NCBI GenBank assembly: GCA_900318885.1
Contig: ONMN01000011.1
Location: forward strand, 1 to 48,807
DNA: 48,807 nt
Reading direction: 5' to 3'
DNA from: an uncultured Prevotellaceae bacterium
Lineage (GTDB): Bacteria > Bacteroidota > Bacteroidia > Bacteroidales > Bacteroidaceae
The notes under the pieces are model-generated. The model searched no databases, was not told where the DNA came from, and was given only the letters and a program-made list of their open reading frames with translations. Numbering within the stretch: the first letter of the stretch is position 1; each line of letters opens with the position of its first letter. The position numbers and the translations under genes are program-made. Below, piece after piece: positions 1-48,807 of this stretch.

Positions 1-1
1 G

Positions 2-271
2 CAGCTGGTGTTCCGCTATTTCCGCAAGCCGACGGAGAACGAGTCCGGGGAACTGGTCGATACCGCCATGGCACTGCAGGTCATATCCTACAATGTCGGA
101 CCGAAGATATATCCCGACAAGGTGGATGCCGCCTTTGCCGACCTGGGCTTCGAGGAGATGACCGTCAACGGCATGTCGGGCTATCTGGCCGTCCGCCGCA
201 AACCTGAGGAAATCGCAGCCCTGGCGCGTCTGATGGCCCAGGATGCGAAACAGCAATCCCCAAAAACCTGA
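2..271 (+). CDS. C-terminal part of an unidentified protein, possibly a methyltransferase
   Basis: The reading frame is open from the first bases of the window, so the gene begins upstream and only about 89 C-terminal residues are visible. The tail is mixed alpha/beta in character, with the stretch GFEEMTVNGMSGYLAVRRK followed by a helical, Ala/Gln-rich end. The ending (LGFEE... then a short strand with GYLAVRRK) resembles the last strands of class I SAM-dependent methyltransferases, but no cofactor motif lies in the visible part, so that is a weak guess. GTG at 8 could be read as a start, but the frame continues upstream of it and no promoter is visible. Paired palindromes follow directly after the stop codon. 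Confidence 0.55.
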   Translation, partial: QLVFRYFRKPTENESGELVDTAMALQVISYNVGPKIYPDKVDAAFADLGFEEMTVNGMSGYLAVRRKPEEIAALARLMAQDAKQQSPKT

Positions 272-277
272 AACTCC

Positions 278-335
278 CTCGTGTACGTACGTGAGGTATC
301 ATTTTTCATTTTCGTTCCTCCTGTACGTACACGAG
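278..335. repeat. paired GTACGTAC palindromes forming a 13-bp inverted repeat
   Basis: The arm CTCGTGTACGTAC at 278-290 is the exact reverse complement of 323-335. Each arm also sits in its own 18-base near-palindrome centred on GTACGTAC (278-295 and 318-335). The DNA can therefore form either one long hairpin with a 32-base loop or two small ones. It lies 6 bases after the stop of the first gene. It could be a terminator, although there is no clean T-run, or a dispersed palindromic repeat. Confidence 0.7.
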
Positions 336-417
336 AGATGTTTTTAAAAAATAAAGAAAATTATAATGAATAATTGTATTTATTAATAAAATCGCACAAA
401 TATTCAAAAAATCTTTG

Positions 418-425
418 TACCTTTG
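418..425 (+). promoter_or_regulatory. Bacteroidetes -7 box TACCTTTG
   Basis: TACCTTTG matches the TAnnTTTG consensus and lies in AT-rich DNA 54 bases before the STAS-like gene. No TTTG is present at the expected -33 spacing. The leader ends in AAGGAG about 8 bases before the ATG at 480, an unusually good Shine-Dalgarno sequence for this phylum. Confidence 0.65.
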
Positions 426-479
426 CCACCGAAAAATGATTTTCTATGAAGAAAAAAATAGAATAAAGGAGATAAAGAT

Positions 480-824
480 ATGAAACAGACAATCAGGCTA
501 CAGGACATTTATAGCGCAGACCTATACACACGCTCAAGAGCTTCGGAACTGCGCGCCTGCATCAACGACGATGCCAACGAGGTAACGCTTGATTTCGAGG
601 GCATCGGCTTCATGTCGCGCTCGTTTGCCGACGAGGTGTGTAACATCATCGATGACCTGAAGGATAAAGTCTTTACCTTTACGGGCCAGAACAACGACGT
701 GGCAACGATGATGACGAAAGTGCGCGAGGGTCGAAGCCGCGAGCGCAAGCGTGGCGTAGGTAATGCCAAAATGTATGAGTTCACCGACATGGAAAAATTA
801 TCGGAATATTTACTTGCCATGTAG
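480..824 (+). CDS. STAS-like domain protein (DUF4325 type)
   Basis: This is a soluble 114-residue protein. The core EVTLDFEGIGFMSRSFADEV (about residues 34-53) has the pattern of DUF4325 STAS-like proteins: a strand ending in LDF, then a loop with an S-[RF]-S-F-[AS]-DE motif before a helix. STAS folds commonly bind partner proteins or act as anti-anti-sigma modules, and DUF4325 members often accompany histidine-kinase-like ATPases. No such partner is adjacent here, so the role is unknown. The start is supported by AAGGAG at good spacing and a -7 box at 418. The gene is monocistronic and closed by the strong hairpin at 885-926. The segment RSRERKRG (about residues 85-92) is very basic. Confidence 0.75.
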   Translation: MKQTIRLQDIYSADLYTRSRASELRACINDDANEVTLDFEGIGFMSRSFADEVCNIIDDLKDKVFTFTGQNNDVATMMTKVREGRSRERKRGVGNAKMYEFTDMEKLSEYLLAM

Positions 825-884
825 TTAACCGTGATACTTAAATGAATATATAAAGTTCGTACTGAAATAACTGCCGCTTAATGG

Positions 885-926
885 AAAATAAGAGCCACTT
901 ATTGTTTGATAAGTGGCTCTTATTTT
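885..926 (+). terminator. 18-bp perfect-stem terminator
   Basis: Bases 885-902 are the exact reverse complement of 909-926, with the 6-base loop TGTTTG. The arms begin with AAAA and end with TTTT, so the hairpin can terminate in both directions: the STAS-like gene on plus, and anything reading through the DUF4248 remnant on minus. Confidence 0.9.
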
Positions 927-967
927 GTAATACTAGGCTCTTATTTTGCAATACTAGGCTCTTATTG
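915..967 (+). repeat. 21-bp direct repeats growing out of the terminator arm
   Basis: The unit GGCTCTTATTTTGTAATACTA occurs at 915-935 and again at 936-956 with one change (T to C). A third, partial copy (GGCTCTTATTG) is at 957-967. The first copy starts inside the right arm of the terminator hairpin, so the array looks like slippage duplication of the terminator flank. The last copies run into the 3' end of the DUF4248 remnant. Confidence 0.85.
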
Positions 968-1138
968 TCGGGACGCCGAGATTGCGGAAGATGCACTCGA
1001 CCTCAAGCGGAAGGAACGTACGTCGGCTGAGAGTGCGCAACGGATCCAACTCAGGATATTCCGCCATGCAGTCCTTGAACTTGCGCCAGGCAGCACGCCC
1101 GCAGATATGAGGGAAATAAATCTGGGCCAGCTTTCCAT
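954..1138 (-). pseudogene. decayed DUF4248-like gene
   Basis: Read on the minus strand from 1136 to 957, one frame encodes 60 residues with the DUF4248 pattern: KLAQIYFPHICGRAAWRKF, then a short helix, then TFLPLEVECIFRNLGVP at the C-terminus, stop TAG at 954-956. This frame has no start codon. A TAA lies two codons before it, and the only nearby ATG (1136-1138) is in a different frame that gives a protein unlike the family. A one- or two-base loss just after ATGGAAAG would explain this. A promoter-like TACCTTTG (1164-1171) still points at it. DUF4248 proteins are small Bacteroidales proteins of unknown function, often near DNA-binding HU-like genes. The family call is from memory of the pattern. 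Confidence 0.6.
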
Positions 1139-1163
1139 GTTTTTATATGCTTTTGTATAGGTA

Positions 1164-1171
1164 CAAAGGTA
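1164..1171 (-). promoter_or_regulatory. -7 box in front of the DUF4248 remnant
   Basis: The minus strand reads TACCTTTG here, 25 bases before the ATG at 1136-1138. No clear -33 TTTG is seen. Its survival suggests that the gene decayed recently. Confidence 0.5.
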
Positions 1172-1235
1172 CGAAAAAATCACGTAAAAACCGCATCTTT
1201 TCCATGAAAAATGTTACCAAAAGTGATATAAAGAA

Positions 1236-1267
1236 AAGAGGATGTGCCAATTGTGACACATCCTCTT
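1236..1267 (-). terminator. terminator of the phosphohexomutase gene
   Basis: An 11-bp perfect stem (1236-1246 with 1257-1267) with a 10-base loop lies 25 bases after the mutase stop. On the minus strand it is followed by the T-rich TTTCTTTATATC. Confidence 0.8.
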
Positions 1268-1292
1268 CTCTTTTCTTTTTTTCGCTTATCGC

Positions 1293-3038
1293 TTAGAGGT
1301 TCAGGCTCTTCTTGATAGCCTCAATCTTCTGCTCAGCAGCCTTCGTGCAGCGCTCGTAGTCGGCAGCACCAGCGAAGCTGGGATCCTTGACCTCCGTGTA
1401 GAACTTGATCTTCGGCTCAGTACCAGAAGGACGGACGCTGACCTTCGTGCCATCGTCGCAGAACCACTGCAGCACGTTAGAGGTGTCAGGCATGTCGAGT
1501 TTCTCGACACTACCATCAGCCTTCTTGGCCTCGAGGCTCTTGAAGTCCTTAGCCAGCACAATCTTCGAGCCACCCAGATCCTTCGGAGGATTAGCGCGGA
1601 AGTCGGTCATCATCTGCTTGATCTCATCGGCACCGCTCTTGCCTGGACGTACCACATTGATGGTCACCTCCTTCGAGAAGCCGTACTCCTTGTAGATGTT
1701 CATCAGCAGGTCGTAGAGCGTCATACCGTTGTCGCGAGCCCAAGCGGCAATCTCACAGATCAGACAGATAGATGCGGGGGAGTCCTTATCGCGAACCTTG
1801 TCGTAAGGCAGGAAGCCGAACGACTCCTCACCACCGCCGATATACTTCTTCTTGCCCTCGTTGACGCGAATCTCGTTGGCAATCCACTTGAAGCCAGTGT
1901 AGCAGTCCTTGTACTCCACTTCGTTCTTCTGGGCAATCTTGGCAATCACCTCGGTGGTCACAATGGTCTTCACGAGGAACTCGTTGCCCTTCAACTGGCC
2001 GAGCTTCTTCTTGTTGGCGATGATGTACCAAGAGAACATCATACAGGTCTGATTACCATTCAGTATCTCCCACTCTCCCTTGCTGTTGCGACAGACGATA
2101 GCCAGACGGTCTGCATCGGGGTCGGAAGCAATCACGAGGTCGGCATTGAGCTTGGTACCCAGCTTCATACCCAAGGTCATAGCCTCGGCATTCTCCGGGT
2201 TCGGGCTGACAACGGTTGGGAAGTTGCCGTCGATAACCATCTGTTCGGGCACTACGTGGATGTTCTGGAAGCCCCAAGAACGCAGAGCCATCGGGACGAT
2301 TACGCGACCTGTGCCGTGCATAGGTGAATAAACGATGTTGAGGTCTTTCTGGCGCAGGATGACGTCCTGGTCAACCATAGCCTCCTTGACAGCCTGGATG
2401 TAATCCCAGTCCATCTCACCACCGATGGGAATGATGAGGTCTTTGTTGCCCTCGAACTTCACATCCTCAATCTTCACCTTGTTCACCTCGTCGATGATAC
2501 CCTTGTCGTGCGGAGCCAGCACCTGTGCACCGTCGTCCCAGTAAGCCTTGTAGCCGTTGTATTCGCGTGGGTTGTGAGAAGCGGTGACGTTGACACCAGC
2601 CTGACAGCCGAGCTGACGGATGGCGAACGAGATCTCTGGCGTAGGACGCAGACTCTCGAAGAGATACACCTTGATGCCGTTAGCCGAGAAGATGTCGGCA
2701 ACGGTCTCAGCGAACATACGTCCGTTGTTACGGCAGTCGTGACCTACAACGACGGCACTCTGCTTGCCAGGGAATGCCTTGTTGATGTAGTTGGCAAAAC
2801 CCTGTGTAGCCATACCCACGATGTACTTGTTCATGCGGTTGGTACCAGCACCCATGATGCCGCGCAGACCACCTGTACCGAACTCGAGGTTCTGATAGAA
2901 AGCGTCAATGAGATCCGACTTGTCGGGGTTGTCCAACATAGCCTGTACTTCCTTACGTGTCTCCTCGTCGAAGGCCGGAGAGAGCCATACTTTTGCCAAT
3001 GCCTCGCACTGTGCAATTAACTGAGCGTTATTTTCCAT
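1293..3038 (-). CDS. phosphoglucomutase/phosphomannomutase family protein
   Basis: This is a 581-residue cytoplasmic alpha-D-phosphohexomutase that interconverts hexose 1- and 6-phosphates through a phosphoserine. All four signature loops are visible: the catalytic TASHNP with Ser154, the magnesium loop DPDADR (306-311), the sugar-recognition loop GGEESFG (402-408) and the phosphate-binding RPSGTEP (536-542). The length and the GTGGLRG start of domain 1 fit the long PgmB/PMM2-like subgroup common in Bacteroidetes. The sequence cannot say whether glucose or mannose phosphate is preferred. It has its own promoter at 3076-3083 and its own terminator, so it is monocistronic. It feeds glycogen, nucleotide-sugar and capsule synthesis. 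Confidence 0.93.
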   Translation of the reverse strand: MENNAQLIAQCEALAKVWLSPAFDEETRKEVQAMLDNPDKSDLIDAFYQNLEFGTGGLRGIMGAGTNRMNKYIVGMATQGFANYINKAFPGKQSAVVVGHDCRNNGRMFAETVADIFSANGIKVYLFESLRPTPEISFAIRQLGCQAGVNVTASHNPREYNGYKAYWDDGAQVLAPHDKGIIDEVNKVKIEDVKFEGNKDLIIPIGGEMDWDYIQAVKEAMVDQDVILRQKDLNIVYSPMHGTGRVIVPMALRSWGFQNIHVVPEQMVIDGNFPTVVSPNPENAEAMTLGMKLGTKLNADLVIASDPDADRLAIVCRNSKGEWEILNGNQTCMMFSWYIIANKKKLGQLKGNEFLVKTIVTTEVIAKIAQKNEVEYKDCYTGFKWIANEIRVNEGKKKYIGGGEESFGFLPYDKVRDKDSPASICLICEIAAWARDNGMTLYDLLMNIYKEYGFSKEVTINVVRPGKSGADEIKQMMTDFRANPPKDLGGSKIVLAKDFKSLEAKKADGSVEKLDMPDTSNVLQWFCDDGTKVSVRPSGTEPKIKFYTEVKDPSFAGAADYERCTKAAEQKIEAIKKSLNL

Positions 3039-3075
3039 AATAATACAATTTGTTTTAGATTGGTTTTATAATACG

Positions 3076-3083
3076 CAAAGATA
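3076..3083 (-). promoter_or_regulatory. -7 box of the phosphohexomutase gene
   Basis: The minus strand reads TATCTTTG, a TAnnTTTG match, 37 bases before the start codon. The box overlaps by 4 bases the foot of the hairpin at 3080-3108. Confidence 0.65.
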
Positions 3084-3108
3084 CTGATTCTTTTTCAAAA
3101 TCAGTATC
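3080..3108 (-). terminator. hairpin between the TPR gene and the mutase promoter
   Basis: A 10-bp perfect stem, GATACTGATT (3080-3089) with AATCAGTATC (3099-3108), 9-base loop. It stands 24 bases after the stop of the TPR gene and can end that transcript. Its foot is shared with the -7 box of the next gene. Confidence 0.65.
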
Positions 3109-3132
3109 ACTTGACGTTTTTTTTTGCTTTTT

Positions 3133-4347
3133 TTAAATATTCAGCGCCTTCAACACCCTGTCAATCTCGTCAAAACGCTTCCCCATGTTCAAATTCAGGT
3201 AGATGCGGTAAAGTGCCGGAGCCCATCGTTTTTTGTCGTCCGGAGCCAGTTTCCGATAGGTTTCCATATAGGGCCGTGCATCCTGATACAGTTTGATGAG
3301 CTTGGCATGATTCTTACGCGGTTCGTTTTCCATCTCAAGTTTCAAGGCTCTGTTCAGATGAACCGTTGCAAGATTATAGTAAGCCTCAGGCATGCTGTCA
3401 TTGAGGGCAATAAGCCGCTCGCTGGTTTTCAGGCATTCGTCGTAGTAGCCGGCATTCAGCTGTGCCACAGACTGAGCCAAAAGGAAAAGCTGGTTGTCGG
3501 CATTCGTCTTCAGTCCCTGCTCCGTCAGTTTCAATACGTCGTCATACTGTCCCTTAGCCGTAAAGTAGTCTGCCAGTCGTGGGAAGAAGTAAGGATGTTC
3601 AGGATATTCGTCGTAGCCCAAAGTCAGCATAGCCACCAGGCCAGAATCATTTTGCTGCTGACTATATGCCTCACAAACATATTGCAGCGTAAAATCCCGT
3701 TTGGCACTATCGCCCAAAGCCAACGTATGATAGCGTAACGTTTTCTCAGGTTGACGAAGCTTATAGCCACAGAATGTTGCCCAATAGGCAACCTGCGCCA
3801 TCAGCGAGTCGTTCTTCAGGTAGTCATAGCCTTGAAAGAGCGGCTGGTAGGCAGCATCCAGATAGGTGGACAAGAAACTGAAGGCATCAGCATACTGCGA
3901 CTTACGAACCTGAAAAGTTCCTCCATAATACAGGTTACGACGCAGGAGGTCAAGCTGGCGGGCGTGGTCAGAACGGTATTCCGGACGGACGCGTCCCTTC
4001 TTGTCCGGACGGGCATCCAAGGTGTCAAGTGTCTCTGCAATCTGGTAGAGTTTGCGGATAAGGCCAAAGAACTGTACCGTGTCGTACTTCTGCTTCAGGT
4101 AAAGTTTCTCGTTGGCAGCCTCATACTGTTTCATGACAGCCTCGTACCATGTGTCGTATATCTTGGGATTCTGTCTGTTAGCAGTGTCCTTCGCCAACAA
4201 ACCCGTCATCAGCTTCTCGGCTGAAACGAATTCCTTATCCTTGCCGCTCTTGATATATGTCTTTGCCTGACTGATTTCCTTCTTCTGTGCCACAATAGTG
4301 AGCACCATCAGCAAACAGCAGGTTATGGCTATTATCCTTTTCATCAT
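3133..4347 (-). CDS. exported tetratricopeptide-repeat protein
   Basis: The protein is about 404 residues from the chosen start. The N-terminus MMKRIIAITCCLLMVLTIVAQ is a signal peptide with probable cleavage after ...TIVA. The rest is almost entirely helical, with TPR-like pairs such as AYYNLATVHLNRALKLE and NADNQLFLLAQSVAQLNAGYYDE, so it is most likely a periplasmic or surface scaffold that binds other proteins. I chose ATG at 4347 (or 4344) over the longer frame from 4383 because the signal peptide starts there and AAGG lies 8 bases upstream. The function is unknown. The position after a BamD-like gene on the same strand hints at envelope work, but a hairpin (4386-4433) separates the two units. 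Confidence 0.8.
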   Translation of the reverse strand: MMKRIIAITCCLLMVLTIVAQKKEISQAKTYIKSGKDKEFVSAEKLMTGLLAKDTANRQNPKIYDTWYEAVMKQYEAANEKLYLKQKYDTVQFFGLIRKLYQIAETLDTLDARPDKKGRVRPEYRSDHARQLDLLRRNLYYGGTFQVRKSQYADAFSFLSTYLDAAYQPLFQGYDYLKNDSLMAQVAYWATFCGYKLRQPEKTLRYHTLALGDSAKRDFTLQYVCEAYSQQQNDSGLVAMLTLGYDEYPEHPYFFPRLADYFTAKGQYDDVLKLTEQGLKTNADNQLFLLAQSVAQLNAGYYDECLKTSERLIALNDSMPEAYYNLATVHLNRALKLEMENEPRKNHAKLIKLYQDARPYMETYRKLAPDDKKRWAPALYRIYLNLNMGKRFDEIDRVLKALNI

Positions 4348-4385
4348 TTTACACCTTATTATATTATAGAGAAGAAGACACAAAG

Positions 4386-4433
4386 AAGTGGGAAGCGTGC
4401 CTTATCAGAACGAGGTGGCCGTTTTTCCCACTT
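4386..4433 (-). terminator. hairpin after the bamD-omega-DUF4293 unit
   Basis: AAGTGGGAA (4386-4394) pairs exactly with TTCCCACTT (4425-4433) across a 30-base loop, beginning 14 bases after the DUF4293 stop. On the minus strand the downstream sequence is TTTGTGTCTTCTTCTC, T-rich but not a clean T-run. Confidence 0.5.
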
Positions 4434-4446
4434 ATGCTTCTATTGT

Positions 4447-4797
4447 TCAACGTATTCTGTCGGCAGCACGAACCAGCTTCTCGTCGGCAAGTATCGCCCT
4501 GCGAGCCATAAAGCAAAGAATGGCTGCTACCATCGGCAATGCCGCTGTCAGAGGCAGTTGTTCAGCGAGTTTCCCCTGTTGGATAAGTACTGCCAGCACA
4601 ATATACCATACCAGACAGACAAATATGCTGCACAGGCAAAGGTTTGCCTGAACCTTACGACGCTTGTACAGGAAGATGGTATACAGGCTGATGGCCGATG
4701 CCAGTATCTGGACGATGAACAACGGCCACGCCAGGAAGAATACCATTCCCAGAATAACTGCTACCAGCAGATACAGTGTTTGTATACGCTGTATCAT
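4447..4797 (-). CDS. DUF4293 membrane protein
   Basis: This 116-residue protein begins MIQRIQTLYLLVAVILG, the characteristic start of DUF4293 proteins found next to the omega subunit gene in Bacteroidetes. It shows four hydrophobic spans (about 6-22, 24-42, 52-71 and 80-97) with a basic KRRK cytoplasmic loop and a basic C-terminus. Family members I recall are somewhat longer, with a loop between the first two spans, which is nearly absent here. The function is unknown. Its ATG overlaps the omega stop codon by 4 bases (ATGA), so translation is probably coupled. Confidence 0.82.
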   Translation of the reverse strand: MIQRIQTLYLLVAVILGMVFFLAWPLFIVQILASAISLYTIFLYKRRKVQANLCLCSIFVCLVWYIVLAVLIQQGKLAEQLPLTAALPMVAAILCFMARRAILADEKLVRAADRIR

Positions 4798-5153
4798 GAC
4801 AGGCGTTCTCCTTCAGAATTTGCTGACTGCTGAGAATCACGGGCGGGGTCACGCCAGTAGATCTTACCCTCGACAAACTCCTGCGTAGCCAGCAATGAGG
4901 GCTTGGGGAGCTTCTCGTAATAGCGTGAAATCTCTATCTGTTCACGATTCTCAAATACCTCCTCCAGCGAGTCGTTATACGAAGCGAACTCAGCCAGCTT
5001 CTTGCTGAGGTCTTCCTTAATCTGTACGCTAATCTGGTTGGCGCGCTTGGCAATGATTGCCACACTCTCATAGATATTGCCAGTATCCTCGCAAAGATCC
5101 ATGATGTTACGGGTCACGGTATTAACCGGTGCTTTTGATTTCTTGTAATCCAT
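4794..5153 (-). CDS. rpoZ: RNA polymerase omega subunit, Rpb6-like
   Basis: This is a 119-residue protein with the Bacteroidetes omega pattern: PVNTVTRNIMDLCEDTGNIYESVAIIAKRANQI in the N-terminal half corresponds to the Rpb6/omega core that clamps the beta-prime C-terminus during polymerase assembly. A charged middle (NDSLEEVFENREQIEISRYYE) and a PKPSLLATQEFVEGK segment follow, as in family members. The C-terminal 20 residues are polar and probably disordered. It lies 25 bases after the BamD-like gene and overlaps DUF4293 by 4 bases, the usual order in this phylum. Confidence 0.85.
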   Translation of the reverse strand: MDYKKSKAPVNTVTRNIMDLCEDTGNIYESVAIIAKRANQISVQIKEDLSKKLAEFASYNDSLEEVFENREQIEISRYYEKLPKPSLLATQEFVEGKIYWRDPARDSQQSANSEGERLS

Positions 5154-5178
5154 ATTCTATAATTAACTTTCTAATTTT

Positions 5179-6006
5179 TCAATCTTTTGTTATCTTCTTG
5201 CATTTGTCAATAAACTTCTCTGCCGTCTTGCAGTTTTCCGACTCAGGGAATTCATTGAGGAATCCGTAACATTCGTCTTCTGCATCACGGTAACGTTCCA
5301 CACGCTTTTCTTCAGAGCTGTTCTGAGCCAGTTCGAACTTGCTCTTCATAATGAGCAACGAGAACTTCTCACGCATCGTCGTATAAGGATAGGTCTTCAG
5401 TGCGTTCTGTGCCGTAATGATGCACGACTCGTAGTTGGACTCCGTATTGGAATTGATATTGCCGAAGTATCCGCCCAAATTGTAATAGAGCTCGGCAGAC
5501 AAATACTCCTTCATGACCAGATTGTCCTGCAGGATGAAAAGTCGCTTCTGGGCCTCCTCCCTTAATGACGACTCAGGGAAATAGTCCATGAAATTCTGGT
5601 AGGCATTAATGGCTCCTACCGTTGACGACTGGTCCAGACGGGGGTCAGGCATGCTCTCAAAGAGCGACTGTCCCACGTAGAACGATGCCTGCTCGGCAAA
5701 ATCGCCCTTCGGATAGCTCTGGAAATATTTACGGAAGGTAGCACTTGCTGCCTCATAATCCCTATTGCAATATTGTGCCATAGCCAGCATATAGAGACTT
5801 TCCTGGGCATTCTGCCTACCCTTCTGTGCCGTCACCACCTCAGAGAGCAGCGTGATGGCGTTGTCGAATTTTCCTTGTGCAAAACACTGCTTGGCATATT
5901 CATATTTAAAATCCTTGTCAGAAGACTTTAAAACGCTACTGAACTCAGACGTACAACCTGTCATCAGGAATGCCATACATAGTGCTATGATGTTGTTTTT
6001 GTTCAT
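5179..6006 (-). CDS. bamD: outer membrane assembly lipoprotein, BamD-like
   Basis: This 275-residue protein carries a lipoprotein signal ending in LMTGC with Cys18 as the lipidated residue. The mature part is a string of TPR-like helix pairs (YEYAKQCFAQGKFDNAITLL, ESLYMLAMAQYCNRDYEAA, SFYVGQSLFES), the layout of BamD/ComL, which binds BamA at the inner face of the outer membrane and helps insert beta-barrel proteins. Length and spacing fit BamD. It heads the unit with omega and DUF4293 and is driven by a well-formed promoter at 6026-6056, diverging from uvrB. Confidence 0.87.
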   Translation of the reverse strand: MNKNNIIALCMAFLMTGCTSEFSSVLKSSDKDFKYEYAKQCFAQGKFDNAITLLSEVVTAQKGRQNAQESLYMLAMAQYCNRDYEAASATFRKYFQSYPKGDFAEQASFYVGQSLFESMPDPRLDQSSTVGAINAYQNFMDYFPESSLREEAQKRLFILQDNLVMKEYLSAELYYNLGGYFGNINSNTESNYESCIITAQNALKTYPYTTMREKFSLLIMKSKFELAQNSSEEKRVERYRDAEDECYGFLNEFPESENCKTAEKFIDKCKKITKD

Positions 6007-6025
6007 CTCTTTCGATTTTGACGTG

Positions 6026-6056
6026 CAAAATTACGCATTTTCCTGCGAAAACCAAA
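6026..6056 (-). promoter_or_regulatory. complete promoter of the bamD-like unit
   Basis: On the minus strand, TTTG (6053-6056), 19 bases, then TAATTTTG (6026-6033), 19 bases before the ATG. This is a full Bacteroidetes sigma-ABfr promoter. It diverges from the uvrB promoter 75 bases away. Confidence 0.8.
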
Positions 6057-6107
6057 GGTTTTTTGATAAAAATTAGGGATTTAGGCTGTTTATTAGGAAA
6101 TATTTCG

Positions 6108-6115
6108 TAATTTTG
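6108..6115 (+). promoter_or_regulatory. -7 box abutting the uvrB start codon
   Basis: TAATTTTG ends only 7 bases before the uvrB ATG, so the transcript should start within a few bases of the start codon. No other TAnnTTTG is seen in the preceding 70 bases on this strand. Confidence 0.7.
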
Positions 6116-6122
6116 CGCCATT

Positions 6123-8147
6123 ATGGACTTTCATTTAACATCCAAATACAAACCAACGGGCGACCAGCCCGAAGCCATCCGCCAATTGACGGACGGTTTG
6201 GAACGTGGCGATCAGGCACAGGTGTTGCTGGGCGTCACGGGTTCTGGTAAGACATTCACCATTGCCAATGTCATTGCCAACGCTGGAAGACCGACGCTCA
6301 TCCTGAGCCACAACAAGACGCTGGCGGCCCAGTTATACGAAGAGATGAAGGGCTTTTTCCCTGACAACGCTGTAGAATATTATGTCAGTTATTATGACTA
6401 TTACCAACCGGAAGCCTATCTGCCGGCAACAGATACTTATATAGAAAAAGACCTGTCCATCAACGACGAGATAGACCGTCTTCGTCTGCGAGCCGTAAGT
6501 AATTTAATGTCAGGCAGAAAGGACGTTATCGTTGTATCTTCTATTTCATGCATTTACGGCATGGGAAGTCCTGTAGCGCTGAACGAGAACATCATTGAAA
6601 TTCATCGTGGGCAAATCATCGACCGCAATGTTTTGTTAAGAAAATTAGTCGCTGCTTTATACGTCCGTAACGACATAGAATTGAAACGCGGCAACTTCCG
6701 TGTGAAAGGCGACACCGTCGACATTGCCATCCCCTATAGCGAGGCCATTCTGAGGGTCACATTCTGGGACGACGAGATAGATGCCATTGAGGAACTGGAT
6801 GCTTACACCATGTTGCGCATGTCCTCTTTCGACGAATACAAGCTCTATCCTGCCAATCTCTTTATGACGACAGAGGAGCAGACCAACATCGCCATCCGTC
6901 ATATCCAGGACGACTTGGTGAAGCAGATAGCCTTCTTCGAGGAACTGGGCGACAATATCAAGGCCCAGCGTATCAAGGAGCGCGTGGAATACGACATGGA
7001 GATGATTAAGGAATTGGGCCATTGTTCAGGCATTGAGAATTACTCACGCTATTTCGATGGTCGTGAGGCTGGCGAACGCCCCTATTGTCTGCTGGACTTC
7101 TTCCCTGACGACTTCCTGATGGTCATCGACGAGAGTCACGTCTCCGTACCCCAGATTGGTGGCATGTATGGTGGCGACAGGGCGCGCAAGACAAATCTCG
7201 TAGAATATGGATTCCGTCTTCCTGCAGCCTTCGACAACCGTCCGCTGACCTTTGACGAATTCAAGCAACTGACCCATCAAATCATCTATGTCTCAGCCAC
7301 CCCTGCTGATTATGAACTGAATGAGGCCGAGGGCGTCGTCGTCGAACAGCTTATCCGTCCCACTGGACTGTTAGACCCAGAGATTGAGGTGCGTCCCACA
7401 GAAAACCAGATTGACGACCTGATGGAGGAAATCCAGCAACGCATCAGCCGTAAGGAGCGTACATTGGTGACTACACTGACCAAGCGCATGGCAGAGGAAC
7501 TGTCGGAATACCTGTTGAACCACGGTGTGCAGACAGCCTACATCCACAGCGAGGTGACAACATTGGACCGCGTAAAAATTCTCGAGAACCTGCGCAACGG
7601 CACTTACGATGTGCTGGTGGGTGTAAACCTGCTACGCGAGGGTCTCGACCTGCCTGAAGTATCGCTGGTGGCCATTCTCGATGCGGATAAAGAGGGATTC
7701 CTACGTTCACACCGCAGTCTGACACAGACGGCTGGCCGTGCTGCACGAAACGTCAATGGCAAGGTCATCATGTATGCCGATACCATCACGGCCTCCATGC
7801 AACTCACCATTGACGAGACCCTGCGCCGACGCACCAAGCAACTGAAATACAACGAAGAGCACGGCATCACACCTACGCAAATCAAGAAGGCGCTGAACGT
7901 CTCGCTGACAACGGGAGACTCCAGCGATGCCAAAGAACTGCAACGTGCCTCGTTTGGTATTGAAGGCGCTCAGGCTGCCTTTGCTGCCGATCCCATCATC
8001 GAGCGCATGACACGTCCACAGTTAGAGAAGAGCATCGCCGAAACGACTCGTCTGATGAAAGATGCTGCCAAGAAACTCGATTTTCTGCAGGCTGCACAAT
8101 ATCGCGATGAGATTATCCGACTGCAAAAGGAGTTGGAGCTTAAATAA
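6123..8147 (+). CDS. uvrB: excinuclease ABC subunit B
   Basis: The 674-residue helicase-like DNA damage verification subunit of nucleotide excision repair. UvrA2 loads it at lesions, and it then recruits UvrC. Visible elements are Walker A GVTGSGKT (37-44), the damage-probing beta-hairpin YYDYYQPEAYLP (about 90-101), the DESH box (336-339), the motif V/VI region (LLREGLDLPEVSLVAILDAD, QTAGRAARN) and the C-terminal UVR motif (LDFLQAAQYRDEIIRLQKEL) that binds UvrC. Length and motifs are complete. The start is fixed by the N-terminus MDFHLTSKY and the promoter directly before it. It appears monocistronic, with a hairpin at its stop codon. Confidence 0.98.
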   Translation: MDFHLTSKYKPTGDQPEAIRQLTDGLERGDQAQVLLGVTGSGKTFTIANVIANAGRPTLILSHNKTLAAQLYEEMKGFFPDNAVEYYVSYYDYYQPEAYLPATDTYIEKDLSINDEIDRLRLRAVSNLMSGRKDVIVVSSISCIYGMGSPVALNENIIEIHRGQIIDRNVLLRKLVAALYVRNDIELKRGNFRVKGDTVDIAIPYSEAILRVTFWDDEIDAIEELDAYTMLRMSSFDEYKLYPANLFMTTEEQTNIAIRHIQDDLVKQIAFFEELGDNIKAQRIKERVEYDMEMIKELGHCSGIENYSRYFDGREAGERPYCLLDFFPDDFLMVIDESHVSVPQIGGMYGGDRARKTNLVEYGFRLPAAFDNRPLTFDEFKQLTHQIIYVSATPADYELNEAEGVVVEQLIRPTGLLDPEIEVRPTENQIDDLMEEIQQRISRKERTLVTTLTKRMAEELSEYLLNHGVQTAYIHSEVTTLDRVKILENLRNGTYDVLVGVNLLREGLDLPEVSLVAILDADKEGFLRSHRSLTQTAGRAARNVNGKVIMYADTITASMQLTIDETLRRRTKQLKYNEEHGITPTQIKKALNVSLTTGDSSDAKELQRASFGIEGAQAAFAADPIIERMTRPQLEKSIAETTRLMKDAAKKLDFLQAAQYRDEIIRLQKELELK

Positions 8148-8172
8148 GTTCTGCAACAGGAATCAGAACTTA
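8145..8172 (+). terminator. hairpin at the uvrB stop codon
   Basis: TAAGTTCTG (8145-8153, beginning with the uvrB stop) pairs exactly with CAGAACTTA (8164-8172) over a 10-base loop. The tract after it is A/T-rich (AATAAATTT) rather than a T-run, so termination may be partial. Confidence 0.5.
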
Positions 8173-8242
8173 AATAAATTTAAAATCGACGCTGAAAGTT
8201 TAAAAACAGCCTTTCTTCTGCTTGATTGCCAATTATTATTCG

Positions 8243-8250
8243 TACTTTTG
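8243..8250 (+). promoter_or_regulatory. -7 box of the DUF4468-porin unit
   Basis: TACTTTTG matches TAnnTTTG, 29 bases before the ATG at 8280. No perfect TTTG is at -33. This is the only promoter seen before the five-gene run ending with menA. Confidence 0.65.
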
Positions 8251-8279
8251 CACGAAAATAAACAAAAAAAGGACAAGAA

Positions 8280-8900
8280 ATGAAAAAGTTTTTGATAATG
8301 TTGCTGGCTGCATTACCTGTCAGCATGTGGGCGCAAGACAACAATTGGGAAATAGCCGAAGAAGAGCAACAAGAGGTTGTTAAGCCAGAAAAGGTCAATC
8401 CTGATGAGAAATACCTCCGTGGGGCTGTTCCCTTGGTCGACGGCAAGGTGGTGTTCAGTAAGACCATCGAGGCTCCTGGTAAGAGTGCTGATCAGATATA
8501 TACCATTCTGCACGACTACATTGAAAAGATGACCAAGGCTTCGTACCAGATACACAGTTTGTTAGTCGTCGAAGACACAGAAAAGCACAAAATCGGAGCC
8601 AGTTTTGAAGAATGGCTGGTGTTTAAGAAGGCAGCACTCATGCTGGACCAGACCCGTCTGTATTATGTCATTGAGGTCAATTGCAAGAACGGCGAGGCAG
8701 AGGTCTCTATCAAACACATCCACTATCTTTACGACGAGTACCGTAAGCCTCAGAAGCTTAAGGCTGAAGAGTGGATTACCGACGACGTGGCTGTCAACAA
8801 GAAGAATACGAAGCTTTATCCTTTCATGGGCAAGTTCCGTCGCAAGACCATCGACCGTAAGGATTTCATATTTAACAAATTCGAATCACTGTTGAAATGA
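8280..8900 (+). CDS. exported DUF4468-domain protein
   Basis: A 206-residue protein with an N-terminal signal peptide (MKKFLIMLLAALPVSMWAQ). An acidic linker (EIAEEEQQEVV) is followed by the DUF4468 pattern: LVDGKVVFSKTIEAPGKSADQIYTIL, a strand, a helix, then strands such as RLYYVIEVNCKNGEAEVSI and a conserved IHYLYDEYRKPQKLKAEEWITD. DUF4468 has a TATA-box-binding-protein-like fold, is usually periplasmic in Bacteroidetes, and its function is unknown. The stop codon overlaps the start of the next small gene (ATGA), so the two are translationally coupled and upstream of an outer-membrane porin. Confidence 0.82.
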   Translation: MKKFLIMLLAALPVSMWAQDNNWEIAEEEQQEVVKPEKVNPDEKYLRGAVPLVDGKVVFSKTIEAPGKSADQIYTILHDYIEKMTKASYQIHSLLVVEDTEKHKIGASFEEWLVFKKAALMLDQTRLYYVIEVNCKNGEAEVSIKHIHYLYDEYRKPQKLKAEEWITDDVAVNKKNTKLYPFMGKFRRKTIDRKDFIFNKFESLLK

Positions 8901-9064
8901 ACACTACCGTAATACGCAATTGGCTGAACATCATCTTCATGTTGGGAGCCATCGTAGGACTCATTTTCTACTTTACACACCATAAGGAGACAGGCATCTA
9001 CATCATCCTCATCTCTATGGTTGTCAAGTTTGCAGAGGCCTCATTGCGCATGTTTAAAGTATGA
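8897..9064 (+). CDS. 55-residue two-span membrane protein
   Basis: This short gene has ATGA overlaps on both sides: its ATG (8897) overlaps the DUF4468 stop, and its stop (9062-9064) overlaps the porin ATG at 9061. The product begins MNTTVIRNWLNIIFMLGAIV and has two hydrophobic spans (about 10-26 and 34-44), separated by the polar turn HHKETG, and a basic tail ending RMFKV. The exact overlaps and hydrophobic codon pattern make it a real gene. The function is unknown; location suggests an inner-membrane helper of the neighbouring envelope proteins. Confidence 0.85.
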   Translation: MNTTVIRNWLNIIFMLGAIVGLIFYFTHHKETGIYIILISMVVKFAEASLRMFKV

Positions 9065-11424
9065 AAAAAATCATCACTCTGCTCTTGCTGCTGGTCTGCA
9101 CGACAACCATCGTGCAGGCTCAGTCGTATAACCAACTGGATGACAACGGTAATTTCACCCAGCGCAACGAATACGGCAACAACAGCAATTTCAATCCCAA
9201 TAGCAACGACACCACATCGAAAAACAAAGAAGTGCCGTATGGTGTGCGTTTCTGGACGATAGACCGCCGATTTGGCGACATTCGGCCTACCGTCCCTGAC
9301 ACATTGCACCACCTGTTTCAAAACACCATCTACAACACTGGCATCTATGGAGAATACAATACGATAGGCAACAACTACACAGCCCGTCAGAGCCGTATTT
9401 TCATAGACCGTCCTTACATGAACACTTTTTTCTTCACCGATGCCTATAGTTATACCACGAAGGAGCCAGACCAGTTTCAGTTTATGAACACCCTGTCGCC
9501 ATACACGAATATCACCTACGACAACTGTGGCAACCAGCAATATGGTGAGGATCACATCGATGGGAAGTTTGGTGTCAACGTCAACAAAAACCTTGGAATC
9601 GGATTCGACCTTGACTACCACTATGGCATGGGTTACTATGCTAATCAGAGTACAGCCCATTTCCGTTCCGCGATATACGCCTATTATACTGGTGACAGAT
9701 ACCAGATGCATTTCCTCGGTACGCTATACCATCGCAAGGCCGCTGAGAACGGTGGTATCGTCGACGATGACTATATCACCCACCCAGAGGCCCAGCAGGA
9801 ACAGTACACGGAGGATGAAATCCCCACCGTGCTGTCGCAGAACTGGAACCGCAACAATTCCCAGCACATCTTCTTCTCTCACCGCTATAACGTCGGATTC
9901 TACAAGAAGGTGCCGATGACCGAAGCGGAAATCAAGGCCCGTGAATTTGCTGAGAAGTCGGCCAAGCAGAAGGAAGAGCGTGAAAACAAAGGGCAAAAGC
10001 TACAGTCGATATCGGAAGGTCGCAAGGGTGGCACCATTGCCGACAAACAGCCCTCAGGCCGTCCTGACAATGCAAAAATCATGGGTGACCAGCCTGATAT
10101 AGCAAAGACAGACATCGCCAACGACTCGACACGTATCAAGGTGGATACTGATGAAAAGATGGACAGTCTGAAGGCAGCGGCTGAGAAAGAGGCCGAAGAG
10201 GACAAGAACATGAAGAAAGTCTTCGTGCCTGTGACAAGTTTTATCCACACGCTGGAACTCAACAACCACGAGCGCACCTATCAGGCCTACCAGACGCCCG
10301 ACGACTACTATGCCAACACGTATTACGACATGAACGACGAGCATGCCTACAGTGGTGACTCCATCTACGACAACACCAAATACCTCTACATCAAAAATAC
10401 CCTCGCGCTAGCATTACTCGAAGGGTTCAACAAGTACATGAAGGCCGGTTTAAAGGGCTTTGTGTCCTTCGCGATGGAGAATTGCAAAATGCCTGTCCTG
10501 AATAGTGAATCGACAGGTTACATGATGAACAAATGGACAGACCACGCGCTCAATGTCGGTGGTCAGCTGTCACGTCACGAGGGCAACACATTCCATTTCA
10601 ACCTGAGTGCCGAGATAGGTTTGACAGGTATGAATTCCGGAGGAATAGCTGTTGATTTTGACACCGACCTGAATTTCCGACTGCTGGGCGATACCGTGAC
10701 ACTGGCAGCGAATGCCTATTTCCACCGCATGGTACCACAATTCTTTCAGAAGAGTTACCACTCGAAACACCTCTGGTGGGACCAGTCGCTGGATAATGAA
10801 ACACGCACCCACATCGAAGGCAACTTCAATTATCAGAAGACCGATACCCGTCTGCGCGTGGCCATCGACGAGATACAGAACTATACGTATTTCGGCATGA
10901 GTTACGAGCTTGATGCTCAAAAGAACAGAACGGGATTGACAGGAGGTGTCTACCAGGAATCTGGCAATATCAACGTGCTGACCGCCCAGCTGATGCAGAA
11001 CTTCCGCTTAGGTCCGCTGAACTGGGAGAATGTCGTCACCTATCAGAACTCCAGCAACAAGGAAGTATTGCCCTTGCCTTCGATTAACATCTTCTCAAAC
11101 CTCTTCCTGAAGTTTAAGATAGCCCGTGTACTTGACGTCGAGTTGGGTGGATGTGCCACCTATTTCACCAAATACGATGCTCCTGACTACCTGCCGCAAA
11201 TCGCTCAGTTTGCCATCCAGGAGAATCCTGACTGTCGTATTGAACTGGGAGGTTATCCGTTTATCGACGTCTATGCCAACTTTCAGTTGAAGCGTGCCCG
11301 TTTCTTCATTGCCATGAGTCATATCAACGCAGGCTCCGGCTCGAAAATGCAGTTCCTGACACCCCACTACCCTATGAACAACCGTACGCTCCGCATGGGT
11401 GTTTCATGGACTTTCATCAATTAG
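9061..11424 (+). CDS. putative outer-membrane porin (Porin_10 type)
   Basis: A 787-residue protein. A signal peptide (MKKIITLLLLLVCTTTIVQAQ) is followed by a polar Asn/Ser-rich stretch and the segment VPYGVRFWTIDRRFGDI typical of Bacteroidetes putative porins. Alternating aromatic/polar strands run to the C-terminus, which ends LRMGVSWTFIN, a beta-barrel terminal strand. A long charged insertion at about 280-390 (many Lys/Glu, containing AEIKAREFAEKSAKQKEERE) interrupts the barrel and probably forms a soluble loop. Presumably it forms a diffusion channel; no substrate can be inferred. It is translated from an ATG overlapping the small membrane protein. Confidence 0.82.
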   Translation: MKKIITLLLLLVCTTTIVQAQSYNQLDDNGNFTQRNEYGNNSNFNPNSNDTTSKNKEVPYGVRFWTIDRRFGDIRPTVPDTLHHLFQNTIYNTGIYGEYNTIGNNYTARQSRIFIDRPYMNTFFFTDAYSYTTKEPDQFQFMNTLSPYTNITYDNCGNQQYGEDHIDGKFGVNVNKNLGIGFDLDYHYGMGYYANQSTAHFRSAIYAYYTGDRYQMHFLGTLYHRKAAENGGIVDDDYITHPEAQQEQYTEDEIPTVLSQNWNRNNSQHIFFSHRYNVGFYKKVPMTEAEIKAREFAEKSAKQKEERENKGQKLQSISEGRKGGTIADKQPSGRPDNAKIMGDQPDIAKTDIANDSTRIKVDTDEKMDSLKAAAEKEAEEDKNMKKVFVPVTSFIHTLELNNHERTYQAYQTPDDYYANTYYDMNDEHAYSGDSIYDNTKYLYIKNTLALALLEGFNKYMKAGLKGFVSFAMENCKMPVLNSESTGYMMNKWTDHALNVGGQLSRHEGNTFHFNLSAEIGLTGMNSGGIAVDFDTDLNFRLLGDTVTLAANAYFHRMVPQFFQKSYHSKHLWWDQSLDNETRTHIEGNFNYQKTDTRLRVAIDEIQNYTYFGMSYELDAQKNRTGLTGGVYQESGNINVLTAQLMQNFRLGPLNWENVVTYQNSSNKEVLPLPSINIFSNLFLKFKIARVLDVELGGCATYFTKYDAPDYLPQIAQFAIQENPDCRIELGGYPFIDVYANFQLKRARFFIAMSHINAGSGSKMQFLTPHYPMNNRTLRMGVSWTFIN

Positions 11425-11454
11425 TCGATAGCTGAGAATTGAAAGCAGAAAGTT

Positions 11455-12090
11455 ATGATGACACAGAACCCTTCGCTCGATTTGGTAGAATTTGTGGAGA
11501 CAAAGATTCTTCCCCAGTATGCCAATTTTGACAAGGCACACAATATGGAGCATGCCACACGCGTCATACGCCGTTCACTGGACTTGGCACGCAAGACAGG
11601 GGCCGACCTCAACATGGCATACGCCATTGCTGCCTACCACGACTTGGGCCTCTCCGGTCCTCGTGCCATTCACCATCTGACAAGCGGTAAGATTCTGATT
11701 GCCGATGCACGGCTCAAACGCTGGTTCTCGGCAGACCAGTTGCAGATGATGAAGGAAGCCGTTGAGGACCACCGTGCCTCTGCGTCGAGGGCTCCGCGTA
11801 GCATCTACGGGAAAATCGTTGCTGAGGCCGATCGTGACATCGACCCTGAGACGGTCATCCGACGTACCATCCAGTATGGGCTGGCCAACTATCCCGAACT
11901 CGACACAGAAGGCCACTGGCAACGCTTCATGCAGCACATGAACGAGAAATACTCTGTCAACGGCTATATCCGTCTATGGATTCAAGGTTCGGAAAACGAG
12001 CGCAAGCTGAACGAACTGCGCAAACTGATTACCGAACCGAAGGAAATGAGAAAGGTGTTTGATAAGCTGTTTGAAGATGAAAGAAGATAA
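11455..12090 (+). CDS. HD-domain hydrolase
   Basis: A 211-residue cytoplasmic protein with HD-superfamily metal ligands: HNMEHATRV near residue 30 and the AYHDLGL box near 60, followed by EDHR and EADRDID. Such proteins are metal-dependent phosphohydrolases, often acting on nucleotides. The second half has a helical region (RKLNELRKLITEPKEMRKVF) with no known motif. The substrate cannot be read from the sequence. ATG at 11455 or 11458 are both possible. The 3' end overlaps menA by 14 bases, so the two are in one unit after the porin. Confidence 0.82.
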   Translation: MMTQNPSLDLVEFVETKILPQYANFDKAHNMEHATRVIRRSLDLARKTGADLNMAYAIAAYHDLGLSGPRAIHHLTSGKILIADARLKRWFSADQLQMMKEAVEDHRASASRAPRSIYGKIVAEADRDIDPETVIRRTIQYGLANYPELDTEGHWQRFMQHMNEKYSVNGYIRLWIQGSENERKLNELRKLITEPKEMRKVFDKLFEDERR

Positions 12091-12988
12091 CGTCCGTCAG
12101 AACTCCCCGAAAGCCTGGCTGTTAGCAGCACGTCCGAAAACGCTGACAGGTGCTGCCGTTCCTGTCATGATAGGCCTGTCATTGGCCTTTGTCGACTGTC
12201 GCGAATACGGCGACGACGCGTTCAGTTGGCTGGCGGCAGCATTGTGTATGCTGTTTGCTTTCATTATGCAGATTGACGCCAACTTCGTCAACGACTTCTT
12301 CGACTATGCCCGTGGCAACGACGATAGCGCCACAAGACTAGGGCCCCTCAGAGCCTGCACACAAGGCTGGGTAAGCATTGAGGCCATGAAACAGGCCATC
12401 GCCTCGACCACCGTTGTAGCGAGCCTCGTAGGACTGCCGCTGGTGTGGTATGGGGGACTGGAAATGATTGCTGTCGGGCTGTTGTGTGTCGTGTTCTGCT
12501 TCCTCTACACCACCCATCTGTCCTACCTCGGACTGGGCGACGTGCTGGTGCTGGTATTCTTCGGCATCGTGCCCGTCTGCTGCACCTACTACGTCCAACT
12601 GCATACCGTCACATGGCAGGTGTTCCTGGCTTCCGTAGCCTGTGGACTGGTCATCGACGGACTGCTCATCGTCAATAACTATCGCGACCGCTATAACGAC
12701 CAAGCTGACGGCAAACGAACGCTGGTGGTGCTCATTGGTGCCGATGCTACGGAGTGGCTCTATCTGGCATTGGGCTGTACGGCGTGTCTCATAGGACTGG
12801 TCTTCTGGCTGAACGGTCATGTGCTGGCCTTTGTGTTGCCATTGCTCTACCTGCTGTTTCACACGTTCACATGGCTGAAGATGCGCCGCATGAACTACGG
12901 ACGCCAGTTGAACGAATGCTTAGGCGAGACAGCCCGCAACATCTTTATCTACGGACTTTGCGTCAGTGCTGGCGTATTGCTACTTTAA
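12077..12988 (+). CDS. menA: 1,4-dihydroxy-2-naphthoate polyprenyltransferase
   Basis: About 303 residues from the chosen ATG. This UbiA-superfamily inner-membrane enzyme attaches the isoprenoid tail to 1,4-dihydroxy-2-naphthoate in menaquinone synthesis. The N-terminal AWLLAARPKTL is the family signature. The two Asp-rich prenyl-diphosphate/Mg sites are visible as VNDFFDYARGND (71-82) and NNYRDRYNDQADGKRTL. Eight or nine hydrophobic spans cover the rest. The ATG at 12077 fits the family N-terminus better than the upstream in-frame start at 12059. The 3' end overlaps by 9 bases a small convergent gene. The next menaquinone step (menG) is at 16079 in another unit. Confidence 0.93.
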   Translation: MKEDNVRQNSPKAWLLAARPKTLTGAAVPVMIGLSLAFVDCREYGDDAFSWLAAALCMLFAFIMQIDANFVNDFFDYARGNDDSATRLGPLRACTQGWVSIEAMKQAIASTTVVASLVGLPLVWYGGLEMIAVGLLCVVFCFLYTTHLSYLGLGDVLVLVFFGIVPVCCTYYVQLHTVTWQVFLASVACGLVIDGLLIVNNYRDRYNDQADGKRTLVVLIGADATEWLYLALGCTACLIGLVFWLNGHVLAFVLPLLYLLFHTFTWLKMRRMNYGRQLNECLGETARNIFIYGLCVSAGVLLL

Positions 12989-13135
12989 ATATAACCAGTA
13001 GATAGCGGCGGCGGCCAGGAGAAGCACGATGCCCACAATGGACTTAATCATGCACGAGGCCACTTTCTTCACCACGATGAAACCGATGATGATCAGCGCC
13101 AGCAACGCAAGGTAATAACCAATATTGTTTTCCAT
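12980..13135 (-). CDS. 51-residue two-span membrane protein
   Basis: Minus-strand frame from ATG at 13133-13135 to TAG at 12980-12982. The product starts MENNIGYYLALLALIIIGF and has two hydrophobic spans (about 6-22 and 30-47) around a KKVASCMIK turn, ending IYWLYLK. It begins 15 bases after the pseudouridine synthase gene and is probably cotranscribed with it. Its 3' end overlaps the menA stop, tail to tail. AGAAGA upstream is a weak ribosome site. I recognise no family. It differs in sequence from the 55-residue protein at 8897. Confidence 0.72.
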   Translation of the reverse strand: MENNIGYYLALLALIIIGFIVVKKVASCMIKSIVGIVLLLAAAAIYWLYLK

Positions 13136-13150
13136 TCTTCTATTTTCTTT

Positions 13151-14056
13151 TTATCTCTTTCTATCTTCTTCTATCACTCTCTTAAACTGAGACGGTACAG
13201 GAGTCTCAAACTCCAGGGGCTGGCGTGTCACGGGGTGGTAGAAACACAACAGCCAGGCATGCAGACAGAGGCGGTGCAGGGGGTCATCGCCATTGCCGTA
13301 TTTCGTGTCGCCACACACGGGATGCCCCATGTCGGCAGCATGCACGCGAATCTGGTTCTTACGGCCTGTTTCCAGTTTGAATTCCACCAGCGAATGCTCC
13401 GTCGTACGGTCCATGACGTAGAAGTGGGTAATGGCATACTTTCCTCCATTGTCAACGGGTGATGAATAGGTGATGTAGGCCTTGTTGTCCTTCAGCCAGT
13501 TCTCGATAGTGCCCTCGTCCTGTTCCATCTCGCCCGACAGCACGGCGACGTAGCGGCGGTCATAGACCATCTGGTGCCAGTTGTGCTCCATCAGCTGTTC
13601 AGTATCCATATCCTTCGCATAGACCATCAGTCCGCTGGTGTCGCGGTCCAGCCGGTGCACCACGTGGGCCGTACAGTTTTGGTGTGACTTCTTGAAGTAA
13701 TCATCCAACACCGACTTTACGTTCAGCGACGAGTGGCCTGCCGCCATCGACAGGATGCCTACGGCCTTCTCCACCACAATGAGCCAACGGTCTTCGTACA
13801 CTATCTTCACGTAGCGCGAACGGAAGGGTTGCTGGTTGCGCTTGGTTTTGCTGACTGCGACCTTCATGCCAGGCTGCAGCGGGTAGTCGAACTGCGTCAC
13901 CGTCTTGCCGTTCACCTTGATGCCTTGACCCTGCAGTGTCTGTTTGATCTTGGTGCGGCTCTGTTTCACGTTCGCAAGCAGGAATTCGAGAAGCGGCTGT
14001 TCCTGCTGGACCGTCAGATGGTCCCATTCTCCCTGAGCATTTGTATTGTACCTCAT
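13151..14056 (-). CDS. RluA-family pseudouridine synthase
   Basis: A 301-residue protein from the chosen start. An S4 RNA-binding domain lies at about 20-70 (LLEFLLANVKQSRTKIKQTL, then GIKVNGK), followed by the RluA catalytic domain with HRLDRDTSG (134-142), where Asp137 is the nucleophile, and later RKNQIRVHAADMGHPVCGD. It isomerises uridines in ribosomal RNA, most like RluC/RluD; the exact sites are not predictable. ATG at 14056 is chosen over the upstream frame from 14095 because the promoter's -7 box lies at 14065-14072, inside the longer reading. The mRNA is therefore nearly leaderless. Confidence 0.9.
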   Translation of the reverse strand: MRYNTNAQGEWDHLTVQQEQPLLEFLLANVKQSRTKIKQTLQGQGIKVNGKTVTQFDYPLQPGMKVAVSKTKRNQQPFRSRYVKIVYEDRWLIVVEKAVGILSMAAGHSSLNVKSVLDDYFKKSHQNCTAHVVHRLDRDTSGLMVYAKDMDTEQLMEHNWHQMVYDRRYVAVLSGEMEQDEGTIENWLKDNKAYITYSSPVDNGGKYAITHFYVMDRTTEHSLVEFKLETGRKNQIRVHAADMGHPVCGDTKYGNGDDPLHRLCLHAWLLCFYHPVTRQPLEFETPVPSQFKRVIEEDRKR

Positions 14057-14064
14057 AACAGCGA

Positions 14065-14096
14065 CAAAGGTACGGCAAAAAAACGAAAGTGCCAAA
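14065..14096 (-). promoter_or_regulatory. complete promoter of the pseudouridine synthase gene
   Basis: On the minus strand: TTTG (14093-14096), 20 bases, TACCTTTG (14065-14072), then only 8 bases to the ATG at 14056. This is a textbook element with a predicted leader of 2 to 5 bases. Confidence 0.85.
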
Positions 14097-14155
14097 CAAA
14101 TTGGTCAAAAACGTATCAAAAAAATGTGCATTTAACACTGAAAAACGGAAAAACA

Positions 14156-14187
14156 TTTGCGTATATCGATTATTGTTTGTACCTTTG
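14156..14187 (+). promoter_or_regulatory. complete promoter of the phoH-pyrF unit
   Basis: TTTG (14156-14159), 20 bases, TACCTTTG (14180-14187), 16 bases before the phoH ATG. It diverges from the pseudouridine synthase promoter 60 bases away and is the only strong promoter seen before the nine-gene run ending at 22460. Confidence 0.88.
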
Positions 14188-14203
14188 CACCATATTATAA
14201 TAT

Positions 14204-15172
14204 ATGATAGAGAAGCATATTGTATTAGAAGACATAGACCCCGTAGTGTTCTACGGCATTGGCAACCAGCACCTGCAGATGCTGCGAGCCCTGTACCCCA
14301 AGCTGCGCATTGTAGCGCGCGACAACGTCATCCGCATCCTCGGCGACGAGGAACAGATGGCCTCCTTCGAGGAAGCGTCCGAGAAGCTGCGCCAGCATAT
14401 TGTACGCTTCAATACCCTCCGTGAGGAGGACATTCTGGACATCGTCAAGGGACACCGCACGAAGGATGAAGTAGCGGACGGCGTGGTGGTCTATTCGATG
14501 TCAGGACGAGCCATCAAGGCCCGCTCAGAGAACCAGCAGAAGCTGATTGATGCCTATGCCGAGAATGACATGGTATTCGCCGTAGGCCCTGCAGGAACCG
14601 GCAAGACGTACCTGTCGATAGCCCTGGCCGTGAAGGCCTTGAAGGAAAAGACGGCAAAGAAGATCATCCTGTCGCGTCCAGCCGTTGAGGCTGGTGAGAA
14701 ACTGGGATTTCTGCCTGGCGACATGAAGGATAAGATTGATCCCTATCTGCAACCGTTGTACGACGCACTGGAGGACATGCTGCCACAGGTGAAGCTACAG
14801 GACATGATGGAGAAGCACGTCATCCAGATAGCCCCGCTGGCGTTTATGCGCGGGCGCACGTTGAGTGATGCCGTCGTCATCTTGGACGAAGCCCAGAACA
14901 CGACCCCACAGCAAATCCGGATGTTTCTGACGCGCATGGGTTGGAATACGAAGATGATTATTACGGGTGACATGACGCAGATAGACCTGCCGAAGTCGCA
15001 GAAGAGCGGACTGGTGGAGGCACTGCACATCCTGAACGGCGTCGAGGGTATCGGCATTGTTGAACTGGACCGCAAGGACATCGTCCGCCACAAGCTGGTA
15101 ACCCGCATCGTCAACGCTTACGATAAATTCGATAAAGAACAACATAAAGATGAAAGCATTAACAAAGACTGA
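14204..15172 (+). CDS. PhoH-like ATPase
   Basis: A 322-residue P-loop ATPase of the PhoH/PhoL family. It has Walker A GPAGTGKT (128-135) and Walker [10 protein letters not shown] (224-232), and the family motif [16 protein letters not shown] between them. An N-terminal region of about 100 residues precedes the ATPase. PhoH-like proteins are thought to act in RNA metabolism, often beside ybeY-type endonuclease genes; none is adjacent here. The gene overlaps purC by 23 bases, an unusually long overlap but with both frames complete. Confidence 0.92.
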
Positions 15173-16103
15173 TTTCCATTTCAATGGACAGAAGAGCGTG
15201 TACCACGGAAAGGTACGCGATGTGTACAACATCAACGACGACCTGATGGTGATGGTGGCCACCGACCGCATCTCCGCTTTCGACGTCGTACTGCCGAAGG
15301 GCATCCCCTTCAAGGGTCAGGTGCTGAACCAGATTGCCGCGAAGTTCCTGGATGCCACTACCGACATCTGTCCGAACTGGAAACTGGCTACCCCCGACCC
15401 CATGGTCACCGTAGGTTTGAAGTGCGAGGGTTTCCGTGTGGAGATGATTATCCGCTCTATCCTCACTGGCTCTGCCTGGCGTGAGTACAAAAACGGCTGT
15501 CGTGAGTTGTGTGGCGTGAAACTGCCAGACGGCATGAAGGAAAACGAGCGTTTCCCTGAGCCCATCATCACTCCGACCACCAAGGCCGACGAGGGTCACG
15601 ACATGAACATCTCGAAGGAAGAGATCATCGCCCAGGGCATCGTCTCTGCCGAGGACTACGCCATCATGGAGGACTACACGCGCAAGATTTTTGCCCGTGG
15701 TCAGATGATTGCCGAGAAGCGCGGACTCATCCTCGTTGATACCAAGTACGAGTTTGGCAAGCGCGACGGCAAGGTGTACCTCATCGACGAGATTCACACC
15801 CCCGACTCCAGCCGCTACTTCTATGCCGACGGCTATGAGGAGAAGTTGGCCAAGGGTGAGCCCCAGCGCCAGCTGTCGAAGGAGTTCGTGCGTCAGTGGC
15901 TCATCGAGCACGACTTCATGAACGAGCCCGGTCAGGTGATGCCTGAGATTACCGACGAGTATGCCGAGAGCGTATCAGACCGCTACATCGAACTCTACGA
16001 GCACATCGTAGGCGAGAAGTTCGACAAGGCTACTGAGGAAGGCGATATTGCCCAGCGCATTGAGAAGAACGTCAGCGAATGGCTTACCAGCAGGAACAAA
16101 TAA
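15150..16103 (+). CDS. purC: SAICAR synthetase
   Basis: A 317-residue phosphoribosylaminoimidazole-succinocarboxamide synthase of purine biosynthesis, joining CAIR and aspartate with ATP. It has the N-terminal glycine-rich ATP motif [25 protein letters not shown], and the SAICAR signatures [12 protein letters not shown] and [14 protein letters not shown]. Length is that of the longer eukaryote/Bacteroidetes form. The start is inside the end of phoH, and the 3' end overlaps menG by 25 bases, so the three are tightly packed. Confidence 0.96.
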
Positions 16104-16813
16104 ACCCATACACCTGCGGAGACAAAGCACAACAGGTGGAGGCGATGTTCGACAACATTGCCCCTACCTATGACACACTCAATCACCGACTTTCCTGGAA
16201 CATCGACAAGGGGTGGCGACGCAAGGCCATCAAGCAGTTGGAACCCTTCGCCCCCAAGAAACTCCTTGACGTGGCAACAGGCACAGGCGACTTTGCCATA
16301 CAGGCCTGTCAGATGCTGGACGGCGTACATGTCACAGGCATCGACATCAGCGAAGGTATGATGGACGTCGGACGGAAGAAAGTCAACGAACTGGGGCTCA
16401 CTGAACGCATCACTTTCGAGCGCGAAGACTGTACCCGCCTCTCCTACCCTGACGCAACTTTTGACGCCGTAACAGCGGCCTTCGGCATCCGCAACTTTGC
16501 CGACCTCGACGCAGGACTGCGCGAGATGTGCCGTGTGCTACAGCCTGGTGGACACCTCAGCATCGTGGAACTGACGACACCCGTCTCGTTCCCCATGCGA
16601 CAGCTGTTCCACATCTACTCTCATACGGTGCTGCCCGTCTACGGACGACTTATTTCCAAAGACACCAGCGCCTACTCTTATCTCACCAAGACCATCGAGG
16701 CGTTCCCGCAGGGCGAGCGCATGGTGGACATCTTGAAGAAGGCAGGCTTTGCCGAGGCATCGTTCCGACGGTTGACCTTCGGCATCTGCACGATGTATTT
16801 CGCAAAAAAATAG
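16079..16813 (+). CDS. menG: demethylmenaquinone methyltransferase
   Basis: A 244-residue class I SAM methyltransferase of the UbiE/MenG family, the last step of menaquinone synthesis. Visible signatures are [17 protein letters not shown] near the N-terminus, the SAM motif [13 protein letters not shown] (about 60-72), and [20 protein letters not shown]. With menA at 12077 it shows that the organism makes menaquinone and very likely uses it for anaerobic respiration. Ubiquinone is not expected in this phylum, so menG is a better name than ubiE. Confidence 0.94.
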
Positions 16814-16837
16814 TTTCAACCCAACAACCCAACCACT

Positions 16838-17587
16838 ATGGACAAGTACGGACTCATCGGTTATCCACTGGGACACTCGTTCTCCATCAGCTACTTCAAC
16901 CAGAGGTTTCATGATGAAGACATCGACGCTGTCTACGAGAATTTCGAGATTCCCACCATCGACATCCTGCCCGAGGTGCTCAGTCAGAACCCAGAACTGA
17001 AAGGCCTCAACGTCACCATACCCTACAAGGAGAAGGTGATACCGTTCCTCGACAGCATATCGCCAGAGGCACGGGCCATCGGAGCCGTCAACGTCATCCG
17101 AGTCATCCACGAGGGTAAGAATATCAAGCTGAAGGGCTACAACTCGGATGTCATCGGATTCACACAGAGCATAGAACCCATGCTCGAAAAGAAATGGCAC
17201 AAGAAGGCACTCATCCTGGGAACAGGAGGAGCGTCGAAAGCCATCGACTACGGACTGCGCAACCTGGGACTCGAAACCGTCTTCGTCAGTCGCTACGAGC
17301 GTCCTGGAACCATCCAGTACGAACGTATCACGCCCGAAGTCGTGAAAGAGTATAACGTCATCGTCAACTGCACCCCGCTGGGTATGTATCCCAAGACGGA
17401 GGAGTGTCCGCTGTTGCCTTACGAGGCTATGGACAGCCACACCATCCTCTACGACCTCATCTACAACCCCGACGAGACGCTGTTTATGCGCAAGGGTGCT
17501 GCACAAGGTGCACAAGTGAAGAACGGACTGGAAATGCTGCTCCTGCAGGCTTTTGCCTCGTGGGAGTTCTGGCACGAAAATAAATAG
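16838..17587 (+). CDS. aroE: shikimate dehydrogenase
   Basis: A 249-residue NADP-dependent enzyme reducing 3-dehydroshikimate in aromatic amino acid synthesis. The substrate loop GYPLGHSFSISYFN is at the N-terminus, NVTIPYKEKV carries the catalytic Lys, GAVNVI follows, and the Rossmann loop LGTGGASKAI leads the NADP domain. ATG at 16838 follows 24 bases after menG. At 249 residues it is a little shorter than E. coli AroE, normal for Bacteroidetes. Confidence 0.93.
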   Translation: MDKYGLIGYPLGHSFSISYFNQRFHDEDIDAVYENFEIPTIDILPEVLSQNPELKGLNVTIPYKEKVIPFLDSISPEARAIGAVNVIRVIHEGKNIKLKGYNSDVIGFTQSIEPMLEKKWHKKALILGTGGASKAIDYGLRNLGLETVFVSRYERPGTIQYERITPEVVKEYNVIVNCTPLGMYPKTEECPLLPYEAMDSHTILYDLIYNPDETLFMRKGAAQGAQVKNGLEMLLLQAFASWEFWHENK

Positions 17588-17594
17588 AATAACA

Positions 17595-18716
17595 ATGGCA
17601 GAATATATAGAGAAAATCGACGAACTGACCCGTCAGTACAACGACGCCATCAATGCGCTGGAGGATTCATATAACATGGAGTCCTCACAGGTTTCTGGTT
17701 TGCAGATCCTGACATCGTCAAAACTGAAACACCAGTACTCAAAGAAATATGAAGAGTTGGCGAAAGAATATCTTGGCAAGCGAAAAGAGATTTTCGAAGA
17801 ATACAAGAAGAACAACCCCGAATGGACGAAGAACCGTAAGATATGGGGCTGGATGTTCATCATAGGCATTATCTGCGCAATGGTTTGTTGCGGAGCATCG
17901 TTGCCATCATCGGAGGAACCGGCATCAGCCGTTGCTTCGCAGGCTGTCAGCAACAATCAGGAAGCTACGCTGTGGAATGCCGAGAATATTCCCATTCCCT
18001 ACTTGCAGGACTCGACACAATATGTCTCTAATCCCGACTATGTGCTGAAACAGGAAACTGTCGACAAGATGAACGTCACGCTGAAACGTCTGGAAAACGA
18101 GCTAGGCGTCCAGTCGGTAGTCATCGTGGTCAACAATATCGAAAACGACGACCCCTTCCGCTTTGCACAGGAGGTGGGTAACAAATATGGCGTAGGCTAT
18201 GGCAACAAGGGACTCATGGTAGTCGTGGGCTACCAGGACCATAGCATCAACATCTCGCCAGGACGTGCATTGGAGGCTGACCTGACAGATGCCGAATGTC
18301 ATCGTCTGGAACAGGAATACGTCGTGCCTGCCATGCGCGCAGAAATGCCCGACAGTGCGATGTACTACTTGACTGAGGCAATTTATTCTACCTTGCAGAA
18401 GAAAGAACTGCCCCAGATGTCGAACCTGTTGGGCGACAGTGGTGATGATGGTCTGGGAACCATCGGAATTGCCACACTGGCAATCATTGCCTGGTGTGTG
18501 TTCTTCCTGCGCAAGAACCGCGAATACCACTGGCTTGGCATGGCTGGTGCCGCATCACTGCTGGCCAACCCGTTCTACGAGGCATCCCACAGCAGTGGTG
18601 GCGGAGGCGGCTTCGGCGGCTTCAGCGGTGGCGGTGGTCACTTTGGAGGCGGTGGCGGAGGCGGCCATTTCGGAGGAGGTTCCTTCGGTGGTGGTGGCGC
18701 TACGTCACGCTGGTAA
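17595..18716 (+). CDS. TPM-domain membrane protein with Gly-rich tail
   Basis: A 373-residue protein. A cytoplasmic coiled coil (about 1-75, rich in Glu/Lys/Tyr) precedes a transmembrane span (WGWMFIIGIICAMVCCGA, about 87-104). The TPM (Psb32/YgcG) domain at about 125-265 contains RLENELGVQSVVIVVNNI and GYGNKGLMVVVGY. Another hydrophobic region and a low-complexity tail of Gly with Phe, His and Ser end it. TPM proteins with LemA partners are often encoded together and are implicated in envelope stress or acid phosphatase-like activities. ATG at 17595 is chosen over a start inside aroE (17553). It lies 35 bases before lemA. Confidence 0.83.
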   Translation: MAEYIEKIDELTRQYNDAINALEDSYNMESSQVSGLQILTSSKLKHQYSKKYEELAKEYLGKRKEIFEEYKKNNPEWTKNRKIWGWMFIIGIICAMVCCGASLPSSEEPASAVASQAVSNNQEATLWNAENIPIPYLQDSTQYVSNPDYVLKQETVDKMNVTLKRLENELGVQSVVIVVNNIENDDPFRFAQEVGNKYGVGYGNKGLMVVVGYQDHSINISPGRALEADLTDAECHRLEQEYVVPAMRAEMPDSAMYYLTEAIYSTLQKKELPQMSNLLGDSGDDGLGTIGIATLAIIAWCVFFLRKNREYHWLGMAGAASLLANPFYEASHSSGGGGGFGGFSGGGGHFGGGGGGGHFGGGSFGGGGATSRW

Positions 18717-18751
18717 AACGATTTTATTAACTTTTTTAAAAATAAAACATT

Positions 18752-19339
18752 ATGAAATTAAGTAAATCAACTATCGGAATCATCGCAGCTGTTGTCGTTG
18801 TCGTCATGTGGGCTGCAAGTGCTTACAACTCAATGGTCGGAGAGCAGGAGAAAGCTACTACTGCCTTCGCTAACGTACAGTCGGCTTATCAGCGTCGCGC
18901 TGACCTCATCCCTAACCTCGTAGAGGTCGTCAAAGGCTATGCTTCACACGAGAAAGAAACCTTCGAGGCTGTTGTCAACGCCCGTGCAAAGGCTACACAG
19001 GTAACCATCGACCCGTCAAACATGACTCCTGAGAAGATGAAGGAATTCCAGCAGGCTCAGGGCGAGCTGGGTTCTGCACTGGGTCGTCTGCTTGCCGTAC
19101 AGGAGAACTATCCTGAACTGAAGGCCAACGAGAACTTCCGCGACCTGCAGGTACAGTTGGAAGGCACCGAGAACCGCATCAACGAGGCTCGCAACACGTT
19201 TAACGGTGTCGTACAGAACTACAACACCTATATCCGCAAGTTCCCCAAGAACATCATCGCTGGTATCTTCGGCTTCAACACCATGGATAAGTTCCAGGCC
19301 GATGCTGATGCTCAGAATGCTCCAAAAGTAAAATTCTAA
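18752..19339 (+). CDS. lemA: LemA family protein
   Basis: A 195-residue membrane-anchored protein. One N-terminal span (IGIIAAVVVVVMWAASAYNS) is followed by the LemA helical bundle with QSAYQRRADLIPNLVEVVKGYASHE and the C-terminal NIIAGIFGF. LemA proteins sit in the membrane with their bulk outside the cytoplasm. The function is poorly known. The pairing with the TPM protein upstream is the usual one. Only 1 base separates it from purM. Confidence 0.93.
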   Translation: MKLSKSTIGIIAAVVVVVMWAASAYNSMVGEQEKATTAFANVQSAYQRRADLIPNLVEVVKGYASHEKETFEAVVNARAKATQVTIDPSNMTPEKMKEFQQAQGELGSALGRLLAVQENYPELKANENFRDLQVQLEGTENRINEARNTFNGVVQNYNTYIRKFPKNIIAGIFGFNTMDKFQADADAQNAPKVKF

Positions 19340-19340
19340 T

Positions 19341-20510
19341 ATGAACAACCGTTATATGCAGCGTGGCGTCTCTGCCGCAAAGGAGGACGTCCATGCTGCT
19401 ATCAAAAACATCGACAAGGGTATCTTCCCGCAGGCCTTCTGCAAGATCATCCCTGACATACTCGGAGGTGACCCAGAGTATTGTAACATCATGCATGCTG
19501 ATGGTGCTGGCACAAAATCGTCGCTGGCCTACATGTATTGGAAAGAAACGGGCGACCTCAGCGTATGGAAGGGTATTGCACAGGATGCCATCGTCATGAA
19601 TACCGATGACCTGCTCTGCGTGGGTGCTGTTGATAACATCCTCGTTTCTTCCACCATCGGACGCAACAAGATGCTCGTTCCAGGCGAGGTCATCTCGGCC
19701 ATCATCAATGGTACCGACGAGCTGTTGGCAGAACTCCGCGAGATGGGTATCGGCATCTGGCCTACAGGTGGTGAAACAGCTGATGTGGGCGACCTCGTGC
19801 GCACCATCATTGTCGACTCTACCGTTACCTGCCGCATGCGTCGTGCTGACGTCATCGACAATGCCAACATCCGTCCAGGCGACGTCATCGTTGGTCTTTC
19901 CTCTACGGGACAGGCTACTTACGAGAAGCGCTACAATGGTGGTATGGGCTCCAATGGTCTGACCTCAGCGCGTCACGACGTCTTCGCCAAATACCTGGCC
20001 GAGAAATATCCTGAGAGCTTCGACCACGCCGTGCCTGATGAACTGGTCTACAGCGGCAAGTATCAGCTGGATAGCGTGGTTGACGGTTCACCCGTCAACG
20101 CCGGTCAACTGGTTCTATCCCCCACCCGCACCTATGCGCCTGTCATCAAGCGCCTGCTCGATGAGCTGCGCCCTGAGATTCATGGTATGGTGCATTGCAC
20201 AGGTGGCGCCCAGACCAAGGTGCTCCACTTCGTCAACGACAACTGCCGTGTCGTCAAGGACAACATGTTCCCCGTTCCCCCACTCTTCCGTGCCATCCAC
20301 GATTGTTCTGGCACAGACTGGAAGGAAATGTACCAGGTGTTCAACATGGGACACCGCATGGAAATCTACGTTCGTCCTGAGGTAGCCGATCAGGTCATTG
20401 CCCTCTCGAAGTCGTTCAACATCGACGCACAAGTCGTAGGCCACATCGAGGAAGGCAAGAAGAGCCTCACCATCAAGAGCGAATTCGGAACTTTTGAATA
20501 TGGAGAATAA
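19341..20510 (+). CDS. purM: phosphoribosylformylglycinamidine cyclo-ligase
   Basis: A 389-residue ATP-dependent AIR synthetase of purine biosynthesis. Family motifs: HADGAGTKSSLAY near residue 52, NTDDLLCVGA near 92, GGETADVGDL near 148, and HGMVHCTGGAQTK (about 280-292). It is about 40 residues longer than E. coli PurM, as in other Bacteroidetes. With purC it makes two purine genes in this unit. Its end overlaps prfA by 11 bases. Confidence 0.93.
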   Translation: MNNRYMQRGVSAAKEDVHAAIKNIDKGIFPQAFCKIIPDILGGDPEYCNIMHADGAGTKSSLAYMYWKETGDLSVWKGIAQDAIVMNTDDLLCVGAVDNILVSSTIGRNKMLVPGEVISAIINGTDELLAELREMGIGIWPTGGETADVGDLVRTIIVDSTVTCRMRRADVIDNANIRPGDVIVGLSSTGQATYEKRYNGGMGSNGLTSARHDVFAKYLAEKYPESFDHAVPDELVYSGKYQLDSVVDGSPVNAGQLVLSPTRTYAPVIKRLLDELRPEIHGMVHCTGGAQTKVLHFVNDNCRVVKDNMFPVPPLFRAIHDCSGTDWKEMYQVFNMGHRMEIYVRPEVADQVIALSKSFNIDAQVVGHIEEGKKSLTIKSEFGTFEYGE

Positions 20511-21609
20511 CAGTATACTACAAAAATTGGACGGTCTGGAGGCTCGCTTTGAGGAGGTGTCGACACTGATTACCGACCCTGACGTGATAGCCGACCAAAA
20601 CCGTTTCGTGAAACTGACAAAAGAGTACAAGGACTTGGGCGACATCATGGACGCCCGTAAGCGCTACATCGCCTGTTTGAACAGTATCAAAGAGGCGAAG
20701 GACATCCTGGCCAACGAGAGTGACCCAGAGATGAAGGAGATGGCCCGCGAAGAGCTGTCGGAGAACGAAGCGCTACAACCGAAGTTAGAGGAGGAAATCA
20801 AGATAGCCCTCATTCCCAAAGACCCAGAGGATGCGAAGAACGTGCAGATGGAGATTCGTGCAGGAACGGGTGGCGACGAGGCCGCCCTGTTTGCAGGCGA
20901 CTTGTTTAAGATGTACAAGAGTTTCTGCGATTCGAAGGGTTGGCAGTTGTCTATCACCAGCGTCTCGGAGGGTGCTGTGGGTGGTTTCAAGGAAATTGAC
21001 TTTGCCGTCAGCGGTGCTGATGTCTATGGCACGCTGAAGTATGAGTCGGGGGTTCATCGTGTTCAGCGTGTGCCTGCCACAGAGACGCAGGGTCGCATGC
21101 ATACCTCGGCCGCAACGGTTGCCGTGCTGCCTGAAGCTGACAAGTTTGAGGTGCACGTGAACGAGGGAGAAATCAAGTGGGACACCTTCCGTTCGAGCGG
21201 TGCCGGTGGTCAGAACGTGAACAAAGTGGAATCGGGCGTTCGTCTGCGCTATATGTGGAAGAACCCCAATACTGGCGAGACGGAGGAGATCCTGATAGAA
21301 TGTACTGAGACGCGCGACCAACCTAAGAATAAGGAACGCGCACTCTCGCGCTTGTATACCTTTATATATGATAAGGAGCATCAGAAGTATATGGACGACA
21401 TCGCCTCACGACGCAAGAGCCTCGTGTCAACGGGCGACCGCTCGGCCAAAATTCGTACCTATAACTTCCCACAAGGACGTGTCACCGACCACCGCATCGG
21501 CTATACGACCCACGACCTGCAGGGTTTCCTGGCTGGCGATATCCAACCCATGATTGACGCCCTGACCGTGGCCGAGAACGCAGAACGCATGAAAGAAACA
21601 GAACTATGA
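20500..21609 (+). CDS. prfA: peptide chain release factor 1
   Basis: A 369-residue class I release factor that recognises UAA and UAG and triggers peptide release. The GGQ motif is at 236-238 within [15 protein letters not shown], and the codon-recognition region and C-terminal domain are complete. The start is ATG at 20500, inside the end of purM; an in-frame TTG two codons upstream is a less likely start. No programmed frameshift is needed, unlike prfB. The stop overlaps the pyrF ATG by 4 bases. Confidence 0.95.
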
Positions 21610-22460
21610 ACAGACAAGAATTAATACAGCAGATTAAGAAGAAGCAGAGTTTTCTCTGCGTAGGTCTCGATACAGATATCAACAAGATACCGCAGTGTAT
21701 CATTGACGAGGCAAAGGAGAAAGACGGCGAGGACTACATTTTCCGCGCCCTCTGCGAGTTCAACGCCTTGATCATTGATGCCACAGCCCCCTATTGCGTG
21801 GCCTACAAGCCTAACCTCGCTTTCTACGAGGCATACGGAGTGGATGGCATCCTGGCTTTCGAGGCTACCATCGACTATCTGAAGGAGGAGTATCCCAACC
21901 ACTTCATTATTGCCGATGCCAAACGCGGCGATATCGGCAACACATCGAAGATGTATGCCAAGACGTTCTTCGAGGAGTATGACGTGGATGCCCTGACGGT
22001 AGCTCCTTATATGGGCGAGGATAGTGTCACGCCGTTCCTTGGCTATGACGACAAGTGGGTCATCCTGTTGGCACTGACGTCGAATAAAGGCTCACACGAC
22101 TTCCAACTGACGGAGGATGCACAGGGCGAGCGTCTGTTTGAAAAGGTGCTGAAGAAGAGTCAGGAATGGGGCAACGAGGATAACATGATGTACGTCGTTG
22201 GTGCCACACAAGGTCAGATGTTTGAAGACATCCGCAAGGTAGCCCCCAAGCACTTCCTGCTGGTTCCTGGTGTTGGTGCACAAGGCGGAAGTCTCGAAGA
22301 GGTTTGCAAATATGGCATGATTCCTGGCGAGATTGGGCTGTTAGTCAATTCCTCTCGCGGAATTATCTATGCTTCTCAGGATGAGGACTTTGCCGAAGTG
22401 GCAGGACAGAAAGCAAAGGAGTTGCAAGAGCAAATGGCAAAAATAATTTGCAATTCGTAA
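21606..22460 (+). CDS. pyrF: orotidine-5'-phosphate decarboxylase (type 2)
   Basis: A 284-residue enzyme making UMP. The active-site segment DAKRGDIG (104-111) carries the Lys of the Asp-Lys-Asp network. N-terminal [10 protein letters not shown] is the substrate-loop start, and [10 protein letters not shown] binds phosphate. The long form (about 270-280 residues) is type 2, typical of Bacteroidetes and Actinobacteria. ATGA overlap with prfA. It ends the long phoH unit. Confidence 0.95.
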
Positions 22461-22482
22461 CTTATAATACATAAAAAATTCG

Positions 22483-22490
22483 TACCTTTG
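22483..22490 (+). promoter_or_regulatory. -7 box of the pheS unit
   Basis: TACCTTTG, 29 bases before the pheS ATG. No TTTG at the right -33 spacing. The leader holds a 12-bp perfect palindrome, ATAGAATTCTAT (22499-22510). No attenuator or T-box is seen. Confidence 0.72.
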
Positions 22491-22519
22491 CACTCAAAAT
22501 AGAATTCTATTATAGAAAC

Positions 22520-23578
22520 ATGATACTTGAAAAGATTGACCAACTTCTGAAAGAAGTACAAACATTAAACGCGCAGAATGCTGAGGAAGTAGAGCAGCTG
22601 CGCCTTAAATACCTGAGTAAGAAAGGCGAGATTACGCTCTTGATGAACGATTTCCGCGAAGTACCTGCTGACCAGAAAAAAGAGGTCGGCATGAAGATTA
22701 ACGAGCTGAAGACGCTGGCCACAGAGCGCATCAATCAGTTACGCGAAAATTGCTCTACTCAGGAAGGCGACAACGAAGGCATCGACCTGACACGTACGCC
22801 CTACCCCATTGGACTGGGTACGCGTCATCCGCTGACCATCGTCACCAACGAGATTATCGACATCTTCTCGCGAATGGGATTTGTTCTGGCAGACGGCCCT
22901 GAGGTAGAGGACGATTTGCATGTGTTCACAAAGATGAACTTTGCTGCCGACCATCCGGCTCGCGACATGCAGGACACCTTCTTTGTCAGCCAGCATCCAA
23001 ATGATGTCACCAAGAACATCCTGTTGCGCTCACACACATCAAGCGTACAGGCTCGTGTGATGGAGAATATGCATACGGAAGACGGTAAACTGACTGCTCC
23101 TATCCGCGTCATTTGTCCTGGACGTGTATATCGTAATGAGGCTATCACGGCTCGTGCACACTGTTTCTTCCATCAGGTGGAAGGACTGTATATCGACAAG
23201 AATGTTTCGTTCACCGACCTGAAGCAGGTGCTGCTCTCATTCGCTCGCGAGATGTTCGGACCAGACACCCAGATTCGCCTGCGTCCCTCGTATTTCCCAT
23301 TCACGGAGCCCAGCGCTGAGATGGATATCTCGTGCTTCATCTGTGGTGGCGAAGGTTGCGGATTCTGCAAACATACTGGTTGGGTGGAGATTCTCGGATG
23401 TGGTATGGTTGACCCCAACGTGCTCGAGCAGTGTGGCATCGACTCCAAAGAGTACAGCGGCTATGCTTTCGGCATGGGTGTAGAGCGTATCACCAACTTG
23501 AAATATCGCGTCTCTGACCTCCGTATGTTCTCTGAAAACGACGTACGCTTCCTGAAGGAATTCGAATCAGCAAACTAA
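22520..23578 (+). CDS. pheS: phenylalanyl-tRNA synthetase alpha chain
   Basis: A 352-residue class II synthetase alpha subunit, working as an alpha2-beta2 tetramer with PheT (not in this window). An N-terminal coiled coil (about 1-85) contacts tRNA-Phe. Class II motifs follow: HPLTIVTNEI (about 103), motif 2 VYRNEAITARAHCFFHQVEG, and the motif 3 region GCGMVDPNVLEQCGID with AFGMGVERI near the C-terminus. The CFICGGEGCGFC segment is normal for the family. The separation from pheT is common in Bacteroidetes. Confidence 0.95.
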   Translation: MILEKIDQLLKEVQTLNAQNAEEVEQLRLKYLSKKGEITLLMNDFREVPADQKKEVGMKINELKTLATERINQLRENCSTQEGDNEGIDLTRTPYPIGLGTRHPLTIVTNEIIDIFSRMGFVLADGPEVEDDLHVFTKMNFAADHPARDMQDTFFVSQHPNDVTKNILLRSHTSSVQARVMENMHTEDGKLTAPIRVICPGRVYRNEAITARAHCFFHQVEGLYIDKNVSFTDLKQVLLSFAREMFGPDTQIRLRPSYFPFTEPSAEMDISCFICGGEGCGFCKHTGWVEILGCGMVDPNVLEQCGIDSKEYSGYAFGMGVERITNLKYRVSDLRMFSENDVRFLKEFESAN

Positions 23579-23585
23579 ACAGGGC

Positions 23586-24194
23586 ATGAAACTCGTTCTC
23601 ATGACACAACCCACGTTCTTCGTGGAGGAAGATAAAATCCTGACGTCACTCTTCGAGGAGGGACTCGACAACCTGCATCTGTATAAGCCAGGGTCCGAGC
23701 CCATCTATTCTGAACGACTGCTGACATTGCTGCCGGACGATTACTACAAGAAGATTACCGTTCATGACAATTTCTACCTCAAGGAAGAATACAAGTTGCG
23801 TGGTATTCACATTGACGACGAGACCACTCCTGCACCAAAAGGCTATCGAGGAAACATCAGTCGTACATGTACGCATCTGGACCAACTGAAGGCTGCCAAG
23901 AAGAATGCCGATTATGTGCTGTTGAAATACATCTTTGACAGTCAGACGGAACCAGACCAGAAAGCGTCATTCACCGCCGAGGAGCTGAAAGAGGCATCGC
24001 GTCGTGGACTCATCGACCGCCACGTGTATGCGCTGGGAGGCATGAATCTCGACACTATCAAGATGGCCAAGGACTTAGGTTTCGGAGGTATCGTCATCAG
24101 CGGTGACCTCTGGAATCGTTTCAACATCCAGCAGGAACTGGACTATCAGGCATTGATTGATCATTTTGCAAAACTACGTAAAGCTATAGGATAA
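23586..24194 (+). CDS. ThiE/TenI-like thiamine phosphate synthase family protein
   Basis: A 202-residue TIM-barrel protein. Its ends have the family pattern: FFVEEDKILTSLFEEGLDNLHLYKP at the N-terminus and HVYALGGMNLDTIKMAKDLGFGGIVISG near the C-terminus, corresponding to the phosphate-binding GGI and GVAV motifs of ThiE. The middle is divergent: NISRTCTHLDQLKAAKKNADYVLLKYIFDS replaces the pyrimidine-site residues I would expect. It sits between pheS and prs, away from thiamine genes. A real ThiE role is therefore uncertain. Confidence 0.75.
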   Translation: MKLVLMTQPTFFVEEDKILTSLFEEGLDNLHLYKPGSEPIYSERLLTLLPDDYYKKITVHDNFYLKEEYKLRGIHIDDETTPAPKGYRGNISRTCTHLDQLKAAKKNADYVLLKYIFDSQTEPDQKASFTAEELKEASRRGLIDRHVYALGGMNLDTIKMAKDLGFGGIVISGDLWNRFNIQQELDYQALIDHFAKLRKAIG

Positions 24195-24197
24195 GCT

Positions 24198-25133
24198 ATG
24201 AACAATAAAAACTACATGGTATTTTCAGGTACGGCCACAAAGTACCTCGCGGAGAAAATCTGCCAAAGCCTTGGGTGTCCGTTAGGTGAACTTCTTATCA
24301 CCAAGTTCTCCGACGGCGAGTTTGCTGTTTCTTATGAGGAAAGCATCCGTGGACGCGACATCTTCCTCGTACAGAGCACGTTCCCAAACTCTGACAATCT
24401 GATGGAGTTGCTCTTGATGATTGATGCCGCTAAGCGTGCATCTGCCCGTACCATCAATGCTGTCATCCCCTATTTCGGATGGGCGCGTCAGGATCGTAAG
24501 GACAAACCACGTGTCAGCATTGGCGCAAAATTGGTGGCAGACCTGCTGAGTGCTGCTGGTATCAATCGCGTGATTACGATGGACCTCCACGCAGACCAGA
24601 TTCAGGGCTTCTTCGACGTTCCCGTCGACCATCTCTATGCGTCGAACGTCATTCTTCCCTATCTGCAGAGTCTGAAGCTTGAGGATATGGTGATTGCCTC
24701 GCCTGATGTAGGTGGTTCCAAGCGTGCTAATACCTATGCCAAGTATCTGGGCTGTCCGCTGGTACTGTGTAACAAGACCCGCGCCCGTGCCAATGTCGTA
24801 GCCACGATGCAGATTATCGGTGACGTGGAAGGTAAGAATGTGGTGATTATCGACGACATGGTGGATACTGCAGGTACCATTACCAAAGCTGCAGATATCA
24901 TGAAGGAAGCTGGTGCCAAGACTGTTCGCGCCTGTGCCTCACACTGTGTGATGAGTGGTCCTGCCAGCGAACGCGTTCAGAATTCCGCCCTCGAGGAAAT
25001 CGTGTTCACCGATTCTATCCCCTACTCTCAGCGATGCGCCAAAGTAAAGCAGCTGAGTGTAGCCGACCTTTTTGCAGAAACAATTCGTAGAGTTATCAAT
25101 AATGAAAGCATCTCTAGCCAGTATATTATTTAG
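24198..25133 (+). CDS. prs: ribose-phosphate pyrophosphokinase
   Basis: A 311-residue PRPP synthetase supplying nucleotide, histidine and tryptophan synthesis. Signatures: MDLHADQIQGFFDVPVDHL (Mg/ATP loop, about 133-151) and the PRPP-binding VVIIDDMVDTAGTI (about 215-228). Complete at both ends. It begins 3 bases after the ThiE-like gene and overlaps the following lipoprotein gene by 32 bases. Confidence 0.96.
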   Translation: MNNKNYMVFSGTATKYLAEKICQSLGCPLGELLITKFSDGEFAVSYEESIRGRDIFLVQSTFPNSDNLMELLLMIDAAKRASARTINAVIPYFGWARQDRKDKPRVSIGAKLVADLLSAAGINRVITMDLHADQIQGFFDVPVDHLYASNVILPYLQSLKLEDMVIASPDVGGSKRANTYAKYLGCPLVLCNKTRARANVVATMQIIGDVEGKNVVIIDDMVDTAGTITKAADIMKEAGAKTVRACASHCVMSGPASERVQNSALEEIVFTDSIPYSQRCAKVKQLSVADLFAETIRRVINNESISSQYII

Positions 25134-26205
25134 TATTGCCCTGCTGACATCCTGCCAGTCAAACGGTTACAAGATTAGCGGTTCGGTTAGCTCTTCTGAA
25201 GGGCTGGCTGACGGTGACACGCTTTTTGTCACCAAGGATCTGCAGACAGGTATTCCAAGTGACACGCTCATCATTGAGGACGGCAAATTCAAATTGAGCG
25301 GTGAGACGGATTCCACTGCATTGTGCATGATATATAGTGCCAAACGCAACGAAATCAATGCGGCATTCTTTATGGAGCCTGGCACCATTGACATTCAGTT
25401 GACAGACCAACCTGGCGGTTCGCGTGTAGGAGGAACGACCTGCAATAACCAATGGCAGACACTGAACGACAGTGTGATGTCCATCGGTAAGGAAATCAAT
25501 CGTATTGCAGAGCATATCTATGGCAATAACCTTTCGCAGGAAGAACAGCAGAAAGGTATGGAGCAGATTGACAAACTGAACAAGCGGTTTGCTGAACTGG
25601 TGGTTAAGACTGCAGAGAAGAATATCGACAACGAGTTTGGATACTTCCTGCTGACGTACTATCCTGAGGAACTCATTGACAACAATACGCGTGCAAAACT
25701 GATTAAGGAGTTGCCTGCAGAGATGCGCCAGCGAACAGCTATCAAGCAGATGGAACAGACCATCAATGCTGCAGCAAAGACTGCTGAGGGTTCCACCATC
25801 AAAGACTTCACACAGAAAACTCCAGACGGAACGGAAATCAGTCTGATGGACGAAGTCAAGAAACACAAAGTAACCGTCATCGACTTCTGGGCCTCATGGT
25901 GTGGTCCATGTCGTCAGGAAATGCCATTCATGATGCAGATGTATGACAAACTCCATTCGAAAGGACTCGGCATCATTGGTATTTCGCTTGACAACGACAA
26001 GGATGCATGGGTAAAGGGCACGGAAGCACTGGGATTCACATGGCCTCAGATGAGCGACCTCAAGGGTTGGGAGAATGAAATTGCCCAGCATTTCCAGGTG
26101 ACAAGTATCCCCCACACCATTGTCGTCGACCAAAAGGGTACTATCCTGCGTCGTGGACTTCGCGGTGAGGAACTGGAGTCTTTCGTCGCTGAACAACTGA
26201 AATAG
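25102..26205 (+). CDS. TlpA/ResA-like thioredoxin lipoprotein with DUF4369
   Basis: A 367-residue protein. The signal peptide ends LLTSC with Cys18 as lipidation site. An N-terminal DUF4369 domain (about 25-130) is followed by a helical linker and a C-terminal thioredoxin domain with WASWCGPCRQEMPFM, CGPC at 267-270, and cis-proline at SIPHT. Such lipoproteins are periplasmic disulfide reductases, often for cytochrome maturation or oxidative stress in Bacteroidetes. The ATG at 25102 is chosen because the lipoprotein signal starts there; the frame is open upstream inside prs. This is the last gene of the pheS unit. Confidence 0.9.
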   Translation: MKASLASILFSIALLTSCQSNGYKISGSVSSSEGLADGDTLFVTKDLQTGIPSDTLIIEDGKFKLSGETDSTALCMIYSAKRNEINAAFFMEPGTIDIQLTDQPGGSRVGGTTCNNQWQTLNDSVMSIGKEINRIAEHIYGNNLSQEEQQKGMEQIDKLNKRFAELVVKTAEKNIDNEFGYFLLTYYPEELIDNNTRAKLIKELPAEMRQRTAIKQMEQTINAAAKTAEGSTIKDFTQKTPDGTEISLMDEVKKHKVTVIDFWASWCGPCRQEMPFMMQMYDKLHSKGLGIIGISLDNDKDAWVKGTEALGFTWPQMSDLKGWENEIAQHFQVTSIPHTIVVDQKGTILRRGLRGEELESFVAEQLK

Positions 26206-26246
26206 TCAATATCGCCTGTTCGCTTTATCAAAGCTAAACAAAAATA

Positions 26247-26284
26247 AAGCCCAAGACTTGAGCATCAACTCTTGCCTTGGGCTT
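26247..26284. terminator. bidirectional terminator between convergent genes
   Basis: AAGCCCAAG (26247-26255) pairs exactly with CTTGGGCTT (26276-26284), with further partial pairing inside the 20-base loop. The plus side is followed by ATTCTTTGTGTT, the minus side by TATTTTTGTTT. It serves the lipoprotein gene and DUF3127. Confidence 0.82.
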
Positions 26285-26306
26285 ATTCTTTGTGTTACCG
26301 ATTTCC

Positions 26307-26723
26307 TTAGAAGGGCAGATCGTCAGCCGAACCTTCACCAGCGGGTTCCTGGGCAGGAGGGAATGGTGAAGTACTGTCGTTAGGAGCAGCAGCCTGCTGG
26401 GGAGGGAACGGAGTTGCGCCAGCAATAGGAGCGGCACCAGCAACGGGAGCGACACCACGAGTCACATTATAAGCGCGAATCTCGTTAAACCAACGTCCCT
26501 GATATTCATGGGCGTCAATGTCAAACGACACAGTAATGTCTTCACCCATCTGAATATTGAATTGCTTGATGCGATCTTCACCGAAGATACGGAACAAACA
26601 TTTGCGAGGATACTGACCTGGTACCTCAATCACATACTCTTGCGACATCCAAGGGTTACCTGTACGTGCAGAGACTCCACTGTTAGCCGGCAACACGGCT
26701 ATTACTCTACCTGTTAAATCCAT
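26307..26723 (-). CDS. DUF3127 protein
   Basis: A 138-residue protein from ATG at 26721-26723. The N-terminal DUF3127 domain (about 1-85) begins MDLTGRVIAVLPANSG and continues WMSQEYVIEVPG, CLFRIFGEDRI and WFNEIRAYNV, an OB-like small beta domain. The remaining 50 residues are a Pro/Ala-rich tail ending in the acidic GSADDLPF. An acidic tail ending in DDLPF is the hallmark of single-strand DNA-binding proteins (SSB), whose C-terminal peptide recruits replication and repair enzymes. The start further upstream at 26798 would pass through poly-T and is rejected. No clear promoter; CGAAATTA at 26766-26773 gives a one-mismatch -7 box. Confidence 0.88.
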   Translation of the reverse strand: MDLTGRVIAVLPANSGVSARTGNPWMSQEYVIEVPGQYPRKCLFRIFGEDRIKQFNIQMGEDITVSFDIDAHEYQGRWFNEIRAYNVTRGVAPVAGAAPIAGATPFPPQQAAAPNDSTSPFPPAQEPAGEGSADDLPF

Positions 26724-26813
26724 AATAAATATTACTTTTTTTTTGTTATTACGTGTTTCAGATTGCGAAATTACATAAAAAAAATCGAATTTGTGCATTT
26801 TTTACGAAATATT

Positions 26814-26845
26814 TTTGCTATTGAGCCAGACTTTTTGTATTTTTG
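26814..26845 (+). promoter_or_regulatory. complete promoter of the dnaN unit
   Basis: TTTG (26814-26817), 20 bases, TATTTTTG (26838-26845), 42 bases before the dnaN ATG. This is the only promoter seen before the dnaN-exonuclease-coaBC-methyltransferase run. Confidence 0.82.
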
Positions 26846-26887
26846 TACTCAATTTGAATAGAAAAGAAACTAAAAACAGATATACAT

Positions 26888-28012
26888 ATGAGATTTACCG
26901 TATCAAGTACTGCACTTAGCAGCAAGCTTAATGCTCTTTCAAGAGTTATCAACAGTAAGAATTCTCTGCCCATTTTGGCAGACTTTGTTTTCGACATTCA
27001 GGACAATGTGCTCCACCTGACAGCCTCGGACAGCGAGAATGTCATGAAGACCCAGGTTGAACTGATTGAAAGCGACGGCAACGGTCGTTTTGCAGTAGGC
27101 AACCACGATTTGCTGGAGGCCGTTAAGGGTTTCTCCGAGCAACCTATCACGTTCGATGTAGACCAGCAGGCCAACATCGCAAAGATCAGTTATCAGAATG
27201 GTATGTTCTCACTGCCTGTCGAGAGTGCCGATGAATATCCTGTCACCCAGACAGTCAGCGACAGTGCCACGGAGATTGTCATTGAAAGTGCCGTGCTGGC
27301 CGAGAACATCACCCGCTCGCTCTTCGCCACAGCGCAAGACGAATTGCGCCCCGTCATGAACGGTATCTATTTCGACCTCACTCCCGAATGCCTGTCTATC
27401 GTGGCTTCTGACGGTCATAAGTTGGTGCGCAACAAGATTCTGAATATTCATAGCGATCAGCCCGCATCGTTCATTCTGCCCAAGAAGCCTGCTTCATTGC
27501 TGAAGACACTGCTGAGCAAGGACGGTGAGGATGTTATCATCCGCTTTGACGAGCGTAACGCACTCATCGACTATACCGATGGTGAAATCACCTGTCGACT
27601 CATTGAGGGCCGCTATCCGAACTACAACTCTGTCATTCCGCAGAGCAACCCCAATCAGCTCACCGTCGATCGTCAGGGCTTGTTGGCAGCATTGCGTCGT
27701 GTTCAGCCATTCTCCAGCGACTCCAGCAACCTCATCCGTTTCCACGTTGAGGGTGGTACACTGCAGCTTGATGCTGAGGACTACGACTTCTCGAAGACAG
27801 CTACTGAGCGCATGGCTTGCCAATACGAAGGTCAGCCTATGAGCATCGGTTTCAAGGGTTCTTCATTCATTGAGATACTTGGCAACTTCGATTGTCCTGA
27901 GGTACTCATCCAATTGGCGGATCCTAGCCGTGCAGGTTTGGTTCTTCCTACAGAACAGTCTGAGAATCAGGATGTCCTGATGTTGATGATGCCCATGTTG
28001 ATTAATGACTAA
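26888..28012 (+). CDS. dnaN: DNA polymerase III beta sliding clamp
   Basis: A 374-residue replication clamp: three repeated domains that dimerise to a ring on DNA and tether polymerases. The start MRFTVSSTALSSKLNALSRVINSKNSLPIL is typical, and LFATAQDELRPVMNGIYFDL (near 140-160) and the C-terminal MMLMMPM-type ending are family landmarks. It is not next to dnaA here, as usual in Bacteroidetes. It begins a unit with an exonuclease gene 8 bases downstream. Confidence 0.96.
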   Translation: MRFTVSSTALSSKLNALSRVINSKNSLPILADFVFDIQDNVLHLTASDSENVMKTQVELIESDGNGRFAVGNHDLLEAVKGFSEQPITFDVDQQANIAKISYQNGMFSLPVESADEYPVTQTVSDSATEIVIESAVLAENITRSLFATAQDELRPVMNGIYFDLTPECLSIVASDGHKLVRNKILNIHSDQPASFILPKKPASLLKTLLSKDGEDVIIRFDERNALIDYTDGEITCRLIEGRYPNYNSVIPQSNPNQLTVDRQGLLAALRRVQPFSSDSSNLIRFHVEGGTLQLDAEDYDFSKTATERMACQYEGQPMSIGFKGSSFIEILGNFDCPEVLIQLADPSRAGLVLPTEQSENQDVLMLMMPMLIND

Positions 28013-28020
28013 AAGCTAGT

Positions 28021-28833
28021 ATGAAACTGAACTTAACAAAACCACTTGTTATATTCGACTTGGAGACTACGGGACTTGACATGGTCAAGGACCGTGTCAT
28101 CCAGTTGTCATATATTAAGGTATACCCAGACGGACGCGAGGAAAGAGGTAACGAACTGATTAACCCCGAGAAGCACATCGACGATATCATCACCCAACTG
28201 ACAGGTATCAGCAACGAGGATGTAAAGGACAAACCCACCTTCAAGCAGATTGCGAAGAAGATGGAGACCGTGTTCTCAGGTTCTGATATTGCAGGATTCA
28301 ATTCCAATTTCTTCGATGTTCCCTTGCTCGCTGAGGAATTCCTGCGTGCTGGCATCGACTTTGATTTCTCCAAGTGTCGTCTAATTGATGCTTGCACCAT
28401 CTTCAAAAAGATGGAACGTCGTAACCTGGCATCGGCCTATAGGTTCTACTGCGGTCGCAAAATGGAAGAAGACTTCGAGGCGCACCGTGCCGATCAGGAT
28501 ACCGAAGCGACTTATCGCGTACTGATGGGCGAATTGGACAAATATGCCCCAGGTGCCAACGAAGATCCAGAGAAAGTACTTGAGAACGACATGCAGGCTT
28601 TGGCAGATTTCTCAAAGCAGAACGATAACGTCGACTTTGCCGGACGTATCGTCTGGGCTGACGTCAACGGCAAGCGCACGGAGGTTTTCAACTTTGGCAA
28701 ACACAAAGGTCTTCCAGTTGCTGACGTTCTCCGCATGGATCCAGGATACTATAGCTGGATATTGGTTGGCGACTTCACGTATAACACGAAACAGGTGCTC
28801 ACACGCATCCGTCTGCGCGAAGCAACAAAGTAA
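28021..28833 (+). CDS. DnaQ-like 3'-5' exonuclease
   Basis: A 270-residue DEDD-superfamily exonuclease. Exo I is VIFDLETTGLD (about 10-20) with the DxE pair, Exo II is IAGFNSNFFDVPLLAEEF (about 90), and Exo III is FEAHRADQDTEATY (about 150-163), with His-x4-Asp so the DEDDh class. The C-terminal part (about 190-265) contains VFNFGKHKGLPVADVLRMDPGYYSWILVG in two pieces, a domain seen in many Bacteroidetes exonucleases. It could be the polymerase III proofreading subunit or a repair nuclease; the clamp gene next to it fits either. Confidence 0.9.
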   Translation: MKLNLTKPLVIFDLETTGLDMVKDRVIQLSYIKVYPDGREERGNELINPEKHIDDIITQLTGISNEDVKDKPTFKQIAKKMETVFSGSDIAGFNSNFFDVPLLAEEFLRAGIDFDFSKCRLIDACTIFKKMERRNLASAYRFYCGRKMEEDFEAHRADQDTEATYRVLMGELDKYAPGANEDPEKVLENDMQALADFSKQNDNVDFAGRIVWADVNGKRTEVFNFGKHKGLPVADVLRMDPGYYSWILVGDFTYNTKQVLTRIRLREATK

Positions 28834-28841
28834 GTAGCAAG

Positions 28842-30041
28842 ATGTTGAAAGGCAAGAAAATCGTATTAGGCATTACGGGTTCTATAGCAGCCTACAAGGC
28901 CTGCATGATTATCCGTGGGCTTGTCAAGGCTGGTGCTGAGGTGCAGGTTGTCATTACCCCTGCTGGTAAGGAGTTCATCACCCCCATCACACTTTCGGCA
29001 CTGACACAGAAACCAGTCATCAGCGATTTCTTCTCCCAACGTGACGGCACGTGGCATTCCCATGTGGCATTAGGTCTTTGGGCTGACGCCATGCTCGTGG
29101 CTCCCTGCACAGCTTCAACACTGGGGAAGATGGCGAACGGTATTGCCGACAATATGTTGATTACGACCTACCTATCCATGAAGGCTCCCGTATTCATTGC
29201 CCCTGCGATGGATCTTGACATGTACCAACATCCGACTACGCAACAAAACATGGAACGCCTGCGTTCGTTCGGCAACCACATCATAGAACCTCAAAGTGGA
29301 TTCCTAGCTTCAGGACTGGAAGGCAAGGGACGTATGGAGGAACCGGAACGCATTGTCGAAGCGCTGGACTATTTCTTCGAAACGAAGGATTTGGCAGGTA
29401 AGCACATCATGATTACTGCCGGTCCTACACATGAGAAGATTGACCCCGTCCGCTTCATTGGCAATTACTCCAGTGGCAAAATGGGATTTGCCCTTGCTGA
29501 GGAATGTGTACGACGTGGAGCTGATGTAACGCTGGTTTGCGGACCTGTTTCCACACAATTGTCACCGATGGCTGCGCAACTTATCAAGCGCATCAACGTA
29601 GAGAGTTGTCAGGAGATGTTCAATGCTGCTACCACTGTATTTCCCAATTGCAATGCCGCCATCCTTTGTGCTGCTGTGGCCGACTTCCGTCCTGACCATC
29701 AGGCCGACCAGAAGATTAAACGCGAAGGCGACGACCTACAGCTCCGTTTGCTACCCAATCCCGATATCGCTGCAGAACTGGGACGTATGAAGCAATCAGG
29801 ACAACGTCTTGTCGGTTTTGCCCTCGAAACGAATGACGAACAAGCCAACGCCCAGAAGAAGCTACAGAAGAAGAACCTCGACTTCATCGTGCTGAACTCA
29901 CTGCGCAATGAAGGGACATGTTTCCAGTCGGACGAAAACCAAATCAGCATCATCAACGCTGACGGGCAGCGTGACTACGAACGCAAGTCCAAGAGCGCCG
30001 TTGCCAAAGATATTATTGACCAGTTGGCAATGCTGCTGTAG
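28842..30041 (+). CDS. coaBC: phosphopantothenoylcysteine decarboxylase/synthetase
   Basis: A 399-residue bifunctional enzyme: CoaC decarboxylase in the N-terminal half (flavin fold, VLGITGSIAAYKA, active-site HVALGLWADAMLVAPCTAST, and APAMDLDMY), CoaB ligase in the C-terminal half from about 185 (IMITAGPTHEKIDPVRFIGN, and AAVADFRP). It converts 4'-phosphopantothenate to 4'-phosphopantetheine for coenzyme A and so also for acyl carrier proteins. Starts 8 bases after the exonuclease gene. Confidence 0.95.
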   Translation: MLKGKKIVLGITGSIAAYKACMIIRGLVKAGAEVQVVITPAGKEFITPITLSALTQKPVISDFFSQRDGTWHSHVALGLWADAMLVAPCTASTLGKMANGIADNMLITTYLSMKAPVFIAPAMDLDMYQHPTTQQNMERLRSFGNHIIEPQSGFLASGLEGKGRMEEPERIVEALDYFFETKDLAGKHIMITAGPTHEKIDPVRFIGNYSSGKMGFALAEECVRRGADVTLVCGPVSTQLSPMAAQLIKRINVESCQEMFNAATTVFPNCNAAILCAAVADFRPDHQADQKIKREGDDLQLRLLPNPDIAAELGRMKQSGQRLVGFALETNDEQANAQKKLQKKNLDFIVLNSLRNEGTCFQSDENQISIINADGQRDYERKSKSAVAKDIIDQLAMLL

Positions 30042-30058
30042 CATAAAAACACATTTAC

Positions 30059-30868
30059 ATGATAGAAATCACCACGCTCGACGATCCTCGCGTAAGTCCA
30101 TATAGCAGGCTTACCGAGGGGCAGTTGCGTATGGCACTGGAACCCGAAAAAGGATTATTCATTTGTGAAAGTCCGAAGGTTATCCGCGTAGCATTAGATG
30201 CTGGTTGGGAACCCGTGTCGCTATTGTGTGAACGAAAGCACATCGAGGGTGATGCCAAGGACATCGTCGACCGCATCGCCTCACGCGTACCTATTTATAC
30301 TGGTAGTCGTGAACTACTTGCACAACTCACAGGCTACACCTTGACACGCGGTGTATTATGTGCCATGAGACGTAAAAAAGCTCCAACACTGGATGAATTG
30401 CTACACGATGCCAGACGTGTGGTAATCATCGACGCCGTGACAGACACAACAAACATCGGAGCCATCTTCCGTTCAGCAGCAGCATTGGGCATCGACGCCA
30501 TCCTACTGACTCGCGACACCTGCGACCCACTGAATCGTCGAGCAGTACGCGTGTCTATGGGTAGCGTGTTCCTCGTTCCCTGGACGTGGCTCGACGGGTC
30601 GATTACAGCGACACTCCACAACTACGGATTCCGTACAGCAGCAATGGCATTGACGGATAAAAGCATCGCGCTGGATGACACACGGCTGAAGGCTGAACAA
30701 CACCTGGCGCTAATCATGGGAACAGAAGGTGACGGACTGCCACAACATGTTATCGACGAGGCAGACTACACAGTGCGAATACCGATGGCGCATGGCGTTG
30801 ACTCGCTGAACGTCGCTGCAGCTGCTGCAGTAGCATTCTGGGAATTGAGGTATGTTGCTATGACATAG
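30059..30868 (+). CDS. SpoU/TrmH-family RNA 2'-O-methyltransferase
   Basis: A 269-residue SPOUT methyltransferase. An N-terminal substrate-binding domain (about 1-105) precedes the catalytic knot with motif 1 NIGAIFRSAAALG (about 132-144), motif 2 LIMGTEGDGLP (about 219-229) and motif 3 IPMAHGVDSLNVAAAAAVA. It methylates a ribose in tRNA or rRNA; which one is not clear. It follows coaBC by 17 bases. Its 3' end is part of a hairpin shared with nspC. Confidence 0.9.
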   Translation: MIEITTLDDPRVSPYSRLTEGQLRMALEPEKGLFICESPKVIRVALDAGWEPVSLLCERKHIEGDAKDIVDRIASRVPIYTGSRELLAQLTGYTLTRGVLCAMRRKKAPTLDELLHDARRVVIIDAVTDTTNIGAIFRSAAALGIDAILLTRDTCDPLNRRAVRVSMGSVFLVPWTWLDGSITATLHNYGFRTAAMALTDKSIALDDTRLKAEQHLALIMGTEGDGLPQHVIDEADYTVRIPMAHGVDSLNVAAAAAVAFWELRYVAMT

Positions 30869-30873
30869 CAACA
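30853..30873. terminator. hairpin over the methyltransferase stop codon
   Basis: TGTTGCTAT (30853-30861) and ATAGCAACA (30865-30873) are a perfect 9-bp stem with the 3-base loop GAC. It includes the TAG stop of the methyltransferase and lies 8 bases from the nspC stop, so it stands between the two convergent genes. No T-run follows on plus (AACACATTC). Confidence 0.6.
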
Positions 30874-30880
30874 AACACAT

Positions 30881-32026
30881 TCAATCCATCCTATCACGAT
30901 AGTCCTCGTAGGTGAATCGGCGCAGAAGTTCCAATGTGCCGTCCTCATGAAGCATGCAGATGGACGGATGGGTAATGCCATTGAACGTATTGGTTTTCAC
31001 AGTGGTATAGTGAATCATATCCTCAAACACTATCTGCTCGCCAACTTGCAACTCATGGTCGAATTGCCAAAGGCCCATGAAATCACCAGACAGGCAACTA
31101 TTCCCACCAAGACGATAAACGAAAGCAGAGGGCTGAAGGTCTGCTGGTAGTCCACCCGTTTCCGACGGTTCAATATGCTCGGCACCACGGACATCCGGAT
31201 AATACGGCATTTCCAGACAATCAGGCATGTGGCACGTAAAGCTGACATCGAGAATAGCGGTACGAATGCCTTTATCCTCGACAACGTCAACAACAGAGGA
31301 AACTAACGGTCCCGTCTGCCAGGCAAAGGCACTACCAGGTTCGAAGATAACTTTCAGATGTGGCCAGCGTTCATGGAATTTCTGCATCATACTGACTAGA
31401 AGTTCTATATCATAATCTTTGCGCGTAACCAGATGTCCACCACCGAAATTAATCCATTCCAACTGCGGAAACCACCGAGAAAACTTTTCTTCTATATGCT
31501 GCAGCGTGCGCTGGAACACGTCTGCCCCACTCTCGCAGTGACAATGGCAATGAAAGCCTCGGATATCGCTTGGCAACGTCTCTGGCAGTTTATCCGCCGT
31601 AACACCAAAGCGCGTACCTGGTGCACATGGATTATATAGTAGCGTGCCGACCTCGGAATATTCAGGATTAACGCGGATGCCTAGTGAACATGTTGCAGCA
31701 CGCTCATGAAAGCGCTCGTACTGCGAGAGCGAATTGAATGTCAGATGACTGCTGCAACGGATAATGTCGTCCATCTCGTCTTCCTTGTAAGCTGGCGAAA
31801 ATGTATGGGCTTTCGCACCGAACTCTTCAAGTGCCAGACGGGCTTCGGACAATGAACTGGCCGTTGTTGCGCTGATATATTCGCGGAAAATGGGAAACGT
31901 TTTCCATAGTGCGAAAGCCTTGAAGGCAAGTATCCATTCTGAGTCTGTGCGACGGGCAACATCGCGAATGAGTCCGAGGTTGCGACGAAGGAGCGACTCC
32001 TCTATCATATAATATGGTGTCTGCAT
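30881..32026 (-). CDS. nspC: carboxynorspermidine/carboxyspermidine decarboxylase
   Basis: A 381-residue fold III PLP decarboxylase, the last step of the alternative polyamine route that yields norspermidine or spermidine. PLP lysine is Lys36 in WILAFKAFAL, the glycine-rich phosphate loop is INFGGGHLVTRKDYD, and the C-terminal active-site cysteine lies in GNSCLSGD. The partner, carboxy(nor)spermidine dehydrogenase, is not in this window. Last gene of the minus-strand chain that begins with pfkA or the binding protein; 12 bases after maf. Confidence 0.92.
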   Translation of the reverse strand: MQTPYYMIEESLLRRNLGLIRDVARRTDSEWILAFKAFALWKTFPIFREYISATTASSLSEARLALEEFGAKAHTFSPAYKEDEMDDIIRCSSHLTFNSLSQYERFHERAATCSLGIRVNPEYSEVGTLLYNPCAPGTRFGVTADKLPETLPSDIRGFHCHCHCESGADVFQRTLQHIEEKFSRWFPQLEWINFGGGHLVTRKDYDIELLVSMMQKFHERWPHLKVIFEPGSAFAWQTGPLVSSVVDVVEDKGIRTAILDVSFTCHMPDCLEMPYYPDVRGAEHIEPSETGGLPADLQPSAFVYRLGGNSCLSGDFMGLWQFDHELQVGEQIVFEDMIHYTTVKTNTFNGITHPSICMLHEDGTLELLRRFTYEDYRDRMD

Positions 32027-32038
32027 GTCAAAATGGCT

Positions 32039-32614
32039 TTAAAAGGTTCTAAGTGCTTCGTAAATACGCTGCACTGGCAGGCCCATGACATTGAAATAGC
32101 TACCGTTCAGGGCCGTGACACCAATGTGGCCAATCCATTCCTGAATGCCGTAAGCACCAGCCTTGTCAAAAGGGCGGTAATGGCTAACGTAGTAGTCTAT
32201 CTCGCTGTCTGTAAGCGACTTAAATGTTACGTCGGTGGTAACAGAGAAACTTGTCTGACGATCCATCGTAGTCAGTGTAACACCAGTAATAACCTGATGT
32301 GTTTGTCCACTCAATTCGCGCAGCATGTTATGAGCCTCAGCGGCATCTTTTGGCTTGCCCATAACATGAGTGCCCAATACCACTATAGTGTCTGCAGTAA
32401 TGATTAACTCGTCCGTAGCCATCGTCTGACGATAGGCTGCAGCTTTCTTCTGGGAAATGTACTGTGCAATGTCACGCGTGGGCAAATCGTCAGGATAACT
32501 CTCGTCGATGCCATCGATGACGCGTACATCGAACTCAACATCCAAACCTGCCAGCAACTCCTTGCGACGTGGCGAATTACTGGCAAGTATAATATGATAA
32601 TCTTTTGCTACCAT
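32039..32614 (-). CDS. maf: Maf-like nucleoside triphosphate pyrophosphatase
   Basis: A 191-residue Maf/HAM1-superfamily protein: [13 protein letters not shown] at the N-terminus is the family signature, [20 protein letters not shown] holds the catalytic Asp region, and YGIQEWIG near the C-terminus follows. Family members hydrolyse non-canonical or canonical NTPs (dTTP, UTP, m7GTP), restraining mis-incorporation. Overlaps kdsC by 7 bases. Confidence 0.94.
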
Positions 32615-33126
32615 CCGAAAGCCTTTTCATCGTACAACCACTTGTGCTGAGCCTTCAACACTTGTTCTATCACATCACGTCCACAACCGTAACCACCACA
32701 GTAGTCGCTGACATAGATACTGGCAGCCTTGACCTCGGTACAGGCATCCTTAGGACACACAGGGCAACCGACACGACGCATGATTTCGAGGTCGGGAATA
32801 TCGTCACCCATATACATCACCTCTTCGTCCTCATAGCCGTATTTAGCCACATACTCCTCATAGGTCTGAATTTTCACGGCCGCACCCAGATAGACGTCGT
32901 CGACGCCAAGGCCGTGATAACGCAACGCAACGGATGTAATGCGGCAACCAGTGATGATAGCAATGCGCAAGCCCATTTTCTGTGCTAGCTGAATGGCATA
33001 ACCATCTTTGATATTCACCGTACGGCAAGGAACACCATCGTTTCCAAGTGGAATTGTTTCATAGGACAGCACCCCGTCAATATCGAAAACGACGGTGCGA
33101 ATCTTTGTCAAGTCGTAATTAATCAT
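32608..33126 (-). CDS. kdsC: KdsC-like HAD phosphatase
   Basis: A 172-residue small HAD phosphatase without a cap domain. Motif 1 is VFDIDGVLS (about 14-22) with catalytic Asp16 and Asp18, motif 2 is IAIITG, and motif 3/4 is [12 protein letters not shown]. The size and the inserted beta-hairpin after motif 1 fit 3-deoxy-D-manno-octulosonate 8-phosphate phosphatase, which makes Kdo for lipopolysaccharide. The ATGA-type overlap with DUF2520 (4 bases) and the maf overlap show tight coupling. Confidence 0.88.
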
Positions 33127-33866
33127 TTATTCGTAGACTTTTCGTAAATACTATTTGTAAGCAGGTCGTAGACATTTTGCATCTTGGGATTGTCGTCTAA
33201 CAAGTGATGCTGACCGATGATGACGTTATTGTCGTGGCGCACAGCAGGACCAGTCTGCGCGTCAACAGGAGCCATGGTGTGCAACTTACGCACGGTCTGG
33301 TCAATCAGTGGCAGCATCACATCGAAAGGAATGCCGATACGACCTAGTACATCGGCAGATAGCGCCATGCAATGGTTGGCAAAGTTGCAGGCGAAGACAG
33401 CTGCCAAGTGCAGATACTTGCGGTCATCCGTCGACAAGTGATAAATGTGAGGACTGAGTGTGCGCGCTAATTCGTTTAGCACACCGAGCGTTTCCGTGGA
33501 GTCAGCCTCAAGGAAAAGAGGAATATCATTAAAGGAAACGATAGTCTCTTTCGAGAACGTCTGCATAGGATAAAATACACCATAGCGACGGCAGTGGTCT
33601 GAAAACACCGACATCGGCATCGATCCTGCCGTATGCAGAAACAGCTGGTCTTCCCTACCCTTAGTTGCGCGGACAATAACGTCCTCCAGCACGTCGTCCT
33701 TGACAGCGATAATGAACGCATCGGCAGTTTGCGGCAATGAGGATTCGTCACTACAATCGATGGTCACAGCTCTACCACGGACTATCGTCACGTCGTGACC
33801 AGCATCACGCAATGCCTGTGCGAGGTTCGTACCCAGACGACCAGTGCCAATTACAACAATGTTCAT
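33123..33866 (-). CDS. Rossmann-like and DUF2520 domain protein
   Basis: A 247-residue protein. The N-terminal NAD(P)-binding motif [13 protein letters not shown] (about 7-19) is followed by a DUF2520 C-terminal helical domain (from about 125, containing [19 protein letters not shown] and [11 protein letters not shown]-like helices). It looks like a 6-phosphogluconate-dehydrogenase-fold reductase; the substrate is unknown. It lies 1 base after the nitroreductase and overlaps kdsC by 4, the normal Bacteroidales order. Confidence 0.88.
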
Positions 33867-33867
33867 C

Positions 33868-34392
33868 TCAATACTTGTCGACGTGTACGTTCTCCCATTT
33901 CAACTTGTCTTCATTCTGGGGCTTGCGCTCGTCGGCTTTGCGACCAAGAGCAAGAACACAGAGGCATGACAGGTTCTCAGGAATGCCAAGAACGCCCTGA
34001 ATCACCATATCCGCCGTAGTGCCGTCCGACAGTCCGCGACCACGCATCTGTACCCAGCATGAACCAATACCCAACTCCTCTGCCTGATACTGCATGGTGA
34101 TGGCAGCAATCGAACCATCCTCCACCCAGCAATCATTCTGCATGGGGTCACCAAGTACGACAATAGCCATAGCAGCATCCTTGATGAACGCACCGCCCAG
34201 ATCTTTCGCATCAGACAATTTCTCGAGATCCGCTTTGTTGTCGACCACTACAAACTGCCACGCGCGCTGGCCCTTCGATGTCGGTGACATCAGTCCCGCA
34301 CGTAATATCATCTTCACATCCTCGCCGTCGATTTCATCAGCCGTAAACTTACGGTGCGAGCGGCGTTGCTGAACTAAATCCTTAAAATCCAT
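33868..34392 (-). CDS. nitroreductase family protein
   Basis: A 174-residue FMN-dependent NAD(P)H oxidoreductase. It has VQQRRSHRKFTADEI at the N-terminus (FMN phosphate contacts), GLMSPTSKGQRAWQFVVV, SIAAITMQYQAEELGIGSCW in the middle and CVLALGRKADERKP near the end. The small size is that of single-domain members. The substrate is unknown. The gene is 25 bases after the phosphatase stop. Confidence 0.92.
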   Translation of the reverse strand: MDFKDLVQQRRSHRKFTADEIDGEDVKMILRAGLMSPTSKGQRAWQFVVVDNKADLEKLSDAKDLGGAFIKDAAMAIVVLGDPMQNDCWVEDGSIAAITMQYQAEELGIGSCWVQMRGRGLSDGTTADMVIQGVLGIPENLSCLCVLALGRKADERKPQNEDKLKWENVHVDKY

Positions 34393-34417
34393 ATACGTAA
34401 ATTATATTTATATATCA

Positions 34418-36340
34418 TCAACTGATGCGCAGACACATCATTGTCAGATCATCGTTCGGATCGGCACCCTCGCGATGTTTCTCCACTTCGGCTGCCAGCG
34501 TTTCAATAACTTGTTGTGCCGAGTCGAAATGCGTATTGCGCAGTATGTCGAGCAACCGTTCATCACCAAACTGTTCGTGTTCGCGGTTCTCAGCCTCGTT
34601 CAAGCCATCGGTATAAATAAACAGTGCTCGTCCCTTGATGCTCTCAATCTCCTCGCCTTCAAACTCCAATCCTGGCAATACACCAATGGGGAAGTTCGGT
34701 TTCATCTCTAGGAAATCTCCATGATGCTCACCACCACCAATGACAGGCGGATTGTGACCGGCATTACAGAAAGAGAGATGTCCTGAAGTGAGGTCGACCA
34801 TGCCAACGAACAGCGTAACAAACATGTTCGTAGGATTCTCGTCACCAGACAGCGCATCATTCATGTGCGTACAAATATCGGAGGGTGATAACTGCTGATT
34901 GGCTAGTGTTCGGAACAGTCGCGTGACCTGAGCCATAAACAACGACGCGGGAACGCCCTTACCACTCACGTCACCAAGGCAGAAATACAGGTTATCATCC
35001 TTCAATAAGTAGCCGTACAAATCGCCACCGACTTCCTTCGCTGGTGTCATCGAGGCATACATGTCCAGACCCTCACGATCAGGGAATACATTGGGCAACA
35101 TCGACATCTGGATGCTGTTGGCTACGTTCAGCTCGCTCTCAATAGATGCCTTCTGGGCGGTAGTATCCTTCAGTTCTTCGATGTAACGAACCAATGACTG
35201 CTGCATGTTACCGAACGACTGGCTCAACTGACCGATTTCATCGGTACGTTCGAAGTTGGGCAATTGGGTATCGAACTGTCCAGAAGCAATCGTTTCAGCC
35301 TCGCGGGCCAGACGACGCAGCGGACTGAGCTCTCGGCTAATAATACGAATGAAGAAATACAGCATCAACAACAATCCGACGCATACAATGGCCATGACTG
35401 TTCGTCTCAGACGGTCGAAGCCACCGAAGATATCGCTTTCCGGACATACAATAGCCATCGAACAGCCCGTCTTGCCCAATGGTTTATAGAACACATAGCA
35501 ATGCTCACCGTTGATGTGCATTTCACGCACGCCTTCTTCGCCACGCTGCATGGCATGGCCCAAAGAAACCATCGCCGTATCGGGTGTTTCTAAAGTTTGC
35601 GTAAAGATGGTCTGACGCGTAATTTTCGTCGAGTCGGGATGCACGAAGTAAGTACCGCCGCGACCAATCATAATACTATATGAATTAGGATATGGTTTGA
35701 CGGCGGAAATAGTCTGCGAAAGCCAGTTCAGTGACAAGCTGGTATTAATGACTCCTATGAAACTACCATCGCTTGCTTTGATGGCCTGACAGTAGGAGGT
35801 AACCATCTCACTGGTATTGGTAGGGGCGTCGTAGTCCATGTAGGGCTCTGTCCAACACGCATGACCAAGCAATGTGGGCATGAGATACCAATCAGCGAAA
35901 AAGTACTGATAGTTCTCACTACCGCCCTGAATGGTACGAATAGAGTCGCCATTATGCTTGGAATAGGCAGAAAAATATAAACCTTTATCTTTGAAATAGT
36001 AAGGCTCGAAGGCTATCGAACAGTTATAGAAATCGGGATTGTTCAGCAACATGCCACGGCTATAGACAAACATTGAGTCGGCCTTATCGGGATGTCGCTG
36101 CACAAGCCATTCAGTCATGCCAGTGGCTACCTCAACACGGTTCAGAATACCCTCCACGCGCAACGACGTCTTATCCAATATCTGCGTAGCACGGCTGATA
36201 GCCTCCTGACGCACGGCCTCACGTGACTGGTAGAACAAAAATCCAAGGGCGGCGATGAAGATGACAGCGGCAAACATGACGACCCACAGACTGACGCGAA
36301 CTGACAGCTTCCGGTGGATATATGAGAATATCTTATCCAT
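34418..36340 (-). CDS. membrane Cache-HAMP-PP2C (SpoIIE) phosphatase
   Basis: A 640-residue sensor phosphatase. A transmembrane span (about 16-36) is followed by a periplasmic Cache-type sensor domain (about 40-305, with DWYLMPTLLGHACWTEPYMD and GSFIGVINTSL). A second span (about 313-331), HAMP (about 335-385), a short coiled coil, and a SpoIIE-type PP2C domain (about 400-640) complete it. Metal-binding aspartates are seen in KEVGGDLYGY (Asp440), LGDVSGKG (Asp457), IYTDGLNEA and NDDLTMM. Such proteins usually dephosphorylate STAS-type anti-anti-sigma proteins or similar regulators. It starts 3 bases after the binding-protein gene, suggesting that the pair senses one ligand. Confidence 0.92.
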   Translation of the reverse strand: MDKIFSYIHRKLSVRVSLWVVMFAAVIFIAALGFLFYQSREAVRQEAISRATQILDKTSLRVEGILNRVEVATGMTEWLVQRHPDKADSMFVYSRGMLLNNPDFYNCSIAFEPYYFKDKGLYFSAYSKHNGDSIRTIQGGSENYQYFFADWYLMPTLLGHACWTEPYMDYDAPTNTSEMVTSYCQAIKASDGSFIGVINTSLSLNWLSQTISAVKPYPNSYSIMIGRGGTYFVHPDSTKITRQTIFTQTLETPDTAMVSLGHAMQRGEEGVREMHINGEHCYVFYKPLGKTGCSMAIVCPESDIFGGFDRLRRTVMAIVCVGLLLMLYFFIRIISRELSPLRRLAREAETIASGQFDTQLPNFERTDEIGQLSQSFGNMQQSLVRYIEELKDTTAQKASIESELNVANSIQMSMLPNVFPDREGLDMYASMTPAKEVGGDLYGYLLKDDNLYFCLGDVSGKGVPASLFMAQVTRLFRTLANQQLSPSDICTHMNDALSGDENPTNMFVTLFVGMVDLTSGHLSFCNAGHNPPVIGGGEHHGDFLEMKPNFPIGVLPGLEFEGEEIESIKGRALFIYTDGLNEAENREHEQFGDERLLDILRNTHFDSAQQVIETLAAEVEKHREGADPNDDLTMMCLRIS

Positions 36341-36343
36341 AGT

Positions 36344-37285
36344 CTATCGTTTGTCCATTAGTTCTTCGTACGTCACATTGCGGCTCAGCATCTGGTTTTC
36401 CACCATCAACTGGCTGGCCTGCTTCACCATATCCGGACGCAGACGGAACTCACGTTTCTTCGACTCACGATCCACCTGAAGACGCAACACCTCTTTCAAC
36501 ATCAGCCGTTGCATCACGCGGTTCGTGGCAATGTGCTCGCGGTCCACGTACTTCATCACTATGTCCAAAGCCTCTTCAGGATGAGCAGCAGCCCACTCCC
36601 ACCCGCGTCTGCTGGCGGCAGCGAAATTCTGCGCCTGATCCTTATGTTTCTCGTAGTAGTCGCGCGTCATATACACACCGTCTTCCTGCACATTATACCC
36701 GTGGTCACAAAAGCGGTAAACGTTCTTGTCCGACAGTTCCATGCCGGCCTGCACCAACTGGTAATACTCGTTGTAACTCATGGCCAACGTGGCATCCAAC
36801 GCTCCAGTCACAAACAGGTTGACATTCTGTGCGAAACGCACCCACTCGTAGTCCAGATGGTCCTTGATGCTCATACAGATAGCCAACTGACCGAAACCGA
36901 CACTCCAAATGCCAACCTTCGCACCTTTCTGTGTCAGCGGATCCTTACCACGCGCCGAAACGATGACCATTGCGTTGTTCATCGAGGTCTGAAGGATGTT
37001 TACCAAAGGGATGCCGTCGTCCACGATTTCCATGGCCTGACACAACTGCAGCGTCGTAGCCTGACACTGGTTCTTACGCAGACGGCTCATAGCGGGCTGC
37101 GTAGCGGAAGGATGCTCTATCCGGACATTCACTCCAACTTCGCGATAAAAGCCCTTCGCCTCAGCAACATAATAGCCAGCAAACTGCGCTTGCGCAGTCC
37201 ATTGAGGCGTGAACACGAAAGTCTGTGCCTTCGCGTATACGACGTTAAACAGTAAAAAAGCAAAAAACAAAAGTGCTTTCTTCAT
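36344..37285 (-). CDS. NMT1/THI5-like periplasmic binding protein
   Basis: A 313-residue solute-binding protein with signal peptide MKKALLFFAFLLFNVVYAKAQ. The start of the mature part, FVFTPQWTAQAQFAGYYVA, and AKGFYREVGVNVRI match ABC-type SsuA/THI5 binding proteins for pyrimidine precursors, sulfonates or similar. No permease or ATPase gene is adjacent. Instead the Cache-phosphatase gene follows after 3 bases, so this protein may present a ligand to that sensor. A mini-frame ATG GAT TAA, preceded by GGAGG, lies 18-26 bases upstream of the start on the same strand. Confidence 0.88.
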   Translation of the reverse strand: MKKALLFFAFLLFNVVYAKAQTFVFTPQWTAQAQFAGYYVAEAKGFYREVGVNVRIEHPSATQPAMSRLRKNQCQATTLQLCQAMEIVDDGIPLVNILQTSMNNAMVIVSARGKDPLTQKGAKVGIWSVGFGQLAICMSIKDHLDYEWVRFAQNVNLFVTGALDATLAMSYNEYYQLVQAGMELSDKNVYRFCDHGYNVQEDGVYMTRDYYEKHKDQAQNFAAASRRGWEWAAAHPEEALDIVMKYVDREHIATNRVMQRLMLKEVLRLQVDRESKKREFRLRPDMVKQASQLMVENQMLSRNVTYEELMDKR

Positions 37286-37326
37286 CTGACATCCGTTTAA
37301 TCCATGACCTCCGTATCAGGAAAACA

Positions 37327-38304
37327 TCAAATGCTCAGTTCGTCCAGCACATTGATGAGTCGTTTGTCGAAACGCTTATCGGTACGGATACACTCCGAGA
37401 AGGGCACATACACCACATCGTTGTTGCGCACACCAACCATGATGTTTCTCTGACCCTGCAAAATGGCCTCAATGGCACCAACACCCGTACAGCTGGCCAG
37501 AATGCGGTCGCGGGCCGACGGCGAACCGCCGCGCTGCAGATGACCGAGAATCGACACGCGCACATCGAACCCCGGGAACTCCTTCTTTACGCGCTCGGCA
37601 TAATACATGGCGCCACACTTCGGACTCTCAGAAACGATAACGATACACGACTTCTTCGACTTACGGATACCGCGGCCCATGAATGCTGCGAGCTGGTCGA
37701 CGTCTGTTGTTTCCTCAGGCACGATAGCTGCCTCGGCACCGCAGGCAATAGCACAATTCTGTGCAAGGAATCCAGCGTCACGTCCCATCACCTCGACAAA
37801 GAAGATGCGCTCGTGCGAGTTCGCAGTATCACGAATGCGGTCCACGCACTCCATAATCGTGTTCATCGTCGTGTCGTAGCCGATGGTAGCATCAGTACCA
37901 TACAAGTCGTTATCAATAGTACCAGGAAGGCCGATACAGGTGAAGTCGTGTTCCAAAGCGAAATCGCGTGCACCAGTCAGCGAACCGTTACCACCAATCA
38001 CCACCAGTGCGTCTATCTCTTCCTTCAGGCACGTCTCGTAGGCCTTCTGACGACCTTCCACCGTCATAAAATCCTTCGAACGGGCACTTTTCAGGATCGT
38101 TCCGCCGCGGGTAATAATACCGCTGACGTCCTCCGTCGTGAAGGTCTTCACCTCATCGTTCATCAGACCTTCGTAACCACGATAGATACCTTTGATGTTA
38201 AAACCATTATAAATACCAGAACGCGTCACGGCGCGAATAGCTGCATTCATACCAGGCGAGTCGCCGCCAGACGTCAAAATGCCGATAGTCTTAATCTTAC
38301 CCAT
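37327..38304 (-). CDS. pfkA: ATP-dependent 6-phosphofructokinase
   Basis: A 325-residue glycolytic kinase. ATP loop [13 protein letters not shown] at the N-terminus, GGNGSLTGA, substrate/catalytic region [18 protein letters not shown], and [12 protein letters not shown]. The GGNGS spacing is that of ATP-PFK rather than pyrophosphate-PFK, which I would expect to be longer; this is inference. Promoter at 38338-38345. With 41 bases to the next start, it may also be the first gene of the minus-strand chain down to nspC. Confidence 0.95.
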
Positions 38305-38337
38305 AGTCTTATAGAATTAAATGATTATTTTTATTTG

Positions 38338-38345
38338 CAAAGGTA
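38338..38345 (-). promoter_or_regulatory. -7 box of pfkA
   Basis: TACCTTTG on the minus strand, 33 bases before the pfkA ATG. The -33 is imperfect (ATTG rather than TTTG). It is set in an A/T-rich stretch between pfkA and the LolA-like gene. Confidence 0.75.
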
Positions 38346-38405
38346 CAAAAAAATACCCGTTCCGCAATATTTTTTTTCTTTATTTTTTTATGTCTCTCAG
38401 CAGAC

Positions 38406-38894
38406 TTACTTAAAGGTGTATTCTGTGTAGCTCTCACTACGTCCATTCATCCGCAATCGCTTCATCGTTGACGACTTGCTGTCAACAACGAGGACGAAGG
38501 AGGTAAACATCTGACGCTTTTTACCAGAAGGAGTAATGGTGATGGTTTGCTCATTACCCTTAGTTATCACCTTGACATCATCACTGGCAGGAATCGGCTG
38601 GTGATTGATGACGGCTTTCAATACAGCATGAAAGTCGGCAAAAAGTGGATTCTTGCGGCTGTCGGTGACATGTTTCTTACCTTTCTGAGTCATGGTAAAC
38701 TGCGTACCATCCATCAGCAACTGGTCTTTGCCTCCATCCGTAGAAATGCAGATGTAGTCAGGTTTGCGGATAGTCACATCCCCAGTGGTTACAACATCGG
38801 TCTTAACGGCCTTCGAATGACTCACTTTGGTCACGGTCTGTGCTTGTGCGCAAAGTGCGAACAGGCAGCATAACAATAATAGTAAATGTTTCAT
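38406..38894 (-). CDS. LolA-like periplasmic lipoprotein carrier
   Basis: A 162-residue exported protein from ATG at 38894 (a GTG two codons upstream is also in frame). The signal peptide MKHLLLLLCCLFALCAQAQ ends before the mature TVTKVS. The rest is beta-rich with the LolA-like phrases GDVTIRKPDYICIST, DQLLMDGTQFTMTQKGKKH and QMFTSFVLVVDSKSSTMKRL, ending in the YTEYTF strand. LolA-like proteins shuttle hydrophobic molecules across the periplasm. In aryl-polyene type clusters an extra LolA copy accompanies the MMPL exporter, as here. Last gene of the acyl cluster. Confidence 0.8.
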   Translation of the reverse strand: MKHLLLLLCCLFALCAQAQTVTKVSHSKAVKTDVVTTGDVTIRKPDYICISTDGGKDQLLMDGTQFTMTQKGKKHVTDSRKNPLFADFHAVLKAVINHQPIPASDDVKVITKGNEQTITITPSGKKRQMFTSFVLVVDSKSSTMKRLRMNGRSESYTEYTFK

Positions 38895-38908
38895 ATGCAC
38901 ATTCTTGA

Positions 38909-40417
38909 TTATAATTTTTCGTTTTTAATAGTTTCCAATGTCTTGAATGCCGTCATCGTCACGCCCTCCAGTCCGTGTAAGACCAGACTCTGTCCCGTTA
39001 AGAACAGATTGGGAATAGGCGTCTTAGGCGACAGCATGGTTATCAGTGACTGGCGACAGTCCTTCCTGATGCCAAAGGCCGAGCCACAAGGCGACAAAGT
39101 ATAGTCGCGCCAGGTCAACGGGGTACTGGTATAACATTTCTCTGACCCATGGTCAGAGTGTGGCATTGCATTCTCTGACCCATGGTCAGAGTGTGGCGTT
39201 GCATTCTCTGACCCATGGTCAGAGTGTGGCGTTGCATTCTCCACCATATCTCGCAAACCGGGTATCACCCGTTCTGCCAAACGAATGCACTCATCGGCCA
39301 TCCGCTGTTTTTGTTGTTCATAAATATCGCCGCGCCGCCCAACAAGGGTGTTCTCCCAGTCTTTGCAAAGCGTCCACGGCATAGGAGTCAGCAGGTCTAT
39401 CTGTCGCGTATAGTCTCCATTCTCTGGCACCCGGCAACTCACCATCACACCCCCCACGCCGTCCATATCCTCATGGAATGACCACACATTAGCCTTCTTG
39501 TAGACGTATTTGTTGTGGTTGAAATAAGGCAGCACATCCGGTTTCAGTACCAACGAGGCCGTAAACATGCCGAAAGTATTCTCCAGTGCATTAATTCGGC
39601 GACGGAAGATGCCTTTCATTATACGCGAGTCCTTCAACCAGCCAAACGTCAGTTGCGGGTGTACATCGCTAATGAACGCTTTGGCTTCGTAGGTTTGGCC
39701 ATTTGAACATTTTGCCGCCACAATCCTGCCGTCCTGCTCCACGAGTTCCTCCACCTCAGCACGGCAGACAACCTCTCCACCAAAGGACTTGATGTCGTTT
39801 ACCAGTGAATCGATGATCATGTTGCCACCTCCCTTAAGCCGCCAACTGCTCTGGATATAACTGCTCATCGAATGGGCAAAGTTAAACAACGGCAGCGACT
39901 CCCGCCTCAGTTCCATTTTCATGGCTGCGGCAGACAGCACGTTAATAAGCAGCGGGTCATGAAACAGCGATGACAGCCAGTCGTAGGCGTTCACCTCGAC
40001 AGTATCCTCCATTGGTGGCAGGTGGCGAAGTGTGTCGACATACTGCCTCAAGGCGGTCTTCTCCTGAGGGAAATATTCCCCCAGCACACTGGCAAAGTGG
40101 TCAAAACCCTCAGCCAAAGGGAATGTCTGGTTTCCGATGGTCACTTGGTCGAAACCATCAGCATCCAACCGCACCCAGGGTAGTTGCATCAGTCCCAGCT
40201 GCTCAAAAGCCTCATGCAATGGTTGGCCCTCTGCCAGTCCACCGACATAATGCAAACCCGTGTCGAATTCGAAGTCACCCCTGCGATAGCTCTGCAGACA
40301 ACCACCCGGCTGTGTCTGGCGTTCGAGCACGAACACGCTCCTACCCTCCTTCGCCAATTGTCTGGCACACACCAGTCCACCCAATCCGCTACCTATGACA
40401 ACGACATCATACATCAT
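38909..40417 (-). CDS. CrtI-like FAD-dependent oxidoreductase, with 33-residue repeat insertion
   Basis: A 502-residue phytoene-desaturase/retinol-reductase family flavoprotein. The N-terminal dinucleotide motif is VVVIGSGLGGLVCARQLA (about 4-21), GGCLQS follows, and the C-terminal FAD motif is NLFLTGQSLVLHGLEG. Such enzymes saturate or desaturate polyene-type lipids, a fitting partner for a ketosynthase and dehydratase. Between MVE and KCYTSTPLTWRDY (about residues 392-427) lie three 11-residue repeats ENATPHSDHGS (one Thr-to-Met change), encoded by palindromic 33-bp units. Without them the sequence would join MVE to KCY directly. The ATGA start overlaps the MMPL stop. Confidence 0.87.
   Translation of the reverse strand: MMYDVVVIGSGLGGLVCARQLAKEGRSVFVLERQTQPGGCLQSYRRGDFEFDTGLHYVGGLAEGQPLHEAFEQLGLMQLPWVRLDADGFDQVTIGNQTFPLAEGFDHFASVLGEYFPQEKTALRQYVDTLRHLPPMEDTVEVNAYDWLSSLFHDPLLINVLSAAAMKMELRRESLPLFNFAHSMSSYIQSSWRLKGGGNMIIDSLVNDIKSFGGEVVCRAEVEELVEQDGRIVAAKCSNGQTYEAKAFISDVHPQLTFGWLKDSRIMKGIFRRRINALENTFGMFTASLVLKPDVLPYFNHNKYVYKKANVWSFHEDMDGVGGVMVSCRVPENGDYTRQIDLLTPMPWTLCKDWENTLVGRRGDIYEQQKQRMADECIRLAERVIPGLRDMVENATPHSDHGSENATPHSDHGSENAMPHSDHGSEKCYTSTPLTWRDYTLSPCGSAFGIRKDCRQSLITMLSPKTPIPNLFLTGQSLVLHGLEGVTMTAFKTLETIKNEKL
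39140..39238. repeat. three tandem 33-bp units, each with an 8-bp palindrome, inside a gene
   Basis: Units start at 39140, 39173 and 39206, period exactly 33. Each begins CTCTGACCCATGGTCAGAG, an 8-bp perfect inverted repeat around CAT, followed by a 14-base TGTGGC(A/G)TTGCATT spacer. Units differ only at one position (A or G at unit base 25). Reading frame is kept across all three. The unit reappears in part at 48706-48719, outside the gene. Confidence 0.95.
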
Positions 40418-42876
40418 TTCTTCTGTCGGTTAAGCCATCGATAGACAGCGGGCTGTAAAACATAAGCTAAAACAACTGCCGAGAGCAGACCAACAAGCGT
40501 TGAGAATCCGACACTACGAATAGCAGGATGATTTGCGAGAAGCATGCTGCTGACGGTCGTTATCAGGGTGACGGCACTAAGGAGAATGGCTGTCTTATGA
40601 TAGTGTAGTTTGTTGTCGTTGTCAGACGTAAGCCCATTCATGACGAAGATGCTGTAGTCCACTCCGATACCGAAAATAAAAGTCGAGATGATGATGCTGA
40701 TGAGATTGAAGCGCACGTCGAACAATACCATTGCTCCAAGCACGATGAGCCAACTGAATAAAATCGGCATGAAGCCCAGCAAGGTGTGCTTAATGTTAAA
40801 ATGGAAACTCAGCAGCAACACGACAAAGACGAAAAGCATGGAAATCCACTGCAGCACGTTGAAGTCATCATTCATCTGGAGCAGCGTGTCGGTAGTATAG
40901 TAATAAGTGTCGAGCACCAGCAGATTGGGGTCGCTGGCAATGGCATCACAGATACGGATATAGTCGCTCTCGCTGCTGCGCACGGAGTCGTTGGCACAGC
41001 GTACAGAGGTAAAGCAAAGATAATCGTCGCCATACGAATGTTCCATCAGCGTCGACTGATAACCTGCGGGAATCAGCCCTGCGGCATAGAGCGAGTCTGG
41101 CTCGTAGTCGCGGGCAGCCGCTTCGAAGAAAGTATCGAAAGCCTCGGGAGTAAGGTCGGCCTGCGGAGCCGTCTGCGCTATCAGCATGCGCACCTTGCCG
41201 AGCCTATCCGGTGTCCAGTAATTCTTCCATGCATCGATGCGCTCCTGCTGAACATGCATGGGAACGAAAACCTGATTGGTATGAGTATAGTCCTTGACAA
41301 GACCGAGTTGCTGCAGCGAGTCGAGCTTACGGTCAAGGATGGCGAAATGGCTGATGGCCTCCTCCATCGTTTGGCCTTTACTGGCAAAGTATTTGGTCTT
41401 GTCGCCGGTATAGGTCTTGCTGCGAAGCAGATTTTCAGAGTGTTCGGTCATCGGGTCCTCGTAGCCCAGATTATGCATGTCGGCATCGAAACGAATGCCG
41501 CCCACAAGGTAGGCCCCTACTCCAACGACTATCACCAGACAAACAATGGCCAACAAGGGTTTGTTGCGGTCAAAGGGATAGCTGTTGATAGCCTCGATAA
41601 AGGCAGGGAAACCTTTTCCCTCTGACCTTTGACCTTTGACCTTTGACCCCTGCACCTCTAACAACTGCGGTATATAAACCAATGAGAACAGCGTCGTGCC
41701 GAGGATGGCAAAGGCGGCAAACAATCCGAAGTCCTGCAAAAGGGCGGTATTGATGAAGATAAGTCCTGCAAACGAACCGATGGTGGTGACACAGCCCAGC
41801 AAGACGGGCTTTACCTGGTCGCGCAGCAATTGCTCTCCATCAGCCACATACTGGTGATGGGTCAGAATATGGAGTACATAACTCAGGGCGACACCCAGCA
41901 CCACACCGCCTATGCCTAAAGCCAGCAACGAGAACTCCCCTTTCAGCCAATACATGATCGACAGGCCGAAGAGGGTGCCGAAGACAACTGGCAACAACAG
42001 CAGGGGAATGGTATCCCAACGACGAAAACAGACAAATAGGAATACCAAAACCAAAACGAGTGCCCCGGCAATGGTAGTCGTCAGGTCGCGCTTGATGGTC
42101 GTGGAGTTGTAATAACCGCTTGCAGGCGTGCCGTGATAACTGATGAGTACATCAGGATTGGTCGTGGCAAACTGCGCGATGAGTGTGTTCAACCGCTCAA
42201 AGAGTGCAGAACCTTGTCCTGTATTCGTCGAAGAGAAACGGGGTGTCAAAAAGGCGATGCACACCGTGGAATCGGGCACGAAGAAGTGGTTGTCAATGGT
42301 CTTATAACTGCCGGCACTCAACAATGGTGCCATCTGCTCAGCCAACACATTGCGCATGCCCAGCGGGTCCATCTCAATCAGTTCCGGAAACATCTCTCCC
42401 ACTTCGCTCAACAGGTCGTCGTGGTTTTCTTGCATCTGTTGGGCGAAGTGTTCACGTGTCAATAGTGAGTCGAAATGTGTGTATGCCGTAGTGTCGATAT
42501 AGGCTGGCAAATGCTCTGACAGATAGTCAATGCCGCTGGGTAGCAGGTCTTCATCCAAACGATAGAATAAGTCTTCTACCAGCATCGAATCTTGTTTGAG
42601 TGAGTCAGCAAATGCATCGCAGACTTGCGTCAGTTTCCCGACGTCACTCCCCTCAAACAGCACGAATGTCTTGTCCTTGATTTTCAGGTCGGCAAAGGCG
42701 AGTTTGGTCGTGCCGTCCTCATTCTTCGACGACGGCATCAGCTTGTTGATGTCCTCCTCCAAATGCAGTTGTGCGGCAAAATAGCCAAAGAAAGCGAACA
42801 AAGCTATCATCGACAGCCAGCAAATCAGTCGATGGTTGCGAAAATATCGATATATGTGAATGAAGAAACTTGTCAT
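40414..42876 (-). CDS. MMPL/RND-family exporter
   Basis: An 820-residue inner-membrane protein of the RND/MMPL type: one span, a large periplasmic domain (about 35-235), five or six clustered spans (about 255-410), a second periplasmic domain (about 455-620) and another cluster of spans to the C-terminus. Family landmarks include LVLVFLFVCFRRWDTIPLLLLP and FIFGIGVDYSIFVMNGL. MMPL exporters in aryl-polyene and mycobacterial lipid clusters move large lipids across the inner membrane. Overlaps its neighbours by 4 bases on both sides. The Gly/Lys-rich KVKGQRSEGKG linker at about 412-423 is encoded by heptamer repeats. Confidence 0.88.
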   Translation of the reverse strand: MTSFFIHIYRYFRNHRLICWLSMIALFAFFGYFAAQLHLEEDINKLMPSSKNEDGTTKLAFADLKIKDKTFVLFEGSDVGKLTQVCDAFADSLKQDSMLVEDLFYRLDEDLLPSGIDYLSEHLPAYIDTTAYTHFDSLLTREHFAQQMQENHDDLLSEVGEMFPELIEMDPLGMRNVLAEQMAPLLSAGSYKTIDNHFFVPDSTVCIAFLTPRFSSTNTGQGSALFERLNTLIAQFATTNPDVLISYHGTPASGYYNSTTIKRDLTTTIAGALVLVLVFLFVCFRRWDTIPLLLLPVVFGTLFGLSIMYWLKGEFSLLALGIGGVVLGVALSYVLHILTHHQYVADGEQLLRDQVKPVLLGCVTTIGSFAGLIFINTALLQDFGLFAAFAILGTTLFSLVYIPQLLEVQGSKVKGQRSEGKGFPAFIEAINSYPFDRNKPLLAIVCLVIVVGVGAYLVGGIRFDADMHNLGYEDPMTEHSENLLRSKTYTGDKTKYFASKGQTMEEAISHFAILDRKLDSLQQLGLVKDYTHTNQVFVPMHVQQERIDAWKNYWTPDRLGKVRMLIAQTAPQADLTPEAFDTFFEAAARDYEPDSLYAAGLIPAGYQSTLMEHSYGDDYLCFTSVRCANDSVRSSESDYIRICDAIASDPNLLVLDTYYYTTDTLLQMNDDFNVLQWISMLFVFVVLLLSFHFNIKHTLLGFMPILFSWLIVLGAMVLFDVRFNLISIIISTFIFGIGVDYSIFVMNGLTSDNDNKLHYHKTAILLSAVTLITTVSSMLLANHPAIRSVGFSTLVGLLSAVVLAYVLQPAVYRWLNRQKK
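41621..41653. repeat. CTTTGAC heptamer tandem repeat in the MMPL gene
   Basis: GACCTTTGACCTTTGACCTTTGACC repeats a 7-base unit between 41624 and 41648, giving the cytoplasmic linker QGSKVKGQRSEGKG. The 21-base multiple keeps the frame. Similar KVKGQ-type linkers recur in Bacteroidetes proteins as far as I recall, which suggests a shared slippage mechanism. Confidence 0.85.
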
Positions 42877-43298
42877 TGCTGCACAAATATCTTAAGTTGC
42901 GCCTTGGCTATCATTTCCTTGCCAATACGACTCTCACCGCTAGCAATAGTCACATTGCCGAACGTAAAGCCGAATTCGATGGACGTTTCTATCCTCTCGT
43001 CCAGGCGAGGGCGACGCTGACATTCGAAACGTTTCACCTCACCGATAAGACCCACGGGGGGATTGTCAAAATGCTGATTCAGTATCTGACAGCCCATCAT
43101 TGCCGAGCACGACTGGGCGATATGCTCTATCAGACATGTCTCGGAGATGGTGCCGTCGGGCAGCATGAAATAATTGTCAGCGCGGACGGTGAGAGCGGTG
43201 ACGGCATGGGTGTCGTCACACGTCTCAATCTCGTCCAGCATGATGAATGGTTCACGCTGCGGAATCACCTGTTTGATGTCTTCGTCTTTCAGCTTCAT
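42873..43298 (-). CDS. hotdog-fold 3-hydroxyacyl-ACP dehydratase-like protein
   Basis: A 141-residue FabZ/FabA-superfamily protein. QREPFIMLDEIE at the N-terminus, TCLIEHIAQSCSAMMG with the catalytic Glu58 position, and VGLIGEVKRFECQRRPRLDERIETSIEF are recognisable. It should dehydrate the beta-hydroxyacyl intermediate. The expected GHFPG histidine motif of FabZ is absent: the aligned stretch reads NYFMLPDGTIS. Dehydratases of aryl-polyene clusters also diverge here, so the enzyme may use another residue or be inactive. ATGA overlaps on both sides. Confidence 0.8.
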   Translation of the reverse strand: MKLKDEDIKQVIPQREPFIMLDEIETCDDTHAVTALTVRADNYFMLPDGTISETCLIEHIAQSCSAMMGCQILNQHFDNPPVGLIGEVKRFECQRRPRLDERIETSIEFGFTFGNVTIASGESRIGKEMIAKAQLKIFVQQ

Positions 43299-43540
43299 GC
43301 AGGAATGTTCTGTTCAATGTAGTCGTATAAATCATTGAAAGTCTGGATTTTGTGCAATTCTGATACAGGAATGGTTACCTTATAGTTCACCTGCAGCAGT
43401 GCCACCATATCCACCAGACTCAGACTGTCAAGACTCAAAGTTTCCTTGATGTTTGCATCCGGAGTGATGTCACTTACCTCTACTTCAAACTCACCTGCGA
43501 GCAGCTCATTAACCTGCTCAATAATTTCATTTCTTGTCAT
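43295..43540 (-). CDS. acyl carrier protein
   Basis: An 81-residue ACP. The phosphopantetheine serine is Ser39 in LSLDSLSLVDMVALL. The DSL motif, acidic helix II, and C-terminal YIEQNIPA are as expected. It is distinct from the housekeeping AcpP, which normally sits beside fabF. The start overlaps nothing upstream: 184 bases separate it from the ketosynthase stop, including a MITE-like inverted repeat. The 3' end overlaps the dehydratase by 4 bases. Confidence 0.92.
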   Translation of the reverse strand: MTRNEIIEQVNELLAGEFEVEVSDITPDANIKETLSLDSLSLVDMVALLQVNYKVTIPVSELHKIQTFNDLYDYIEQNIPA

Positions 43541-43596
43541 AATTAATTTTTACTGTTTTAATTTTATAATGTTTTAATTTAAGTTTCGCATTCGCT

Positions 43597-43711
43597 CAAC
43601 TCTTTTGGAGTTAAGGAGTTATGACATCAGTCTAGTATCTCCTCATCCTCCATGGAATTATCAGTGTAATGGGTATTGTCTTAACTCCATAACTCCTTTA
43701 ACTCGAAAGTT
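43597..43711. repeat. MITE-like inverted repeat between ketosynthase and ACP genes
   Basis: CAACTCTTTTGGAGTTAAGG and the following AGTTATG (left end, 43597-43623) are near-complementary to 43688-43711, with 16 of 17 bases pairing in the core (43608-43623 with 43688-43704). The ends are flanked by a 13-base direct repeat AATGTTTTAATTT at 43568-43580 and 43713-43725. The interior, 64 bases, codes for nothing I can support. The arrangement looks like a small mobile element or a long hairpin. Confidence 0.7.
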
Positions 43712-43724
43712 GAATGTTTTAATT

Positions 43725-44945
43725 TTACATGTTCTTCACTATCAGCGTCGAATTGGTTCCTCCGAAACCGAACGAGTTGCTCAGGAACTGGTCGAAGGCA
43801 ATCTCCTTGGTCTCACCCAGCACATTGATGCAGGCCGTCTCTTCGTCGGGATTCTCGAAATTCACGTTGCCGGCAATGAAGCCGTTCTTCATCATCAGCA
43901 TCGAATAGATAATCTCCGAAGCACCAGCCATCCACATCTCGTGACCCGTCTGACTCTTCGTCGAAGTCACGGGCACATTACATTCGCCAAAGAACTGGGC
44001 GATGGCCTGAGCCTCACGGGCATCACCAATCTTCGTCGAGGTGGCATGGGCGTTCACATAGCCAATCTCCTTCGGGCTAACACCGGCGTCCTTCAGACAC
44101 AGCTCCAGCGAACGGGCAGGACCAGCCACATTAGGTGTCGAGATATGGTCACCATTGCCCGAGAATCCCCAGCCTACGATTTCTGCCAGGATGGGAGCAC
44201 CACGGCGGACGGCACTCTCGTAACTCTCCAGTATCACCGTTGCAGCACCACCGCCCGGCACTAGTCCGTTACGGTCGCGGTCGAAGGGACGGCTGGCCTT
44301 AGTGGCGTCATCGTCGTCGCGCAAGGCAAACGACTGGATGCCGTCGAACGATGCCACGCCATACATGTTGGCCTCCTGAGCACCGCCACAGACCACACAC
44401 TCCTGCAGGCCGTTGCGGATGAGCAATGCACCCAGTCCGATTGACTGTGAACCGCTGGCACAAGCCGCAGAGGCTGTCAGATTGATACCCTTCAGATGAA
44501 ACAGGCATGCCAGGTTCATCGTCACCGTCGAGTTCATCGACTGGAAGATGGCACCACTGCCACAGGCGGCCGTCGAACCGCAATTGCGGAACTTATCGAG
44601 GGCAAGCATCGTAGCCTCGGCTACGGAGTCGTTACCATAAATGATACCCACCTCATGCTGGTCGATATAGTCCTGATCCATGCGGGCAGCCTCCAAGGCG
44701 TCTTTCGTAGCCATATAGGCATACTGTGCCTCCTCGGGCATAAACTGCCGCTGGTTGCGACCGATAAACGGTTTCAAGTCAGGTCGCGGCACATTGGCTG
44801 TAAACGGTGAGCGGAAGCCCGCATCGACACGTTCCTGACTCTTGATGATTCCACTCTTTCCTTCATACAGGGACTGGCGCACCTCGTCGAGCGTTACGCC
44901 CAGACACGACCATATTCCCATTCCTGTAATTACTACGCGATTCAT
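43725..44945 (-). CDS. beta-ketoacyl-ACP synthase (KAS II/aryl-polyene type)
   Basis: A 406-residue condensing enzyme of the thiolase fold. The Cys-His-His triad is complete: Cys162 in TASAACASGSQS, His300 in NAHATST, His335 in KSQTGHEMWMAGA. The GFGGTNSTL C-terminal motif is present. It elongates acyl chains on the ACP encoded 184 bases downstream. The GHEMWM sequence differs from the usual GHxxGAAG and resembles aryl-polyene ketosynthases in my memory only. No partner chain-length factor is adjacent. Preceded by repeats that provide AAGGAG-like ribosome sites. Confidence 0.9.
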   Translation of the reverse strand: MNRVVITGMGIWSCLGVTLDEVRQSLYEGKSGIIKSQERVDAGFRSPFTANVPRPDLKPFIGRNQRQFMPEEAQYAYMATKDALEAARMDQDYIDQHEVGIIYGNDSVAEATMLALDKFRNCGSTAACGSGAIFQSMNSTVTMNLACLFHLKGINLTASAACASGSQSIGLGALLIRNGLQECVVCGGAQEANMYGVASFDGIQSFALRDDDDATKASRPFDRDRNGLVPGGGAATVILESYESAVRRGAPILAEIVGWGFSGNGDHISTPNVAGPARSLELCLKDAGVSPKEIGYVNAHATSTKIGDAREAQAIAQFFGECNVPVTSTKSQTGHEMWMAGASEIIYSMLMMKNGFIAGNVNFENPDEETACINVLGETKEIAFDQFLSNSFGFGGTNSTLIVKNM

Positions 44946-44961
44946 AATATCTATTATTAAA

Positions 44962-44992
44962 CTTCTTAACTCCTTAACTTCTTAACTCCTTA
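44962..44992. repeat. 16-bp repeat CTTCTTAACTCCTTAA x2
   Basis: Copies at 44962-44977 and 44978-44992. On the minus strand they read TTAAGGAGTTAAGAAG twice, a doubled Shine-Dalgarno-like block before the ketosynthase ATG (44945). The repeat also encodes the last residues (KELRS) and stop of the GNAT-like gene. The same GAGTTAAGGAGTT motif forms the arms of the element at 43597-43711. Confidence 0.8.
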
Positions 44993-46113
44993 CAATAGCA
45001 CCTGCGGCGCTTGACCGTCTCCGGGTGCAGCGGCTTCCACTGCGACAGTTCACGAACGTTGTCCTCCAACTGCGGGCCCGTCTCAGCCCAGCGGAATCCA
45101 TATTTATTATAAATAGGTATGAGGTCTTCGAAGAACAACGCGTTCACGCCATAGCCCTGCAGGTCGGGACGCACGGCAATCAACAGCATCTCGGCATTGT
45201 CCTCACACTTCCACTTCAGCGCCTTCAACAGATGATACCACCCAAACGGCCACAGGCTGCCATCCGCCTTGCGCATGGCCTGCGAAAGAGCGCCCATCGT
45301 AACGGCAACGCCCACGACGTTGTCCTTGTCGTCCACGACGACAGGCATGAGATGCAAGTCAACAACGGGCAGGTATTTGTGTACGAACTCGTCCACCTGC
45401 TCGTCCGAGAATCTGGTAAATCCGAACAACGGCGCGTAGGCCTCGTTCAACAAGTCGAAGACCTTCTTGCCATAGTCCTCGCGAACCATTCGGCTAGTGA
45501 CCTTGATAACCCTCAGCCCCATCTGTTCCCTGCAATACTGAGCTACGCGCTGGTATCTGGCGGGAACCTCCTCAGGCACATTGATGCGAATCTGCACCCA
45601 GTCCACCTCCTTCTCCAGTCCTAAAGCCTCCATGTGGCGGGGATAGTAGTTATGGTTATAGATGGTGTTGGGCGAACCCATCATGTCGAAATCTTCAACC
45701 AGCATACCTTCCTTGTCGAAGTCGGTAATGCCCAGCGGACCCTGGATGCGCGTCATGCCATACGACCGTCCCCACTCGGAAACAGCATCTATCAAGGCTC
45801 TCGACACGTCCTGGTCGTCAATGAATTCTATCATCGAGAATCGCACGCATTTCGTCTGCCACTTCTCGTTGGCACGCTGGTTGATGATGCCCACGATGCG
45901 ACCTACAGGCTTTCCGTCCTGATAGGCCACGAAGGGCTGGAGACGCAATGCGCCCTGCTCGGCCTTTGTCTTTTCCGGGTCAATCTGCGTACGGACCTCG
46001 CTCCGCATGTCAGGCACATATTGCGGACAATCGCGATAGATGCGGTCGGTCAGATGAACGAAATCATTCACCTCCTTCCGGCACGTCACTTTTGTCACCT
46101 CTATCTTATTCAT
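44974..46113 (-). CDS. GNAT-like acyltransferase family protein
   Basis: A 379-residue protein of a large uncharacterised Bacteroidetes acetyltransferase-like family. The N-terminal half has PFVAYQDGKPVGRIVGIINQ (GNAT motif A-like), and GMTRIQGPLGITDFDKEGMLVEDFD and PNTIYNHNYYPRHMEALGLEKE are conserved family stretches. The C-terminal half (about 200-379) has a second GNAT-like fold with RPDLQGYGVNALFFEDLIPIYNKYGF. Substrate unknown. It is the first gene of the acyl cluster transcript. It may be a bystander, or it may acylate the polyene head. Confidence 0.8.
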   Translation of the reverse strand: MNKIEVTKVTCRKEVNDFVHLTDRIYRDCPQYVPDMRSEVRTQIDPEKTKAEQGALRLQPFVAYQDGKPVGRIVGIINQRANEKWQTKCVRFSMIEFIDDQDVSRALIDAVSEWGRSYGMTRIQGPLGITDFDKEGMLVEDFDMMGSPNTIYNHNYYPRHMEALGLEKEVDWVQIRINVPEEVPARYQRVAQYCREQMGLRVIKVTSRMVREDYGKKVFDLLNEAYAPLFGFTRFSDEQVDEFVHKYLPVVDLHLMPVVVDDKDNVVGVAVTMGALSQAMRKADGSLWPFGWYHLLKALKWKCEDNAEMLLIAVRPDLQGYGVNALFFEDLIPIYNKYGFRWAETGPQLEDNVRELSQWKPLHPETVKRRRCYCKELRS

Positions 46114-46139
46114 CCGTTGTTCTTTTATTTAATTGCGCG

Positions 46140-46171
46140 CAAAGGTACGAATAAACGAGCAAAGAACCAAA
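46140..46171 (-). promoter_or_regulatory. complete promoter of the acyl cluster
   Basis: On the minus strand: TTTG (46168-46171), 20 bases, TACCTTTG (46140-46147), 26 bases before the GNAT-like ATG. It separates the cluster from the LUD gene upstream. Confidence 0.85.
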
Positions 46172-46276
46172 GGAAAACATGTTTTTCTTTGTTCTTTCGA
46201 GTGAAAGTAGCTTCTCACGTAGTGAAAAGGTACAAAATTTTTCCCATTTCGGACATTCGCACCCCGCAAACATCCA

Positions 46277-46912
46277 TCAATATCCGAGACTCTCACCTAC
46301 CAGCACGACGGCATGGCGGCCTCGCGGTGAGTTCCTAAGGAAGTGGACGTAATTGCAGATGGATTCGGGCGAGTTGCAGTTATGACACACACCGTCCGTC
46401 TGGCAAGGAGTCTTGATGTCGAAGCGCGCTGCATTGATGGGCGATGCCGTGCTGCGGGCCCTGGCAAGAGCAGCCTCCACGTTCTGCGCCACCTTGTTCA
46501 GGCCGATGACGAAAATCACCTTCTTAGGTCCCCACGTGATGGCAGCCACGCGATTGCCGTTGCCGTCGATGTTCACGATGACACCGTCCTCAGAGATGGC
46601 GTTGGCGCTGGACAGATAGACATCTGCCGAGAACGCCCTGAGATACATCGCCTGCTTCTCCTCCGGCGTTTCTACGAGGTCTCGGTCGAGCACCTCCAGC
46701 GTGCCACGATCCTTGAGATACTGCGGAATACCCATATCGCGGACAGTCATCGTGCCGCCCCATGTCACACTACTTCCGTCCTCAATGAGTTCGGAGACTT
46801 TCTTCACAGCCTCTTCCGCCGTCGCACAATAGAAACCCTCTATGTGGCGACGCTTCAGGTTCTTGATAATCGTCTGAGCCAAACGCTCATTTCTTTGTTC
46901 TTGTGGTGTCAT
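46277..46912 (-). CDS. LUD-domain protein (lactate-utilisation/YkgG type)
   Basis: A 211-residue protein of the LUD (DUF162/DUF1121) family: ASAEEAVKKV-type helix, SVTWGGTMTVRDMGI, LSSANAISEDGVIVNIDGNGNRVAAITWGPKKVIFVIG, and a C-terminal Cys-rich motif CQTDGVCHNCNSPESICN. LutC-like members accompany lactate oxidation, but stand-alone LUD proteins such as this are common in Bacteroidetes and have unknown roles. No lutA or lutB homologue is near. A promoter-like TACCTTCG (one mismatch) precedes it. Confidence 0.9.
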   Translation of the reverse strand: MTPQEQRNERLAQTIIKNLKRRHIEGFYCATAEEAVKKVSELIEDGSSVTWGGTMTVRDMGIPQYLKDRGTLEVLDRDLVETPEEKQAMYLRAFSADVYLSSANAISEDGVIVNIDGNGNRVAAITWGPKKVIFVIGLNKVAQNVEAALARARSTASPINAARFDIKTPCQTDGVCHNCNSPESICNYVHFLRNSPRGRHAVVLVGESLGY

Positions 46913-46964
46913 ATATACTACCGTTTCTTTTCACGAATCTTATCTATTCATTTGCAATTTCGTG

Positions 46965-46972
46965 CGAAGGTA
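46965..46972 (-). promoter_or_regulatory. imperfect -7 box of the LUD gene
   Basis: TACCTTCG on the minus strand, one base from TAnnTTTG, 52 bases before the LUD ATG. Confidence 0.4.
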
Positions 46973-47030
46973 CGAAAAAAAAACGAGCCCACCAAACGAT
47001 GAGCCCGAATTTTTCAATTAGCTGGTTCCG

Positions 47031-47642
47031 TTAATTCTGGTCCATGCCGCCACCGGGGTTACCGCCACCGCCGCCGTTGTCGCCACCTCCGTTGTCACCG
47101 CCAGTGTTGGTTCCGCCGTTGTCACCGCCGGTATTGGTTCCGCCACCATTCGTGGGATTCGTGGGATTCGTGTTCGAACTACCACCGCCCGTGGTTCCGT
47201 TGTTCTCGCCCTTGGCTGCGGCGTCCTTCTTCAACTCCTCACGGGTGAAGTCGCCTGTCGACTGAGCCAGCAACTTGATGACCTTCACTGCCGGACCGGT
47301 CTTGTCGCCGTCCTTCAGCGTGCCAAGCGTGGCGGTCGCAACCTTGTCGGTCTGAGCGTCGTAGAGCGTGTCAAGCCCGTTGCCCTCCACGGTGGCCTTA
47401 AAGATGGCCAGATTGTTGATTTTGACGGTGTTACCCATCAGCACCTGCTCACGGATGCACTTCACGAAGTCAATCAGGATACCCGTGATGGATCCCTCGG
47501 AGAACATCGTGTTGTGCTCAGCCATGTGCTGCGCCATGTCCTGAACGGACAACTCCTGTTTGTAATCTACGCGAGCGTAGATCTTGCCTGCCTGCTCCGA
47601 TTGGCTGGTTTCAGACACTTTTGAAAGATACAGTTCAATCAT
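47031..47642 (-). CDS. HU-like DNA-binding protein with Gly/Asn-rich tail
   Basis: 203 residues from ATG at 47640-47642. The first 120 have the HU-related domain of Bacteroidales DNABII-like proteins (often about 150 residues): an N-terminal strand MIELYLSKVSE, helices around LSVQDMAQHMAEHNTMFSEGSITGILIDFVKCIREQVLMGN in two pieces, and strands with VKINNLAIFKATVEG. A 55-residue tail (from about 146) of Gly, Asn, Thr and Asp (NPTNPTNGGGTNTGGDNGG) is encoded by 9- and 27-bp repeats. The tail is probably disordered and of variable length among strains. The upstream in-frame start at 47705 is rejected because the promoter lies at 47729-47760 with the leader between. Confidence 0.85.
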   Translation of the reverse strand: MIELYLSKVSETSQSEQAGKIYARVDYKQELSVQDMAQHMAEHNTMFSEGSITGILIDFVKCIREQVLMGNTVKINNLAIFKATVEGNGLDTLYDAQTDKVATATLGTLKDGDKTGPAVKVIKLLAQSTGDFTREELKKDAAAKGENNGTTGGGSSNTNPTNPTNGGGTNTGGDNGGTNTGGDNGGGDNGGGGGNPGGGMDQN

Positions 47643-47728
47643 AATGTTTTGTTGTGTTTTTTGTGGTATTAAATTACTGTGCGACTGAATACACCGGCCA
47701 GCCACTTACCGCTCTCTATTACAATTGC

Positions 47729-47760
47729 AAAGGTACGAAATAATTTTCATATATGCAAAT
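47729..47760 (-). promoter_or_regulatory. complete promoter of the HU-like gene
   Basis: On the minus strand: TTTG (47757-47760), 20 bases, TACCTTTG (47729-47736), 86 bases before the ATG. It diverges from the HEPN promoter 110 bases away. Confidence 0.85.
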
Positions 47761-47867
47761 ATTTTCGCAACTTTTTTCAACTAAATTTTGAAGAATCCTA
47801 TGGCGGGGATTCGTTATACTTTGTTACTTTTTTCCGCGCGATAGCAAAGAATTTGCGAAAAGTTTCG

Positions 47868-47875
47868 TATCTTTG
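47868..47875 (+). promoter_or_regulatory. -7 box of the HEPN/nucleotidyltransferase pair
   Basis: TATCTTTG, 29 bases before the chosen HEPN ATG. The predicted transcript start lies at or just before the palindrome at 47880-47889. No TTTG at the exact -33 spacing. Confidence 0.7.
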
Positions 47876-47879
47876 CAGC

Positions 47880-47889
47880 GTGAATTCAC
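47880..47889. promoter_or_regulatory. palindrome GTGAATTCAC, possible operator
   Basis: A perfect 10-bp palindrome between the -7 box and the HEPN start codon, where an autorepressor of the pair could bind. Part of it (TGAATTCACT) recurs at 48772-48781, after the pair. Confidence 0.5.
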
Positions 47890-47904
47890 TAAATGACAGC
47901 GAAT

Positions 47905-48339
47905 ATGGCAACAGACAAAACCGCTTACTGGCTCGACATAGCCAACGAAGACCTTGAGGTGGCCGAGGATCTATTCAAGACCAAACGCTGGCTCTACGTC
48001 GCATTCATGTGCCATCAAGTCATCGAGAAGACGCTCAAGGCATACTGGTGCGCTGTGCGCGATGATGAACCGCCCTATGTCCATAACCACCGTCGGCTGG
48101 CTGAGGGTTGCGGCCTCTATGATAAAATGAACGATGAACAGCGACGTTTCCTCGGTATGATCAACAACATGAACATTGAGGCCCGATACCCTGACTACAA
48201 GACTGGCATAGCCCGCTCGCTCAGCGATCAGAAAAGCCGTGAGATTATTGATAAGACAAAACAGATGCAGCAATGGATAATACAAGAGTTCTTACCAGAG
48301 ACGAAGCCCTCCAGCTCGTCCGAGACTACAAGCGAGTAA
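47905..48339 (+). CDS. HEPN-domain protein (PF05168 type)
   Basis: A 144-residue helical protein from ATG at 47905; ATG at 47893 adds 4 residues. The pattern MATDKTAYWLDIANEDLEVA, LYVAFMCHQVIEKTLKAYW, HNHRRLAE and EARYPDYK matches the HEPN family commonly paired with minimal nucleotidyltransferases. The RNase-type Rx4-6H motif is not evident; only RDDEPPYVH (R-x7-H) is seen. Thus nuclease activity is uncertain. Its last 67 bases overlap the nucleotidyltransferase gene. In MntA-HepT type pairs, HEPN is the toxin and is AMPylated by its partner. Confidence 0.9.
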   Translation: MATDKTAYWLDIANEDLEVAEDLFKTKRWLYVAFMCHQVIEKTLKAYWCAVRDDEPPYVHNHRRLAEGCGLYDKMNDEQRRFLGMINNMNIEARYPDYKTGIARSLSDQKSREIIDKTKQMQQWIIQEFLPETKPSSSSETTSE

Positions 48340-48590
48340 TCGCTCCACGGTTCAGCACTGAGCCGAAAGTTTACATGTACGGCTCCTACTCCAAGGGTTA
48401 TCCCAAGCCCGAAAGCGATATTGATGTAGCTGTCATCGTTCCCCATGTCGATGGCGACTGGCTGACCATATCCACCGACCTCTGGCTTGATGTTGACAAG
48501 GTAAACATCCTCATCGAACCTGTATTGCTTGAAGAGGGGAACCACTCACCCCTCTACGACGACGTGATGCGGACTGGAGTGGCAGTGTAA
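48273..48590 (+). CDS. minimal nucleotidyltransferase (MNT, antitoxin-like)
   Basis: A 105-residue protein of the polymerase-beta fold. The signature GSx10DxD is exact: Gly37-Ser38 and Asp49/Asp51 in GSYSKGYPKPESDIDVAV. A third acidic residue is expected in the LDVDKVNILIEP strand. It could AMPylate the HEPN partner or another target. The start lies 67 bases inside the HEPN gene, a long overlap that enforces co-expression. Followed by a strong terminator at 48625. Confidence 0.92.
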   Translation: MDNTRVLTRDEALQLVRDYKRVIAPRFSTEPKVYMYGSYSKGYPKPESDIDVAVIVPHVDGDWLTISTDLWLDVDKVNILIEPVLLEEGNHSPLYDDVMRTGVAV

Positions 48591-48624
48591 CATATATAAG
48601 GTACAGACGGAAAAGAACTTCATA

Positions 48625-48657
48625 GCCTCACCCTCCATCAGGGCGGTGGGGCGTTTT
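48625..48657 (+). terminator. terminator after the HEPN/MNT pair
   Basis: GCCTCACC (48625-48632) pairs with GGTGGGGC (48645-48652), eight pairs with one G-U, followed directly by GTTTTT. Confidence 0.88.
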
Positions 48658-48659
48658 TA

Positions 48660-48807
48660 TGCTCGAAAATTTGACCTTTAAGCGAATTTTCTCGCGACTC
48701 AGCATTGCAACGCCACACTTTTCACCTTTAGTTACTATGTTTGCAGTCGCTAACGGATATGTCCGACTATTGAATTCACTCTCGGGGGCTGCGAGCCCCC
48801 TGCCGTT
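48660..48807. other. non-coding end of window with a repeat fragment and a G/C hairpin
   Basis: No frame here is supported. Bases 48706-48719 (TGCAACGCCACACT) equal part of the 33-bp unit in the flavoprotein gene read in its coding direction. Bases 48784-48800 form a perfect 7-bp G/C stem (GGGGGCT, GCG, AGCCCCC) without a T-run. What follows lies outside the window. Confidence 0.55.

What the first reader, a model, noticed from the sequence alone, without database searches (positions are those of the whole stretch)
38406..46171. Compact seven-gene acyl-chain cluster without starter or reductase genes
One strong promoter (46140-46171) leads into GNAT-like protein, ketosynthase with full Cys162-His300-His335 triad, dedicated ACP (Ser39), dehydratase-like hotdog protein, MMPL exporter, CrtI-like flavoprotein and LolA-like carrier, four of them joined by ATGA overlaps. 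pfkA with its own promoter and the LUD gene bound the cluster, so it looks complete. Aryl-polyene and flexirubin clusters share the ketosynthase, ACP, dehydratase, MMPL and LolA core, but normally add ketoreductase, ammonia lyase, AMP-ligase, acyltransferases and thioesterase. Their absence suggests either a reduced polyene/lipid pathway borrowing FabG and FabD, or a different envelope lipid. This is the best candidate here for an undescribed system.
Basis: partly seen in the sequence, partly recalled or inferred. Interest (0 to 1): 0.78.

Follow-up and report, generated by a model that had tools for sequence, protein, structure and literature searches.

The report
Reduced single-ketosynthase envelope-lipid gene cluster
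A rumen Prevotella carries a small, intact gene set, stripped down from the pigment clusters of its phylum, that probably builds a modified fatty chain, fixes it to an amine and ships it to the outer membrane, and that seems to borrow a missing enzyme from a second cluster in the same genome.

Summary
The seven genes, triad, ACP serine, overlaps and promoter are real. The cluster is intact and under purifying selection (dN/dS 0.010-0.136).

It is a reduced member of a Bacteroidales operon family, [GNAT or LPLAT]-KS-ACP-DH-(DHb)-(MMPL)-CrtI-(FabG)-(LolA)-(TE)-(DUF5686). Its KS type forms one clade (100/100) beside the first KS of flexirubin clusters, apart from FabF and from elongating KSs.

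The loss is patterned: a flexirubin-type FabG lies elsewhere in 19 of 22 genomes without the cis copy, against 5 of 36 with it (p=4.6e-8); this genome has one on contig C86. The 'dehydratase' is an ApeP-like hotdog without the FabZ catalytic His. The GNAT is a tandem GNAT; a sister clade has an LPLAT acyltransferase in its place, which suggests a chain-transfer step.

Best reading: an amide-linked acyl envelope lipid whose ketoreduction is shared with a flexirubin-type cluster. The product is unknown.

The parts
46140..46171 (-). promoter, TTTG-N20-TACCTTTG, 26 bp before the GNAT start codon
   Evidence: exact match to the pattern, 6 in window against 0.23 expected; sequence
44974..46113 (-). 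tandem-GNAT acyltransferase (379 aa), proposed to transfer the finished chain to an amine
   Evidence: Pfam Acetyltransf_1 26.7 bits over cut-off 20.7; AlphaFold2 model pLDDT 84 whose best PDB matches are tandem GNATs, TM 0.55-0.62 of the query; two paralogues in the genome at 42 and 41%
43725..44945 (-). ketosynthase (406 aa), ApeR/flexirubin-first-KS type, triad C162-H300-H335
43541..43724 (-). 184-bp KS-ACP gap holding an imperfect inverted repeat of the form GGAGTTA..; 40 bp in the nearest relative
   Evidence: (repeat seen by eye)
43295..43540 (-). acyl carrier protein (81 aa), Ser39
   Evidence: Pfam PP-binding 46 bits; nearest APE protein ApeF
42873..43298 (-). ApeP-like hotdog protein (141 aa); FabZ Glu position kept, catalytic His (GHFPG) absent
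40414..42876 (-). MMPL/RND lipid exporter (820 aa), ApeM-like
   Evidence: Pfam MMPL 51.3 bits
38909..40417 (-). CrtI-like FAD oxidoreductase (502 aa)
   Evidence: found in 60 of 63 loci (window included) with KS identity of 74% or more
39138..39241 (-). 33-bp tandem repeat, 3.2 copies, in frame inside crtI
   Evidence: absent from the 17 relatives aligned; L128 has one unit
38406..38900 (-). LolA-like periplasmic carrier (164 aa from GTG; an ATG lies at 38894)
   Evidence: fold LolA

Best explanation
An intact, reduced operon of the flexirubin/aryl-polyene superfamily. Shown: the genes, their kinship, their conserved order, purifying selection, and the loss of the cis ketoreductase in genomes that mostly hold a flexirubin-type one elsewhere. 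Inferred: the single ApeR-type KS extends an acyl starter (from primary metabolism, since no loading gene was found) with malonyl units on the dedicated ACP; the beta-keto group is reduced by the FabG of the flexirubin-type cluster on contig C86, in trans; the CrtI-like flavoenzyme then desaturates, isomerises or reduces the chain; the ApeP-like hotdog is a non-catalytic partner or holds the chain, any dehydration being done by another hotdog enzyme; the tandem GNAT transfers the chain from ACP to an amine; the MMPL pump and the LolA-like carrier move the N-acyl lipid to the outer membrane. In the sister clade an LPLAT takes the place of the GNAT and would make an ester.
For: KS tree: 41 compact-cluster KSs form one clade (100/100) nearest flexirubin first KSs; FabF_Ec groups with this genome's own FabF-like KS (99/94), ApeO with the elongating KSs (100/99). 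Component match to E. coli APE: KS-ApeR 36%, ACP-ApeF, DH-ApeP, relatives' FabG-ApeQ 47%, TE-ApeK, MMPL-ApeM. Upstream of the KS: GNAT in 60 of 63 loci with KS identity of 74% or more, LPLAT in 1 of 63; GNAT in 0 of 48 and LPLAT in 24 of 48 loci below 74%. FabG in trans: 19 of 22 genomes (this one included) against 5 of 36, p=4.6e-8; without two near-duplicates 17 of 20 against 5 of 36, p=2e-7 (scored by hand). The cis-FabG state changes at least 8, most simply 11, times on the KS tree. Nearest contrast: window and L128 lack FabG and hold the C86-type KS and FabG; L037 and L038 (KS 98%) have FabG and no second flexirubin-type copy. dN/dS window against L128: 0.010-0.136 for all seven genes. 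ApeR is reported to make polyenes of up to four double bonds in vitro (PMC8358021, passages read).
Against: No product, substrate or acceptor is known. A flexirubin first KS was found in only 12 of the 22 genomes without cis FabG (8 of 36 with; p=0.022), so in 7 of the 19 the trans FabG was found without its usual KS. Three of 22 genomes have neither a cis nor a flexirubin-type FabG (G361, G367, G020). Most genomes are incomplete assemblies, and related genomes are not independent. GNAT fold does not prove an amine acceptor or an acyl-ACP donor. Fifteen of 60 loci have neither hotdog, so dehydration may not be part of the pathway. One close relative (L038, KS 98%) has no GNAT upstream of the KS. 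Two loci found by the CrtI query (L042, L046) have crtI and lolA without a KS beside them, so the core is not invariable; loci were otherwise chosen by KS. In E. coli apeR is the one ape gene whose loss left the primary lipid in place (PMC8253772, passages), so an ApeR-type KS need not be the main chain builder. The C86 cluster showed no ammonia-lyase, so its own product is not certain.
Confidence: 0.5

Rival explanations
1. The operon is an accessory arm of the flexirubin-type cluster on C86 and makes one part of the same pigment molecule, so the two clusters form one pathway.
For: The FabG-sharing pattern (19 of 22 against 5 of 36); both clusters have KSs of one lineage, CrtI-like, MMPL and LolA genes.
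Against: 28 of 36 genomes with a cis FabG, and 10 of 22 without it, showed no flexirubin first KS elsewhere, so the operon often stands alone. It has its own ACP, exporter, carrier and transferase.
Confidence: 0.15
2. A short, pigmented polyenoyl amide: the ApeR-type KS alone makes a chain of up to four conjugated double bonds, as ApeR does in vitro, which the GNAT caps.
For: ApeR homology; ApeR products of up to four double bonds (PMC8358021, passages); no enoyl reductase among the seven genes; ApeI-like hotdog with the catalytic His in 24 of 60 loci.
Against: In the window the ApeI-like hotdog is absent and the ApeP-like one lacks the His; none was found in the C86 stretches searched; 15 of 60 loci have no hotdog at all.
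Confidence: 0.15
3. The operon supplies a special acyl chain to a known Bacteroidota aminolipid (glycine lipid, flavolipin or ceramide), the GNAT being the amide-forming enzyme of that pathway.
For: In one relative (L122) a GlsB above the NCBIfam cut-off (355 against 300 bits) and an LPLAT lie directly upstream of GNAT-KS. Bacterial ceramide synthase is, as recalled, also GNAT-like.
Against: One locus of 63 only. The window GNAT hits neither GlsB nor any other NCBIfam model. No comparison with ceramide synthase was made.
Confidence: 0.1
4. A decaying remnant of a flexirubin cluster without function.
For: Loss of FabG, second hotdog, thioesterase and DUF5686 relative to other members; repeat expansion in crtI.
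Against: All seven frames open, triad and Ser kept, dN/dS 0.010-0.136 against L128, consensus promoter.
Confidence: 0.04

Closest known systems
Flexirubin clusters (Persicobacter psychrovividus pPP6, Aureispira anguillae pAUEa) and the flexirubin-type cluster on C86 of this genome
   Same: First KS at 55-58% identity on the plasmids and 56% on C86, ACP, ApeP-like hotdog (plasmids), MMPL, CrtI-like oxidoreductase next to the MMPL, LolA; FabG of the same type in relatives.
   Different: No KS-CLF pair, ammonia-lyase, AMP-ligase, methyltransferase, LPLAT or glycosyltransferase in the operon; a tandem GNAT instead; LolA below the LolA2_flexi cut-off (48.3 against 125; the C86 one scores 232).
Aryl polyene cluster of E. 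coli CFT073
   Same: ApeF, ApeP, ApeM and ApeR counterparts in the window; ApeQ, ApeI and ApeK counterparts in relatives.
   Different: No ApeO, ApeC, ApeH, ApeD, ApeJ, ApeB counterparts; no CrtI-like or other flavin oxidoreductase is annotated among the 18 E. coli genes.
Anammox ladderane / Desulfotalea polyunsaturated-hydrocarbon FASII clusters
   Same: FabF-type KS with a phytoene-desaturase-like flavoprotein in an anaerobe's FASII-type cluster (PMC2649909, passages).
   Different: No radical SAM enzyme among the window genes tested; GNAT, MMPL and LolA present; no direct sequence comparison made.
Glycine-lipid synthases GlsB/GlsA
   Same: N-acyl transfer by a GNAT and acyl transfer by an LPLAT; a GlsB and an LPLAT lie beside the operon in L122.
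   Different: The window GNAT is not GlsB by NCBIfam.

Membership tests
aryl polyene / flexirubin cluster | KS-chain length factor elongation pair (ApeO-ApeC type) | tested here: not met
   Only one KS in the operon, of ApeR/first-KS type
aryl polyene / flexirubin cluster | aryl starter supply (ammonia-lyase, AMP-ligase) | tested here: not met
   None of the seven genes; none labelled as one in the GNAT-type operons, where one lyase and one ligase served as references
aryl polyene / flexirubin cluster | FabB-like second KS (ApeR) lineage | tested here: met
   Clade beside flexirubin first KSs; ApeR is the best APE match
aryl polyene / flexirubin cluster | dedicated ketoreductase (ApeQ) | tested here: not met
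   Absent in window; in 38 of 60 loci, 36 full-length, and in trans on C86
aryl polyene / flexirubin cluster | catalytic dehydratase (ApeI type, with the His) | tested here: not met
   Only the ApeP-like partner, no His
aryl polyene / flexirubin cluster | MMPL exporter and LolA-like carrier | tested here: met
aryl polyene / flexirubin cluster | conjugated aryl polyene product | not testable with these tools
   needs mass spectrometry
housekeeping FabF | KS groups with FabF | tested here: not met
   FabF_Ec pairs with own_L213, not with the window KS
ladderane-type FASII cluster | radical SAM enzymes in the cluster | tested here: not met
   none among the ten genes scanned around the operon
ladderane-type FASII cluster | CrtI-like flavoprotein beside a FASII-type KS | tested here: met
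GlsB glycine N-acyltransferase | passes NCBIfam NF053696 | tested here: not met
   no NCBIfam hit
bacterial ceramide synthase (bCerS) | GNAT orthology and serine palmitoyltransferase in the genome | not tested
   no bCerS sequence was at hand; no SPT search was made
LolA2_flexi (flexirubin LolA) | NCBIfam NF053544 cut-off 125 bits | tested here: not met
   48.3 bits; C86 LolA 232.3 bits

The most novel reading that the evidence does not exclude
A distinct, undescribed class of Bacteroidales envelope lipid: a chain built by one ApeR-type ketosynthase, remodelled by a CrtI-type flavoenzyme in an anaerobe, and capped interchangeably as an amide (tandem GNAT) or an ester (LPLAT), with its ketoreductase repeatedly lost from the operon because a co-resident flexirubin-type cluster supplies it, i.e. 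two biosynthetic clusters tied together by one shared enzyme.
Probability: 0.35. Interest if true: 0.78.

Novelty: new variant of a known kind. Interest (0 to 1): 0.6.

Why it matters
Rumen genomes are full of gene clusters called aryl polyene by rule (2,800 in 8,160 rumen genomes, PMC8241843, passages read). This operon, recovered from many gut and rumen Bacteroidales, is not equipped to make an aryl polyene by the known route: it has one KS, no chain length factor and no recognised aryl starter gene, and begins with an amide- or ester-forming type of enzyme. If right, such loci make another outer-membrane lipid, and the repeated loss of FabG beside a second cluster gives a directly testable case of two pathways sharing an enzyme.

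Tried and rejected
Housekeeping FabF: rejected by the KS tree. Decayed remnant: disfavoured by dN/dS. E. coli-type promoters and terminators: at chance level. Reading the aryl-binding residues of ApeR (Tyr135, Phe202) onto the window KS by a fixed numbering offset: E. coli ApeR itself did not match at those positions, so the mapping is unreliable and I drew nothing from it. Sequence search of the GNAT against PDB, single and profile: nothing useful. PHROGs with the KS: no hit. Plasmid search with the CrtI-like protein: 19 records, best 31%, the two best in flexirubin clusters. One search was my mistake: I gave coordinates of one locus with the name of another, so the query was an unrelated ORF; its result is not used.

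Scoring choices. The gene-content count rests on 111 loci that hold a KS of this type, the window included; L040, L042 and L046, which came from the CrtI query and hold no such KS, and the flexirubin loci were left out. The tblastn limit there was loose: 38 of 60 loci count as having FabG, of which L116 is a 37-residue fragment and L148 a broken copy; 36 are full-length, and FabG follows crtI directly in 35. In the cis/trans test L116 was counted as cis-absent and L148 as cis-present (leaving L148 out: 17 of 20 against 5 of 35, p=2.9e-7); L040's genome G020 was counted as cis-absent from its CrtI-LolA junction; L043/G011 was left out because its FabG lies beside the operon on the other strand; L163 was not scored because the stretch ends too soon. 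The window's genus is judged from the nearest named contig (RUG405); the genome itself is unnamed.
Full report
What is there. Seven open reading frames lie head to tail on the minus strand between the LUD gene and pfkA: a GNAT protein, a ketosynthase (KS), an acyl carrier protein (ACP), a hotdog protein, an MMPL exporter, a CrtI-like flavoprotein and a LolA-like carrier. Pfam supports five of the seven above its cut-offs; the hotdog has no Pfam hit and the LolA is just below. NCBIfam gives FabZ (29.8 bits, far under 155) for the hotdog and LolA2_flexi (48.3, under 125) for the carrier. AlphaFold2 models give a tandem GNAT (pLDDT 84) and a LolA fold (pLDDT 87). The promoter matches the Bacteroidales pattern exactly. 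It is the counterpart of ApeP, whose E. coli form also lacks that histidine; the counterpart of ApeI, which has it, is present in 24 of 60 loci and absent here.

It is intact. Against its nearest relative (L128, RUG405, an uncultured Prevotellaceae assembly) dN/dS is 0.127 for the GNAT, 0.010 KS, 0.015 ACP, 0.133 hotdog, 0.050 MMPL, 0.136 CrtI and 0.018 LolA. A 33-bp repeat in crtI stands at about three copies here, one in L128 and none in the 17 other relatives aligned.

Where it comes from. The KS is 55-58% identical to the first KS of flexirubin clusters on two marine Bacteroidota plasmids. In a tree of 71 KSs the 41 from operons like this form one clade (100/100) next to flexirubin first KSs; this genome's FabF-like KS pairs with E. 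coli FabF, and E. coli ApeO with the elongating KSs. Long branches are present in that tree (ApeO, ApeR, FabB and others), so only the groups, not the deep order, are used. Against the 18 proteins of the E. coli aryl polyene cluster the KS matches ApeR best (36%), the ACP ApeF, the hotdog ApeP, the MMPL ApeM; in relatives FabG matches ApeQ (47%), the second hotdog ApeI and the thioesterase ApeK. ApeR is described as a FabB-like homodimer that in vitro makes polyenes of up to four double bonds and raises the output of ApeO-ApeC (PMC8358021: abstract and passages read), and as the initiating KS, though in E. coli its loss left the primary lipid in place (PMC8253772, passages). So the window operon keeps the ApeR branch and the transport arm, and lacks the elongation pair and any recognised aryl starter gene.

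The operon family. I fetched 60 stretches and the 80 loci. Gene content was read by tblastn in 111 loci with a KS of this type, the window included, and counted. Of 63 loci whose KS is at least 74% identical, the gene directly upstream of the KS is the GNAT in 60, an LPLAT acyltransferase in 1, something else in 1, and a contig end in 1. Of the 60 where crtI is seen, ACP is present in 60, GNAT in 58, DH in 45, DUF5686 in 39, FabG in 38 (36 full-length), LolA in 36, MMPL in 36, second hotdog in 24, thioesterase in 21, a CDP-alcohol phosphatidyltransferase in 10 and an LPG_synthase_TM protein in 6 (Pfam names). In 48 loci with a more distant KS the GNAT is in none and an LPLAT is directly upstream in 24. 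The flanks differ: within the stretches held, pfkA is near in 3 of 63 loci and LUD in 1, so the operon is a portable unit. The steady core of KS-selected loci is transferase-KS-ACP-CrtI; two loci found by CrtI alone (L042, L046) have no KS beside crtI.

The missing ketoreductase. FabG is in the operon in most close relatives, directly after crtI in 35 of 60 loci, including L037 and L038, whose KSs are 98% identical to the window's. But its absence follows a rule. Among 58 genomes with a scored operon (59 less G011), a flexirubin-type FabG (59-67% identical to the operon FabG) lies elsewhere in 19 of 22 without the cis copy, this genome included, and in 5 of 36 with it, Fisher p=4.6e-8; dropping two near-identical KSs gives 17 of 20 against 5 of 36, p=2e-7. 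The cis state changes most simply 11 times on the KS tree, at least 8 by well-supported branches. A flexirubin first KS elsewhere is found in 12 of 22 against 8 of 36 (p=0.022), so the link with a whole second cluster is weaker than the link with its FabG; many assemblies are incomplete, and three of the 22 genomes have no such FabG. In this genome the trans copy is on contig C86 (61%), within a flexirubin-type cluster whose LolA passes the LolA2_flexi cut-off (232 against 125), though no ammonia-lyase was found there. My reading is that ketoreduction is needed and that the second cluster's FabG can do it; correlation does not show it.

How it probably works. The KS extends an acyl group on the ACP; FabG in trans reduces the keto group; the CrtI-like flavoenzyme alters the chain, by analogy with the phytoene-desaturase-like proteins proposed to act on lipid chains in anammox and Desulfotalea FASII clusters (PMC2649909, passages); the GNAT or, in the sister clade, the LPLAT removes the chain from the ACP onto an acceptor; MMPL and LolA carry it outward, as proposed for APE and flexirubin (PMC8253772 and PMC11885536, passages). 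Only the genes, kinship, selection and FabG pattern are shown. Whether the chain is unsaturated is open: the window has no hotdog with the catalytic His, no hotdog was found in the C86 stretches, and 15 of 60 loci have no hotdog at all.

Known or new. I did not find this operon described. The searches were (open-licence PMC full text only; listings seen, plus passages of the papers named here). Such loci may well be among the 2,800 rumen clusters labelled aryl polyene by antiSMASH (PMC8241843, passages), and the flexirubin gene-cluster cloud of Bacteroidetes has been mapped (PMC9248904, passages). I therefore call it a new variant of a known kind, interest 0.6.

Seen in passing. Contig C68 of the same genome carries another KS (45% to the window's) overlapping an ACP gene, directly downstream of a 1,920-residue phage tail tape-measure gene. 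Six viral contigs carry this KS, all six with the ACP beside it. One paper search listed nothing on it by title or abstract.

Noticed in passing
L225 8791-10283 (G000:C68, outside the window); viral contigs L226-L231: A phage-borne ketosynthase-ACP pair: KS with the Cys/His/His motifs, 45% to the window KS, overlapping an ACP gene, directly downstream of a tape-measure gene in a prophage-like stretch; six viral contigs (59-99% identical KS) carry it, 6 of 6 with the ACP, 4 of 6 with a tape-measure match in the piece held. An earlier count said 'upstream', which is wrong.
   Followed up: partly
window 39138-39241: A 33-bp tandem repeat (3.2 copies) expanded in frame in the CrtI-like gene; one unit in L128, none in the 17 relatives aligned.
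   Followed up: partly
window 43541-43724 and 44960-44992: Intergenic repeats of the form AACTCCTTAACTCC / GGAGTTATGGAGTTA between operon genes, one forming (by eye) an imperfect inverted repeat in the KS-ACP gap.
   Followed up: no
window 47893-48590: HEPN gene followed by an overlapping nucleotidyltransferase ORF (Pfam HEPN 79 bits; MntA_antitoxin 28.8, below cut-off 60), resembling a HEPN-MNT toxin-antitoxin pair.
   Followed up: partly
L122 5926-8141 (G097): A GlsB glycine N-acyltransferase (355 bits, cut-off 300) and an LPLAT lie directly upstream of the GNAT-KS operon in one relative.
   Followed up: partly
L116 and L148: Damaged FabG copies in the operon: a 37-residue fragment in L116 and a broken FabG in L148, which look like the loss caught in progress.
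   Followed up: no
L036 3318-7439 (G000:C86): AMP-ligase and MMPL genes of the flexirubin-type cluster carry in-frame SMVNGQ-type repeats, seen by eye; similar repeats recur elsewhere on C86.
   Followed up: no
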